DNA of 64,000 nucleotides from Ypsolopha sequella (lineage: Eukaryota > Arthropoda > Insecta > Lepidoptera > Ypsolophidae). The notes under the pieces are model-generated. The model did not search any database. It had not been told where the DNA came from and saw only the letters and a program-made list of their open reading frames with translations. Of this stretch, positions 1 through 64,000 are shown piece by piece. The stretch spans positions 2,914,001 through 2,978,000 of the forward strand of contig OW203991.1 in assembly GCA_934047225.1 (NCBI GenBank), read 5' to 3'. A program made the translations under genes and the position numbers. Numbering within the stretch: the first letter of the stretch is position 1; each line of letters opens with the position of its first letter.

Positions 1-114
1 GTAAGTTTATGTATTAGTTTATTTTAGCGTTAGTAATGAATCATAATGTACTCATGTAATCTATTTTACATTTACATGCTCCCCTCTATTTGTTATGTTC
101 TCACCTTCTCTTTC

Positions 115-240
115 ACCCAAAGGTTGCCTGGTAGATATTGCTATTAGCAACAAGTGCCGCCTTTGTACAATATAAATGTTTTAAGTGTCCTGTTTTATGT
201 ATTTTGTAAATGTACATAAGTGTAATAAATAAAAATGATT
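115..240 (+). mobile_element. LINE 3'-end relic with hairpin
   Basis: GGTTGCCTGGTAGATATTGC is followed by a small stem (TTGCTATTAGCAA), CCGCC and an AATAAATAAA end. This is the arrangement of a lepidopteran LINE 3' UTR known to me from moth genomes. No coding part remains. Confidence 0.5.
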
Positions 241-1130
241 CAGTAACGAAGTTGATGATCAACAACAAAGTTGATATACAGCGTGCTTGGTAATTCGACC
301 TATTTCTTTAAAGCGGTTATACTAGGGATCATTTCCAACAAATAATGCCTATCAACTAGGGGTCGAAAATGATAATTTTTTTTCAAGTAAAACACGTCGA
401 TATTTCAATAACTACAAAATTAAAAAGGTTTTCTTTCCACTTAAAACTTTTTAATTCTGAGATTATGGGAATTCAAGGCACGTATTTTTTTATAAATTCA
501 TCTAATGATCAATAAATAAATGTATTAGTTTTGAAATTGATCTCTATCATAAATTACACACACACACCCTCACACACTCATACACTATTACACACCGACA
601 CACCCGCATACACCCTTACACATACACATACACCCTCTTTCATCACCTACCATATTCCAAATTAATTGTATCAGTGTGAGCTTCAAATTCTTAATTTTAA
701 ATTCTCAAACTGTAATTTTATTTTATTTTATTTATTATTTTATTTTGATTTTTATTTTGTAATCCTAATCTTGTATCTTAATTTTTTTTATCTTAATTTT
801 GTGATTAATTTATAATTTGATTGACATTTTAAATTTAATTTTTATTTAATTTTAATTGAGTAATATAATTCATATTAGCTGTAAATTCATATTTCAATCA
901 ATTTATTATAATTTTAAATTCAATGTAATTAATGGTAACTGAGTAATTTATTGTAGCTAAGATCTGTGTTTTTAATTTTGTATAATTAACAAACTAACAG
1001 CAGAGAATATAAAGTATTTAACAGCATGGAACACCAAAGTTATGTAAGAGACGAGTAAAGGAAGCTAGTCCCCACCACCCAGGGAATCCTACTGTGGGGA
1101 CTAGAGAACGCCAATCTTTGTTTTTTTCCT
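241..1130. other. AT-rich noncoding stretch
   Basis: A CACA/CACT-rich microsatellite lies near 556-640. A short hairpin of GTCCCCACCAC type lies near 1070-1105. I see no coding region. Confidence 0.5.
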
Positions 1131-1163
1131 GTTAATAAATAAATTTGAATTTGAATTTGAATC
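1131..1163 (+). repeat. LINE tail (TTTGAA)n
   Basis: AATAAATAAATTTGAATTTG-type repeats, the usual 3' tail of one lepidopteran LINE group seen again at 41520 and 51970. Confidence 0.55.
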
Positions 1164-2118
1164 TAGCATTCGTCCATATACTGCAAATAAATACCGACTA
1201 ACTGTCAATTTTGTCAAATACCAGCGAAATCAGCTTTTCATGCTCTATCTACTGGTAAAATCGGTTAAGTGTTACGTCGCTTCGTTTGAGATTTAGCTTC
1301 TGATAAAAACAACTAAATGCAGGTAGTTGCAATACATTATACTGACAGCAGCAACTAAGTTTATATAGTCCTGTAATTTTACATTTGACTTTCAATCAAA
1401 ATCATTTACAGTTATTTAAATCTTTTTTGCATTCTAAGGTTTATTAAAAATGTATATTTAATGTGTTTCTAAAACCATCTACAAGCATTTAAGTGATTTT
1501 TGCAAACAACTGAACTGCTCATAGTTTCGTAATTTTATGCAGGTAAAATAACCTAAATATATTTAGGCTTTTTTGTCTGTTGATCGGACGGCTCACAATA
1601 TATTGATTTCCAGCACCTTATATATGATATATACCTATAGTAGTTTTTGCTTGCTTGCTTTTCTTATTAAAAGGCTAAAAATTCATACAGGCAAAAACTA
1701 CTAACAAATTTGAGATGTGTGATGTCATGAAATAATGTGATGAAAGTGCTTTATCCAATGATGCCTATTGTTTTACTTGATCAAAAATACATGGCAAAAA
1801 GGGAAATGCTGAGATTGGACCCATTTTGTGTCATTATTTAACCTGAATCTTTATCTGAAACAGTCATAAAAAACAGAACAAAGTATAACTAAGGTAACAA
1901 AATTAAATGGCTAAAGATAAAAAGAATGAGATATGTAAATGGAGAATCGAAAATATATTTCAACTATGACATGTCTGGCAGACTTCTTTATTTTGATGTC
2001 AGTTCTGAAACCAAAACTGTTACAGCTGCAACAGAACCCGGATGGCGTTATGGTACAAAAAAAAAGTCGAAAATCAAAAACATAGCCTGTAGATTCACTA
2101 ATAGACGAAGGATTTACA
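1164..2118. other. Noncoding, nothing recognised
   Basis: AT-rich. Frames near 1926-2126 show no family features. Confidence 0.4.
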
Positions 2119-2124
2119 TTACCT

Positions 2125-2984
2125 AAATAGGTTTTGCCCGCGGCTTCGCCCGCGTTGATTAAGTTTTTGCATGTCGTATCGAATCTGTAAATATTTTGCA
2201 GACCATTCATTTTTTAGTACGTAGTTGACTTGACCCCTAACTGTTTTTTCGTTGTCATCATCCTTAATTTGATCTCCATGTAAAGTGACTTTGGCGAGGC
2301 CGAAGACCAAAACGCGTGTCCGACTTTGGCGAGGCCGAAGGCCGAGTCGCTTTTCTGATCGACACAATTTTTTGTTTTCTGAATTAATATTCTGTTAATG
2401 TGTCTTTGGTGGTCTTTGATAACTGATTTAATCCCCTAGTATAGTATGTATGGCCAGGCTGAAGGCCGAGCCACGTCTCCGAACGACACTATTTCATGTT
2501 CTCATGGGAACTGATTTATGGAACTAAAAGTAGCCTATATCCTATTCTAGGTGGAGAACTACATTTATGCAAAGTTTCAGCCCCATCGATTTAGTAGGTA
2601 CGGCGTGAAGGAGTAACATTACATCACTTTTTCATAGGAACTTGACACCCCATTGGCATCCCACGGGAACTGATTTATGGCATAAAAAATAGCCTATGTC
2701 CTATTCCAAGTCTAGAACTATATTTGTGCAAAGTTTCAGCCAAATCGGTTTAGTAGATACGACGTGAAGGAGTAATATTACATCACTTTTCTATAGGAAC
2801 TTGACACCCCATTGCCATCCCATGGGAACTGATTTATGAGATAAAAAGTAGTTGATGTCCTATTCTAGGTTTAGAACTACATTTGTGCAAAGTTACAGCC
2901 TAATCGGTTCAGTAGTTACGGCGTGAAGGAGGAACAAACATCCATCCATCCAAACTTTCGCATTTATAATATTAGTGGGAGTGG
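2125..2984 (-). mobile_element. Lep1-like nonautonomous Helitron
   Basis: On the minus strand it begins CTAATATTATAAATGCGAAA and ends at the GC-rich hairpin CGCGGGCGAAGCCGCGGGCA. Both are typical of Lep1 Helitron-like elements of Lepidoptera. Inside are three tandem units of about 160 bases, each with GGGAACTGATTTATG and GCAAAGTTTCAGCC. The CTRR 3' end is not clean. Confidence 0.7.
2500..2930. repeat. Internal ~160-bp tandem repeat, three units
   Basis: GGGAACTGATTTATG recurs near 2507, 2668 and 2824, followed each time by GTCCTATTC-type and AAAGTTTCAGCC/AAAGTTACAGCC segments. The units have diverged by scattered substitutions. Confidence 0.8.
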
Positions 2985-3735
2985 GATTTAACCCAACTGT
3001 ACAAAGAAGTGCAACTGTGCAAAAAAGAAGGATTTGGTCAAATTGTGTGACCAGGGTGTAATAACAGAAGAATTCCATGAACATTAATTACCAGATGTGG
3101 CCGTTTCCGAAACCAGTGAAGATGAATTTTTTTTTCAATTTCAGCTCTATAGTAAAGTAGTTACAACTGGTAAACCTAATGGTGTTATACTTTGGGAAAC
3201 CTTTGTAGTAAGTTAAATTTACATGAAAAAACCATTGGAAAATCAATAACATTAATGTTAATAAAAAAAACGCCGAGTCTCAAATTAAAAAAACATCAAT
3301 TAATGCATTGTTTACAGGTAAAAAAGCCTAAATGATTGGAAACATCTGAGTTTTGTTACTTAAAGCCTTATAATAAATCCTAATTGAAAGAACTGATACA
3401 TTAAATGATTAAATAAAACATTATTTAGCCCTATTATGATTGTTATCACTCTAATTCACTAATTACCCTAAGATTCATAAATATTAATTTTACAGCTAAA
3501 AACAACTAAATGTGCTCCCCCTTGCAAGTAATTGTAGTTTTTTCCTGCCAATTTGCAAATAATCAATTTTTTTTCTCAACAATAACAAAATGCATTAAAT
3601 AACTTATGAAATAAAATATACAAGTTTAGCATATTCTTGCAAATTCTTTACAATTTTTGTGTGCAAATTTTCAAAACGCATTTACTCAAAATGACAAAAA
3701 TGTCAGTTAGCTGATATTTGCATTATATATATATC
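2985..3735. other. AT-rich noncoding, nothing recognised
   Basis: No coding potential or repeat signature is identified. Confidence 0.4.
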
Positions 3736-3744
3736 AATCTTCAT

Positions 3745-4430
3745 CCGGCTTTACCACTAGTGTATCAGATACCGTCAGTAAACACAGTGATTCTGATGTA
3801 ATAGGTGCAGAAATTGACGATATTGACAGAGATATTACCGAGTATTCTGATATCGAAACTGATCCTGACTTAACAAATAACTCACAAGTTCACTTCAGTG
3901 ACAACCAGAGGTCCCATAACTTGCCAATTGTCGAAAAACAGGCAAAATACATCTACAATGAGGACACGCCCATAGCTGCTAGTTTGGCACTGCTTGGTCA
4001 GTCTACATCCAGTGCCCGTAATGCAATAAGATCAAATGGGGACCCAGAATCAATACCGCCCATTGGCATAGAGACCAAAGTAGAAGCATCCAATGAGGAT
4101 CCAAAGCTAGGCCAGCCCAAAGACAATCTATCAAGTACTTATTGTGTTGATGAAACAGTCTTAGTGAGATATAATTCAAGACAAACTTGGAAGTATTATG
4201 TTGGCATCATCCAAAGCATTAATGAAGACCAATTCACAATATAATTCTACAAAACAGATGGCAGAAATAATGACTTGAAATTATAAACCAAAAAAAAAAA
4301 GACGTGGACACATTAACATCAATATCTATAGTGAAAACTGTTGAAATTATGCAAATTTCACAGATGCCAGAAGAGTACATGCTTTACAAGGAAGAAGACT
4401 ATATTTATGTTTATTATTTTTTTCAGAAAT
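3745..4430 (+). pseudogene. Decayed transposon-type ORF
   Basis: The longest open part is an acidic Ser/Asp-rich linker (HSDSDVIGAEIDDIDRDI), then DTPIAASLALLGQ and a module VLVRYNSRQTWKYYVGIIQS. After a stop the homologous reading goes on in other frames: FYKTDGRNND, then DVDTLTSISIVKTVEIMQIS and YMLYKEEDYIY. The 'LVRY...YYVG.I...F...FYR' module is common at the C-termini of lepidopteran transposase-like proteins, from general knowledge. At least two stops and one frame change break it. Confidence 0.5.
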
Positions 4431-5904
4431 TGCTACTAAAATTATAAATACCTATTGCTCTATAATTTGTTATTGCTTGATAAGTGAAAGGGTGTCAAAA
4501 TTAATGTTTCCATTATGATATTAAAACTGATAATTAATTTAAATAGTAATATATACAAAATAAGACAAATATGACCATTACGCATGTTTCCCTTTAAATA
4601 AAAATAGTATTTCGTCTTTGAAACGAAAAAATATATGTAAATGTTGATTTGTTAGGTAAAGTACTTTTTTGAAAAAAAAAACTTATTTTTTTGCTTTTGT
4701 TGGTTTTTGAACGCATCCCAAAAACATGCCAAGTATCGCTTGTTCCGATTAATTATACATATAATTCTATAGAAAAAGGGCAGAAATCTATTTGAATAGC
4801 CCCAATGCGGGGGCTATTTTGGACGAGCATAAAATAGATTTAAAACAAAGTGTAAGACTAAACTTTACCCAAAAAATATATTCAAGTGTGCAGGAATACG
4901 TTGTTTAGAAATTATTAACAAATTTTCAGAAAAAACGTCCCAAATAGCTCCATTCTATGATACCGGACAATTCTTAAAAAAATAATGGTTAATTTATATA
5001 CCAAAATAATGAAAACTATGTCCTAAAATGGTGTATATTCTCTAATTATAAAAGAATTTTTAGAAATTAAGCTATGAGAATTAAATAATTTTACATCAAA
5101 TCAGAATTATCTGTATATATTTAACATGTAACTGGATAATCATCATCAGTGGCAACTTGTTTGATAAAGAAGACTTGGCCAGATCCTAAACACTCAATTA
5201 ATCTGGCCAACATGTACACACCCATCTTTCTGGAACCATTAGTAGACAGGTTGAAAAACAATTATTTTGGTCAGAGTGGATATGGGGGCACAACTAGGAC
5301 TTGCAATAGTCAAATAATATTCCAATAATGGAAAATTTTTCGTATTTGAATATCCATCTTTTTTGGGTATTATTGGAGTAATATTTGAAAAATAAGAAAA
5401 AGTTAAAAGCTGTTTCTAGTAATCAAGTCTTGAAGTCCCAAAGAGACTAATTTCTCTAAATAACAAAATCTTTATTATTTGAATAATTTGTTTTGGCACT
5501 TTAAGACATTTATTTATTTATTTACTTTAATTAAAATGGACAAACCAATTACAATAATTAAAGATAGTAACACAAACACAAAATTTGACATGATTACTAT
5601 AAGAGTTTTTAACTTTTTTTATTATACAAGTAATAACTAAAAAATAGAAGAATATCTGAATGCCTAAAATTTTCAAATATTTGAATATTCAAATACAATC
5701 CCTAGCACAACTGAAGGATTTCTGGGTTGTCATAAATAAATTTCCACAAAGGTTAGTATGGCGCTCACTATACTACATTCCGCAATTCTTAATACCTACT
5801 CTCTGGGCTGCAAACATTTTCCAAATCTTTTTTCCTATAGTCCCCCTCATCTACACCCAACCAGTAACCACTTTCAATAGCACCCCACCAAATATATAAT
5901 ACCT
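4431..5904. other. AT-rich noncoding
   Basis: Nothing recognised. An oligo-A/T-rich run with scattered ATATTTGAATATT motifs lies near 5300-5700. Confidence 0.4.
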
Positions 5905-5912
5905 ATGTATAA

Positions 5913-6651
5913 CAGTGGCGTACACAGAACTTTTTGCTGGAAAAGCAAGCAATTGGTCAAGAACATTCAGATTTTGTATATTCAGATTTTTGTGATTAAC
6001 ACGTCTGCTTATATACGGTAGGATTGTACCGCGAGTCTATTATATTAAATTGTCATCTCAATTCAATAATTCTACGGGTTAAGATATTAGGTGCTACTTA
6101 TGTTGCATGTTACCCTGCGAGGTGTCCACGGAAGACCAGCGTCGTGGTACAGAATAGTGCCATGACACATGCTGAGTGGAGGCCTTTTGGGTGTCACTTA
6201 TGTTTTGTTTGTTATTGATTATATTGTATTTTAATTGTGTGACACCAATAAAGTTTTTTCTATTCTTTCTATTCTAACAACAGTAAAAAAAATTTGGAAA
6301 AATTTAAATATCACTTTGAAAAAAAAAAGTTTGTATAGGAAATTTTCACTCTATGGTAGACAGTGGTATCGATTCGGCATAACACGTCTTAACTTATTTG
6401 ACAGGACTAATTTATTATTATTATTTTAAGCATCCTGTCTTTTTCTTTCTTTATCGAAAAGACAAGGACAGAATGCTTAAATTAAATTTAGTCCTGTCAA
6501 ATAAGTTAAGATGTGCTTCACCAAATCGGTACCATTGTCTACCCTGGCATCATACAATTTTTAAGTGATATTTAAATTTTTTCATATTTTTTTATTGTTA
6601 TTCTTGAACAATTGCTTGCTTTTCCAGCAAAAAGTTCTGTGCACACCACTG
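5913..6651. mobile_element. Nonautonomous hAT-like foldback element
   Basis: The ends are CAGTGGCGTACACAGAAC and, inverted, CAGTGGTGTGCACAGAAC. The ends continue as long inverted arms (TTTTTGCTGGAAAAGCAAGC). The 8-base target duplication ATGTATAA flanks it (5905-5912 and 6652-6659) and fits the hAT pattern nTnnnnAn. The left arm is interrupted by extra sequence at about 5956-6270. Confidence 0.85.
6085..6285 (+). mobile_element. LINE/SINE 3'-end fragment inside the hAT foldback
   Basis: Contains GAAGACCAGCGTCGTGGTAC and ends GTGACACCAATAAAG(TTCTATTC)n, a non-LTR type 3' end. It has no counterpart in the right arm, so it arrived after the foldback formed. Confidence 0.5.
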
Positions 6652-6809
6652 ATGTATAACTAAATACCGAGTAGATAAAAGGAATAAAATATTCTTTAGC
6701 CATGTTGTTTAGTTTCATATATTGCAATCAGAATTTCGTCGCATAGGTTCTAACACCACATATCTCAGTTTTGATCATTCTCTACTTAAATATTCATTCT
6801 CTACGACTA

Positions 6810-7063
6810 TACAAGGTGACTTTTTGATCATCGTCCAAATTCATACTGGAGGCTTGATATGTGATCAGTATCAATTTTTGTGAAATTCGTAAAATGAAAT
6901 TACGGCTTCCCATAGAAATTCAGTTCCAGTCCCGAGTGAATCACTATGGGGAGTCGAAATTTCATTTTACGAATTTCACCAAAATTGTTATTGATCCATG
7001 ATACTGATCACTTACCAAGCCACCAGTATGAATTTGGACGATGATCAAAAAGTCACTCTGTAT
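6810..7063. mobile_element. Foldback MITE, TA target (copy A)
   Basis: It has long inverted arms starting TACAAGGTGACTTTTTGATC, with TA on each side. A second copy lies at 36467-36732. The arms include TCGTCCAAATTCATACTGG and TGAAATTCGTAAAATGAAAT. Confidence 0.88.
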
Positions 7064-7443
7064 ATTTTGACTTACACTGTGTAGATCGTTGGTTCATTAG
7101 TTGTTCTAGATACAATTTGCTGTGTTAAAACTTATGCGACTATTTGTGTCTTACTTCAAAAGTGCCTATTGTTTTAAAATAACCCGTAAATTTCTGAAAC
7201 TAGGATAACAGCTGATTTTTGTTTATGATTAGGTCAGTGTCAATAAGTGAGCAGATAAATTTCAAGGTCTTTTTACACTCAGTACTGTACCCTCTTTATG
7301 ATGTTGATGAACAAGATACAAAACAATTTCATAAGTTTACTAAACTGCAATTTAAATGTTAGGTTAGAATTGATTACGAAGTTAGTTTGTTGTTGTTTTG
7401 TATAAAGTTTTGAAGATGCTTAAACAAAAGTAGGTACTTACTG
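7064..7443. other. Noncoding, nothing recognised
   Basis: If the exon candidate at 7444-7576 is real, this is the start of its first intron. Confidence 0.35.
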
Positions 7444-7576
7444 ATAGAATATTAGGTCTAGACGTGGGTATTGCTCGCGCAGAATCATTGTAAGATGAGC
7501 TCCGGGACGACTGGCTATCACTAGAAAAGTCCGAATGATTCGACTGGCTATCACTGATCTCCAGCTTCATGGTCAT
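7444..7576 (-). CDS. Candidate first coding exon of an unrecognised gene
   Basis: The frame starts MTMKLEISDSQSNHSDFSSD and continues with a Ser-rich stretch and ARAIPTSRPNILS, ending TCA|GTAAGT, an excellent donor. The SDSQS motif occurs twice, as an imperfect internal repeat. The open frame extends 15 codons further upstream (to 7621) with another ATG. No matching downstream exon is seen in 1-7443, so the rest of the gene would lie beyond the left edge. The family is not recognised. It could also be a chance frame. Confidence 0.3.
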
Positions 7577-7639
7577 CAGTCCAGCTTGGTTCACTACTCC
7601 AAAAACTAATACAGAACACACACAGGAGAAGTTTTATGT

Positions 7640-8204
7640 AATTGACCAACGTCCAGTGCGTATAATCGCACAGAAAAACGACCTCGAGGTTAACTAGCGA
7701 CCGAGTGACGAACAAGTTTCTCTATTCTATTTCCGCGTAGTAAAGTGCGATCAAAAACTTGTCAAAACACTCGCGAACAGTTTAACGAGTTTCTACGAAA
7801 TAGAAAAGAATATCGCACACACAACAATAAAATTCACATTCTGAAAACATTGATGACTCATCATTCAGTGACGTAGTCACGTAGCCTTCGGTTTGGGGAT
7901 GCCCTTCTCGCAAGAAAATATTTTTTTCCACGATAATAAAAGGTCCTATGCGCCCATCTATCAGTGTACGCATGAGAACTTTTCGAACATATTCAACTTC
8001 AAAATACAAGGGTGATCTCATGGTCTATTTTTAGCAGATGACATGACGTGACGTGATATTCCTCCAATCGCTGCTTGATGAGATTGTGAGGGTTTAATGA
8101 CGTCATACATTCGTAGGTAGCGTTCAAAATATCGTAATCTCTTTATTTGTTTGCGAATATTGCGATTATTGTATTAGTATTGTACTATAAACAATACATC
8201 TTCA
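7640..8204. other. Noncoding; possible promoter of the leftward exon candidate
   Basis: Less AT-rich than its surroundings. No core-promoter motif can be pinned down. Confidence 0.25.
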
Positions 8205-8551
8205 CGACATGAATCCCCGAGGGGATGTCAGCGGTGTTCTGAGTGTGAACTGTGAATGAAATGCAGTCCACACTCGATACACCCGCGTTTCACCGACGAA
8301 TATTAAGTCCCAAAGTGATGAGTGGTGAGCTCTTTAACGTCGTATTTCGAGCATAAATAGGTACCTACACGCTTTTTAGGGCATGCAGGTTTCCTTACAA
8401 TGTTTTCTTTTACCGTTCAGCAAGTGGTATAATACAAATACTATGCACATAAATTCCGAAAAATTGATTAGTGCATGCCCGACCGGAGATTGAACCACAG
8501 AACACTTGATTGAACCGTCAAGAGTGAGAGGCCAGCGTTTTACCCACAGAA
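8205..8551 (-). mobile_element. tRNA-derived SINE-like element
   Basis: On the minus strand the head resembles a tRNA. It has an A-box-like GGGTAAAACGCTGG, a B box GGTTCAATCTCC about 45 bases later, then GGTCGGGCATGC. The body holds a hairpin of GAGTGTGGACTG type and the GAATCCCCGAGGGGAT motif. Related bodies lie at 19553-19800 and 59612-59760. Confidence 0.6.
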
Positions 8552-8571
8552 GGAGTAAAATTTCTAACCCA

Positions 8572-9060
8572 AAGGTGCGTTCAGAGCTGGGTTTGTACAC
8601 TAGGGTTGTAACTAAATAGTACATTATATACCGTTGTAACGCTGAGTTTTTGAACGGGTTTCATCAAATAGCGACACCCAAAAACGTCAATTGTCATTTT
8701 TGCATTATATTTAGAACAAGTATGTCGTTGAGAGGTTCCCCTCTGTACGAAATTTAACGTAAAAATATTAAGTGGCGTTTGGAGACTATGGGAATCTTGC
8801 AAACCCTGCTGGGCCATAAACTAGAGGTGACAACAAAGTTCTAATGCCGTCTCTGTAGCATGCATTGAAAATTGTATACGCAATCCTGCTGTCAGTGTTA
8901 GAAAATAACGAAATTGTTAATTTATGAATGGCTATCTGAATTTATCTTGGAAATGTCGACACCAGTGCAATGTAGCAAACGGCACTGTCATTTTTAAACG
9001 GTCGGTGCTGAGACGCGAGTTGATTTTTGAACGGGTTTGTGCTGCAACCCGTTCCAAACC
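8572..9060. repeat. Diverged single-arm copy of the 12.4-kb foldback
   Basis: Shares AACGCTGAGTTTTTGAACGG, the TTGTCATTTTTGCATTATAT stretch and the GTCGACACCAGTG and CTGTCATTTTT segments with the arms at 12397-13245. It also carries a counterpart of that element's loop. It is interrupted and diverged. Confidence 0.75.
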
Positions 9061-9106
9061 AACCATCATAGTACGTATCGTAATTATCGTATACGATGAT
9101 GATTTA

Positions 9107-9224
9107 TAGTGGTCTGAAGTTACCTGCACAATCACGTTTGACAGCCAACTTTTTCCCACGATTTTTGACGTTTGGTCATGACCGGATCGTGGGTGTTTAT
9201 AGTGGAAAATAGTACAGCTTGGCA
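9107..9224 (+). repeat. ~120-bp interspersed repeat, copy 1
   Basis: Contains GGTCTGAAGTTACCTGCACA and ATCGTGGGTGTTTATAGTGG. A diverged copy lies at 9909-10030, only 0.8 kb away and in the same orientation. Confidence 0.8.
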
Positions 9225-9908
9225 AAAAAGAGTCTGACGCGGTGACAGGTGCAACCAATTATTTTGATTGGCGGCAACACCTACGTAACTGTCGACTACT
9301 GTCAAGATAGTCTGTGCTTGTGTGTCATTCGTTCGATGCGACTAAGAGATATTGATCCGCAAAAAGTTTGCTTTTAGTGTTATGTAATTTTATTGATTCA
9401 TTAATATATTAATTTATATGAATTACCTAGTTTGGTTGTCATTGATTTTCAGTGAATCAATTTTGAACGGATTTAACACTCGTTTTATTTGATTTTTACA
9501 AAAAGCCAACGTTTCAAAATGGAGTGGTGAACGGAGTGTGAAATATGTTCAACATTGTTTCATGTATAGTGCTTATGAAAACTTAAGAAAATATTATGAA
9601 TTCTCCAAAGTCAATATTGCTATCGTTTGATTCAAAATCTTGAGTGAATTAAGATTAGGAAACGCCGACGTTGTTAGCGAACATACATACATGACTTTGA
9701 AAGTGTCTGCCTTGTCTTAAATAAAGTATCAAAGTCATTAATTCTCACTATGGGGTGGTCATATGTAAGGTAGGCGCGCCCTCATTTATTCCACACTCTA
9801 TTTTGCCAAGCTGTAGTTTAATGTGATGTGATGACCGTACCCATACTTGACTTACCAACGATAGCTGAGAGTTATGAATCTGTTTAATCTGATGACCACA
9901 CTGTGGTT

Positions 9909-10030
9909 TGTAGTGGCCTGAAGTTAGCTACACAATCGTTTGGCAGACAATTTTTTCCAACGTTTTTTGACGTTTGTTGAGGGTCGTGAGTCATGACCAA
10001 ATCGTGGGTGTTTTTGGTGGAAAATAGTGG
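9909..10030 (+). repeat. ~120-bp interspersed repeat, copy 2
   Basis: Contains GGCCTGAAGTTAGCTACACA and ATCGTGGGTGTTTTTGGTGG, matching the copy at 9107. Confidence 0.8.
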
Positions 10031-10509
10031 TATATTGTGATCTGATAACCATACCCATAATCATTTCGCACAGTGACAGATAAATTACGTTTTATATACA
10101 TAAAAATCAAAGTACGGTTTTTGAACATGAAAAAATGCAGGGTTGTAATAGGTAAGCTTCTTGTTCAAATACTTTTCACGCATAGTGATTCGAAATTAAA
10201 AATAAAATCTTATTTTTTTGTATACAACAAATCACGTTATGTTTTATTTTTTAAGACTAGCGATTTTTATGTATAGCGGGACCCAAGGTGAGTCACATGA
10301 ACTACAATACGCACGCATCTACTTTGCCAGTTCGGCCGCTACAAATATTTAAACTTTTGAAATTTGCACTGCAATATATAACTGGAAATGTATATATTTC
10401 TAGGTAAATGAGGGTGATTTTTGCATAAAATAAGTGGTAACTTGTAACTTTATAACGGAACCGTCCTTCCCAAGCAATGTGTTTTGAAATTATGAAAAAA
10501 GAAGTTTTT

Positions 10510-10675
10510 GTTTTTAAAGAACAAATCACATTATGTCATTTTTTTCACGACTAGTTCAAATTATTAAGCTGCGATGGATAATATGTACATAGAAATCAAT
10601 GGCAGCTTAACAGTTTGAACTAGTCGTGACAAAAAATACATAACGTGATTTGTTCCATACAAAAAAAAGATTTTA
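10510..10675. repeat. Foldback hairpin
   Basis: AACAAATCAC...TTTCACGACTAGTTC is inverted as GAACTAGTCGTGAC...GTGATTTGTT. A third, shorter related segment lies at 10195-10270. Confidence 0.85.
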
Positions 10676-10922
10676 TTTTTAAAGCATACTGCCAGAGCTT
10701 GTACACGGGGAATCTGTGGGTAAAGTGTACCAAGAGATCGCTAGACACCCTGCGCGTCCAATATAATAACGTATTTTGAATGTTGATGGGATTGCCCCGC
10801 TTATGTAATGCGTAAGGGATGTTTGCTGAATATTAAACTGATGGCTTTGCAGCTATAATTCGCAAAAAAACGATATCTCTGATTCGCAGGACCCGGGACA
10901 GTCCCAACAACATGCTGTGGGC

Positions 10923-11084
10923 GTAGCATTGTGTTTAATCGCACGCGACGTCACTAGTTGAATCACAAGTGCGAGGAGCGTGACGTACTGTTTAATCGCA
11001 AAAACATTGTTTCTCGCTTCTCACACCTGTGATTCAACCAAGTAACATCGCATGCGATTAAACACTGTGCTACGAGGCCTGGAA
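10923..11084. repeat. Foldback hairpin with GTAGCA ends
   Basis: GTAGCATTGTGTTTAATCGC pairs with the inverted GTAGCACAGTGTTTAATCGC. A second stem half, GTGATTCAAC, lies inside. Confidence 0.85.
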
Positions 11085-11190
11085 ACTGTAGCTGACAGGT
11101 TTACGTCACCACGGTGGAGGTGCTTTGTACAAAGAGTGATCAGGGAAAACTCCTCAAATCTTTGATCGCTCTTTGTACAGGGCAAAACAA

Positions 11191-12396
11191 CATACACTAC
11201 TCTGTATAGTTTTTAGTATAGCTTCGGGTTTTGTATTTTATTTTATTTTAATTTATGTTACTAACCAAATATTAAGTCTTACTAATATGCTATGGATTCT
11301 GAGTTATCCGAAATAAAAGATTTTATTTTATTTATTTTTAATTTGGAGTCACTGTGCGTGAGGGAAAAGATTTCATCAAGTATTTGAACAACAAGTTGGT
11401 TATAACAACCCTGCATTTTTTTGTTTTTAAAACCTTACTATCTTTGATTTCCATGTATATGGAACGTAATGAGGTATTTAAAAAAAAAGATATAGTCCGA
11501 AACATCTCGATCTCACATCTCGATAGATCGACATGGCGAGAGTTCTCAACTCAAAAACATGTTTCATGTAAACGAATTTATTTCTAGTAAAAAATAAAAA
11601 CTGATTTATTAGTGATGGGAACGATGATTATAACGAGATATGTGCAATCAATAAATAAATGTTGAATATTTTATGGAGGTCGTTATTAACAAATTCAATT
11701 TTATCTTAAAATTAACATAAACATAAAACATTTCGTCGCAACATGGATTCCTGTTAAAACGTGACGGTAAAAAACACTCAGTTAGACCGCGTCTCGTCAA
11801 CGCCATCTGTTGAATAATTTGGAACCAAGGTTTTTTTTAAATGGGCTGTCATAAACCCTCAGAATAAGGAATACAAATCCTTATTCTGAGCATAAACCCA
11901 GTCCGGGTTTTTGAAAGGCTATCCGATACTGCTGTCATGTCAATCTGTCATGTCAGTCCAGTGCTGCCAACTTAGCACTTTCAGTGCTAGATCTAGCACT
12001 ATTTTCATATATTTAGCACTGAAAAATTATGTACAGCACTTTGCACCTTGCACTACATCTAGCACTATTTAGCAGTCATTCAAGACCTGCCTCTTATATA
12101 TGAAATTGCCCCCGATATTCTTACAAAATATTTTTTTTTTTTTTTTATTTTTATTTATTTACTTAAATGGTTAGTATTACAGAAAAACTTAATTAGGCCT
12201 ATCCTAGGGTTAGTAAAATACAAAAATAGAGAACAAAAAGAATTTGGGACTAATAATACCCAAAGCAGGCTTCCGACACATTAACAGATTCTTTCTCAGA
12301 CTGTAAAACTAACAACCTAGCACATAATAATAGTTTCGAATATGTGTGCTCCGATACTAGAGTTCTCCGTAACACGGAAGCACTATGAAGTTATTT
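11191..12396. other. Noncoding, AT-rich
   Basis: Holds a short hairpin near 11855-11890 (CTCAGAATAAGGA and inverse) and a run of repeated AGCACT words near 11975-12070. No gene is seen. Confidence 0.4.
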
Positions 12397-13245
12397 ATGT
12401 AAAAAAGGTGTCTGTGTCAGTCAGATAGTCGTAGTCGTTCATAAACTCACACCGAGTTGGGTTCCCTACCCGGGTCGCAACACTAACCCGTTCAAAAATG
12501 AACTCGTGTCTCAACACCGACCGTTCAAAAATGACAGTGTCGCTACACTGGTGTCGACTTTTTCAACATCAACTTAAACTTCGTGTAGAAGGGGTCCTCT
12601 CAACGTTATTATACTAAATATAATGCAAAAATGACAACTGACGTTTGGAGTGTCGTCACACGACGAAACCCGTTCAAAAACTCAGTGTTACAACCCCAGT
12701 GTTCCTACCCAGCCTAGGGTTATTTAATGAACGCACTTCTGACACAGCACAGCTGACCCCCGTATAGAGTATATGACCCTCGTTCATTAATTAACACTTT
12801 CGTCAGGTTCCAACACTGACAGCAGGATAGCGTATACAATTTTCAACGCGTGCGACAGAGATGGCAATAGTGTCGTGATCCCTAGTTTATGAACGCGCCC
12901 CAGAAGTGCGTTCATTAAATAACCCTGGGCTGGGTAGGAACACTGGGGTTGTAACGCTGAGTTTTTGAACGGGTTTCGTCGTGTGACGACACTCCAAACG
13001 TCAGTTGTCATTTTTGCATTATATTTAGTATAATAACGTTGAGAGGACCCCTTCTACACGAAGTTTAAGTTGATGTTGAAAAAGTCGACACCAGTGTAGC
13101 GACACTGTCATTTTTGAACGGTCGGTGTTGAGACACGAGTTCATTTTTGAACGGGTTAGTGTTGCGACCCGGGTAGGGAACCCAACTCGGTGTGAGTTTA
13201 TGAACGACTACGACTATCTGACTGACACAGACACCTTTTTTACAT
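12397..13245. mobile_element. 849-bp foldback element with near-perfect 345-bp arms
   Basis: The left arm 12397-12741 is the inverse of 12901-13245, with very few mismatches by eye. The loop is 159 bases. The ends are ATGTAAAAAAGGTGTCTG and the inverse. No coding capacity and no clear target duplication. Confidence 0.95.
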
Positions 13246-13569
13246 GCTCAGTGACAGACCAAAGACAATATAACCACTTCGTTTTAAGACGCGGCACTTC
13301 TATACAAAACGTCGATTGAAGTTTTTACTTTTTAATTGTAAACCAGGAGAGTTTAACTACCAACCTGAGAATCAAAATTACATTTGGCGGGCAGGTTTGC
13401 CAATATGATAAAATACGTAGTGAGGTAATTAGTGGTTGCTTATCGATATCGATATATAGATTTTATCGATGTCGATAGATTTTTGCTATCGATATTATCA
13501 AATCCACTGGTCCTGGCATTTAAATTTTTGAATTAGTGTCTATTCTCAGTTTCTGTTAGAAAATATTAA

Positions 13570-13860
13570 GAAATAATTATAACGTCAAAAATACAGATTT
13601 TAACTAAAAATTGTTTACTATATGTATAAACATATGTTTAATGATATTATCGTAGCTTTAAAACAATTCGATTTTCCATAAACGTGGTAGCCGATTATTT
13701 TAAGAATTCACGGCTGTTACCACGACTATGGAAAAGCCAATTGTTTTATAGCTATTGAAATATCATTAAAAATATGTTTATGCATATAGCAAAATTTTAA
13801 CAACGAGGTTTTTTTTGCCAAAAGTTGTATTTTGGCCGTTACAATTATTTCTTCATATTT
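13570..13860. mobile_element. Foldback MITE (copy A of a pair with 39331)
   Basis: Inverted arms of ATGTATAAACATATGTTTAA and CGATTTTCCATAAACGTGG types, with outer AATTATAACG and inverse. The second copy at 39331-39603 has the same plan. Confidence 0.8.
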
Positions 13861-15983
13861 TGTTACAAATCCGGAGAAACAAACCCTAAAACCAATAAGA
13901 ACCAAATGAGTAAGTATGACAATAATTATTGGTAATAATTAGCAAAATAAATTAAGAAAATGAACACATAATTTTATTATTTTTCCTCACAACTATTTTA
14001 TTATCACAAGCATAACCTAAATATTCAATTACTTATGTTAATTTTCATTTTAAGGATTCCGTAGTACCTAAAAGGTACAAAAGGAACCTTTATGGTGAGA
14101 CTCTGTTGCCCGTCCGTCCGTATGTACAGCTTCATAACGTTAGCACCATATGCACCATTAACGCATTACCATGCCAATTCTTTTGACTTAGAAGACAAGT
14201 TTTTAGAAGAATGTCTCCATTTTCGTGCTCACTGCAATATAAAAGAAACTGGTCAAGTGCGAGTTAGTCTTGCATACCTAGGGTTCCGTAATACGAGTTT
14301 TGGGAAAAGAAAATTTTATCTTGTCTTTTTGATTTCGGAAATTTCTCAAACGCTATATTTTTCCTGTAATCTTTACTGACTTATATTCTGTTCACGCACG
14401 ACATAAACATAACTAAACTGAATCTATAAAAGTTGACAAGAAAGTAAATTCATATGTAGTACAGTACCTAAATGATGGGAGCTAATAAAGGGGCGGCTTG
14501 TACTACATGGCCTAGGGCGACCAAGAAAGCAAATCCACCACCGTGTATGAATCTTGAGAAAAATCCAGGTGTAATGGGGCCTCTTAAGGTCAACATGGCT
14601 TCCCTTCGTAAAATAGTCTGAGGGTTCAGAGGATTCACTCTGCCAAAGGAAATATTTTTATCATCAAACGCCGTATCATTGCATTTTTATGTTGTGAGCA
14701 CCAGCAACTATATAAAAACGGCAATTTCATAGTTAATGACCTAATATTTAACTATAGGTAGGATGCTAATTTCTTCTTGCTAAGAAACTTAGTACCTACA
14801 TGGTAACCAAGTTGTTATTTTAGATGGATTTCGCAACCGAAATTTGCCCAAGGTAAAAAAGTACCTAGCCCGATTTTCCTAACTTGAACCAAACTCTGGG
14901 AAAGTCTTAAATTAGTAAGCGATATGTCCCTACCCTTCGAAGTATCTCAAACAAACAATTTTTCATATCTGCAAAGATACGAAAGTATTTGTAGAGGTTT
15001 GTTTGCTTACCGTTCCAGGTGAAGAGAGAATCTGAAGAATATTTTGTCGCTAGTTCCTTTCTTTGTGCCACAGACTTCACATGTTTTATATCTACTTTAA
15101 CTCATTTTAACAATAAATTCAATTTGTACATAAAAATTGTTGCAGAAGAATTCAAATTTTTCCACCATTGACAATTTTATTTTAATTGCTGCCACCATGG
15201 CAACCAAATACAGAGTAATAAAAAACCTCAGTCACGATATGATCACAGAACACATTTCATAAATCTGTTACGTTGGTATCAAGTTTTCCTCTCGTCCATA
15301 CAAAATGAAGATTTATTAGGGCTACGTTTCAGAACGTGTGATCTTCGTGCGAAATTTCACTCGTTTTTAAGAAAGAGACAAAGCTATATACTAGAAAGAG
15401 AAAGAAAGATCTGGTTTTGAAACGCTTGCGAGTGATTCCCGTGAGAAAAGCGTTTTGAAACGGTCTGGAGTGACATACGTCAAGTAAATATATAACCTCA
15501 AATCAAAATAAATAAATTAAGTAAAGTACCTAAATACCTATTACTTTTAATATGGATTGCATTGCAACCTTTGCATTTGCAAGCCATAATCCTGTAGAAG
15601 CAGTTTCGAAACATTTTCCCGTATTCGTACGGAAATGTTGAATTCTATTTTCAAAAATTGTCCGAATCCCGCGAAAACTCCGAAATGACAACTGTCAGGC
15701 GAATTTTAACGGTACCCAAACAGAGTTAGAAATCGCACTTGTCAGTGCGATATTCACATTCCCCGAAAGCGTTTCTAAACACTTAGCGCAACTGTCAGGT
15801 AACAGTTCGTTTACCCTCGGTTTCACTCGGGTCGATTTTTGAACGATGCAGGGTAAAATTCGCATCGCTCCGAGTGATAATCACACGTTACGAAACGTAC
15901 CCGGAGTGTCGAGGGCCTGTGACAGACCACAGACAGACCTGTGGTGACATGACAGACACAAGTTAAGTTTATTGAGCAAGCAT
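13861..15983. other. Noncoding with fragments of a GGTTCCGTA repeat family
   Basis: 14050-14130 and 14255-14300 carry TTCCGTAGTACCTAAAAGG, CCGTCCGTCC and GGTCAAGTGCGAGT. These words mark an abundant lepidopteran interspersed repeat also present at 46350, 48500 and 52332. The rest shows nothing recognisable. Confidence 0.5.
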
Positions 15984-16013
15984 ATCGATATCGATATCGA
16001 TATCATATCGATA
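15984..16013. repeat. ATATCG/GATATC microsatellite
   Basis: A short run of alternating ATATCGAT units directly at the 5' truncation point of the LINE. Confidence 0.85.
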
Positions 16014-18219
16014 TCCCCCCAAGACAGGCATGGAAAGGCCTTCCACAGGGATCTGTCCTCAGCCCCATTCTCTATGATGTTTACACAGCTGACCTTGAAC
16101 GATCTGTTACCACCACCTGCAGAATTCTTCAATATGCTGATGACCTTCTGATTTATAACAATCATAAAATTATTCCTACAGCAGTCGATAATATTAATTC
16201 CGGTCTGGATTCCCTTTCTACATGGTTAACATCCCATGATTTATCCCTTTCTCCCTCTAAAAGTGTTGTTGTTGTTTTTACAAGAAAACGCATCATCCCA
16301 CCGGTTAACATTTTTTGTGAAGGTTCTCCTGTTCCAATTGAAAAAGAAGCCAAATTCCTTGGTAAAATATTCGACTCCAAAATGACTGGTAATTCCCATA
16401 TTCATCTCATTCTCAAAAAATGCGAACGCAATATAAACATTCTTCGATGCTTGAGAGGAGTCTGGTGGGGGGCCCATCCTTTCTCCCTCCGTCTTTTATA
16501 TAATGCAATTATTAGAAGTATTCTTGATTTCGGATCATTCACCCTCGTACCCGCAAACAAACAATCATTAAAAAAATTAGAAGTTATCCAGGCCAAATGC
16601 TTACGACTAGTCATTGGGGCCATGAAAAGTTCCCCAATAAACGCTCTGCAAGTCGAATCAGCTGATCCTCCATTAAACATCAGAAGACAATTCTTGTCGG
16701 ACCGTTTCCTTTTTAAAATTTGTCAATTTTCTAACCACCCCCTCATCCCAAAACTTCGTCTTCTGGATAATTACGTACATACAAACCCCTTCTGGTCAAA
16801 CAAAACCATTCCCTGTTTAATCAAAAGTTTTAGGAAACTTGGTGCCATTAAATTTGACATCCACAAATTTTCTCATCATCCAAATTTTCACTTTGATTTC
16901 GAATCATTAATTTTCCAACCAAACATCCACATAACTTTAGATATAAATAAAGACTCCCCTAATACAGAAACTAAACTCCGGAACATTATACATCAAAGGT
17001 GGTCCGATTATGATATATTTTTCACAGACTCGTCAAAATTAAATCCGGAGGGTTCAGTTGGCTCCGCTTTTTATCATGAATCAGGCAATGTTTCGAAATT
17101 ATTCAAATACCCATTCATTAGTACAGTCTTCACAGGAGAGTGCATGGCCATTCTAGAATCAATCAAATATATATTAGAACATAACTTAGATAAATCTCTA
17201 ATACTTTCCGACTGTCACTCTGCACTCCAGTCTATCATATCCAACCCCTTCGATAAAAATTCAATATGTCCTATCGCCCTCGAAATAAAACATTTACTTA
17301 AATTAGCATCACTTTCTAGTCTTGACATAATTCTTGCCTGGATTCCTGGCCATTCTGGGATTAAGGGTAATGAAATAGCTGATTCCTTAGCCAAAACAGC
17401 CACCACTCACGGGGAAAAAAATAATTTCAAAATATACTCCCATGACTTAATTCTCCTTCCAGTTCAATACATTTCTAAATCATGGAACAATTCTTGGAAA
17501 TCCAGCAGCTCCATTAAAGGAAAACACCTATTCAATATCCAACCTTCAATAAAATTAAAACCATGGTTCTCTAAAATTAAGTTCAGTAAAAAAATCACCT
17601 CTATAATATCAAGGTTACGTTTAGGTCATTGTTGCTCTCCGGCCCACCTTGCAAGAATAAGGATTCGGGACCACTCCCTTTGTGAATGTGGAATTGAAGA
17701 TGGTACAATTGAACATATTTTATTTAACTGTCCCATAAATAACTCTCCTTCTTTATTAGACCTTTTAATTATTAACAAAGTAAACCTTCCAACTAGTCCT
17801 TCATATATCCTTTCCTTTTCTGATAAAGACGCCACTAGAGCATTAGCCTCATTCTTAGTCCTCAACAAAATCACACTGTAGCTAAGTAGACCACTATAAT
17901 CCATTACAGATGTCATCCAACCCTTCTTATTTACCTAACTGTATAATTAAAACAGATATACCTTCATACTAGTAATATTCTTTTGTAAGTTTATTCTTCC
18001 ACTATGTATCTAACTTCACCATACGAAGCCAACTTTTATTTTACTCACCTTCATACGTATATTACATTTCCATCGATCGATATTTATATTTATTATAATT
18101 TTATTTCTCTCAAGAGGTAATAACTCGTCCTTTCCTTCTTCTTATTATACATTATACTTTTCTTTTAATATCACTTGACGCTGGCAAAACTGACCTTTAA
18201 AAAAGGAGTCCGTACTTGC

Positions 18220-18251
<32 letters not shown>
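16014..18251 (+). mobile_element. 5'-truncated non-LTR retrotransposon with poly(A) tail
   Basis: Comprises the truncated pol frame, about 340 bases of 3' UTR and a poly(A) run ending near 18251. The 5' junction abuts an ATATCG microsatellite. A six-base AAGCAT appears both before that microsatellite and after the tail. It may be the target duplication, but it is too short to be sure. Confidence 0.88.
16019..17881 (+). CDS. Non-LTR retrotransposon pol, 5'-truncated, with RNase H
   Basis: A continuous frame of 620 codons enters at the truncation point and ends at TAG 17881. The reverse transcriptase palm is visible as GLPQGSVLSP (16037) and the catalytic box YADDLLIY. Then come the thumb, an RNase H domain with DIFFTDSS, FTGECMAILE, LILSDCHSAL and IPGHSGIKGNEIAD (the D-E-D-D set), and a C-terminal zinc-knuckle-like CECG...H...C. 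RNase H places it in the I/Jockey superfamily; the clade is not resolved. The endonuclease, ORF1 and RT fingers are missing. The absence of frame damage suggests a young insertion. The first ATG in frame is at 16382, but it lies inside the RT domain and is not the true start. Confidence 0.93.
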   Translation, partial: PRQAWKGLPQGSVLSPILYDVYTADLERSVTTTCRILQYADDLLIYNNHKIIPTAVDNINSGLDSLSTWLTSHDLSLSPSKSVVVVFTRKRIIPPVNIFCEGSPVPIEKEAKFLGKIFDSKMTGNSHIHLILKKCERNINILRCLRGVWWGAHPFSLRLLYNAIIRSILDFGSFTLVPANKQSLKKLEVIQAKCLRLVIGAMKSSPINALQVESADPPLNIRRQFLSDRFLFKICQFSNHPLIPKLRLLDNYVHTNPFWSNKTIPCLIKSFRKLGAIKFDIHKFSHHPNFHFDFESLIFQPNIHITLDINKDSPNTETKLRNIIHQRWSDYDIFFTDSSKLNPEGSVGSAFYHESGNVSKLFKYPFISTVFTGECMAILESIKYILEHNLDKSLILSDCHSALQSIISNPFDKNSICPIALEIKHLLKLASLSSLDIILAWIPGHSGIKGNEIADSLAKTATTHGEKNNFKIYSHDLILLPVQYISKSWNNSWKSSSSIKGKHLFNIQPSIKLKPWFSKIKFSKKITSIISRLRLGHCCSPAHLARIRIRDHSLCECGIEDGTIEHILFNCPINNSPSLLDLLIINKVNLPTSPSYILSFSDKDATRALASFLVLNKITL

Positions 18252-18253
<2 letters not shown>

Positions 18254-18427
18254 CATGCAGTTCCACCTGTAATCATAAAATTGCAGGCAGGGCAACATAG
18301 AAAGCGTAATTCGTTATCCGCTTAGAGTAGAATGGACCTCTAGCATTACACAAAAATAATTTCCATACATTGTTTTACATACATTTTCCGAGAGACTTGA
18401 AATTTCACTCGCTTCGTACGACTCACC
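18252..18427 (+). promoter_or_regulatory. Presumed Brf1 5' UTR and core promoter
   Basis: Only about 176 bases separate the poly(A) end of an upstream LINE from the Brf1 ATG. The start site and 5' UTR should fall here unless an upstream noncoding exon exists. No TATA box is visible. The assignment rests on position only. Confidence 0.35.
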
Positions 18428-18641
18428 ATGTCGGGAAAGAAATGCAAACACTGTGGTTCCTCGGACATAGAAGTGGACCCAGCGCGAGGAGACGCTGTGT
18501 GCACGAACTGCGGGACCGTTCTTGAAGACAACATCATCGTAGCTGAGGTAGAGTTTGTGGAAAACGCCCATGGCGGCGCCTCTACGATCGGCCAGTTCGT
18601 ATCAGCTGATACGAAAGGAGGAGCTACTGGGTTTGGAGGAG
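18428..18641 (+). CDS. Brf1: Brf1 exon 1: TFIIIB subunit, N-terminal zinc ribbon
   Basis: Brf1 is the TFIIB-related subunit of TFIIIB. With TBP and Bdp1 it sits upstream of tRNA and 5S genes and recruits RNA polymerase III in the nucleus. Exon 1 encodes residues 1-72. The zinc ribbon is visible as paired cysteines at residues 6/9 and 25/28, and the stretch [20 protein letters not shown] is the conserved family signature, followed by the QFVS segment. The start is the ATG at 18428 with CACC before it. The exon ends in phase 1 at G|GTGAGT. Joined exons 1-8 total 1305 nt with no stop and all junction phases agree. The protein aligns with animal BRF1 through the ribbon and both cyclin repeats. 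The last third of the protein is not in this window. Confidence 0.96.
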
Positions 18642-18970
18642 GTGAGTTTTGACTTCAAGATAAAAGGATACACTCTACATTCACAGAAATAATCCTGGAA
18701 ATAATTGGACAAAGTTGAACAATGCATAATAAGCTAACAAGAGCGAAGCTCTCAATTTTTCGACTGATTAGAATATATAAGGCATGTTATATGAACCGTT
18801 TCACCATAGCAACTTTTAGGTAACAGCAAACTTATCATTTTTATAAAAAGAACATGTCACAACCAGAAAAATCTACCAACATCCTACTACAGTCTAACAA
18901 GGCCTCTTAAACTTGAAAATTGGTCTTTCTTATACCAAAATTATATTAAAAGCTTTTATTTTCATTCTAG
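18642..18970 (+). other. Brf1 intron 1
   Basis: GTGAGT to TTCTAG, 329 bases, with no repeat recognised. Confidence 0.9.
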
Positions 18971-19195
18971 CATTTAATGCTGGATGTGGACAGGAATCCA
19001 GAGAGGTTACAATCCGAAAGGCTCGTCATGGCATCACAGCTCTGTGCCAGCAGCTTCGGCTAAATCAACAATGTATAGACATCGCTTGTAACTTCTTCAA
19101 GATGGCTCTTTCACGTCATTTGACCAAAGGAAGACCGGCGACTCACATACAGGCAGCTTGCGTCTATATCACTTGCAGGACGGAAGGCACTGCCC
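18971..19195 (+). CDS. Brf1: Brf1 exon 2: first cyclin repeat
   Basis: Encodes residues 72-147 from acceptor TTCTAG to donor C|GTATCC. The reading contains QESREVTI, LRLNQQCIDIACNFFKMA, SRHLTKGR and YITCRTEGT, which match the first cyclin fold of BRF1. The split codon C|AC with exon 3 gives His at the position where vertebrate BRF1 has TPHMLLD. The donor GTATCC departs from consensus at positions +4 to +6. It is still the only site that preserves frame and homology. Confidence 0.93.
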
Positions 19196-20484
19196 GTATC
19201 CTTTTATAGAGTAAACCATAGTAACGGTGATATTCATCTATTTTGTCTTATAGAAATGACTCATCCAATATAACTGTTTTCAATATATAACTTTGAACTC
19301 TCACGTTTCATACACATTATAATTATATATAAACGGGTCCACCACAATCAAATTTTTCATCTTTTTCCCGTAGACCATGAGACATGCAACTGCCTCGAAA
19401 CGTCAGGTGTCCTTTTCGTAAAAAAAGTTAAAAATTTGGTTGCGTTAGACCCATTTATGTATATTATAAAATATAACAGTTGGCTTAATTGGGACATTAT
19501 TAGCCAGTTTTCATGATTTTTTTCAATAACAAACATATTATCCTTCTAACATATATCCCTGTGGGGACGTCAAAGGTGTTCCCGAGTGTGGTGTGGACTA
19601 TCACTGGGACAGTCAACACTCATACAAGTCTTAACTGACGATTTTTTACAAGGGGTGAAGCATTTTGTCCGATACTTTAATTTCAAATACAAGTTTTTAG
19701 AGCATTCAGATTTACCTCTCAGTTTTTTTCTTCACTATTCAATAACTGGGTAAGTTTACGAATACCATGCACATAAATTCCGAATATTTTGTTGGTTTAT
19801 TCATTAATTATGAAATTCTATTAGTATAGGATAGAGAACTGTAAAGAAAAAAAAAACTGATTGCAAAAACAAAACCATAGTTAAATTTTTAAGAAAATGA
19901 GTATATGCAAAATGTATCTTAATACACACAGACAAATTGAAAAAAATGCCTTTTTCGTATTTTTGTCCACAAAATAGAGCTTATTAAAATAGAGCTTATT
20001 AAACTGAAGGAACTAAATAAATGTTTAAATTTAAAAAAAAAACTAGTTGCTGCCTACTTATTTTCAAACATAGGGTATTTTTCATTTCCCAAAAGTTTTC
20101 TCTGTCTTTCGTTTGTTATCAAGTTATTATTGTAATCAGCAAGCAACAGTTCAAATATATTAGAGCATGCAGGAGTGCCTTATTCTTAATGTGGTTCTTT
20201 CCAGTCTAATATCCATAGCATATTAATAATTGTAGTGTACTGGACATAAATGGTAGTTTATACATGTCAGTGCATAATGCGGTGGTAGATGAAAATCACC
20301 AATACCTAACGTGTGCTACTCATCAAGACTGAGACTATATTTGTGAGTATATAATAATAATGTTACATTTTACATAGTATGATAAACATTAAATCCTCAC
20401 TTTAGTTTTCTTTTGCTTAAATAAATGCTTTATTTGCGGTTTTAATAAAGATCTGGTATGATATCCTTAACAAAGCTACAACAG
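19196..20484 (+). other. Brf1 intron 2
   Basis: Starts GTATCC and ends CAACAG. Holds a truncated SINE-like body at 19553-19800 and otherwise AT-rich sequence. Confidence 0.85.
19553..19800 (-). mobile_element. SINE-like body, truncated
   Basis: Shares the ATCCCTGTGGGGA hairpin, the GTGTGGACT/AGTCAACAC pair and CATGCACATAAATTCCGAA with 8205-8551. The tRNA-like head is missing. Confidence 0.6.
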
Positions 20485-20589
20485 ACCTATTGATTGACAT
20501 AAGCGATGCTCTTGGAATATGCTGTTATCAGCTCGGCCGCACCTACTTCAGATTGTCAAAGGCACTCTGCATAAATATCCCTTCGATTG
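20485..20589 (+). CDS. Brf1: Brf1 exon 3: end of first cyclin repeat
   Basis: This short 105-nt exon (residues 147-182) follows acceptor CTACAACAG and ends at G|GTGAGT. It reads LLIDISDALGICCYQLGRTY and then SKALCINIPSI, matching the BRF1 segment LLDLSDLL...LGKTF...CINAPAI. It has no ATG of its own and is too short to stand out as an open frame. It was found by extending exon 2 by homology and phase. Confidence 0.92.
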
Positions 20590-21000
20590 GTGAGTAAATA
20601 GCTGATAATTTACTAGACCATACTGAGGATCAACATTGTAATAAACTGAAAGAAATTTCTTCGTGATTTACAAAATTGGCTCAGGAATATATTTTGATGG
20701 CTATACAGGCATTAATGCAAATTCTGAAGGTTTTAATTTTAGTTTTAGTGCTGTCAAAAATTAAAAAAAAATTTGCTTCTGTTCTTAACAATTCTAAACT
20801 ATTTTGCAATGAAGAAAATTTTGTTTTGCCAACACTAAAACTAAAATTAAAGCCTTCACATTCGGTTTTATTATTATCTCGCGAGCGATATGTTATACTC
20901 AGACTGTCAATCTGTATATTGTGCAGTCTACAGTACTCTAGTATGTGTGGATGCGGTGCAGTCAATACTCTTCCATTGGAAGTTTATACATTGTCGCTAA

Positions 21001-21190
21001 GTATATACGAATGGCAGGTATTTTTACATACATACATATAGTTACACCTGTGTCTCAGAGGGTTAGGTGTAGAGGCTACAGATTTCCATCTGCTACGATC
21101 CTGTCAATCCTCTTTCACCTCTCCCATATCCATCAATCTAGTCATACAAGCTCTTCTATTCTGGGTACCTATTTTTGACATTGCCCTTCT
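21001..21190 (-). mobile_element. Retroelement 3'-end fragment (copy A)
   Basis: ATATACGAATGGCAGGTATTT, ACAGATTTCCATCTGCTACG and CCATATCCATCAATCTAGTC are shared with 26716-26945. It is probably an RTE-type 3' region in reverse orientation. Confidence 0.55.
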
Positions 21191-21293
21191 TCAGTATGTC
21201 CCCAATTTATTATATTAATTTATGTATAATCTGTGTACATGTACATTCCACTTGCGCGCCATAAATTTATTTCATTACTCTAATTTCATTCAT

Positions 21294-21560
21294 CCTAAAT
21301 ATTATTAGAGTGCATTACAAACTAGAAAAGGTCAATCAGAAACAAATCCAAAGACAAGATTTTGAAAAAATTCCCCGGGCCAGGATTCGAACCTGCGACC
21401 TCTTGTTATCAAGACACATAGCATCTTGTTGTCAAGACACATTGATAACAAGAGGTTGCAGGTTCGAATCCTGGCCCGGGGAATTTTTTCAAATTCTTGT
21501 CTTTGGGTTTGTTTCTGATTGATCTTTTCTAGTTTGTAATGCACTCTTATAATATTTAGA
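21294..21560. mobile_element. Foldback element carrying tRNA 3'-half sequence
   Basis: Outer arms CTAAATATTATT...GAGTGCATTACAAACTAG are inverted at the other end. The inner part of each arm contains GCAGGTTCGAATCCTGGC (or its inverse), a perfect B-box/T-arm, followed by CCGGGG as an acceptor-like end. The apical part holds two CTTGTTATCAAGACACA-type motifs. There is no D arm, so it is not a tRNA gene. Confidence 0.85.
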
Positions 21561-21569
21561 GTATTCATA

Positions 21570-22110
21570 GCGATGGATTTCGCAAAAATAAACATAATCT
21601 TCATTCATCCTCTCTACATGTCCTAACAATACAAAAAGATTTTTAAATTTAACCTTATAATCTACGGACCAAACCGAACAACTTTCTCAAGGAAATAATC
21701 GCGCAAATGGAAAAATAAATTGACCTTCCTATACAAATTTGCTTACGATCGTTTCTTTGCGAAAGTTGGTCAGGTCTATTTACACCCGGTATACTAACGC
21801 CTGTCCCCACAAACTTTAGATCTCTATCTGTGGTACTCCTGACTCTCCTTTTTCTTTATCAAAGTATTTATTTTGTATTCCAGCAAACATATGTGTTCTT
21901 CAAATACAGATTTTAAGAATGTCGCCAAATTCCTTATCAACCAACTAATCATTAATTTATCAGCCTAGCTCTTGTACGCTTGCCTGTTAAACCCCATGTC
22001 TTTGTCTTTTAACATCCCATTATCTGATATCAATATATTTTTCTTTGTATTCCCGGTCATCTATTTCCCTTTATCATTTGAAATTCGTTTATAAATAAAA
22101 CCGCAAATTG
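21570..22110. other. Noncoding, nothing recognised
   Basis: AT-rich sequence between the tRNA-like foldback and the 3' end of the BTBD gene. Confidence 0.4.
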
Positions 22111-22123
22111 ATATAATACATAT

Positions 22124-22129
22124 TTTATT
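22124..22129 (-). terminator. Candidate poly(A) signal of the BTBD gene
   Basis: The plus-strand TTTATT reads AATAAA on the minus strand, about 245 bases after the stop codon. It is embedded in AT-rich sequence, so chance occurrence is possible. Confidence 0.35.
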
Positions 22130-22374
22130 TCAAAGAACTTGTGTTACGAACACAGCTAGGCTCTATGGGAATCTAGAGAGCAAGCGTCACGACATACATA
22201 TCACATCCTTTAAGTACTTATGTTCTATCAACAATATACAAGAAATTTCAACAAAATAATTTGATCCTCAAGAATGGGTATATTTATAAATCATCTCCAA
22301 TTTATAATGAGATTTCTACAAGTTCAATCCATTCATACAGAGTAATAATTTAAAGGGCGAGTTCTAGTCATTTG

Positions 22375-22869
22375 TCAGTCCTCATTTGTAATTGTGTTGC
22401 TGGAGGTTGTGGTGACTGTCGGGCCGTAGTAGATCAGCTCTGGTATCTGACCACCCTGGACTCCTGTACCGTTGGTGCTCTCTGAGGAACAGTGGAATTG
22501 GAATGTCACCGTTCCCATGTACACTTCACTCAAACCCTCTTGTCCAAAGTAACTCAGTTCACTCCCATCCAAAATGGCAGATGCGGTGTAGAAACACTCA
22601 GGTTCAATCTGGATTGGATTCTCAAAGTACACATGGAAGGTATTGCTTGATCCGTCTGAGAAGAATTTCGTGTTGTTTTCAGCCAATACTCTGCCCAGGC
22701 GCTTGAGTTCTATCTTAACATTGTAGTCTGCAGCTCCATTGGACGAGCCATATAATCCGAAGCCAACAACGAAGATTCTCTTGTCTACACAGAATTGTAT
22801 TGAGTCACAGCGGCCACGGTATCTCCATTGATTACTTCTATATGCACAAGACTGGAATCTGTGGCATAT
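22375..22869 (-). CDS. BTBD6: BTBD3/BTBD6-family protein, exon 6 (PHR domain and stop)
   Basis: Final coding exon, residues 381-544. It carries the PHR domain: CHRFQSCAYRSNQWRYRGRC, then CDSIQF, YGSSNGAADYNVKIELKRLG, DGSSNTF, YTASAILDGSELSYFGQEGL and GVQGGQIPELIYYG. These are nearly identical to vertebrate BTBD3/BTBD6. In that family the BTB-BACK region binds Cullin-3 and the PHR domain is a substrate or partner module; BTBD6 acts as a Cul3 adaptor in neural development. The acceptor is TTTTTTTCAG|ATA. The protein ends in a Ser/Thr/Asn-rich tail of about 15 residues. Drosophila lute is the likely fly counterpart (recalled, not checked). Confidence 0.95.
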   Translation of the reverse strand: MCHRFQSCAYRSNQWRYRGRCDSIQFCVDKRIFVVGFGLYGSSNGAADYNVKIELKRLGRVLAENNTKFFSDGSSNTFHVYFENPIQIEPECFYTASAILDGSELSYFGQEGLSEVYMGTVTFQFHCSSESTNGTGVQGGQIPELIYYGPTVTTTSSNTITNED

Positions 22870-22946
22870 CTGAAAAAAAAAACGCAATTTATTATTTTCA
22901 ATCCCTGCTTATTCCAGATTTATATTTCTTATTTAAAAATATTTAC

Positions 22947-23312
22947 CTGAGCTTTTAGTCCAGTCCTTATTTTGGTTGGGTAGGAAAGTATAGGTTTTGT
23001 TGCTGCAGTGAAATGTAAAAATATGTCTATGGTTTCTTGTGGCGTAAGAATGCCCAACTGAGCTGCGCTGTTGGCGAACTCTTCAAGGGACATGGTTGGA
23101 AATCTGATCAGGTATATGGCACTTCCAAGCATCGCTCTTCTGTTCTGTGGTGTAGGGTCTATTTCTCGTCGGAGGCATTCAGCGTGAGCCCAGGATAATG
23201 CGGCTTCGAACAGGTTTATCTCTTTGCAGTTGAGGGTCTCGCGCCCTAATACCGATTCCAAGGTCGATACGTCTATGTCGACAAACCCTTCTGATGTAAG
23301 GGCCATCTCAGC
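22947..23312 (-). CDS. BTBD6: BTBD3/6-family protein, exon 5 (BACK domain)
   Basis: Residues 259-380, acceptor TTTTCTAG|GCT and donor CTCAG|GTAAAT, phase 0 at both ends. It reads AEMALTSEGFVDID, LNCKEINLFEAALSWAHAEC, MLGSAIYLIRFPTMSLEEFA and a basic GLKAQ that leads into PHR. This is the BACK domain that follows BTB in Cul3 adaptors. Confidence 0.95.
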
Positions 23313-23789
23313 CTAGAAAATACATTGCTTGTCATAGTTGGGAGTTAAGATAAATTAAAACTGCAATACAATTTGTTTCAACAATTTATTATAATTACAA
23401 TGAATTTAAATAATACAAAACAGTGCTTAGTTTAAATGCTTGACATCGAACATGCATTTTAAGTTACAAACAAAGTGTATTGCAGTAAACTTGTGACTAG
23501 AAAATTAAATATTTGCAAAATACTGGATCGGAATGAAGTTGGACATGAAACACTAATTGATTCACTTAAATCTAATTCACAACCAAGTATTGAGTACATT
23601 AAATAAATTGGCACAAACTAATGATATGTCATTTGCTTTCTAGTTACAAATACTGTGCAGATTTTCCCTACAATCTTTCTCTGGACTGGACAAGGTATAG
23701 GAAGACTCTGATAGTTCCATCCGAAGACTGCTGTAGCATGAGGAATGTTCAAGTCGGATGATAGCTAAGTTTTCAGTAGACTCACGTAC

Positions 23790-24006
23790 CTGGGCATCAA
23801 TCACCTCCCAACATCTTTGCAGTAGTTCTGGCTCCTCAAAGAGTCTTGACTGGCTGAGGAGCAGACACGCATTTTTTGCTGTGAGACTAGTTTCGAGATA
23901 GTTGACGCAAGCCCGTGCCAGATGTGGAACAATGTATTTCTTTGCGACATACAGTGTTGAGAGTACTGTGTCAGCTTCCAATTGTATTTCGTCACAGTAT
24001 AAATAT
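23790..24006 (-). CDS. BTBD6: BTBD3/6-family protein, exon 4 (BTB end, BACK start)
   Basis: Residues 186-258, acceptor TATTTTTCAG and donor GCCCAG|GTACGT. It reads YLYCDEIQLEADTVLSTLYV, then AKKYIVPHLARACVNYLETS, NACLLLSQSRLFEEPELLQR and CWEVIDAQ. These are hallmark BTBD3/6 segments. The phase-2 junction with exon 3 rebuilds Lys at the start of KYLYCDE. Confidence 0.95.
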
Positions 24007-24616
24007 CTGAAAAATAGAGAAAAAGTCTATTGTACACAATAGGTTTTGACAGATCTCACACCTTGATGAATTTTCAAAATGGGTCAAATAAATTTTCCTT
24101 ATTAACCCTTGTAATTAATCCTGAATCGTAGATAAAATTATGCTAAAAGGAAACTGGAAAAGTTAAAATAAAAATATAATTAAAGAGGCAAAAATATTGT
24201 AAGCAAGACTATTTATTTCTGTTTTCTTTTGAAATAGCATAAACATTTATTCTTTATTTATAAGATAAATATATGAAGCTGAACTCTTTTTGAGTGTACT
24301 GTCAAAAAAGTTTTACAAAAACATGCCAGATTATTTTTCTTTGTTTCAAGAAACAATTTTCCTATTATAGAGAATAAGCTGTTGCCGCCATGCCGCATAT
24401 CTGTTTAGCTCAAAAAACCAAATAATCATTGTTTTTAAAATAAAGTTTTTATCTACATATCAAATTTTAGTTTAATAGACAAGGCCGTTTTCGCATCACA
24501 CCATAGACAGGTTCTGCTTAACAATTTTTTTATAAAACTCCAAAATCATTCCAAACAAAATTCTGCCTTTTGTGAAAATGTGATATGTGTGGTCACAAGT
24601 ATGTTTCTCAACTTAC

Positions 24617-24764
24617 TTGAGCAATGTAAGGAAGGCTGAAGGTTCTACGTCAGGCACTTCTATCTCTTGCTTGCACTCTGCCAGGCCTCCGTAGAACATG
24701 GCATAGAATACCGAGCTGCCTGTTGCCAGCACATATTTGTGTGCGGGAATCACTTGTGTGTGAC
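24617..24764 (-). CDS. BTBD6: BTBD3/6-family protein, exon 3 (BTB core)
   Basis: Residues 137-186, acceptor ATTCCAG|GT and donor CTCAA|GTAAGT. It reads [20 protein letters not shown], then MFYGGLAE and [16 protein letters not shown], the central BTB/POZ fold. The frame requires exon 2 to end one base into a Gly codon, which defines the unusual GC donor of intron 2. Confidence 0.94.
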
Positions 24765-25120
24765 CTGGAATTTTAAAAAGAATTAATTACTTAACAATCT
24801 ACAAAACTCAATGGAGAAAGCTACACCGACAAGAACCAAGCTCTTAAATATATGAAGGAATGATTTTGACAAGTTGTTTTGCAATGTGTTAGTTGTTTCG
24901 TGTCCGAATTTAAAATTGTAATTGGCTCACACTCGTGGCTCAGGCCAGAGTCCAATTCATTTTATGCCAGGATTGTTATGTGAATAAAATAGTCTGCTCA
25001 ACTATCATAGAAATGATTTGGGATTTTTGGTACATACTACTGGAAAAATAATTATTCTTTTAGGTTTTAGTTTGGCCATACTATAGCTAGACATCTAAAG
25101 GTTTAAAAATATGAACTTGC

Positions 25121-25402
25121 CTGGTGGCCCAACAACAAATGTGATGTCAGCCATGAGTTGATTGTTGAACATGGCTGCATTCCTCTCCCTGATGGTGGGC
25201 TTAGTGGCCTGCCAGTTGGGGTCAACGGTCGCATTGCCTGGCGGCGGCGCGGGGGATGAGGATGGTGAGGTGGTAGAACTGGCAGACCCGCAAGGGGATG
25301 GCGGTCCACTGTAGCACTGAGAGACCTGCGTCCCTGTCTCCCGCTGAGAGATCGTATGCGGCGGGGACAGCGACAGCCCGCCACCATTATTGATGTTTTC
25401 CG
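25121..25402 (-). CDS. BTBD6: BTBD3/6-family protein, exon 2 (disordered N-region, BTB start)
   Basis: Residues 43-137. A low-complexity Ser/Pro/Gly stretch is followed by NWQATKPTIRERNAAMFNNQ and LMADITFVVGPPG, the start of the BTB domain as in vertebrate NWQASHPTLRERN. The acceptor is taken as TTCCCCAG|CG, phase 1, matching exon 1. The donor is G|GCAAGT, a GC-AG intron. An ATG 16 bases upstream of the acceptor (25416-25418) is in frame and could be an alternative start if the upstream exon is not used. Confidence 0.88.
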
Positions 25403-26463
25403 CTGGGGAATTACACATGCAACTCAGACATCGTTTCCATGGTCAAACTAATTGTGAACTAGAGACGGTCGTAGTGTCGATAAACACCCCAACCCTAGAG
25501 ACTGTTTAATACGATGGAAATCGCGATTATTTAATCAGTGAACTCTTATTAACCCTCTTCTACGTCATGAGCTTGGTAAAATCAATAAACAAATCGCAGT
25601 CTCACCATTCATCCAGGCGTTGGTTTGTGCGACTGACATGCTGTCGTGTAACCGTTTCGGGTGTTTGGAGACTATTCTTGAACACAGATTCGACATATCT
25701 ATTTGTAAATGGGCTCGCGAATTGTTTGAATACACTTTTCAAAACATTCAGCATCGAGATCGCGCACTCGGTCCATTGACGTCAGCCATTTTGTTTGCTT
25801 GCCTAATCGAACGGATTTGTATTGCCGTCTTCGTTTCGGAAATTCCCTAGATGGAATATTTTCGTTACCTTTTTCACACTTGGTCTTTTTTCTCTTGTTC
25901 ATTTCATCGTTTCAATATTATCCTGTACCTAATAATGTGATCAACTTAGACTTCTTTAATGAAATGACGGTGACGATTAAGAGCAAGCAATGGGATAAAA
26001 ATATATGGTATTTGTAAAAAAATTACATCAATTTATAAAATATAATAATATGCATTTCAGATTGTTATATAATCTTATTTTAATTTTAAGTTTTCTTTGT
26101 AGTCCTATCAAGAATACTTTATGATTTCCTGAATTCTCGGCATTGAAATGGAATGGAAACACTGAAACCAAACGTCAACTGAGTTGCGTTCGAGAATTTA
26201 TTCTAGAACATGATACGATAGAATTCTTTTCTTCCATCATCGAGTACAGTAACTTTAAACAAATTTGTGATAACTTCTGTTTTTGTGTCGTTTTCTTATA
26301 AATAATTGATGATAATGTAGTGTAGGCGGGGGCATAGAGGAAAGGGGGCTAAGGAGATCTATGTCCCTTAATCCATTAACGACTACTACTTTAATTTTGT
26401 TAGACTTGGATTTTCTAGAGGAAACTCCAAAAAAAAAACTGCTCCATGAAAAAGCTGTATTAC
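25403..26463 (-). other. BTBD gene intron 1
   Basis: Intron between the probable first exon and exon 2, GTAATA to CCCCAG. The stretch around 25600-25850 is less AT-rich and could hold an alternative promoter feeding the ATG at 25418. No mobile element is recognised in it. Confidence 0.4.
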
Positions 26464-26590
26464 CTTGAATAAGTGGTCGTGGTCTTGTCCAATGTGTACG
26501 TTGTCGCTGTGTGTTTTCCTGGCAATTGAGCTCCGCAAATCTTCCGTCTTGTTCAATTAGGCTTTCGAAAAAATCTACGCTGCTATGCAT
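26464..26590 (-). CDS. BTBD6: BTBD3/6-family protein, probable exon 1
   Basis: The frame opens at ATG 26590 (MHSSVDFFESLIEQDGRF), runs 42 codons, and ends CAA|G at a GTAATA donor in phase 1, as exon 2 needs. The frame stays open upstream for 23 codons to a TAA but has no other ATG. Codons GTG at 26602 are not expected starts in an animal nuclear gene. With this exon the protein is 544 residues, in the range of vertebrate BTBD3/6. No homology to other family N-termini is recognised, so an alternative first exon is possible. Confidence 0.6.
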
Positions 26591-26715
26591 CGAGGACTTC
26601 ACTTGTACTTTACACGCATACCAAATGAAACTGGAACATAATATAAATTCAGATTAAATTAGTTATATAAATATTCATTACCTACTTAAGTAATTTGGTG
26701 TAAATATAGAACAGA

Positions 26716-26945
26716 GTATATACGAATGGCAGGTATTTTAACATACCTACATACATATACTCACGCCTGTCTCCCAGAAGGGTAGGCACAGACTACAGAT
26801 TTCCATCTGCTACGATCCTGACAAACCTTCATCTCTTCCATATCCATCAATCTAGTCATACAAGCTCTTGTACTCCGGGTACTTTTGATATTGCCCTTTT
26901 TCACAGTAGGTATGTTGCCAGTTTGATCAGCATGCGTCCTTCTAG
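26716..26945 (-). mobile_element. Retroelement 3'-end fragment (copy B)
   Basis: Diverged copy of 21001-21190, containing CGCCTGTCTCCCAGAAGGGT and TCTAGTCATACAAGCTCTTG. Confidence 0.55.
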
Positions 26946-28207
26946 GGATCGAGCCTTCCACTTACGCAACATTAATTTCTTTCGTCACTCTACTTTCGTT
27001 CATCCTCTCTCTCTATATTATGTCTAAATCATCAAAGTCGAAGCATTCTTTTTTTCTATTCTAGTCACTACATCTTCTTTCAGGCTGCAGCCGCAACGAT
27101 CCCATATGTCGATATTTCTCTCTCTATCATTCAATGTTAAAAAATGTAAATATCAACTTTTAGGGTAATAAAAAGAAACCTTAGAAAGCTATTAAAATAA
27201 TATTTTTTGGCGGATCCTGAGAATGGCTATGAAATGAAATTAAAAAAAATAGAGAGGGTTCGTTCGATACTGACGCGCCAACCGCCGCTCGTTTCGCTCA
27301 CCCTACCCCCTTACTATGAAACGCGGTAAGAGGCTCGTTAGCGATAAAGAAGTGTATGAAAGCGATACGATGAAAACGTAACGGTCGAAATACCTATTAC
27401 ACTTCTTCGGCCTAGCCCTCAGTCAGTCAGAGTATAATGTGCGATAAGGAACTTCGTTCCAAAAATCTTTTATGTTACACATTTATTTCTGGAAATTCAT
27501 AGTTTATTTTCAAGTATTGTATTATTGATTTTATCTGCATTACAAATAGCAGGTATTTACTTATATTTTAAAACTTCTTTGAGATTTATTCTGGCGCTTG
27601 CGAAAAAATTGCGAAGTCCAACTTCGGGTGTATTGATTTTCTTGCATTCTTTACATTTCGTAGTTTTGTAATTTGTATTTGTTTTGATGAGGTTTTGTAA
27701 TCGAACTTTACATATTATGGTACTTTTCACGCTTTAAGCGAAAGTAGAATGAACGGTATTGCGAGTGGTCAAATCATAGATAAAGGAAACAAGAGAGATA
27801 TGGGGCGCTAGCGAACGCATCTGTCCTAAAATAGGTTTGATGCGAGACCCCATGTATATTGAAATGTTTCATATAATTTCATTTCAGATGTGTGTTTTTC
27901 AGAGACCGTGGTTATGTCGTCGGCACATCATAGAATTGAGCATATCATGGTCTGCCTAGGCATATTGTATTTCTGTTAAAATTAGGAGGGTATTGATTTA
28001 TATGTAAACCTGATACACTTCTCTTCGCTCCGCTCGTCGTCGCACGTATTTTTGATCTTTGGTGAAGATTTTCGATTCCATACTTTACAATCTGCCCACG
28101 TCAGCTATAAGTTAACGCGCCGCCGCCCTCTCGTATTAGTGTGCGTGAAAAATATGAGTAAGTGTGCCGTACTCATAGTTTGAAATAAGTTTGAGGAGCG
28201 CGAACAA
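26946..28207. other. Noncoding, nothing recognised
   Basis: Somewhat more GC than its surroundings near 27270-27420. No frame or repeat is identified. Confidence 0.35.
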
Positions 28208-28682
28208 TTAAGGCCCTTAATACCGCCAAATGGGTACTTTCTAAAGCCTACTCCTCTTTTATGGCCAAACCAAAAATATTGAAGATAATGTATTATGGAT
28301 TATCAACTCTAGGACAACATATGCAACATTTTTCTTTTTCGTACCACCAAAACTTCTATATGAAAAATTGCTTCAACTGAATTGTGTTTTTTGGCTTGAA
28401 TTTCCTACTGCTCCTAAGCGGCTTAGGTGATTTAATTCATTTATGCTTTGATAAATAGATAAACTTGATAGCTATAAATATAACACAGAATTATTCAATC
28501 GAACAATGACGCCCATGTGAAAAGTATTATTTTCTCCTATTTTGCCCTTTCAAGGACGCAGCGAGCGTCGTAACAGCCACCACGCATTGTGCACTGATTT
28601 GAACGTTATTTCAATGTCGTTTCCGTCGATATTCATACAGACAAACATCGAGCTGCTAATTTGGCGACGGTAATCGGCTTAA
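28208..28682. mobile_element. 475-bp MITE with TTAA ends (copy A)
   Basis: Flanked by TTAA on both sides. The imperfect terminal inverted repeats are TTAAGGCCCTTAATACCGCC and, from the other end, TTAAGCCGATTACCGTCGCC. TTAA duplication is the piggyBac target pattern. Copy B at 38831-39305 has exactly the same length. Confidence 0.85.
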
Positions 28683-28989
28683 GTAGTGTACTAAGGCAAA
28701 TCACCCCTGTTTCCTTTATCTATGGGTAAAATAATGTCAGAAAAGGCGCCCTGTGAATTCAGTTGACTTGAGTTTAACCTCCATAATTAATCTGACTTAA
28801 TTAACTAGTTGTAAATAAGTATATACCTAACGTATAAATCAAAATTAATAGATATGCGTACTTAACCCTAAGTTTGTTTTTACCTCAAAACAATGGATTT
28901 TATCATGCGAAATTGCATAGATTACCTATTGTTTAACAGAAGAGACAATAGGCACGCCACACTCACTTTACATTCGCAGACATTGTTGA

Positions 28990-29095
28990 GTGTACAGTAC
29001 ACACGGTCACCCGCTACGGTATACCATTTTTGTACGAATATGACCTTTGTGCGATTACAGTAAGAACTGGTATTGTATACCGTGACCAGTTGCAA
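28990..29095. repeat. Small foldback
   Basis: CGGTCACCCGCTACGGTATACC is inverted as GGTATTGTATACCGTGACC. Confidence 0.6.
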
Positions 29096-29353
29096 TCTGT
29101 ACCATTTGCATAATTTTATTCGGTTTTGTCATAGATAAATAAACAGGTCATAAAACTCTACGTATTGTAAAATTATAGGAAAGGATAAAAATGTTAAAAG
29201 TTCCTTGGGATTAGGGCTTCTAATATTTGTTTATTTTAACTATTCGAATATTACGAATTCTAAAAATTTTACTATTCAAACACTCGATTTTTCTGAAGTT
29301 TTCGAATAAGACGGTCATAAACAAAGACAAAAGGTCATAATCATAACATAGTA

Positions 29354-29464
29354 CAGTGGAGACCGCATCAAGTAAGACACATTGGACTTTGTACCTATCT
29401 TATATTCTTCTCTGTAGGGGCTAATGTCGCACTGCAAATGTATAGCTTGATGTGGTCTCCACTG
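29354..29464. mobile_element. 111-bp Tc1/mariner-type MITE (copy A)
   Basis: The terminal inverted repeat is CAGTGGAGACCGCATCAAG, against CAGTGGAGACCACATCAAG from the other end. TA flanks both sides. The copy at 38406-38516 has identical length and near-identical sequence. Confidence 0.92.
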
Positions 29465-29595
29465 TACCTAAAGTAAATTCCGATAGGATTTGCGGACAAT
29501 GTAAAAAAAAAATCACGTATTGTTGTTCGTATGGACGAATACTATCGCCAGTTTTCGGCTTCCGCAACTTCATCTTAACGCCCTGTTTATAGGAG

Positions 29596-29805
29596 ATTCA
29601 ATGAGACATTTTTAATATCAACACATTACATATTTTGGCAGTGGAACTTAGAGGGAGCTGTTACGACCTGTTACTAAATATTTGAGGTTTTTATTTGACA
29701 ATTTTGATTTTGAACTTGATACTTCACTTTTCTACTTAAATCAGTCCTAAGGGCCCCCCCTTGTTTGGACCCCCTAAACACCCCTCTTATATACGTCCAT
29801 GTTGC
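29596..29805. repeat. Interspersed repeat (copy A; relative at 59757)
   Basis: Shares TTTTAATATCAACAC, TTTTGGCAG and CCCTTATATAC-type segments with 59757-59918. Confidence 0.65.
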
Positions 29806-29998
29806 TAGAAGCGTGATAAACCTTGAAATGGGATGAACATTTTTCCTGATCACGTCGTGTAGACACTAAAAGGAAAATTATTCGATATATCAAACCAGTT
29901 ACCTTCCTTGGCTTTTGTTTGTGACTTAGGTAGCGTTCCAAAACCAAACCCCTATCATCGAGTAATTGTAGTCGAATGAGCAATACGTTTTGGACCAG

Positions 29999-30163
29999 TG
30001 GGTCTACCGCGTAATTCTCATTTTCATCAACATCAACTTGAAATTGAAACTTGTCGTGCGTGCGACGATATCCGCCTAACATGCCGTCTCTTTTGCACGC
30101 GTTGAATTTCGCATGCATTTGCTTGAAGTGGATACAAATGAGAATTACGCGGTAGAGCACCCG
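29999..30163. mobile_element. MITE with TACCGCGTAATTCTC inverted ends (copy A)
   Basis: GGTCTACCGCGTAATTCTCA is inverted at the other end as TGAGAATTACGCGGTAGAGC. A second copy at 40979-41662 is split by a later insertion. Confidence 0.85.
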
Positions 30164-31368
30164 CTCCGAATCGAACTTCATACATATCTAAAAACCATAA
30201 GAACTCGCGAAAATGGATCAATTCAAACAAATAAATTTTAGGCTTTCATTGAGACGGTCAATATGAAGTGGTGTATGTCCCTGATTTTTTCACAAACATC
30301 GCGTTAAAGACCAGAAAAATATTTAAAATAATGGGATTTTGCCCTAAAATCGAGTACTTTTACTCGGCTTCGTTAAGTGACTTATGAACATTTAAAAAGC
30401 AAAGTAAGCACATACACCACTTAGAAGTATCATCAATATTCTAATTAATTAAAACAGAATAAAAAATAACAAGTAATCGAAGCACAATTAAGGTATTCGG
30501 AAATAACTATTATTTCCAACGCAAAGAGCGAGACTCGCTCAGCACAGTTCGAACGGCGTGGGGCAAAGCGTGAGGCGCTTGTTTAGATCTACCAGCCAAA
30601 TATGCGCTTTATTGTCGCGGTACGTCTCGCTTCGCATCGAAGTTGGCGTCGTCCTGCACCGGGTTCTTAATGGAATGGTCTTCGAATCTTGTTGAGATTC
30701 GGAACGGACAGAGTAACATAATAACATGTCAATAGAAAATTATAGCAGGACGACGAAAATTTTTAAATGATGGATGAGTTTTTATCTACAGATGATCAAC
30801 GGATATTACGGATGATCAAGTTTCAGACTCGTAGGGAATAACAAGAAACGAATTTCAATGGCGCGGCTAAAAATATCGTTCTAGGCGAGAAAATAGGAAT
30901 AGTTCTTATCTTTGATCGAGATGTGTTCAAACGTTTAACACTCTGCAGTCCATGTTTTATAATTTTTAATATCCACGTAAACGTATAAAATCATATCATG
31001 TCAAGAATCATGCGTTTGACAGGAGGAATATATTCCTGGCGATTTTCGCAAAGCAAAATATTGGTCGTGTCAAAAGTTGCCCGGGTTTAATTGTTCCAAA
31101 ACGATCTCATTTGAGAGTTTGGAACCAGCATTGAGCTACTTTTATCTGACATATATTCTTCTTCTTATTCTTTATCTATTCTTTATAAACAAATTGACAT
31201 GTTAAAAGGCAAACTTATCTCTATAAAGAGATTTCTTCCAGCCTACCTCTGGGGATAATGATAATTTATTTAAATATAATAAAGTACTATCAATGTAAAG
31301 TTAACGTACTGTATAATATACCTACATAAATATATACATATAATGTACTAATAAATACATTATAAATA
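30164..31368. other. Noncoding
   Basis: No gene seen. A LINE 3'-hairpin relic lies in reverse at 31200-31260 (CTTATCTCTATAAAGAGATT then CCTCTGGGG). Confidence 0.4.
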
Positions 31369-31550
31369 TATATCGAGGGCATCAAACTGAAAAGACGTAT
31401 CTACAGATTTTCTGAATTCCGAAAATTCCAACTTTTTGGGTGAATCTCCATATTCAATAGCCCTTGTACTGAAAAAGTAAAATAACTAGTCGATATTTAA
31501 TATTTTTGTAGATACGCCCTTTCAGCTTGATGCCCTCGATATATTATATA
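31369..31550. repeat. Foldback with ATATATCGAGGGCATCAA ends
   Basis: The left end ATATCGAGGGCATCAAACTG is inverted on the right (CAGCTTGATGCCCTCGATAT), with an inner GTATCTACA pair. Confidence 0.85.
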
Positions 31551-31563
31551 ATAAAACAGACTA

Positions 31564-31828
31564 TACAAGGTGTAACAGAAAGGTGTAACCATATTTGAAG
31601 AGCTTATTCAGTCAATGGTGTAGAACAACTTTTACTATTGAGCCAACCCTGAAATCTCAAAAAAAAATCCGCCCTTCCATACATTTCAGCCTAGTGGCAT
31701 TGCATTTTTCTATGAAACAGTTAATTTTTTTCGACATACAGGGTTTGTTCCATAGTAAAAGTTGTTCTATACCATTGACTGAATAAGCTCTTCAAATATG
31801 GTCACACCTTTTTGTTACACGTTGTATA
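31564..31828. mobile_element. Foldback MITE, TA target
   Basis: Ends ATACAAGGTGTAACAGAAAG and inverse. Inner arms GAAGAGCTTATTCAGTCAAT and inverse. TA on each side. Confidence 0.85.
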
Positions 31829-32029
31829 AATAAATACCCAAGAAATAAAATGAATTAATGAATTATAAAGGATACTCATGACAGTGACAACAGGTGCTCC
31901 TTTAGCCGTCTTTTGAAAATATTCAGCGATGGACAATTCCGAATAATAATAGTAATATCTTCTACTTCATCGGACAACACAAGGCGTTTTAGAACGCTAC
32001 CTTACTGTGTTCCAATTCGACATAATAAA

Positions 32030-32262
32030 CCTGGGTGCCTATTATGTATCTGTAGTTGCCAACTGGACTAGGTGCGTATCATAAAAAACATAGATATACT
32101 ATTGAATTCCGATTATCTAAGGATATGTTCGCACTTGAAGTGAGGATACAGTTCGTAAATAGTTCAATACCCACTAAAGGCAATTTTGAAAATTCTGTTT
32201 TTATCTATGTTTTTGATGATAGGCACCCAGTCCAGTCGGCAACTAAAGATACAGAATAGGGG
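32030..32262. repeat. Foldback
   Basis: GGGTGCCTATTATGTATCTG and GCCAACTGGACT recur inverted at 32218-32262 (AGTCCAGTCGGC, GATACAGAATAGG). Confidence 0.75.
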
Positions 32263-32530
32263 GGCAGGTTTCTGTGCCTTTTTCGTAGCTGATTAAAAAT
32301 GGCAAATACCAGATGGCTTAATGGACCTCAGTTCCCAGTTAGAGAGCATCTGGAGATGGAGATATCTTCCTTTACAGTTCCCCCGGAATTACAACACCCT
32401 TGGGTGAGATAATTTCCATTCAAATATTTAAATCTTAGTGCTTTCAACCTGGTTACCGGTTTTGGAACTGGTCGGACCAAACTTGTATTCGCATATTTTA
32501 CCTTTGAATCCCACACACGTATCAAAATAT

Positions 32531-32925
32531 TTTTCAATGCATGTGCTCGTAAAGGCCCACTTTTTATGCATCAAAACCGAACAAAAAGTCGATTATTTTG
32601 CCCTAGGGCTTTATTACTATTATTTTTTTTAATTTGTTTACAATGGTTGGCTAACCTGCAGCCTTTCCTGTGTACCATAGACGTTATACTTTTTTTCCAT
32701 TGTTTAACGGCTCTGGATACAGTCCTTTTGAGCCAATTATAATTTAAAGTTCACAAGATTATATTTGTTTTCATTTCCTCACACTATGCATTGAAAAATG
32801 TAGCATGATACACGGGCGTAAAAGCAATAAATTACTCGGTTACGTTTAAAACACTCGCTACGCTCGTGTTTTAAATCGTCCTCGTAATTTATTCCTTTGC
32901 GCCCTTGTAGCATAAACTACTATTA
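32531..32925 (+). mobile_element. 390-bp element, copy 1 (Helentron-like ends)
   Basis: Starts TTTTCAATGCA. The same 11 bases recur inverted 267 bases on (32787-32797), followed by a large 3' hairpin (ACGGGCGTAAAAGCAATAAA against inverted GGGCGCAAAGGAATAAATTA, with an inner AAAACACTCGCTACGCTCGT palindrome), and it ends GTAGCATAAACTAC. Subterminal inverted repeats plus a 3' hairpin resemble Helentron-associated nonautonomous elements. Confidence 0.8.
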
Positions 32926-33188
32926 AGGTGAAATTTTAATATATCTCAGAAATAAAAACACTTTATATCCTAAAACTAAACATTTTAGGATTCTGTGAAG
33001 TGTAGGAATGCTCTGTTACTAATGTACGTACAATCAATCGCCTGCAGTTCAAGCTAGGTACCCGTTTGTAAACGATTTCAGCCGCTATGAACTGCCAATA
33101 GGTAGCCTGTTGCGCTGGCGTCCGTACACAATAAATAATGCACATTATGTACGGGTTCCGTAACTAAAGATGTAATCATAGATTATAA

Positions 33189-34692
33189 TCTGTATATATA
33201 AAATTCAAAGTCCTGACTGACTGACTGACTGACTGACTGACTGACTGACTTATATATCAACGCACAGCCTAAACCACTGGTCCTAGAGACTTGAAATTTT
33301 GCATATAGATACCTTATATAGTGTAGGCATCCACTAAGAAAGGATTTTTCAAAATTCACCCTCAAAGGGGGTGAAACGGGGGTCCAAAGTTTATATGGGG
33401 AAACAAGATTAGTTAGACTATTTTATTCGAGACTTCACAAGAGTACTCCTATCTATAAATGAGTAAACATGTGTTTCAGGTTTTTTCAGAATTCCACCCC
33501 TAAAAGGGGGAAATGGGGTGACAAATTCTGAAAATCAACATGGGTATCGTTTGTATGGTTTATCGGGTCGCTGATTACGAAAACAACAACTATTTCTAAA
33601 TCCAACGAAGTGGACGTGAAATACCATCATCCCCTGTTGGGGTGCGATGGGGTTGATATGTTGAAATATGTAAATATCAATATGGGTGTCGTTTTTATGG
33701 TTTTTTGGGACGTTAATTATGAAAATGGCATCGATTTTGAAATTTAATATAGTGGACATGAAAATTCTTGAAAGTATGTGTGCCAGAGCAAATCGGCTGT
33801 AACAGACGAACAGACAGACAGCCACACAAGTGATCCTATTAGGGTTCCATTTTTTCCTTTTGAGGTATCTATCTATCTATATACCCACAATCTATCTATA
33901 TCTTTCAATATCCCAGCAAAATATTTTTGGAATGGAAGGTTGAAGGGGTTGGACCACGGGGTACCAAAAAAAGTTCTTTTTTATGTGAATACTTTGACGG
34001 CCTGTTTCTCCCAAACGGCTAGACTTAGACCCATGTTGATGGGTGTCTAGGAAAAGGTTTCGACGAGATTTACCCGCCGAAAGTGTCAAAACTTTACAGG
34101 CCCGTATCTCCCAAACAGCTAATGCTATAGACCCATGTTCATGGTACTCTAAGAAAAGGGCTCGGCAAGATCTAAAGTCGAAAAAAAAAATTGCCAAACA
34201 TTTGATCGGCCATATCTCCCGAAAGGCTAATTGTAGGGAGTTCGGGTTTCAACTATTGTGATCGGTCAAGCTGGGGCTATATGACCAAAAAAAAATTAAA
34301 CAGTTTTGACAGTTTTTTGACAGGTCCAAAAAAAGTATCCCGATTTGCATAAAACTCAAGGGGCATTCGGGGTCGCCAATTACGCTGCTGTATTCAAATT
34401 TGAAATTTTTTGACAACTGATAGGGATTTTGACACTCTTTCGGAAAAACTTTGATCGGTGAGTCCGTTTGGCATTCTGGTGAGGCCGAAAAACGAGCATG
34501 TGAGGACGGAGAACGCGCCCGCGAGGCCGAAGGCCGAGCAGGGCGCGTTCGTAGTCTGAGCATGCAAGTTTTTCGGCCGAGCACTACACCTTGACTCCCA
34601 GAGGGAGTGAGAGCACTTATAGTGTTTGTTTCTGAAAAAAATGTAATTTGTTTCCTGTAGGCCACGCGGGCGAAGCCGCGGGCAGAAGCTAG
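33189..34692 (+). mobile_element. Nonautonomous Helitron, complete
   Basis: Inserted between A (33188) and T (34693). The 5' end is TCTGTATATATAAAATTCAA. The 3' end is the hairpin CGCGGGCGAAGCCGCG followed by CTAG. Host insertion at A^T, 5' TC and 3' hairpin plus CTRR are the full Helitron signature. Inside are a GACT microsatellite and several diverged ~120-base units containing TCTCCCAAACGGCTA. No Rep/helicase frame is present. Confidence 0.88.
33212..33250 (+). repeat. (GACT)n microsatellite
   Basis: About nine perfect GACT units near the Helitron 5' end. Confidence 0.95.
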
Positions 34693-35275
34693 TTATGATA
34701 TATAGCGAAACACGTCGCTTGGGAACAATAAAAAAATTAGTTTTTTAGTCAGAGAACTTGTTTCTAACACATACAAATAAATAAAATTGAAGTGTCTGTG
34801 GTTTAGAAATAAAGGCTTTTTTTAAGCTCAAATCAAATCAAATCATATATTTTTGTAGGTAATACAAAAATGTAAAAAGAAAAGTAATTTACACGTTAAA
34901 AAAACCAAAAACGCGTTTTTAAAATGAACGGCTGAACCGATTTTGATGTGACTTTCATTGGCAAGCAGAGGACTTTTCAGAGAGTAATTTGACATCTGTC
35001 ACTTTTGACATCCGTCACATTCCGGTGACATACTTTTTATCCCAGGAGAAGGCTCCTGATGGATTCGTCAATTTTGACATTTCGTAAATTTTTCTTCAAA
35101 AGCTTCACAAAAACAGAATCAACGCTCGCGAAGCAGCAGGCGGCACCTACTTTTTAAATAATAAAAATAACCTAAATATTTTGGATACCTAACGACATCG
35201 AGGATGCGCAGAGGATTCTAGAGTATTTCCCCGTGTACAAAGCTGAATCTTCCTATCCAAAATTCGTGTAACAAC

Positions 35276-35726
35276 TAGGGTTGCCAGATGGTCCAGATAA
35301 AAAAACCGGACATTCTTTATCAAAGGGTCCCCCTTCAAGATCAAACTGAGAAAATTAACGGAAATTACTGAGGGTGAACACAATGAATAAAACTTATGTT
35401 TATTATTGCTATTGGTAAGCAAAAAATCACTTTTCAACATATTTGGCACTAGATGCCGAAGGCGACGCGAGTCAGCGAGCGGACGGCACTTGGTCGGTTG
35501 CTGTGGAGCGGAGAGCGCCCCTCCCTCCCGCAAGTCTTGCTACCACCTGCCAGAATCGCTCACGGTTTTTTCTCTGTAAATTCTCTCGTGAGTGAGGTAT
35601 ATACATACATCGCGTATTTAAAAAAAAACTGACATTTTATTGTCCGGTTTTCCAAAATTTTCAGGACCGGACGGCCGTTCAAAAACCCGTACTGTCCGGT
35701 CCAAAACCGGACATCTGGCAACCCTA
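35276..35726. mobile_element. 451-bp nonautonomous hAT-like element
   Basis: The terminal inverted repeat is TAGGGTTGCCAGAT. The 8-base duplication GTAACAAC lies at 35268-35275 and 35727-35734 and fits nTnnnnAn. An inner inverted CCGGACA motif is repeated near the right end. Confidence 0.92.
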
Positions 35727-35775
35727 GTAACAACACAAACACACCACAATAACAGTACACCAACTCTGTTTATAC

Positions 35776-35886
35776 CGTACCGGTAAATGATGAAAACTAG
35801 ATCCGCGTTTCTGAACACCCAGCGTAAGAGTATCTTCCCGAAGAACACAGAAACAGGCCTGGGAACTTTGACAGGCGCCGTCATAT
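35776..35886 (-). CDS. Candidate 5' exon or gene fragment, GC-rich flank
   Basis: From the ATG near 35886 the minus strand reads MTAPVKVPRPVSVFFGKILL and then RWVFRNADLVFIIYR, followed by a GTACGG that could be a donor. It is amphipathic or membrane-like and not recognised. A CpG-rich block lies just upstream of it (35940-36060). A hAT element inserted 50 bases downstream. It may be a first exon, a gene fragment, or part of an unclassified mobile element. Confidence 0.22.
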
Positions 35887-36466
35887 CATACTCCCCACAC
35901 CGCACGTTTTGCTCATCGCACTTTTATTGACTAGATTTTTAAATTCGAATTTCGAACTGTTCGCGCGCCGGCTGGTCGTGGACTGCGCACGCGACGGTTC
36001 GCAACCGGCAGACTCTTGCGCAAGGTCGGCTCGGGCGCGGGCGAGGGCACTCGTTTCCAGCTACGAGAGTGATATCATTACTTATCAATCAGTGCAATTC
36101 ATATCTAGATGGCATACTTGTCATTGCAAATCTAGATGGCACGTTTCGGTGTTCGCTGCGTTCGATTTAGGAATTTTATATGTAACGGAACGTGGTTTCG
36201 CGTCAAAATAAAATTATAATAACAAGTTAGAATTTAAATATCGACATCAGAATTTAAAATATTGAATAAATTTGTTGTTTAAATAAACAGGAACACAAAT
36301 CGTGTATTAGTCCGGTTTCGTAAACAACAATAATAATTTTAGATTGATGACTCTTTTGGCTGTCTCTATGGTCGCGGAACCAGGGGGGGGATATGAGACT
36401 GCGCAGCACTCCCCCCTCCCAAAATACGTGATAGGACTCACACATTTCATTTATAATACTACTATA

Positions 36467-36732
36467 TACAAGGTGACTTTTTGATCATCGTCCAAATTCA
36501 TACTGGAGGCTTGGTAAGTGATCAGCATCATGAATAGGTAACAATTTTTGTGAAATTCGTATAATGAAATTTCGACTTCCCATTGTAATTCACTCCCAGT
36601 CCTGAGTGAATCACTATTGGGAGTCGAAATGTCATTTTATGAATTTTACAAAAATCGTTATTGGTTCATGATGCTGATCACTTACCAAGGCTCAAGTATG
36701 AATTTGGACGATGTTCACAAATTCACCTTGTA
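36467..36732. mobile_element. Foldback MITE, TA target (copy B)
   Basis: Second copy of the 6810 family: TACAAGGTGACTTTTTGATC and inverse at the ends, TA flanks. Confidence 0.88.
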
Positions 36733-37084
36733 TACATAAACATTGTAAGATAAACATGTAATAGGGATGCGCTGTTGCTCCGTTTATGCCCGATCACATC
36801 ATCCATCACGTTTGGGACGTATATACGTAAGATAAAATAAGGAGCCGAGCGAAGCGGAGCGAGGCGAGTCCTGTAGTTTTTAACAAAATTTACAATCCAA
36901 CGTTTAATTTGACGATGTTTTACAAAACCGCTAAACGTTGACCCGCTGCATTGAATAACGCAAAACGTTTATAAGCTGTTTTGTAAAACATCTAGCGGTT
37001 GTGCAAAACCCCGGATTTTACGATCCATTTGCGACATACATATAATACACATACTGGGCGTTAATTTTGCAACGTTTTTCCTTC

Positions 37085-37780
37085 AAACAGGATGTTTGAA
37101 TAGGAAGCAGGTACTGGCTGGGTGTTCTCAATAATCAAACGATTCCATCTATAATTTACAACGGGACCCCAATCGTCCTTTCCGACAAAGTAAAAAGTTT
37201 AGGTGTTATATTCGACAGCAACCTGTCCTGGGTCGCCCATGTGGATGAAACCAGCAGAAGAGTTTATGGCGCATTTCACTCCCTAAAGCAACTCCAGAAC
37301 TTTCTGCCTTTTAAAACCAAAATCATGCTTGCTCAGGCGCTTCTTCTTTCCATCATTGACTATGGTGATGTCTGTCTCATTGATGCTAACGAGGAGTTGT
37401 TAAATTTATTCAAACTACTTCAGAACTTAGCAATCCGATTTATCTTTGGTCTGCATAAATATGATCACGTCTCTCGTTTTCGTAAAGAATTAAAATGGTT
37501 ACCAATCCGTCTTCGCCGCAATGTTCACATTTTGTCCCATCTCTTTAATATAATTAAGAATCCACTGTCTCCGGCTTACTTTCGTTAACGTTTTGAGTTT
37601 TTGATCTCTAGGTATAGACTTACGTTCCAGGAATTTCTCCCTCCTTAAAACCCCTATACATAACACCTGTGCTTATGGAAACTCATTCAAAGTCCAATCA
37701 GTCCAACTATGGAATGCTCTTCCACATAGTATTCTTACTATGCTTAAAGAACACTACCTCTCACAATCTGAAAGGGTAAA
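37085..37780 (+). pseudogene. LINE pol 3' fragment (CR1/L2-like), frameshifted
   Basis: Reads SLGVIFDSNLSW, then FLPFKTKIMLAQALLLSIID and NLAIRFIFGLHKYDHVS, the RT thumb. It goes on past a stop (37588) as FEFLISRYRLTFQEF and, after a frameshift, VQSVQLWNALPHSI, a C-terminal motif seen in CR1/L2-type LINEs. It is 5' truncated and broken by at least one stop and one frameshift, and then interrupted by the 390-bp element at 37796. Confidence 0.82.
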
Positions 37781-37795
37781 TATTATATATATTTT

Positions 37796-38184
37796 CAATG
37801 CATGTGCTCGTAAAGGCCCACTTTTTATGCATCAAAACCGAACAGAAAGTCGATTATTTTGCCCTAGGGCTTTATTATTATTATTTTTTTTAATTTATTT
37901 ACAATGTTTGGCTAACCTGCAGCCTTTTCTGTGTACCATAGATTTTATACTTTTTTTTCCACAGTTTAACGGCTCTGGATACAGTCCTTTTGAGCCAATT
38001 ATACTTTAAAGTTCACAAGATTATATTTGTTTTCATTTCCTCACACTATGCATTGAAAAACGTAGAATGATACACGGGCGTAAAAGCAATAAATTACTCA
38101 TATACGTTTAAAACACTCGCTACGCTCGTGTTTTATATCGTCCTCGTAATTTATTCCTTTGCGCCCTTGTAGCATAAACTACTA
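37796..38184 (+). mobile_element. 390-bp element, copy 2
   Basis: Same start, inner inverted repeat and 3' hairpin as copy 1. It lies inside the LINE whose 3' UTR resumes after it. Confidence 0.85.
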
Positions 38185-38321
38185 TTATGTTTATGTAGTT
38201 TATTACACACTATATTATATATATTTATAATATTTTATAGATTGTATGTTCTTCTTCTCTGTGTACACGTGTATGATTACTTCGTTTATGTTACTTTTTC
38301 TTGTTGTGATGGTTTTGATGT

Positions 38322-38362
38322 TAGAAATCTCTGTTTAGAGATAAGCTCGCCAATGTGCATCT
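38322..38362 (+). repeat. LINE 3'-UTR hairpin motif
   Basis: AATCTCTGTTTAGAGATAAG followed by CTCGCC. The same motif occurs at 39606, 45979 and, diverged, 43590, and in reverse at 31210. Confidence 0.8.
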
Positions 38363-38405
38363 TTTTTCACTGTAATTTTGTTATGTTTATATTTCTGTGT
38401 GTGTA

Positions 38406-38516
38406 CAGTGGAGACCGCATCAAGTAAGACACATTGGACTTTGTACCTATCTTATATTCTTCTCTGTAGGGGCTAATGTTGTACTGCAAATGTATAGCTT
38501 GATGTGGTCTCCACTG
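38406..38516. mobile_element. 111-bp Tc1/mariner-type MITE (copy B)
   Basis: TA-flanked copy of 29354-29464, with one visible internal difference cluster (TTGT for TCGC). Confidence 0.92.
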
Positions 38517-38830
38517 TACAATAAAGAATATAGAAAACTTTTACTATGGTGCCAACCAACCTTACAATCGCGGAAAAAGAATCAGCTGTTCCAAAAAAAG
38601 TGAAATACCTACTCAACCCAAACGTATGAAACACCTTTTTTCACGATTTCTGTGTAAGCCCATCGTACAAGTATTATATTATCTGTGCCCATGGTAAAAG
38701 TTGTTCATATTAAGGATATGGGTGAGGCAAAAAAAAACAGTAACGGGCGTGGCTAACTCATTTTAAGTTAGCGCGGGGGTCTGAAAGTCCGAAGTCTGAC
38801 ATTTTATTTCTGTTTGCGTCTTATTTCCCC

Positions 38831-39305
38831 TTAAGGGCCTTACTATTGCGGAATGGGTACTTTCTAAAGCCTACTCCTCGTTTACGGCCAAACCAAAAAT
38901 AATGAAAAAATGTATTATGAATAATCAGCTCTTAGACAACATATGCAACATTTTTCTTTTTCATACCACCAAAACTTCTACATGAAAAAATTTATTAACT
39001 AAATGGTGTTTTTTTGGCATGAATTTCCTACTGCTCCTACGTGGCTTGGCCGATTGAATTCATTTATGCTTTGATAAATAGATAAATTTGATAGCTATAA
39101 ACATAACATAGGATTATTCAATCTAACAATCACGTCCACGTGAAAAGTATAATTTTCTCCTATTTCGCCCTATCAAGGACGCAGCGACCGTCGTAACAGC
39201 CACTATGCATTGCGCGCTGATATAAACGTTATTTCAATGTCGCTTCCGTTGATATTCGTACTGACAAATATCGAGCTGCTAATTTGGCGATGGTAATCGC
39301 CTTAA
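38831..39305. mobile_element. 475-bp MITE with TTAA ends (copy B)
   Basis: TTAA on both sides, same length and plan as 28208-28682. Scattered substitutions throughout. Confidence 0.85.
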
Positions 39306-39330
39306 AAGAGTAAATTGTAATAAAATATTA

Positions 39331-39603
39331 ATAAATAATTATAACGGCCAAAACAAAACTTTTAGCTAAGAGCAATATATACCAATAGTTTGATATATGC
39401 GTAAACGTATTTTTAATAATATTACAAAAGCTGTAAATCAATTGGCTTTTCCATAATCGTGACGCCAGCCGTAAATTACTAAAATAATCTGTTATCACGC
39501 TTATGGGAAATCCAATTACTTTGAGGCTACCATAATCTCAGTAAAAATACGTTTATGCATATAATTTATTGGTCTAAAAAGTTTCATTTTCGCCGTTATA
39601 TGG
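39331..39603. mobile_element. Foldback MITE (copy B of the 13570 family)
   Basis: ATAACGGCCAAAAC at the left and the inverse at the right, inner TGGCTTTTCCATAATCGTG and its partner. Confidence 0.8.
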
Positions 39604-39854
39604 TAGAAATCTCTTTCAGAGATAAGCTCGCCTTTTTCTTAAACTGTAAGATTACTGATACTTGTAATACGTTTTATTCTTGTGTGCAATAAAGGATTTT
39701 GAATTAAATTATATTTATTTCTGTACATTTTGTTACAAATTATTTAATGGGTAAAAAAAAACAAATCATGTTATGTACAGTAGACTTGGTCCTTACTAGT
39801 AACACTATCGACTAGTAACACAATACGAGAAGTTTTTTTTTTGCAAAATAAGCA

Positions 39855-40002
39855 AAGGGCCTTGTTGTCGTAACTTCAACATATATTCGCTGTCAAAAGT
39901 ACGCGTGATTGGCTAGAAACGATCTGTCATGTCATTTCTAGCCAATCACGTTACCTTTGAAAGTAATAGCGATAGATGTTGAAGTTAGACAATAAGGCCC
40001 CT
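39855..40002. repeat. Foldback
   Basis: GGCCTTGTTGTC...AACTTCAACAT and CGTGATTGGCTAGAAA recur inverted. Confidence 0.85.
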
Positions 40003-40009
40003 GAATAGA

Positions 40010-40850
40010 TTCCCGGAGGCGATATGCGAAAAAAATACGGGTGTTTCTTTTTTGTGTATTTCATGAAATACACGGAAAATTATAATCAGTTTCTGGTATA
40101 TGCATTTTGATTATATAATCTAGGGTTTGAAATTGGAAAACACGTTTGGATAAATTTTCCTCGATAGAAATTATTATTGAAATGAGATCTTCAAACACAC
40201 TTTTTCTCCTCGTTTGACGAATAGGAACCATGTAACGAACTCAAACATATTTTATTAGGTGTGTTTTAACAATGTATAGAGATTTGATATTTGAAATTTT
40301 GCTAGCTATTTTAGTTTTTTTAATAAAAATATAAAATCAACTTTTTTCCCTTTTGCCCTGAATCCGCCCGTCTCGCGCTGCGCGATTTTTCGCTTGGAGT
40401 GACAGTGACAAAAATAAAACTCGCATAGTAGTTTAAGTTAAGTAATTTTTCTAAAAACTTTGAATGCAGTTTTTATTTTCTCCAAAATCGATGACGTAAA
40501 TCCTTTGAGCGATCCCCTAAAGTTTAGATTCACAGCGCTCCATATTACCCAGCTGGTCGTCTGATTGACATTCGCGTCGCGTGCCGCAGTGTCGGTAAAC
40601 AGATGATATGCATTCAGGCTGATAGCATCGCGCTATAACTGGCCTTCTCAAGGTCAAGTAGCCCGCCCGAGCGGAGGAGGTCGGAAAGGATACGAGTTTC
40701 CTTGATGCGCCGATGATCTTATTGTGTTTTTAGGGGCCCCTTGGAAACGGAAACCTCTTTGTCTGGTCGCTGCTGGTTTATATCGGGAATAATCGCGCAG
40801 TCCTTTTAGGATGGTGGGTCTGCGGAATTTTCCCTGTTAATACAGTACCC
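40010..40850. other. Noncoding, nothing recognised
   Basis: No frame or repeat found. GC rises near 40550-40700. Confidence 0.35.
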
Positions 40851-40851
40851 C

Positions 40852-40975
40852 GCAGAAAATAATGCACATAGGCTATCTTCGGCTTTGTAAAGTGTCGTCT
40901 CTGTCACCAGACTGTTAGTGCTTCGTGCGACAGAGATGACACTACGATACGATGTGCATTATTTACTGCCGGGAA
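40852..40975. repeat. Foldback
   Basis: AATAATGCACAT...GTGTCGTCTCTGTC is inverted as GACAGAGATGACAC...ATGTGCATTATT. Confidence 0.8.
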
Positions 40976-40978
40976 CTG

Positions 40979-41662
40979 TGGGTCTACCGCGTAATTCTCA
41001 TTTTCATCAGCATCAACTTGAGATTTTGTCTTGAGACTTGTCTTGTATTTTCTTATCCCTTGGTTAAAGTAGATATAAGTAATTTGATGTATAGTATAAG
41101 TTTATGTTAAAAAAAAAAAAAAGACATGATCTTGCCAAGTTTCTTGCCCGTTCTTCTTAGTAAGACTAATCGAATGGGCGGAGGTAGGCATGTATTTATA
41201 TATGTAACCTATTACTATATAGTATATAGGATGGGATTTGGTCGGCTGCCTGGATTCGTGCTGGGGGCTCGGTTGGTGATCATTGAACCTGTTCCTGGTC
41301 CCTGGCCGGGTCTCCGGTATGGGTTCGGGCGGTTGATTGGATTTCACCTTGTATAATAATATTTTACCTATAATTTTAATCGTATATATATTGCTACATA
41401 AATTAAAAAAACATTTAATCTAAGTAGTTCATGTACATTTATTATTTTATTACATATATTTTTATAAGATTAAAATTTGACTTGTGAAACGTGTATTATA
41501 TATACCTACTTTGCAAAATAAACTTTTTGAATTTTGAATTTTGATTGAAATTCGACGTGCGTGCGACGACGCCCGCCTAACATGCCATCTCTTTTGCACG
41601 CGTTGAATTTCGCATGCATTTGCTTGAAGTTGATACAAATGAGAATTACGCGGTAGAGCCCC
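40979..41662. mobile_element. MITE (copy B of 29999) split by a LINE 3'-end insertion
   Basis: The outer parts 40979-41029 and 41546-41662 match the intact 165-bp copy at 29999-30163. The middle 41030-41545 is a separate non-LTR 3' end. Confidence 0.88.
41030..41545 (+). mobile_element. LINE 3' end with TTTGAA-type tail (nested)
   Basis: Shares GTCTTGTATTTTCTTATCCC, CATGATCTTGC and the AAATAAACTTTTTGAATTTT tail with 51558-51990. It is inserted in a MITE. Confidence 0.8.
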
Positions 41663-41997
41663 TGTGTATAGGAGATGGCAAAACTGAGGAAAATATCCAC
41701 GGGGTCACATTTTTTTTATATTTTGTAATTTTTCTTTTGGAGCAATACTCGTCACTTTGGTACAACTCTAAATATAAATATAAAATGTACATCACCAAAG
41801 AGATTTTTTCTTCTAAATTTTGTAATTTTTAATGCGCTCCAATAATATTTTGCGTTATTGCTCACTTGTTTTTGCCCAATATATAGGTACCTGTTTTCTT
41901 AAACGGTATGTATTGTAGTAAATTATATTATTTAATTTGTAAACTGCTATTTAGAATGGAACAGAGGTTGTATCCATGTTATTGGTCTAAACATTTA

Positions 41998-42388
41998 TTT
42001 TCAATGCAAGAGCTCGTAAAGCCCCACTTTTTATGCATCAAAACCGAACAGAAAGTCGATTATTTTGCTCTAGGGCTTTATTATTGTTTTCTTTTAATTT
42101 ACTAACAATGGTTGGCTAACCTGCAGCCTTTCCTGTGTACCATAAGTGTTACACTTTTTTTTTCCACTGTTTAACGGCTCTGGATACAATCCTTTTGAGC
42201 CAATCATAATTTAAAGTTCACAAGATTATATTTGTTTTATTTCGTCACACTATGCATTGAAAAACATAGTATGATACACGGGCGTAAGAGCAATACATTA
42301 CTCGGTTACGTTAAAAACACTCGCTACGCTCGTGTTTTAAGTCGTCCTCGTAGTTTATTCCTTTTCGCCCTTGTAGCATAAACTACTT
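41998..42388 (+). mobile_element. 390-bp element, copy 3
   Basis: Starts TTTTCAATGCAAGAGCTCG. It has the inner inverted TGCATTGAAAA, the 3' hairpin and the GTAGCATAAACTAC end. Confidence 0.8.
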
Positions 42389-42389
42389 T

Positions 42390-43940
42390 TATATGCATCA
42401 AGTAAAGTTCTTATTCATATGAAATAATTTATCAGTATTATTATAAGAAGATAAGAATACGAATAAGATGCTATTTATTCGCTGCAAACAAATAAAACAA
42501 TAAGCAAACACATACAACAACATGAAAAAGAAAATTAAAAAGAACAAAATAATAATACACATTATTAGAAATACAAATGTCCTATAAATATAATTATTAT
42601 AAGAAGAAGAATGGTTACTGAATTTACAAGTAAAAGAGAGCAATATAGTGTTAAAACGAATAAGAAATAAACAAGGCAAATTAAATAAAAAGAACTTAAA
42701 TTATTATATTTATATAAGTTTAATTTATTTTATTGTATAATATAAACATTTATATATTTTATTTAGTATCTTTATAAGAAAATATCTGTAAATGGCGCCC
42801 GCTAACATGCTATCTCGCGCACAATCTATCGCTGTCTATAGTCACACAGAGAAGTACGCGCTGCAAAGAAATAATGATAATAATTAGTCAGGATTCGCTA
42901 CCTAGACGCACTCCGAGTCGTTAAAATCGTTCCGTTATCGTTGCTTTGTTGTTTTCGTTGATATTCATTTTTATTTTTTTTCGTTACGTTTGTTTTAAAA
43001 AAATCCAGTGTTATATTTTCCTTACCCTTGCTCCTTATTTATTTTATTAATAATTTTCGTCATTATTATTAGTATCTTTAATTAATAATAATAAAAAAGA
43101 ATAATTAATAACAAAAAAGTCAGTAGGAAAAATAAAAATCGATTTTTGAGAACTTGTTTTGCCAACCGTACCATAAGTACCCGCCGCCATTCTCAGATCT
43201 TTTCTTTATCTGCGCGGGTTATATAAAGGTTCAAAGCAGCCCTTTTTTTGTTCTTGTGTAAGAATAATAATAATAATTATATAGGTTTTGTTATTATATT
43301 AATATAAGTTATTATTTAAGTTAGTATAGGCTGTGACGGAAGAACAGCGTCCACTTTGCTCTTGGCTGTAGGGACAAAAGCTGAGTCACCGACCTTTTCA
43401 ACGGATTAATGCTAAGTTTCCTCTAACTTCGTTTTAAATAACAACTTGTTAGTACTACAATTATGTGTGATCTGTTGAATAAAAATCTTTTTATTTATTA
43501 TTTTATTTAGTATTTCGATTTTTTTTTTATCTAATGAAACGTACCTATACCTTTTCATTAACATTTTTTTCTTATCCCCAGAGGTAAACTGGAAGTAAAT
43601 CTCTTTGTAAAGATAAATTTTCTTTTGTACATGTTTATTTGTATAGTTTTAGTTTAAAATAAGCTGCTTTCGTGTACAATTAAAATAAATTGTAAAAATT
43701 GTTATATATATTTTATGTCCATATAATATGCTTTACTTGAAGATGCTTTGCTGATAAGAGCTAGGCTCTTAAATAATTGATGTTGTGTGTCTCTATATAC
43801 CTGGCACTTTTCAACGAACCTACTTTACTGATTAAACTGAACAAATTTTTCTAAAAAACAGTGAAATAAAATTGAACTTGCCCCAACGAACTAACTGAAC
43901 GAGCGAGCGAACTTCTCCGAGTCTCCTTGAACAATACGGC
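42390..43940. other. AT-rich noncoding
   Basis: Holds a retroelement-like 3' end near 43330-43490 (GTGACGGAAGAACAGCGTCC ... AATAAAAATC) and a diverged LINE hairpin near 43590. No gene is seen. Confidence 0.45.
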
Positions 43941-43943
43941 GTT

Positions 43944-44036
43944 TGTATGTATGTATGTATGTATGTTTGTATGTATGTATGTATGTATGTATGTATGTAT
44001 GTATGTATGTTTGTATGTTTGTTTGTATGTATGTTT
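43944..44036 (+). repeat. (GTAT)n/(GTTT) microsatellite
   Basis: About 90 bases of tetranucleotide repeat, open in several frames and translating to MYVC repeats, so apparent ORFs here are spurious. Confidence 0.97.
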
Positions 44037-44108
44037 GTCCGACGATAACTCGAGTATCGTTGATCGGAACGTTATGAAATTTGGTAGGCGATATCAAAAA
44101 AATTTAAA

Positions 44109-44506
44109 CTGATAATGTTACCTAATCAGTAAAATGACATCAATAAGTTTTTGAAAATCAAACGAGAAGTACCCAAAATTTTGACATTAAACATTCCCAT
44201 ACATTGTATCCCACAACAAGGACGTCACTTCGAACATCTGCTTTGAATACAAAATTTTGTACTTACTAAGAAATAATTATTATTCAATTAAAAGATAGTT
44301 TTATTACTTTTATTAATAAACAGTTTCCTTTAATGTCAGTACTAAGCTAAAATAACCTTTTAAAACAAGGAAACTAAAACCTTTCTACTAATCTCATACT
44401 AAATGTATGGGAATGTTTAATGTCAAAATTTTGGATACTTCTCGTTTAATTTTCAAAAAGTTATTGATGTCATTTTACTGATTAGGTAACATACTTTCGA
44501 TATCAG
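44109..44506. mobile_element. Foldback element
   Basis: ACTGATAATGTTACCTAATC, AAATGACATCAATAA and AAACATTCCCATACAT recur inverted at 44400-44500. The centre is about 165 bases. Confidence 0.88.
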
Positions 44507-44706
44507 TTTATTTTTTTTTTATATCTGTACTGTAATAGTTACGGAATAATCGCCTGGTCACACTTAACGATTACACCCTGTATACTATTAGTTTATATTA
44601 ATTGAAATATTAATTTATTTTATTACATACTTGTGATGGATATAGATTAAAAGAATTGCGAATTACTTCACCGCCAATAATAGATATAAATAGCCAAGTG
44701 TTATAA

Positions 44707-45072
44707 TCATCCATCCATCCATCAGCCTAGTTCGTCCACTGCTGGACATAAGCATTTCCAGGACTTTGCCACTCCCGGTGGTCATCCTGGAAGAATTGCC
44801 CATACTCACACACGCTGGGCAGGCGGGTTGGTGAGCGGGGTGCCAGAACCCTCGCACCAGTGACGCTGCTGCCCGTCACCAGTCTGTTCCATATAAGGCC
44901 CGGCTATTAGGGATGGATATACCACCATCCATCGGTCCCAGGCAAGGTGGGCCTCCTGGTTTTTTGCCTGTGAGCTGTCCTCTTACTCTCCCCCGAATTA
45001 CTTCGAGGGGGTCTCCAAGTAAGATGGTGGTACCTCCACAGTCGAGCCCGGCATCAGCTCTACCACCTGTTT
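44707..45072 (-). mobile_element. RTE-type nonautonomous element with 11-base target duplication
   Basis: AAGTGTTATAA flanks it at 44696-44706 and 45073-45083. On the minus strand the 3' end is GTCCAGCAGTGGACGAAC...(GGAT)n. Its GTGACGGGCAGC-type segment recurs at 53525, 53872 and 61472. Confidence 0.88.
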
Positions 45073-45540
45073 AAGTGTTATAAAAGACAGAAAATTTCTC
45101 ACATAGTTTCTAAAAGAAACAATACAAAATATCGTCATAATGGCGATAATAATGAAGCAGGCTATTATTATTACACCTTTATGCAATCATTATCCAGCGA
45201 ATAGCTGTAACAAATAACATAAAAACCCTGTTTAGTTGCAAATAATTACGTGGTCTAGGTAAGAGTCAGTCACGCTTCGATTTATTTATTATTGAATATA
45301 GATGTTCTTTATATCAAACTCGTTGTTCCGAAAATACCTATATAATAATCGCAACGGTTTTTATTTATTGTATGTACAATATTTATTTTAACTTTTGTTA
45401 GGTATAATAAATCTTATTTATTGTAAATATTATGTGTATAAGTAAATATGTTTATTGTTTAAATAGTCACTTAATTATTATTTATGTAGGTATATCGTAG
45501 TTATTTATAATCATAGGGTGTAAGTATATTAACATATTTC

Positions 45541-45913
45541 TTCAATGCAAGTGCTCGTAAAGGCCCACTTTTTATGCATCAAAACCGAACAGAAAGTCGA
45601 TTATTTTGCCCTAGGGCTTTATTATTATTATTTTTATTTATTTATTTACAATGGTTGGCTAACCTGCAGCCTTTCCTGTGTACCATAAATGTTATACTTT
45701 TTTTTTCCACTGTTTAACGGCTCTGGATTGGATACAGTCCTTTTGAGCCAATCATAATTTAAAGTTCACAAGATTATATTTGTTTTATTTCCTCACACTT
45801 TTGCATTGAAAAACGTAGTATGATACACGGGCGTAAGAGCAATAAATTACTCGGTTACGTTTAAAAGTCCTCGTTACTTATTCCTTTTCGCCCTTGTAGC
45901 ATAAACTACTATT
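45541..45913 (+). mobile_element. 390-bp element, copy 4 (part of hairpin deleted)
   Basis: TTCAATGCAAGTGCTCG to GTAGCATAAACTACT. Part of the 3' hairpin loop (ACACTCGCTACGCTCGTG) is missing. Downstream is a LINE hairpin relic (45979). Confidence 0.8.
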
Positions 45914-46349
45914 AGTGTACACGTATGTATGCCTTCTTTTTATTATGACTTCTATTTATCAATCCGGGTTTGCTGGAAGAAATCTCTTTTTAGAGATAAG
46001 CTCGCCTATGTACATGATATATCTAAGTACAATGTGCAAATAATGTTCAAGTCAGTGGAATAATTATAGTCTATACTAGGAAAACATTTTGTCTCAAATA
46101 CACACCCTGATATTGAATCTAACACACATTCATCTCAATATATCGTCTCCTCACATTACACTTCACACCAGACACACATTACGTATACAGTTGTTGTGCT
46201 GCTACTCTTTATACCTACTTCTCACTCTAATTGGGGTTTCCTGAAAACCAGCGCTGCACACTGTATTACAGTGTCAGCTGAGGACTTTCCATTTTTCAAA
46301 TCTATGTTATTTCATGTGTGTACAACTTGCGTACAACTTACCAAGTCAT

Positions 46350-46800
46350 TTTAAGGGTTCGGTACCTAAAGGGTAACCAACGGGACCCTATTACTAAGAC
46401 TCCGCTGTCCGTCTGTCCGTCTGTCACCAGGTTCTATCTCATGAACCGTGATAGTTAGACAGTTGAAATTTTCACAGATGATGTATTTCTGTTGTCGCTA
46501 TAACAACAAATACTAAAAAACAGATAAAATAAATATTTAAGGGGGCTTCCATACAATAGCCATGTTTTTTTGCCGTTGTTATAGATAATGGTACGGAACC
46601 CTTCGTGCGCGCATCCGACTCGCACTTGGTGGGTTTTTTTTTTCTGTAACGAAGCCGCGCGTGATGTTACCTCCTCCCTTGCACCCCCTTTATTTGGGAG
46701 AATGCTAAATTGGGTTGGGTTTTAGGGTTCCGTGCCCGTATTGTGTGGTGGTACGGAGCCCTTTGTGCGCAAGTCGGACTCGCACTTGGCCAACTTATTT
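46350..46800. repeat. GGTTCCGTACC-family interspersed repeat
   Basis: Marked by GGTTCGGTACCTAAAGGG, CCGTCTGTCCGTC and GGAACCCTTCGTGCGCGCAT. A second partial copy follows at 46720-46790. Fragments lie at 14050, 48488-48800, 52332-53150 and 58825. Confidence 0.7.
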
Positions 46801-49800
46801 ATTTATACTAAAACAGACAACAACCAAAACAGTCTATTTTCCTGATATCCTCAATGACCATGTACATAACATAACAACGCTAATCATATAACAAGCCGGT
46901 TCTATATACGGCCAACAACAAATTTAAGTCTTCTTGCCTAACAATGATTTAATAAAGAATCCAGTCTGCTGCCATTTGACTTAAATTATGACCTGCAAAA
47001 AGGTTATTCGAGTAGAAATTATGTAAGTGGCGGTCAAGTTGAATTTCCAGAAAAGGTGTGTTTCTGGGGCGGTTATTATGGGTTTCGAAATATCATTTTT
47101 GTTGAAAATAGCATTCTAATCGAATGCTTCTTTGTACGCGCCTCGTATAGGGGGTCCAATTCAGAACTTATACGTCACTTCCGTGATCGACTTCTGGAAA
47201 GAATTCTGCATATCAAGCGATTTTCGTATTTAGTGCTTGACAATAAGAGTATTTTGACAGGGGAGTTCTTTCGTGAAAAAAATTTTTAGGATAACCTTTT
47301 ATTTTTGACGAAGGATTAATTTCTTATTACCGATTAGTACGTTTTTTAATAGTTTATTATTTATTATAGTTATTATTCATGATAAATTAATGTTTATTAT
47401 ATCTCAATACTAAAAAAAATTAAACGACTCCGCAAGCTTAATACGCGCGCTGCCATCATTTACCTAATTCTTTATGCTTTTATCTGTGATTGACATCTAA
47501 TGCCACAGCATACAGTGTCGAATTACTAAAAACAGTACCTGCATTTAATATTGTTCCAAGCAAGCAAGATACCTATAATAGCGAAATGAGAAAATGTGTT
47601 GTGTTGTAAAAAATTGTATCAAAAATTGTATTAAAAAGCTTGTGTAAATCTTATTTATGTCCTGAATAGTAAAAAACTAATTATATTTCTAGAAATTGAT
47701 ACTTGTCGTTGTTGGTTTGTTTGTTGTTTGTTGTTTGTTGTTGGAACAGTTACCAAGAATGTGTTTTATTGACAAGACAACAAAAAATTATATTTCTGTA
47801 TAATTATTATTTTTTTATTACTTTTTATTTCTTTTTTTCTCATGTAATTTATTGTAATGCATGATGTAAATTGTTCTAATTCGTGAATATTAATAATTTA
47901 TTGCATCAATTTGTAAAATTGTAATTAATTTCAAATTACATCTCATTTGATAGAAACATTGTAGTTAAATTTTAAACCTACCTGCAAGGAAGGAAAATGT
48001 AATGTTTGTGTTATTTGTAAAAAATGGGACAAACTGAAAACCAGCGCTGTCAGTTGCTTGCAACTAGCAGCATTTGCTGAGTTTGGCTCTTTTTGCCACT
48101 TTATTTAAAAAAAAAATCTCTGTGCGTGTGTGTTTCTTTTTTGTGGCAAATAAATACTTTTCACTTTCACTTTCACTTTCTATCATCGTATGTGGTGCAA
48201 CGGACGTAGATAGAATTAAGTTTTTTGCAAAAGTTACTGGTCCAAAACGGTAAATATCAAGAAAAGAGCAATGCTTTCCTGAAGCTGAACAAATACCAAA
48301 AGGTACCACATGGCAAGAAGTATTCGCTTAAATAATATACGGTTGTATCCCGACACAACTGCTGCTTTTTTTTTTCGTTTTTGGATTCCATCTCCTGTAA
48401 TAATAGTGTTAGACCTTCAAATTTTCTAGGTTAGACCACCAAACTGTTATTTTTAAATATAAAATAACCGACCTATTTCGATTCGGGGTCCCACAATTAG
48501 GGTTCCGTAGAAATACTAAAGTTAGCAAGCAAAAGACAAAAAATAAATGTATACCAATTTTTTTTTGCAACTGTACGATTTTTGAATAACCTGCATTTTT
48601 CCGGTAATAAAAACAATAATCTTTGGTGTGCAACTCTTTCAAATGATTCCTCACATGATATATTAAGTAAAATTTCTTTGGTCATCGAGACCTATTCTTT
48701 TCAATTTCAAAACAATTTCAAATTACTAATTATATTCAAAACAGACAAACGGATACGAGATAAGGGTTCCGTTTTTCCTTTTAAGGTACGGAACCCTAAA
48801 ACTAAAAATCAAACCAAATCAGTTTTGTTTGACTTCTACTAACAGAGGGTACATGGAAGAAGGTGTTGAAGGGCGTGAAAAAGAATAAAGAAAAATGGGC
48901 CGAGATATAACCTTTCTCTTCTGCGCAAACGCAGCTAAAGTTATTTGAGAAGTCGTTTTATAGCTATAACGAATTCTTTGAAATTGTTTATTGTATTGCA
49001 TTTTATATTATCATCTACTTTATAATTAATACCATTTTTGTTACATATTTAAATATCTTAATCTTTCTCTACGTGTATAATATAATAATTTTAAATTAAT
49101 GTAAAATAATAATTTTAATTTTATAACAATTAATTAGCTAATTTAAGAAAATATGAAATTAAATTTTCGTTAATAATCTCATATTCTAATAATAATATTT
49201 GTAAATAATTAAGTATAATTATCTGTACCTGATATAAATATTACCAATAAACATATACATTAAGTATTTCTGTCTATGTCTAATTAATACTACAAATTAA
49301 TTATGGAAATAGTTTTGTATCGGTCGCTTAAGTTTGAACTTTACCCTGCTTATATTTGCGTTGTAATTTTAGTTTTGATTTATATATTTATGAGATGGTA
49401 TTACGAACTAACTGTATTTGTTAGTTATTGTACGCTGACGTATAAACACACAGTTTTTCTGTCACTTTATTATTCTTATGTTTTTCCTGTAATATGTTAA
49501 TGTTTCAGTATGAAAACTACGTCAATTCAATATACCTAAACTGCTGCCGTTAATTCGAGAGAATGATGACAGATGGAGTGTGGCGATATCTCGAAAAAAT
49601 ACTACAAGTCAACAAGAGCTTCACGACAAAAATAAATAAAGGCACGTTACAAAAATATCAACGGTACAACGAATGGGACGAAATAAATCCAAATCATGAT
49701 TATTTAAACTTTTTTTTATAAATAAAAACCCTGGAATAGAATATATATACGATCTTATTATTTGGTAAGGTATATCAGTTTTATAATACGACAACACTGC

Positions 49801-50190
49801 CTTACACCGCAGATATTATAAACCTTTTTCTGAAATGTCGATTCAAAAAATCGAGGATTCATACTGCAGGCATTATGATTGCTGATTTGACAGAAATAAC
49901 TTGACAGTATCGCTAATAGACGACTTTTCGCCAAAAATATTTTTTTTTGCGCTTTTTTTAACTTTTACGTAGAAATTGAGTTAGCTGATTCATTAAGTTT
50001 TGTACTAGGAAGTGGAAAATATATACGACAAAAATACTTTTTATTAACAAATGGGACCTTTTAACGATATACAATCTACCCTAAAATCATCATGATAAAT
50101 ATAAAATATTGAAATGCAAAACAGTAAAAAAAAGGTTTTATCCCCTGACATTTGCAAACGTCACCATTCTCTCGAATGAACGGCCGGAGT
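46801..50190. other. AT-rich noncoding
   Basis: Apart from the repeat fragment at 48488-48800 and short runs (TTGTTTG near 47705, TTTCAC near 48165) I see nothing. The numerous short frames show no family features. Confidence 0.4.
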
Positions 50191-50252
50191 TTAACGTGTA
50201 AGGGATATTATGTATTATTTAACGTGTAAGGGATATTATGTATTATTTAATG
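50191..50252 (+). repeat. Two-copy 31-32-bp tandem duplication
   Basis: TTAACGTGTAAGGGATATTA followed by TGTATTATT occurs twice in a row. Confidence 0.9.
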
Positions 50253-50455
50253 TCTTGTAAGTATTAGTATTAGAAAGTACGTTTCATAATTAATTTTCCT
50301 GAGTGATATATTTACTAATAAAGTAGTATATAGTTATTTATATACACGTACACCTACGTATGTATATCTACTTTTATATTCATCAATATTTTTATATACG
50401 AATTGTATATAATTTACTTTACCAAAAATTTTCAAGTGGATGTTAATTTGCTTTT

Positions 50456-50660
50456 GCAGGGGTCCAAGCTAGAGTTGGTTAACGAAACTAAGTTTTGCAG
50501 GGGTCCAAGCTAGAGTTGGTTAACGAAACTAAGTTTTGCAGGGGTCCAAGCTAGAGTTGGTTAACGAAACTAAGTTTTGCAGGGGTCCAAGCTAGAGTTG
50601 GTTAACGAAACTAAGTTTTGCAGGGGTCCAAGCTAGAGTTGGTTAACGAAACTAAGTTTT
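50456..50660 (+). repeat. 41-bp tandem repeat, 5 identical copies, inside a LINE frame
   Basis: The unit starts GCAGGGGTCCAAGCTAGAGT and ends ACTAAGTTTT. Five copies in 205 bases without a visible mismatch. The last copy runs into the RT reading NETKFLGITIDS, so the unit is LINE coding sequence duplicated out of frame. Confidence 0.97.
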
Positions 50661-50825
50661 TAGGTATTACGATAGACTCGTCTTCAGTGCGGTCCCCACA
50701 TATAAGCCCTATGTTGTAGACTTAATGCGGCCGCATACGCTGATAGACGCAAAAGGCAAATTACTGATGTAGATACTGCTAGATTAGTCTATTTTAGTTA
50801 CTTTCACAGCATAATGTCATACGGC

Positions 50826-51211
50826 TGAGACGTGATCTCTTACCAAAGGCTTGATCCGCCGATTTAAGGTCGCTCAGCGAGCTATGGAGCGGGCTATGCT
50901 TGGGATATCTCTGATGGATAAAATCCGAAACGAAGATATCCAGCAGAGATCGAATCAGTAAGTTGAAGTGGCAGTGGACTGGCCATATTTATCGCCGACG
51001 TGATAACCGTTGGGGCTGTAAGGCATTGGAATGCAGACCACGTACAGCAGAGCGCAGCGTAGGCCTCCCTCTAGCCTGCTGGACTGACGATCTGAAGGCC
51101 GTTGCGGGTGGCGGCTGGATGAGGATGACTGAGGACTGCCAAGAGTGGCGTAATATTGGGGAGGCCTATGTCCAGCAATGGACGAATACGGGCTGATGGA
51201 TGGATGGATGG
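50826..51211 (+). mobile_element. RTE-type 3' fragment with 12-base target duplication
   Basis: ATGTCATACGGC occurs at 50814-50825 and 51212-51223. The coding remnant reads WQWTGHIYRRRDNRWGCKAL, then LACWTDDLKAVAGGGWMRMT and GEAYVQQWT and a stop, the characteristic RTE C-terminus. The tail is (GGAT)n. It is inserted in the LINE coding frame. Confidence 0.95.
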
Positions 51212-51557
51212 ATGTCATACGGCATGCTGCTATGGGGTAGAGCCGCGGATACAGACGTGGTCTTTGTTTTGCAGAAGAGAGCAATTCGGGCTATTTATAA
51301 TATGAAGCACCGAAATACATTAAGAGAAAAGTTCAAAGAAATTAATATATTAAAGGTTCCTTGTGAATTGATTTACTAAGTTCTTAGATATGTCAGAAAA
51401 AATTTTGAGTCTTTCCCAAGGCTTGGTGAGCAACACGTGCACTGTAAAAAAACTAGAAATAAGGATATAGACTGGCTTTTCTAAAAATCAGACTCGCCAA
51501 CGAGAGTATCTCTTTCGTAGGACATGGTATAAAATTTTACAACAAACAACTTTTAAA

Positions 51558-51990
51558 TTTGTCTTGTATTTTCTTATCCCTTGGTTAAAGTAGATATAAG
51601 TCATATATTGTATAGTATAAGTTTTATGTTGAAAAAAAAGACATGATCTTGCTAAGTTTCTTGCCCTTCTTCTTAGCAAGATTTGGTCGGCCGCCTGGAT
51701 TCGTGCTAGGGGCTCGGTTGGTGATCATTGAACCTTGTTCCTGGTCCCTGGCCGGGTCTCCGGTATGGGTTCGGGCGGCTGATTGGATTTTACCTCGTAT
51801 AATATATATTTTACCTATCATTTTAATCGTAAATATATTGCTACATAAATTAAATAAACCTTTAATTTAGTTCATGTACATTTATTATTTTATTACATAT
51901 ATTTTCTTTATTAGATTAAATTTGACGTGTAAAAAGTGTATATATCTATACCTGCTTTGCAAAATAAACTATTTGAATTTGAATTGAATT
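51558..51990 (+). mobile_element. LINE 3' end with TTTGAA tail, nested in LINE pol
   Basis: Close relative of 41030-41545: GTCTTGTATTTTCTTATCCC to AATAAACTATTTGAATTTGA. AAATTTG-like sequence at both edges may be the duplication, but it merges with the tail. A reverse-orientation relative lies at 60240-60400 and a short one at 53699-53830. Confidence 0.85.
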
Positions 51991-52331
51991 TGACTTCCAG
52001 AGGAGGTCTTTACTTTGTCAGAGAATAAGTTTAAATTATTTTTTATTAAGCAGGGCCTATTGAAGAAGGCATATTATAAAATAAATGATTACTTAGACGA
52101 TACTAAAGCTTAGGGTTATGATAGTGATCTTTGTCATAATACTAGTTAGTATAATTTCCTTGTGGTATGATTCCTCTAAAATTAACGATAATTAGTTTAT
52201 AGATGAAAATGACTGTAAAAGCAGATGGACAGGTAGACAAAGGTATTATATATTTCTTTGCCTTTATGACATAATATTCTCCTGTCTTGTATTTTTTATC
52301 TCTTTATTTAATTAAAGTATAGGCTTACTTT

Positions 52332-53150
52332 TTAGGGTTCCGTACCTAAAAGGTACAAAAGGAACCTTATGCTTTATATTCTCTGCTTATGGTGAGACTC
52401 CGTTGTCCGTCCGTCCGTATGTCAGAGCCTCATAACTTTAGCACCGTTAAAGATAAATACATAAAATTTGGCACAAAAATAGCATTAATTTTCCCACTTG
52501 TAAAAAATATATGAAAAATTTGAAATTGTAAAAATATTTCCAAAACAAAAGTGAGAAAAATAAAAAATATTAGCCTAAATATACAATATGGGTATCAAAT
52601 TAGTTGATATCAAAAAAGTTGATTCTAAAAATATATACTTTTAATATATTTACTGAAACTGGTTTCGAAAAATCTTTAAAAAACCCCAAAAATATGTATG
52701 TCCCCCCCCCCCCTTATCTCCGAAACTGGTAAACCGAAAAATATGAAAAAAATGTTAATTGTAGATCATAACTGGCCAATTACAGGAAAACTATAGCGAT
52801 TAAAAAAAATTCAGCACTAATGAGAAATATAAAAAAAGAAGTAAAATAAATAAAAAAGATAATTTATAAAAATACAATATAGGTATCAAATTGTAGATAT
52901 TAAAAAGCTGATTGTAAAAATATATACTTTTACTATACTTACTGGCACTGGTTTCGAGAAATCTTTAATAAACCACATAAAATGTATGTCCCCCCCTTAT
53001 CTCCAAAACTGGTGGACCAAAAAATATGAAAAAAATCATGGTAATATGTGTTTACGTAAACATTACAGAAAAAATAAAGCGGTCGAGAAATTCACGAAAA
53101 AAAATGACAAAATTAAATTTATCATCCACAATACGGAACCCTAGGTACGC
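52332..53150. repeat. GGTTCCGTACC-family repeat with internal duplication
   Basis: Begins AGGGTTCCGTACCTAAAAGG and ends with TACGGAACCCTAGG, an inverted end. Inside, a segment of about 290 bases occurs twice (ATGTATGTCCCCCC at 52695 and 52982, with TACTTTTAATATATTTACTG-type context). Confidence 0.75.
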
Positions 53151-53344
53151 GAGTCTTGCATTTAAATCACATTTCGATTAAAAAACAGATAGGCGTCGAA
53201 CTTTACGGTAATATATTGGGCTATAACAGCACAATCTCGTTTAGGAGACTAGTTTTAAAGTCAAGGTCCTGCTGTGATGTGGTTCTGCTGTGACAAAGTA
53301 AAATATGCCTTACGGTTTACAGATAAGAATGCCAGGATTATATG

Positions 53345-53700
53345 CCAACAAGCTCACCTCTTATTTGTGCGATCTTTGGTTTTGTTCGCTTTCGATTATT
53401 TTTTATTTCCTCTCTCAGTCGGTGACCTGTTGAAGGATGTTTTGAGTATTTTCAATGTCGTACTCAGTCGCGGTTATTATTATATTCATATATAAAATTA
53501 TTGCTACGTGTTTTATAAAACAGACTGGTGATGACGGGCAGCGGCGTCACTGTTGCGAGGGTTTCGGCACCTCTTATTTGTGCGAGCTTTGGTTTTGTTC
53601 GCTTTCGATTATTCTTTATTTCCTCTCTCAGTCGGTGACCTGTTGAAGGATGTTTTGAGTCTTTTCAATGCCGTACTCAAGTCGCGGTTATTATCTTATA
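53345..53700 (+). repeat. Tandem duplication, ~215-bp period, two copies
   Basis: CACCTCTTATTTGTGCGA...GGTGACCTGTTGAAGGATGT lies at 53355-53480 and again at 53568-53690. Between them is GTGATGACGGGCAGCGGCGTC, which recurs a third time at 53872. Confidence 0.9.
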
Positions 53701-53832
53701 TTCAAATTCAAATAGTTCATTTTGCAAAGTAGGTATATATAATACACTTTTTACACGTAAAATTTAATCGAATATATGTATACATATAGAAAATAATTGC
53801 TACATATTTTAAATTGAATCAAATCAAATCAA
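53699..53832 (-). mobile_element. LINE 3'-end fragment in reverse, nested in the duplication
   Basis: TTCAAATTCAAATAGTTCAT is the inverse of the TTTGAA tail of 51558-51990. Confidence 0.75.
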
Positions 53833-53865
53833 AAGGCAAATTGCAACGTGTTTTATAATTAAAAC

Positions 53866-54035
53866 AGGCTGGTGACGGGCAGCGGCGTCACTGTTGCGAG
53901 GGTTTTGGCACCGCCCTCACCAACCCGCCTGCCCAGCGTGTATGATTATAGGCATTTATTCCAGGATGACCGCGAAATCTCGGAAAGGCATATATCCAGC
54001 AGTGGACGAAGACAGGCTGATGAATGGATGAATGG
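53866..54035 (+). mobile_element. RTE-type 3' end
   Basis: GTGACGGGCAGCGGCGTCAC, then CACCAACCCGCCTGCCCAGC and CCAGCAGTGGACGAAGACAG, ending with GATGAATGGATGAATGGA. Same family as 44707-45072, opposite orientation. Confidence 0.8.
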
Positions 54036-54044
54036 ACGATAAAA

Positions 54045-54200
54045 TAATACCCTGTCTGACTGACTGACTGATCTATCAACGCTCAGACCAAACAGCTGGA
54101 CTTAGGAACATGACATTTGGACTGTAGGTTCCTTGTATGACGTAGATATTCGTTAATTAGGGATTTTAGAAAATTCCCACGTGATCGGGAGAAACGGGAT
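54045..54200 (+). mobile_element. Helitron 5'-end fragment
   Basis: TGACTGACTGACTGA...CAACGCTCAGACCAAACAGC matches the 5' part of the complete Helitron at 33189 in plan. No 3' hairpin. Confidence 0.5.
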
Positions 54201-54567
54201 CCATAAAAGCAACACTAAGGGACGTCCGCTAATCAAATATAACAAAAATAATTAATGGCTTCTTAACATGGTTATTTACTTATTGAGTTTATTATTTTGA
54301 CCCTACTGCAATCGCCATAATCACGTACTAGACGTGTTTTACTGGCTGGATTACAGTCCAGATCGTGTGGCTCGGATCCATCTTAAAGATTCAGTTAATA
54401 TCCATCGGTGAAACGTGGGTATACAAGAGTGCATGGACTGTGACTTGCGCAGTGCACACTCGGAAACACCTGACACCTCCTCGTCGTGACGTTGTATTTT
54501 TTTTTTATAATCCAAACAGACAATCACCCAAGCTCCAGTTTTTTCACGGAATAAATCCCTGTTTCAG

Positions 54568-54717
54568 ACCCATGCATCTATATCCTCCGCTTCGCGTCGC
54601 AGCTGCAGTTCGCAGAACGGAAGCACGAGGTGAGCATGACGGCGCTGCGACTGGTGCAGAGGATGAAGAGGGACTCCATACATTCTGGACGACGACCTTC
54701 CGGGCTCTGTGGCGCTG
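54568..54717 (+). CDS. Brf1: Brf1 exon 4: start of second cyclin repeat
   Basis: Encodes residues 182-232 after acceptor CCTGTTTCAG. It reads [15 protein letters not shown], then [16 protein letters not shown] and [10 protein letters not shown], the most conserved part of the second cyclin fold. The split codon G|AC gives the Asp of IDPC, joining perfectly to exon 3 across a 34-kb intron. The donor is GCGCTG|GTAGGT. The 3' two thirds of this exon, its donor and the first 57 bp or so of intron 4 are the founding copy of an eight-copy 154-bp tandem array. Confidence 0.95.
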
Positions 54718-55841
54718 GTAGGTCTATCTCTGTGGGGTTGTGGGGGAGGTCGTGGGCAAGGTTAGTGAGAACAAAAGCACGAGGTGAGCATGACGGCGCT
54801 GCGACTGGTGCAGAGGATGAAGAGGGACTCCATACATTCTGGACGACGACCTTCCGGGCTCTGTGGCGCTGGTAGGTCTATCTCTGTGGGCTTGTGGGGG
54901 AGGTCGTGGGCAAGGTTAGTGAGAACAAAAGCACGAGGTGAGCATGACGGCGCTGCGACTGGTGCAGAGGATGAAGAGGGACTCCATACATTCTGGACGA
55001 CGGCCTTCCGGGCTCTGTGGCGCTGGTAGGTCTATCTCTGTGGGGTTGTGGGGGAGGTCGTGGGAAAGGTTAGTGAGAACAGAAGCATGAGGTAAGCATG
55101 ACGGCGCTGCGACTGGTGCAGAGGATGAAGAGGGACTCCATACATTCTGGACGACGACCTTCCGGGCTCTGTGGCGCTGGTAGGTCTATCTCTGTGGGGT
55201 TGTGGGGGAGGTCGTGGGAAAGGTTAGTGAGAACAGAAGCATGAGGTGAGCATGACGGCGCTGCGACTGGTGCAGAGGATGAAGAGGGACTCCATACATT
55301 CTGGACGACGACCTTCCGGGCTCTGCGGCGCTGGTAGGTCTATCTCTGTGGGGTTGTAGGGGAGGTCGTGGGCAGGGTTAGTGAAAATAGAAGCACGAGG
55401 TCATGATGACGGCGCTGTGACTGGTGCAGAGGATGAAGAGGCATTCCAAACATTCTGGACGATGGCCTTCCGGGCTCTGTGGCGCTGGTAAGTCTATCTC
55501 TGTGGGGTTGTAGGGGAGGTCGTGGGCAGGGTTAGTGAAAATAGAAGCACGAGGTGAGCATGACGGCGCTGCGACTGGTGCAGAGGATGAAGAGGGACTC
55601 CATACATTCTGGACGACGACCTTCCGGGCTCTGCGGCGCTGGTAGGTCTATCTCTGTGGGGTTGTAGGGGAGGTCGTGGGCAGGGTTAGTGAAAATAGAA
55701 GCACGAGGTCATGATGACGGCGCTGTGACTGGTGCAGAGGATGAAGAGGCATTCCAAACATTCTGGACGATGGCCTTCCGGGCTCTGTGGCGCTGGTAAG
55801 TCTATCTCTGTGGGGTTGTGGGGGAGGAAGTGGGAAATGTC
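54614..55841 (+). repeat. 154-bp tandem array, 8 copies, spanning Brf1 exon 4 donor
   Basis: The landmark ATGACGGCGCTG recurs at 54636, 54790, 54944, 55098, 55252, 55406, 55560 and 55714, exactly 154 bases apart. Each unit holds about 96 bases equivalent to exon 4, the splice donor and about 57 bases of intron rich in GGG runs. The first unit is the genuine exon. Units 4-5 and 6-7 form a higher-order 308-base duplication with shared variants. Donors are GTAGGT in units 0-4 and 6 but GTAAGT in units 5 and 7. Extra units lack a pyrimidine tract before their exon-like part. Confidence 0.97.
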
Positions 55842-55977
55842 GTGTCCCAATGACTCTAATTATGTCACAGTTGCAAAAAGTACCATAATTCTCTCGACCG
55901 GTTTTGCTACCTTAGCATTTTAAACAGTTGACAAATACAAGCATGTTTTGCCTCATTATCTTCCCTTTCCCTTTCAG
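54718..55977 (+). other. Brf1 intron 4
   Basis: Native intron from GTAGGT to CCCTTTCAG. All but the last ~140 bases consist of the 154-bp array. Confidence 0.9.
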
Positions 55978-56204
55978 CCCTGCTAATAGCAGCCCGACTC
56001 CACGACTTCAGCCGCACCCCGAACGACGTGGTCCGAATCGTGAAAGTGCACGAGTCGACGCTAAGGAAGCGGCTGCTGGAGTTCGGGGACACTCCGTCCA
56101 GCGCGCTGACTGTGGACGAGTTCATGACTGTAGACCTGGAGGAGGAGCAGGACCCACCTGCTTTCAGGGCGGCCAGGAAGAGGGATAAGGAGCGGTTGGC
56201 GAAG
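55978..56204 (+). CDS. Brf1: Brf1 exon 5: end of second cyclin repeat
   Basis: Follows acceptor CCCTTTCAG and ends in phase 0 at GCGAAG|GTTAGT. It encodes residues 232-307: [18 protein letters not shown], then [25 protein letters not shown] and [11 protein letters not shown]. These correspond closely to the BRF1 motifs around [12 protein letters not shown] and LTIDEFMKIDLEEE. The tail [13 protein letters not shown] is basic and enters the linker after the cyclin core. Confidence 0.95.
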
Positions 56205-58603
56205 GTTAGTCTGCATAGAGGTAGCATACCGGGTGCAAAAGGACAGGTACTAATCAATCTGAACAACTTACCCAAAGAAAATAACAGCGCAAATAAAAAA
56301 ATTGGGTCTGCTTCTACTGCTAAATTCAAAGTAGGTTTTCAAAATTAGTAAGGAGACGTAAACATTTTTTCGTATTACATCTACAAATTATACAAAACAT
56401 TTTGCTTGCTTTAAGTTTGCTATTTAGGCAAGCACAACCAGCCAGCTATCAAAAAGAGTTCGGTGACTATACTTTTCTATGTAATTTCAACTTAATCATA
56501 AATGGATGCATGCACTGGCGAAGCCAGTTAGGGGCAGACGTGGGCACGACCTTCCACCAGAAGAATTGATCAAATATATTTAAGTTTCAACTAAGCAAGC
56601 ATAAGCGTGACCGACTTAGAATCGAACAAGTTAAACGTCATAAAGTTCAGTTCTACTTGATTCAAAATGAGGTGCTCAATGCCAGGTGCTATAGACTCTT
56701 AAGGAATTGATAGAGTTCGATATTAATGTTAACATGAACGTGTGATTAAATGAATTTTCATATTTTAAGGACTGTATGAAAGGAGATTCTGCCATACAAA
56801 GCGAGTTCCTCTGTCATTCATCCAGATAGATGACTTGATTTTTTATTGATACCTAGATAAGTTGGATCTGACACGTTATATCTGGAAATCTCTGTTGTTC
56901 TTTTTTGACACAATGCTTTATGACAAAAAATACAGAGATCAGTAAACTCGTTGCAACGGGACTAAAACACACTATTTTGAATGTTTCTTTCCAGTGATAT
57001 TCCACTTTCCAGCGATAAGGTCTATTCTAGTCATAAATCTAACAACAGGAAATTCTCGTTAATATTGTCTAGTTAATGTTAAAGCCATAAGATTTCAATT
57101 TACATTGATATCATTGAATAATAACGAAATAGGGGAATTACAGCAAAACCCACAACTTTAGGGGAATTACAGCAAAACCTAAAACTTTTCTCTTGCAATT
57201 AGGAAGGGTGAGTCGCTCTGTGCGAGACAACAAATAGTAAAATTTGTATTGTTTTTATATTGTTTCTAGTATTGTTAGTAGATTTACTTATTTTAATAAT
57301 ATTATATTGTATAACGCATTAGTTTTTAAACTGTCATGTTATACTTTTTAAATAAATAAATAATAATAATAAATAATAACTAATTGCCACACCTCTTCCA
57401 GCGCGGATTGATTGATTCCTATGGAAATTCCAACAAAACTAATTTTGTCCCCCCCTCCCCCTATCGTGCTCCCTTCATAGCAAAACCCTGGCAACGCCAA
57501 AGGATGCATGCTTAGAATTTATTTGCATTAAACCGGTGAGCCGCTTTTGAGTCGCGGACTTTGACTACCTATAAGTAAATATAGTCCGTGTTTTTAGAAT
57601 CCGGGTCCAACCACTGGATAGAACTGCATAACCCGAAAATTCTCTCCACTGATCGCCATTACTACCCTATAATTGTGCGTGAAGCGATTGAAATCAAGAA
57701 ACATCCAAATAATTTCAATCGGGAAAATGGTTTCAAACTGTCTCCCACATGGATTCCAGTTATCGGGAAATTTTAATCGCGGGTTTCTTCTCTTAGTGCA
57801 TCTCCGGATACTGTGAGTGTTGTGTGCCGTGCGTGAATTAGATAACAATTAATTTTAAAGACTAAAGTGTTTATGAGGGTAAAAGAAAAATACTTCGGTC
57901 GTCACCTGCATCTCATCACTGCGCCTCGCCATACTTGCCAGTTTCCCGTAAACCACGAGACATGCAACTGTCTCGAAACGTCGGGTGTCCCCTTTTCGTA
58001 AAAAAGGTAAAAATTGATCGCGGTAGATCCGATAATAAATATGAAAATGAATGAAATGAAAATTTCTTTATTTCAAAATAAGTTACCTTAATTATTAAAA
58101 CTCTAGTTCCCACAGAAAGTTTCCTTGTGTAGTGGAAACTAGGCGAAATTATATATATATATATTATAATGTGTACGAAACGCGAGAGTCTAAAGTTATA
58201 TATTGCAAACATGATTCTATTATATTCTATAATCGACAAAAACATTTCGTCATCTCGCATATTGTTCTTTCATTCACGTTACGTTATCCCATCCCTAAAA
58301 CGAAATGTCAAACTCTTCTGTGAATTTATTTTGTCTGTGTACAGGAATTCCGTAAAAGTACGATTTTACCTAAAAATGTTATTTAAAATGACAATTTAAA
58401 GCATTTTTCAGTGTTAATTAATGCATGAGTGTGTAAACTAGTGTCTGTAACTTACTGTGGTAATCTACGTTGCGTGATTGTTTCGGAATGTCGTGATATG
58501 TGATGGAGTGAGCTTTGTTTACCACTTTAGTCGAGTATAACAACACGGACTATAAATACAAATATGATCAGGTGATTAAAAATGTATTTTCTACAAATTT
58601 CAG
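56205..58603 (+). other. Brf1 intron 5
   Basis: 2.4 kb. A 30-bp tandem duplication (AGGGGAATTACAGCAAAACC) lies at 57131-57185, and a GTAAACCACGAGACATGCAA segment near 57948 that also occurs in intron 2 (19372). No gene. Confidence 0.8.
57131..57185 (+). repeat. Two-copy ~35-bp tandem duplication
   Basis: AGGGGAATTACAGCAAAACC is repeated after the short spacer CACAACTTT. Confidence 0.85.
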
Positions 58604-58721
58604 CTAATAGACGAAGAGGATGGCGAGAAAGAGTTGTCAGAGCTACAGAGAGAGATAGACTTACAATTAGAAAAGGACAACTGCAAAAGAAAGAAAGCCA
58701 ACACGCCCAATTTAAGTTTAG
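58604..58721 (+). CDS. Brf1: Brf1 exon 6: charged linker
   Basis: Residues 308-347, acceptor AAATTTCAG and donor G|GTAAGC. The product is a charged, probably alpha-helical stretch with EEDGEKELSELQREID. It corresponds to the helical segment of BRF1 just after the cyclin repeats (EVEGEISSYQ in human). Both neighbouring junctions keep frame. Confidence 0.87.
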
Positions 58722-58899
58722 GTAAGCAAAAAAACACAACCCAATAAGAGGGTGTTGTCTTTTTCTAAAACAATATTAAAATTAATATGACCCAATGTAA
58801 ACCCGCAGTCATCAGAGACCAATGAAACTGGTCAAGTGCGAGTCCAGACTCGTGCCGTATTTCGTAATTTTGTTTATATAATAGATTAACATTATATAA

Positions 58900-59041
58900 T
58901 TGCAGTATAGAAACGCAGAAAGAAAAGTAAATCTGAATGTGAGGAGCTCTGAACCGGGATGCGAACCCGGGAACTCTTGCTTTCCCGCGTTCAGAGCTCC
59001 TCACATCCAGATTTACTTTTCTTTCTGCGTTTCTATACTGC
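58900..59041. mobile_element. Foldback element carrying a tRNA T-arm (Brf1 intron 6)
   Basis: The arms TATAGAAACGCAGAAAGAAA and GAGGAGCTCTGAAC pair with inverses. The loop on the minus strand contains CCGGGTTCGCATCCCGG, a consensus B-box T-arm. No A box or D arm. Confidence 0.85.
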
Positions 59042-59225
59042 CATGATATAATATTAATTTGTATATCTCTTTGCGATGGATAAATCGCCAAGTGTTCAAA
59101 CATAAAAAATTATTTCTATCATAGTTTTTATATAACAGATTATTTAGATAACTCAGTCTTGGCCCTCGTCAGTACAAAGGTACGGGGGATGGTGACAATG
59201 GGAATCACGCGGAAGACGGGGAGCT

Positions 59226-59248
59226 TGGGAGAGAGAGAGAGAGAGTAT
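59226..59248 (+). repeat. (GA)n microsatellite
   Basis: Short GAGAGA run. Confidence 0.85.
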
Positions 59249-59459
59249 CACACACACTCTTTCGATGCTGTAAGCCCGCCCCTGCGCCCCTGTAGTGCAG
59301 TGGCGTTGGTGGGGGAAATTGGTACATAACCCCCAAAAGTCATTTACGCCGATTCCAAAATCTTCTTGACGGTTTATTATTAACTGCTAAAGTCTAACCA
59401 ATGAAATCAAAAATAGTCGAAAAGTAGAAAAATATCAAAAGATTTACAAATTATTTCAG

Positions 59460-59597
59460 AAGACAGAATAGCAGAAGGTGATGAAGCATCAAGATTTGCG
59501 GCGAAAGACACGATCACCCTGATAGGAGACATCGTGAAAGAGGTCCAACCGAAGAATGAGGCGGCAATGAAGCAGGAGAAAATTGAGAAAGGACTCG
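59460..59597 (+). CDS. Brf1: Brf1 exon 7: linker
   Basis: Residues 347-393, acceptor TTATTTCAG and donor G|GTGAGT, phase 1 on both sides. Acidic and lysine-rich sequence without a recognised fold. It is assigned by splice signals and by the continuous frame between exons 6 and 8. The weak conservation expected of the BRF1 middle region prevents stronger proof. Confidence 0.82.
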
Positions 59598-59611
59598 GTG
59601 AGTTCACATCG

Positions 59612-59760
59612 CCACGATATGAATCCCTGTGGGGGTGGCAGAGGCGTTTCTGAGTATAAACTGAAATTGAAGTACAAACTCGTACGCCCTCGTTTCACCG
59701 ATGATATTACGTCCCTACGTGATGGGGTGAGACCACGGGCGTTATAGCTTTCACATGGGA
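59612..59760 (-). mobile_element. SINE-like body fragment (Brf1 intron 7)
   Basis: GAATCCCTGTGGGGG...CGTTTCACCGATGATATTAC matches the body of 8205-8551. Confidence 0.55.
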
Positions 59761-59918
59761 GTTCACTGAGACAATTTTAATATCAACACTTTATTTTGGC
59801 AGCAGAGGGGTCATAAATCTGTTACAAAATATTCAAGGGTTTTATTTTTACTAAAGTCTTAAGGGTTTGGACACCCTAAATATCCCCCTTATATACCTCT
59901 ATGGGTGGGCCCTATTGC
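59757..59918. repeat. Interspersed repeat (copy B of 29596)
   Basis: ATTTTAATATCAACAC, ATTTTGGCAGCAGAGGGG and TCCCCCTTATATACC are shared with 29596-29805. Confidence 0.65.
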
Positions 59919-60224
59919 TGCATTTCGGTTACAAATATCATTAATAAATATCAGGCTTTATGAAATGAAATGAAATGAAATATATATATTTATGTAATGT
60001 AGGTATAACAGAAACACTTATCAGTCAGTTTTTTATGTAATATAAGTAATTAAATAATATATGTGTATAGGTTATAGTTTTATGTCATAAATAATAATAT
60101 AGGGAATATGCAGGGGAATAATAAAGGTTGGGTTTACTTAAATTTAATAAAAAAATACACTTGAATAAAATAAAAATATAGGAATAAGGTATAAATAATA
60201 TTATAAATATATGCAATACATGTA

Positions 60225-60400
60225 ATAAATATATGGCTAACTCCGCCCATTCGACCATTCGATTAGTCTTGCTAAGAAGAAGGGCAAGAAACTTAGCAAG
60301 ATCATGTCTTTTTTTCATAATATTACAACTAAACGAAAAAAGTAAGCCTATAGTTTTATTGAATAAAGAGATAAAAACTACAAGACAGGAGAAAATTATG
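60225..60400 (-). mobile_element. LINE 3'-UTR fragment in reverse
   Basis: GATTAGTCTTGCTAAGAAGA and CTTAGCAAGATCATG are the inverse of 41126-41180 and 51640-51680. It ends 115 bases before Brf1 exon 8. Confidence 0.75.
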
Positions 60401-60514
60401 TCATGAAGACAGAAAAAAAATGTTTTTTTACCCCAGAAAAGTGTTTACGTCGTAATCTTACTTTTGACATTATTTGTTTAATAATTTCATTACGCTATGA
60501 TTATTATTCCACAG

Positions 60515-60642
60515 GCCCTGATCTGCACGTGATAGGGCTTGGCTCGACCGAGGACAAGGCCGACAAATTCGTGAAGCCAGAACCGAAGCAGATGTACAAC
60601 AAGGACCTCGTCAGAGAGGAGGACTTGCATCTTAATGACACG
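60515..60642 (+). CDS. Brf1: Brf1 exon 8: linker (last exon in window)
   Basis: Residues 393-435, acceptor TTATTCCACAG, ending GACACG|GTATCT in phase 0. It contains DLHVIGLGSTEDKADKFVKP. The donor is weak after +4. The conserved C-terminal homology block of BRF1, which binds TBP and Bdp1 (human motif around DDLEIDRYILNE), is not found downstream as far as 64000. At least one more coding exon should therefore lie beyond the window, past the LTR element. Confidence 0.82.
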
Positions 60643-61142
60643 GTATCTATCTATTTAAATGTTTTATTCGACGTCTGTCTGTCTGTGTGTTCGCTTATAG
60701 CTTGAGAACCCCGTGGGGGGTAGTAAAATAGGTTTTTTTTTTCCTTTTGAATTAAAAGTATGCAATAAATGCGTTTTAAAGCAATTTGTGTAAGTTACTA
60801 GTAATAATTAGGTTTTCACAAAAAAATACTCCACCCCACGAGTCGAACTCCTAGGAAACAAAATACTCTCAGCTCATTGGTTAATGCCAAGGGTGGATCC
60901 AGCTTGCGTGCTAGGGTCACAGGTTTCAAAATTGCAATAAAAAAAATATTATTTCGGGCATAGCTCCGGAATAGCTGGTACTAGACCCTATATAATATCA
61001 AAAGGTCAAATCATCAGCAGAAGAAAAATAGCGGTGACTGCACAAGAGCGTACCTCTTAAGTTATAGAGAGAGCAAAAGCACGATTCACCAACCCTTTTT
61101 AAGCAAAACGGGTTACCTAAGTAGGCTTTGAGAAAAAAAAGC
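60643..61142 (+). other. Start of Brf1 intron 8, noncoding
   Basis: A degenerate tRNA-like B-box (on the minus strand AGGAGTTCGACTCGTGG) lies near 60835-60860. No intact tRNA can be folded by eye. Confidence 0.4.
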
Positions 61143-61261
61143 CTTCACCGGTTCGGGCGTCCAGTTAGTATCCTACGGCATTGTTTATACAAAAGCGTAC
61201 GAAAAGGGCCCATTGAAATCAGTAATAATAACTGGACGCCCGAACCGCACTCAACGGTGAA
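61143..61261. repeat. Foldback
   Basis: TTCACCGGTTCGGGCGTCCA is inverted as TGGACGCCCGAACC...CGGTGAA. Confidence 0.85.
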
Positions 61262-61449
61262 AGCTAACACTGCCTACAAATACGCATAATTTAAGCATTG
61301 ATAATTATAATCTGTTACAATTTTCGCAAAATAACAAGAAATAGCGCCGAGCCAAGCGCCATATTTTGTCAATAGCGGAAACTGCAACCGTATAATATCA
61401 CCCCTAAGTTTGATATAAACGCTCGTTGCTACCAGAAATTGTAGCATAT

Positions 61450-62090
61450 AAAAAGTAGTAATACTGACTAGTGACGGGCATCGACGTCACTGGTGCGAGG
61501 ATTCCATAACCACGCTCAGACACCACTAATTGTATGCTAAAGGGCGATACTTGCAGCTGGAGCAGGGGCCCATAGCTGTCCCAGATTTATAGTATACAAG
61601 TATCTTATGATCTAATATTTAATATAAAATGTCCTACCAGACAGTTGTATGATGACCTCATCAAGTAGTCCTCGCACGAAGACCCTTCGCTGCGGAGACC
61701 AAGGCGTGTCGGTGCCGTGACACGTAGATCACCTTCCACGATGAATCTAAACACAACCCTCCTACCCCGGGATGCATCCGAACCCAGAAATAGTAATTAA
61801 CAAGTCCACTTGTCGCACACCGCGTGGATATAGGTTATTTCACACACACAGGAAATACACTCAAAAGTGGCCTTCACGCCAAAATATCTTCAGCCCTTGA
61901 TCGAATACTGTTTCTTACGATGTCCGCACCGATTTCCCTTGGGTTAAGCCCTTAATAACACATATTAAAATCGTCCGCGATCTATACCAAGAAAATTCCA
62001 CGTCCCTCGTTTTTGACAGCTCCAAGTCCATAGACAAAATATATAGACCATTGATGGATGCGTTCCGAAATATACATTTTATTCTGAACA
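61450..62090 (-). repeat. Putative 3' LTR of the BEL/Pao relic
   Basis: Begins TGTTCAGAATAAAATG just after the purine tract. No second LTR in the window is available for comparison. The lower boundary is uncertain, and an RTE-like GTGACGGGCATCG segment lies near 61472. Confidence 0.4.
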
Positions 62091-62525
62091 GTCCCCCGCT
62101 CTGGGCTGAGCAATCAGTCCACTAGCTCATACAACCGGGAGACGGGAGAGAGTTGTCATGGCTCGTCACAAAATCGAACCTTCGACCAACACCTCTGCGA
62201 CGCGTGGAGTTCCGTCTCCGCCAAAACAACTTTAATATACGGCCCCGGCGCCAAAACAAGGATAGCAAGTTCATATCCTTCCAAAGAATTAAATTTCCTT
62301 CCCTAGGATGCTCAGTCCTGTCTGACCACAGAGAGGACGAGAGTTGAGGACCGCTTCCACTTTACAATACACAGTGGCAAGCTCCTCAAAAATTAGGACA
62401 GTTTCCCCAATAACGCAGCGGAGGTGGGTCTTCGCCGACTTGACGGCAGCTTCAAAAAAATTCCCTCCCCAGTGAGGGCAATTTGGGGGACTGTACCGCC
62501 AAGTTACCCCTTTCCGGGCGAAGAT

Positions 62526-62735
62526 TTAACTTAAACTAGCATAGTTATTTACAAAACAAAAATTATCAATATCTTTTAGATAGTTAGCAGTACCTTTGTA
62601 GTTTGTGCCATTGTCGGAGCGAATAAGTGAAGGTAAATCCTTACGCGACACGAAACGATCCAACGCGGCGACGAAGGCCTCCGTAGTCAAAGCTGATACC
62701 ACTGCCAAGTGAACGGCCTTGGTGGCCAAGCACAC
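62526..62735 (-). pseudogene. BEL/Pao integrase core fragment
   Basis: A 69-codon open stretch with the CLATKAVHL motif, the TTEAFVAAL helix and the SDNGTNY motif carrying the second catalytic Asp. The frame closes at a stop at 62526 and homologous residues resume in another frame below it, including a VEAVLNSRPL-like end. Integrase joins element cDNA to the host chromosome; this copy is inactivated. Confidence 0.85.
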
Positions 62736-63299
62736 AAATACGCAAGGTATGCTTTCACAACCCGAGCGTTGCGATTGCTAAAAACCCCCGTGCGCGTTAC
62801 GTATGTGTCAATCCGACACCAACAGATTTACCAAAGGTCCGTCTTGGGTAGAAGCAAAGGATGAAGACTTCCGTATGGCAGGTCAGCTCTCCAAAATCAG
62901 CCTCCAAAACGCAGAAGTCCTTCATAATCCGTGAAAGGATTCAAACGAGCAACCGCTCACTTCAGCCTGGCGTGATCCTCGCGCAGAACTCGAAGTCTAA
63001 ACTTGATGAGGTCCGCCTGAAGTACACGTACCGTGTACCAATGCGCTCCAACGCTCCTCTGCACTCACGGCTGGGGACAAAATATATGAATTTCATTGAC
63101 TGGTTGGTATTTCAACATAATACCACCATCATATTGGGATCCTCCAAATCTGCAAACAGTATATGTTCATTTGAAAGCCATTTCCTAAGTTCGAACATAA
63201 TAATCCAAGTATCGAATCAAATATCGAATATCCAAAATTGTGGATACCTCCACCAATGAAGAAGAACCCAGAGTCTTTTAAAACCAAATAGGATCCATC

Positions 63300-63560
63300 C
63301 TAACAAATCTGCGCCCAGGAAAACATCGACTGGGGCCGGATGACAAAACGTGGGTCTGCCAGATGCAGACCTGACGTGCATGAGATTATGAACGGAGGAA
63401 GGTCCAAAGAAGGCTGCCAGCCGACAATATTGTCTATAACCATGGCTGCAGCCGCTGATTCAACTCCAGTCCACCAATACCTAGGAGCGGCACCGACGAA
63501 ACCTCCAGGTTCAAAACTAATCGGTGCGCCACTTGACTTTCCAAGTCGAGGAGGGCCCTT
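63300..63560 (-). pseudogene. BEL/Pao protease-region fragment
   Basis: On the minus strand, in interrupted frames, HLADP...PVDVFLGADL is recognisable as the end of the BEL aspartic-protease/linker region. Frames shift within it. Confidence 0.6.
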
Positions 63561-64000
63561 ACCCTAACTCAATCCCCCCTGGGGCCCTAGACGCGAGCCA
63601 TCGCGGTAGGCAACAGAACCGTCCGCGGTTCCGTACTCATGGCTTGAACAAGCTAGTTACAGGCTACCCCACCTGTGGAGTGCAGGACCAGTCCACTGGC
63701 AATAATACGGCTGGTGTGTGCACATCCCCACCATGGGGGGAGCGTAGCCTCCAACTCTCCCTGAGTACGGCGGGTGGTACTCTAACCGCGGGTACTCGCG
63801 GTACGGCGGTGAGTAACCACGTGACTCCGTCTTAACACGGTGCTCTATGCCAGCTGGCACCAAAACTGGCGCGGGGAGGGGGGGCCTAGCCCTTGCCAAC
63901 TCCAATTGGCCCCCGCCCGTAGGGGCCCAATTCACTACATGGCCATATGTGTGATAGCCCGTAGGCAAGCCCCCTACGGGTCCACGCGCAAATACATAAC

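Follow-up and report, generated by a model that had tools for sequence, protein, structure and literature searches.

An eight-unit 154-bp minisatellite across the exon 4-intron 4 boundary of Brf1 in Ypsolopha sequella

In the Brf1 gene of Ypsolopha sequella, the boundary between exon 4 and intron 4 was found within a tandem array of eight 154-bp units. The array is probably a minisatellite that grew by unequal exchange, in which unit 1 would be held by selection and the other units would be passengers of intron 4. Brf1, the 90 kDa subunit of TFIIIB, is an essential Pol III factor. The window is the whole stretch of 64,000 nucleotides analysed here (C8:2914001-2978000), and the genome searched comprised 866.84 Mb in 151 contigs.

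Eight Brf1 exons were placed on the plus strand of the window. Exons 1 (18428..18641, 97% in tblastn), 2 (18971..19195), 3 (20485..20589), 5 (55978..56204), 6 (58604..58721), 7 (59460..59597) and 8 (60515..60642) were identified by tblastn with Brf1 of Plutella xylostella, which belongs to the same superfamily, together with a spliced reading. Exon 4 (54568..54717, 150 nt) lies within the second TFIIB/cyclin repeat, and yeast Brf1 in the PDB matches at 1.5e-23. Introns 1 to 7 are 329, 1289, 33978, 1260, 2399, 738 and 917 nt long. Spliced in silico through the first donor of exon 4, the eight exons encode a 435-aa N-terminal part of Brf1 without a stop, in which Pfam detected a zinc ribbon (9.1e-15) and two stretches of the TFIIB repeat (5.7e-46). 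The best hits were lepidopteran Brf1 proteins, the best of all being that of P. xylostella (86%), and the identity to the latter was 88% in an alignment of ten sequences. The initial annotation had named the gene Brf1 and placed the exon in the second cyclin repeat, and both assignments agree with the Plutella hit, the zinc ribbon, the two TFIIB repeats and the yeast match. A further Brf1 exon match was found by tblastn beyond the window at 67482-67586 (window numbering), and the remaining C-terminal exons, which would be expected to encode the PF07741 domain, were not located in the 10 kb that follow the window with the E-value limit applied. When the protein was compared with the genome, 15 of 16 matches fell at this locus. 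The only match elsewhere, on contig C9, was 30% identical (E 2.3e-7) and was taken to be a TFIIB-like gene. A pseudogene or an extra copy of Brf1 was ruled out by these matches; the locus is the only strong Brf1 match in the genome, and no other intact Brf1 was present.

Intron 2 (19196-20484) of the same gene carries the donor GTATCCTTT and the sequence TCCTTAAC, the last A of which lies 14 nt before the acceptor G. It looks like a U12-type intron, removed by the minor spliceosome. Such a type would explain the weak U1 pairing of its donor (-1.5) and its pyrimidine-poor acceptor (44%).

TRF reported the array at 54614-55834 with a period of 154, 7.9 copies, 94% matches, 0% indels and a score of 2120, at which chance is no issue. 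Cut at exact steps of 154 bp, the eight copies aligned without gaps, and the head-to-tail units of one length and high identity make the array a minisatellite. Each unit holds the last 104 nt of the 150-nt exon 4, followed by the GT donor and, with it, 50 nt of intron. A GT donor was present after position 54717+154k in all eight units, and they share a single acceptor upstream, as the initial annotation had stated. That annotation had also given the unit two thirds of exon 4, its donor and 57 bp of intron; the exonic share and the donor stand, and the intronic part is corrected to 50 bp by the unit start at 54614. The units lie on the plus strand at 54614..54767 (unit 1, with the functional exon end and donor 1 after 54717), 54768..54921 (unit 2), 54922..55075 (unit 3), 55076..55229 (unit 4), 55230..55383 (unit 5), 55384..55537 (unit 6), 55538..55691 (unit 7) and 55692..55839 (unit 8). 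When the 154-bp unit was searched against the genome, eight matches were obtained, all inside the array, and the unit was rejected as a dispersed repeat; this search skips very common words.

The sequence that follows the array is of another kind. Of 44 matches to the 3' flank (40 of 403 candidates scored), 38 lay off the locus. Eight loci (L013 to L020) were compared; the best match of one started at 55834, and those of the other seven started at 55840 or 55841. A dispersed-repeat fragment therefore abuts the array on the plus strand from about 55840 to 55905, the latter end being taken from the longest match, and a plain native intron was rejected as a description of the flank. It follows that unit 8 is incomplete, cut at about 148 of 154 nt, and that the array runs from 54614 to about 55839. 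The start given previously was thus retained and the end at 55841 was shortened; likewise, the exact length of 154 bp claimed for all eight copies holds for the indel-free steps and fails for unit 8. Since the flank is a dispersed repeat, the 182-nt intron that donor 8 would leave need not be ancestral. A second copy of the fragment was seen nearby in opposite orientation at three of the eight compared loci (L013, L016 and L019).

The position of the boundary was supported by comparison with other Brf1 proteins. The alignment of yeast Brf1 crosses the exon 4/5 junction without a gap. A search gave 2173 hits, and in each of the 120 orthologues listed from them GxCGA runs straight into A(L/I)L (111 counted by a strict pattern and nine from printed sequences). 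In none of these 120 did the HEVSM-type pattern occur twice. Short open reading frames that match the read-through frame of the unit had G after CGA in 97 of 120 cases listed of 222, A in 20, and were off-pattern in three. A G at this place is expected from a phase-1 intron here in many animals. Among 120 listed of the 222 protein hits to the two-unit read-through frame, neither a two-unit frame nor a reading of the intron part of the unit was found. Judged from these alignments, the intron position is old and the boundary is true.

Near-identical short tandem units are a known assembly hazard, and the assembler might have expanded a single boundary into eight. The units carry structured differences, however, the 1.2-kb array is short relative to HiFi reads, and the genome paper of Y. 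sequella gives 27x HiFi coverage and a QV of 65.2. The probability of an artefact is next to negligible, and the worry on this point raised in the initial annotation is largely answered by the copy differences together with the coverage and quality values in that paper.

The products expected from each donor were derived in silico. Donor 1 (54717) joined to 55978 was the sole donor that yielded Brf1. Use of donor 2 adds 154 nt and shifts the frame, and translation then ends within exon 5 (stop at 56186-56188) after 352 residues, which bears out the earlier claim that only the first donor gives a normal protein. With donors 3 to 8, translation ends after 283 residues at an in-frame TAG (54873-54875) that overlaps donor 2. 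With donors 1 to 8, exon 4 would be 150, 304, 458, 612, 766, 920, 1074 and 1228 nt long, respectively, and intron 4 would shrink from 1260 nt with donor 1 to 182 nt with donor 8.

Donor strength was scored by U1 duplex energy, which is a crude measure. The donor reads GTAGGT in units 1 to 5 and 7 (-8.8 kcal/mol) and GTAAGT in units 6 and 8 (-9.1). A site inside the exon part, GAG/GTGAGC or GAG/GTAAGC, reached -9.7 or -9.6 in units 1 to 5 and 7, and the corresponding site in units 6 and 8 had -4.2. Because donor 8 pairs slightly better with U1 than donor 1, and the internal site better still, donor strength leaves the choice of donor unsettled. With an upstream intron of 34 kb, exon definition is expected and should select donor 1, and intron definition should select donor 8. 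As donor 8 is separated from the acceptor by 182 nt and has the better U1 pairing, the choice made under intron definition would be the wrong one. In all eight units, the 50 nt after the donor contain three or four G runs, which are known to form a class of intronic splicing enhancers.

The eight units counted in the initial annotation were recovered, but the copies are not equivalent. Units 1, 2, 3, 4, 5 and 7 form type A and units 6 and 8 form type B. The six type A copies encode an identical 31-residue stretch, HEVSM...GLCGA, and the two type B copies have decayed, sharing a block of altered exon sites that includes an in-frame stop; unit 6 has two in-frame stops. At the unit edge, site 6 is changed in units 2 to 8, which gives R>Q in units 2 to 5, and unit 2 is otherwise coding-intact. 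The edge of units 6 to 8 also shows E>K and a stop via sites 5 and 6, so unit 7 is of type A over HEVSM...GLCGA only. From position 14 on, unit 7 equals unit 5. Units 5-6 and 7-8 were identical over 269 consecutive bases at an offset of 308, which indicates a late duplication of a 308-bp dimer whose first half is unit 5.

In the type A units, exon sites 8-104 contained four variable sites (13, 19, 82 and 97), and all four changes were silent (P 0.004 if all changes are equal, 0.011 for transitions only). This main test sets aside sites 1-7, the unit edge; when the edge is included, type A varies at eight sites, five of them silent (P 0.03 or 0.08). The type A intron half had four variable sites of 50. 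At this intron rate, 5.7 replacement changes would be expected over the about 71 replacement sites of sites 8-103, and none was seen (P 0.003; Fisher test against the intron 0.027), although the variable-site patterns are few and may be shared through conversion. In type B, three of nine changes were silent, as expected without constraint. The pattern is suggestive, but not proof, of growth from a selected first unit with decay of old units.

Such a history probably began with a tandem duplication of a 154-bp segment across the exon 4/intron 4 boundary, and unequal exchange would then have enlarged the array. The spliceosome would use donor 1, presumably because exon 4, with an intron of 34 kb before it, would be recognised across its 150 nt, and units 2 to 8 would be removed within the 1260-nt intron 4. 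Unit 1 would be under purifying selection. New units would arise from unit 1, which would leave type A units with almost only silent exon changes, and the older type B units would decay as plain intron. Copy number could change without damage to the protein as long as a coding-intact unit stays first.

The same units could also have arisen by a purely neutral recent amplification, in which the silent-only pattern of type A would reflect chance or youth and selection on unit 1 would leave no mark elsewhere. Only four exon variants lie outside the edge, the test weakens to the values given above once the edge sites are counted, and the 308-bp dimer copy shows that amplification was recent. Set against this, the variation of the intron half is not matched by a single replacement change in the exon part, and we regard the neutral reading as rather unlikely.

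Other explanations assign the units a role in splicing. Each of donors 2 to 8 gives a premature stop, and the GT and the G runs after it are kept in every unit, so that controlled use of these donors might produce stop-containing, degraded Brf1 mRNA and tune Pol III output. Recent copying accounts for the conservation of the donors, however, and such a switch is very unlikely. A different route, an intron of the Rogers type, would splice from the AG/GT in unit 1 (CACGAG/GTGAGC) to the same AG in a later unit and then use the donor of that unit. In silico, its product equals that of donor 1 for units 2, 3, 4, 5 and 7 and meets a stop for units 6 and 8, and it would explain why units 2, 3, 4, 5 and 7 are coding-intact. 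Against it, pyrimidines make up 25% of the 16 nt before the candidate acceptors of units 2 to 8, which end in GAG, whereas the seven acceptors of Brf1 have 44-100% pyrimidines and CAG or TAG. The poor acceptor context gives little weight to splicing through intronic units, and this route is extremely unlikely. The units were also rejected as exons in their own right, since only 25% pyrimidines precede the AG in front of the coding part of each later unit; this test is soft, as other AGs of the array reach 56% and the acceptors of exons 3 and 4 have 44% and 56%, respectively. Taken together, a redundancy device that splices via any coding-intact unit, or a tunable sink of Brf1 mRNA formed by donors 2 to 8, has a slim chance. 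If either were true, the intronic coding copies would themselves be selected, and individuals with arrays of different length would differ in Pol III capacity.

A minisatellite that gives multiple splice donors was reportedly described in human IFI6 by Turri et al. 1995. A later source states that two downstream repeat units of this minisatellite serve as donors and that three mRNA species result (PMC4526556). The initial annotation had held that tandem arrays are normally confined to either an intron or an exon, which overlooks this precedent. In both genes, a tandem repeat at the exon end supplies several donors in a row after one acceptor. The IFI6 units are short, about 12 bp, and two downstream ones are used as donors, whereas the Brf1 unit has 154 bp. 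The Brf1 array also differs in that two thirds of the unit code for part of a conserved fold, single extra units shift the frame, and the host gene encodes an essential Pol III factor.

Tandem duplications that create introns are described for ATP2A1 and a potato RdRp (PMC4974935). These cases resemble the Brf1 array in that part of a gene was duplicated in tandem, and the potato duplication also crosses an intron-exon boundary; in the Rogers model the duplicated exon part holds AGGT, as does that of the Brf1 unit. They gained a new intron with its own acceptor, however, whereas the Brf1 array multiplies donors and lengthens an old intron; no good acceptor was found within a unit of the array. 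In fission yeast, the introns of SPOG_01682/SOCG_00815 are described as 24-nt tandem repeats (PMC3629103), and the yeast repeats contain AGGT according to PMC4974935 and AGGC according to PMC3629103. Exon-derived tandem units are partly intronic in both systems, but the 24-nt units gave new introns, whereas the Brf1 array multiplied a pre-existing donor. A search of the open-licence literature, made without the gene name, returned no description of this locus and none of a similarly long coding unit, and no relevant paper on repeats at exon-intron boundaries was found in the open-licence literature. A multi-donor minisatellite is thus known; what is unusual here is the long coding unit, the host gene and the conflict between exon and intron definition.

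Eight near-identical donors after one acceptor constitute a natural experiment on 5' splice site choice in an essential gene, with the 150-nt exon and the 34-kb intron on the side of the first donor and the 182-nt intron and GTAAGT on the side of the last. Should the number of units vary among wild animals, the variants would serve as a graded test. The array also suggests how coding sequence borne in an intron may stay intact through exchange with a selected end unit.

Other repeats were seen in the window. A 41-bp unit repeated 5.1 times with 100% identity (TRF) lies at 50452-50660 in intron 3 of Brf1. Of 135 candidate matches 40 were scored, and apart from this repeat they comprised 39 stretches of some 45-50 bp at other places in the genome, so a dispersed element probably had a piece of one copy amplified here. 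At 2506-2936, TRF found 2.7 copies of a 159-bp unit with 86% matches. On the minus strand at 62289-62777, open reading frames resemble the integrase region of a retroelement, which we take to be of the Pao/BEL type.
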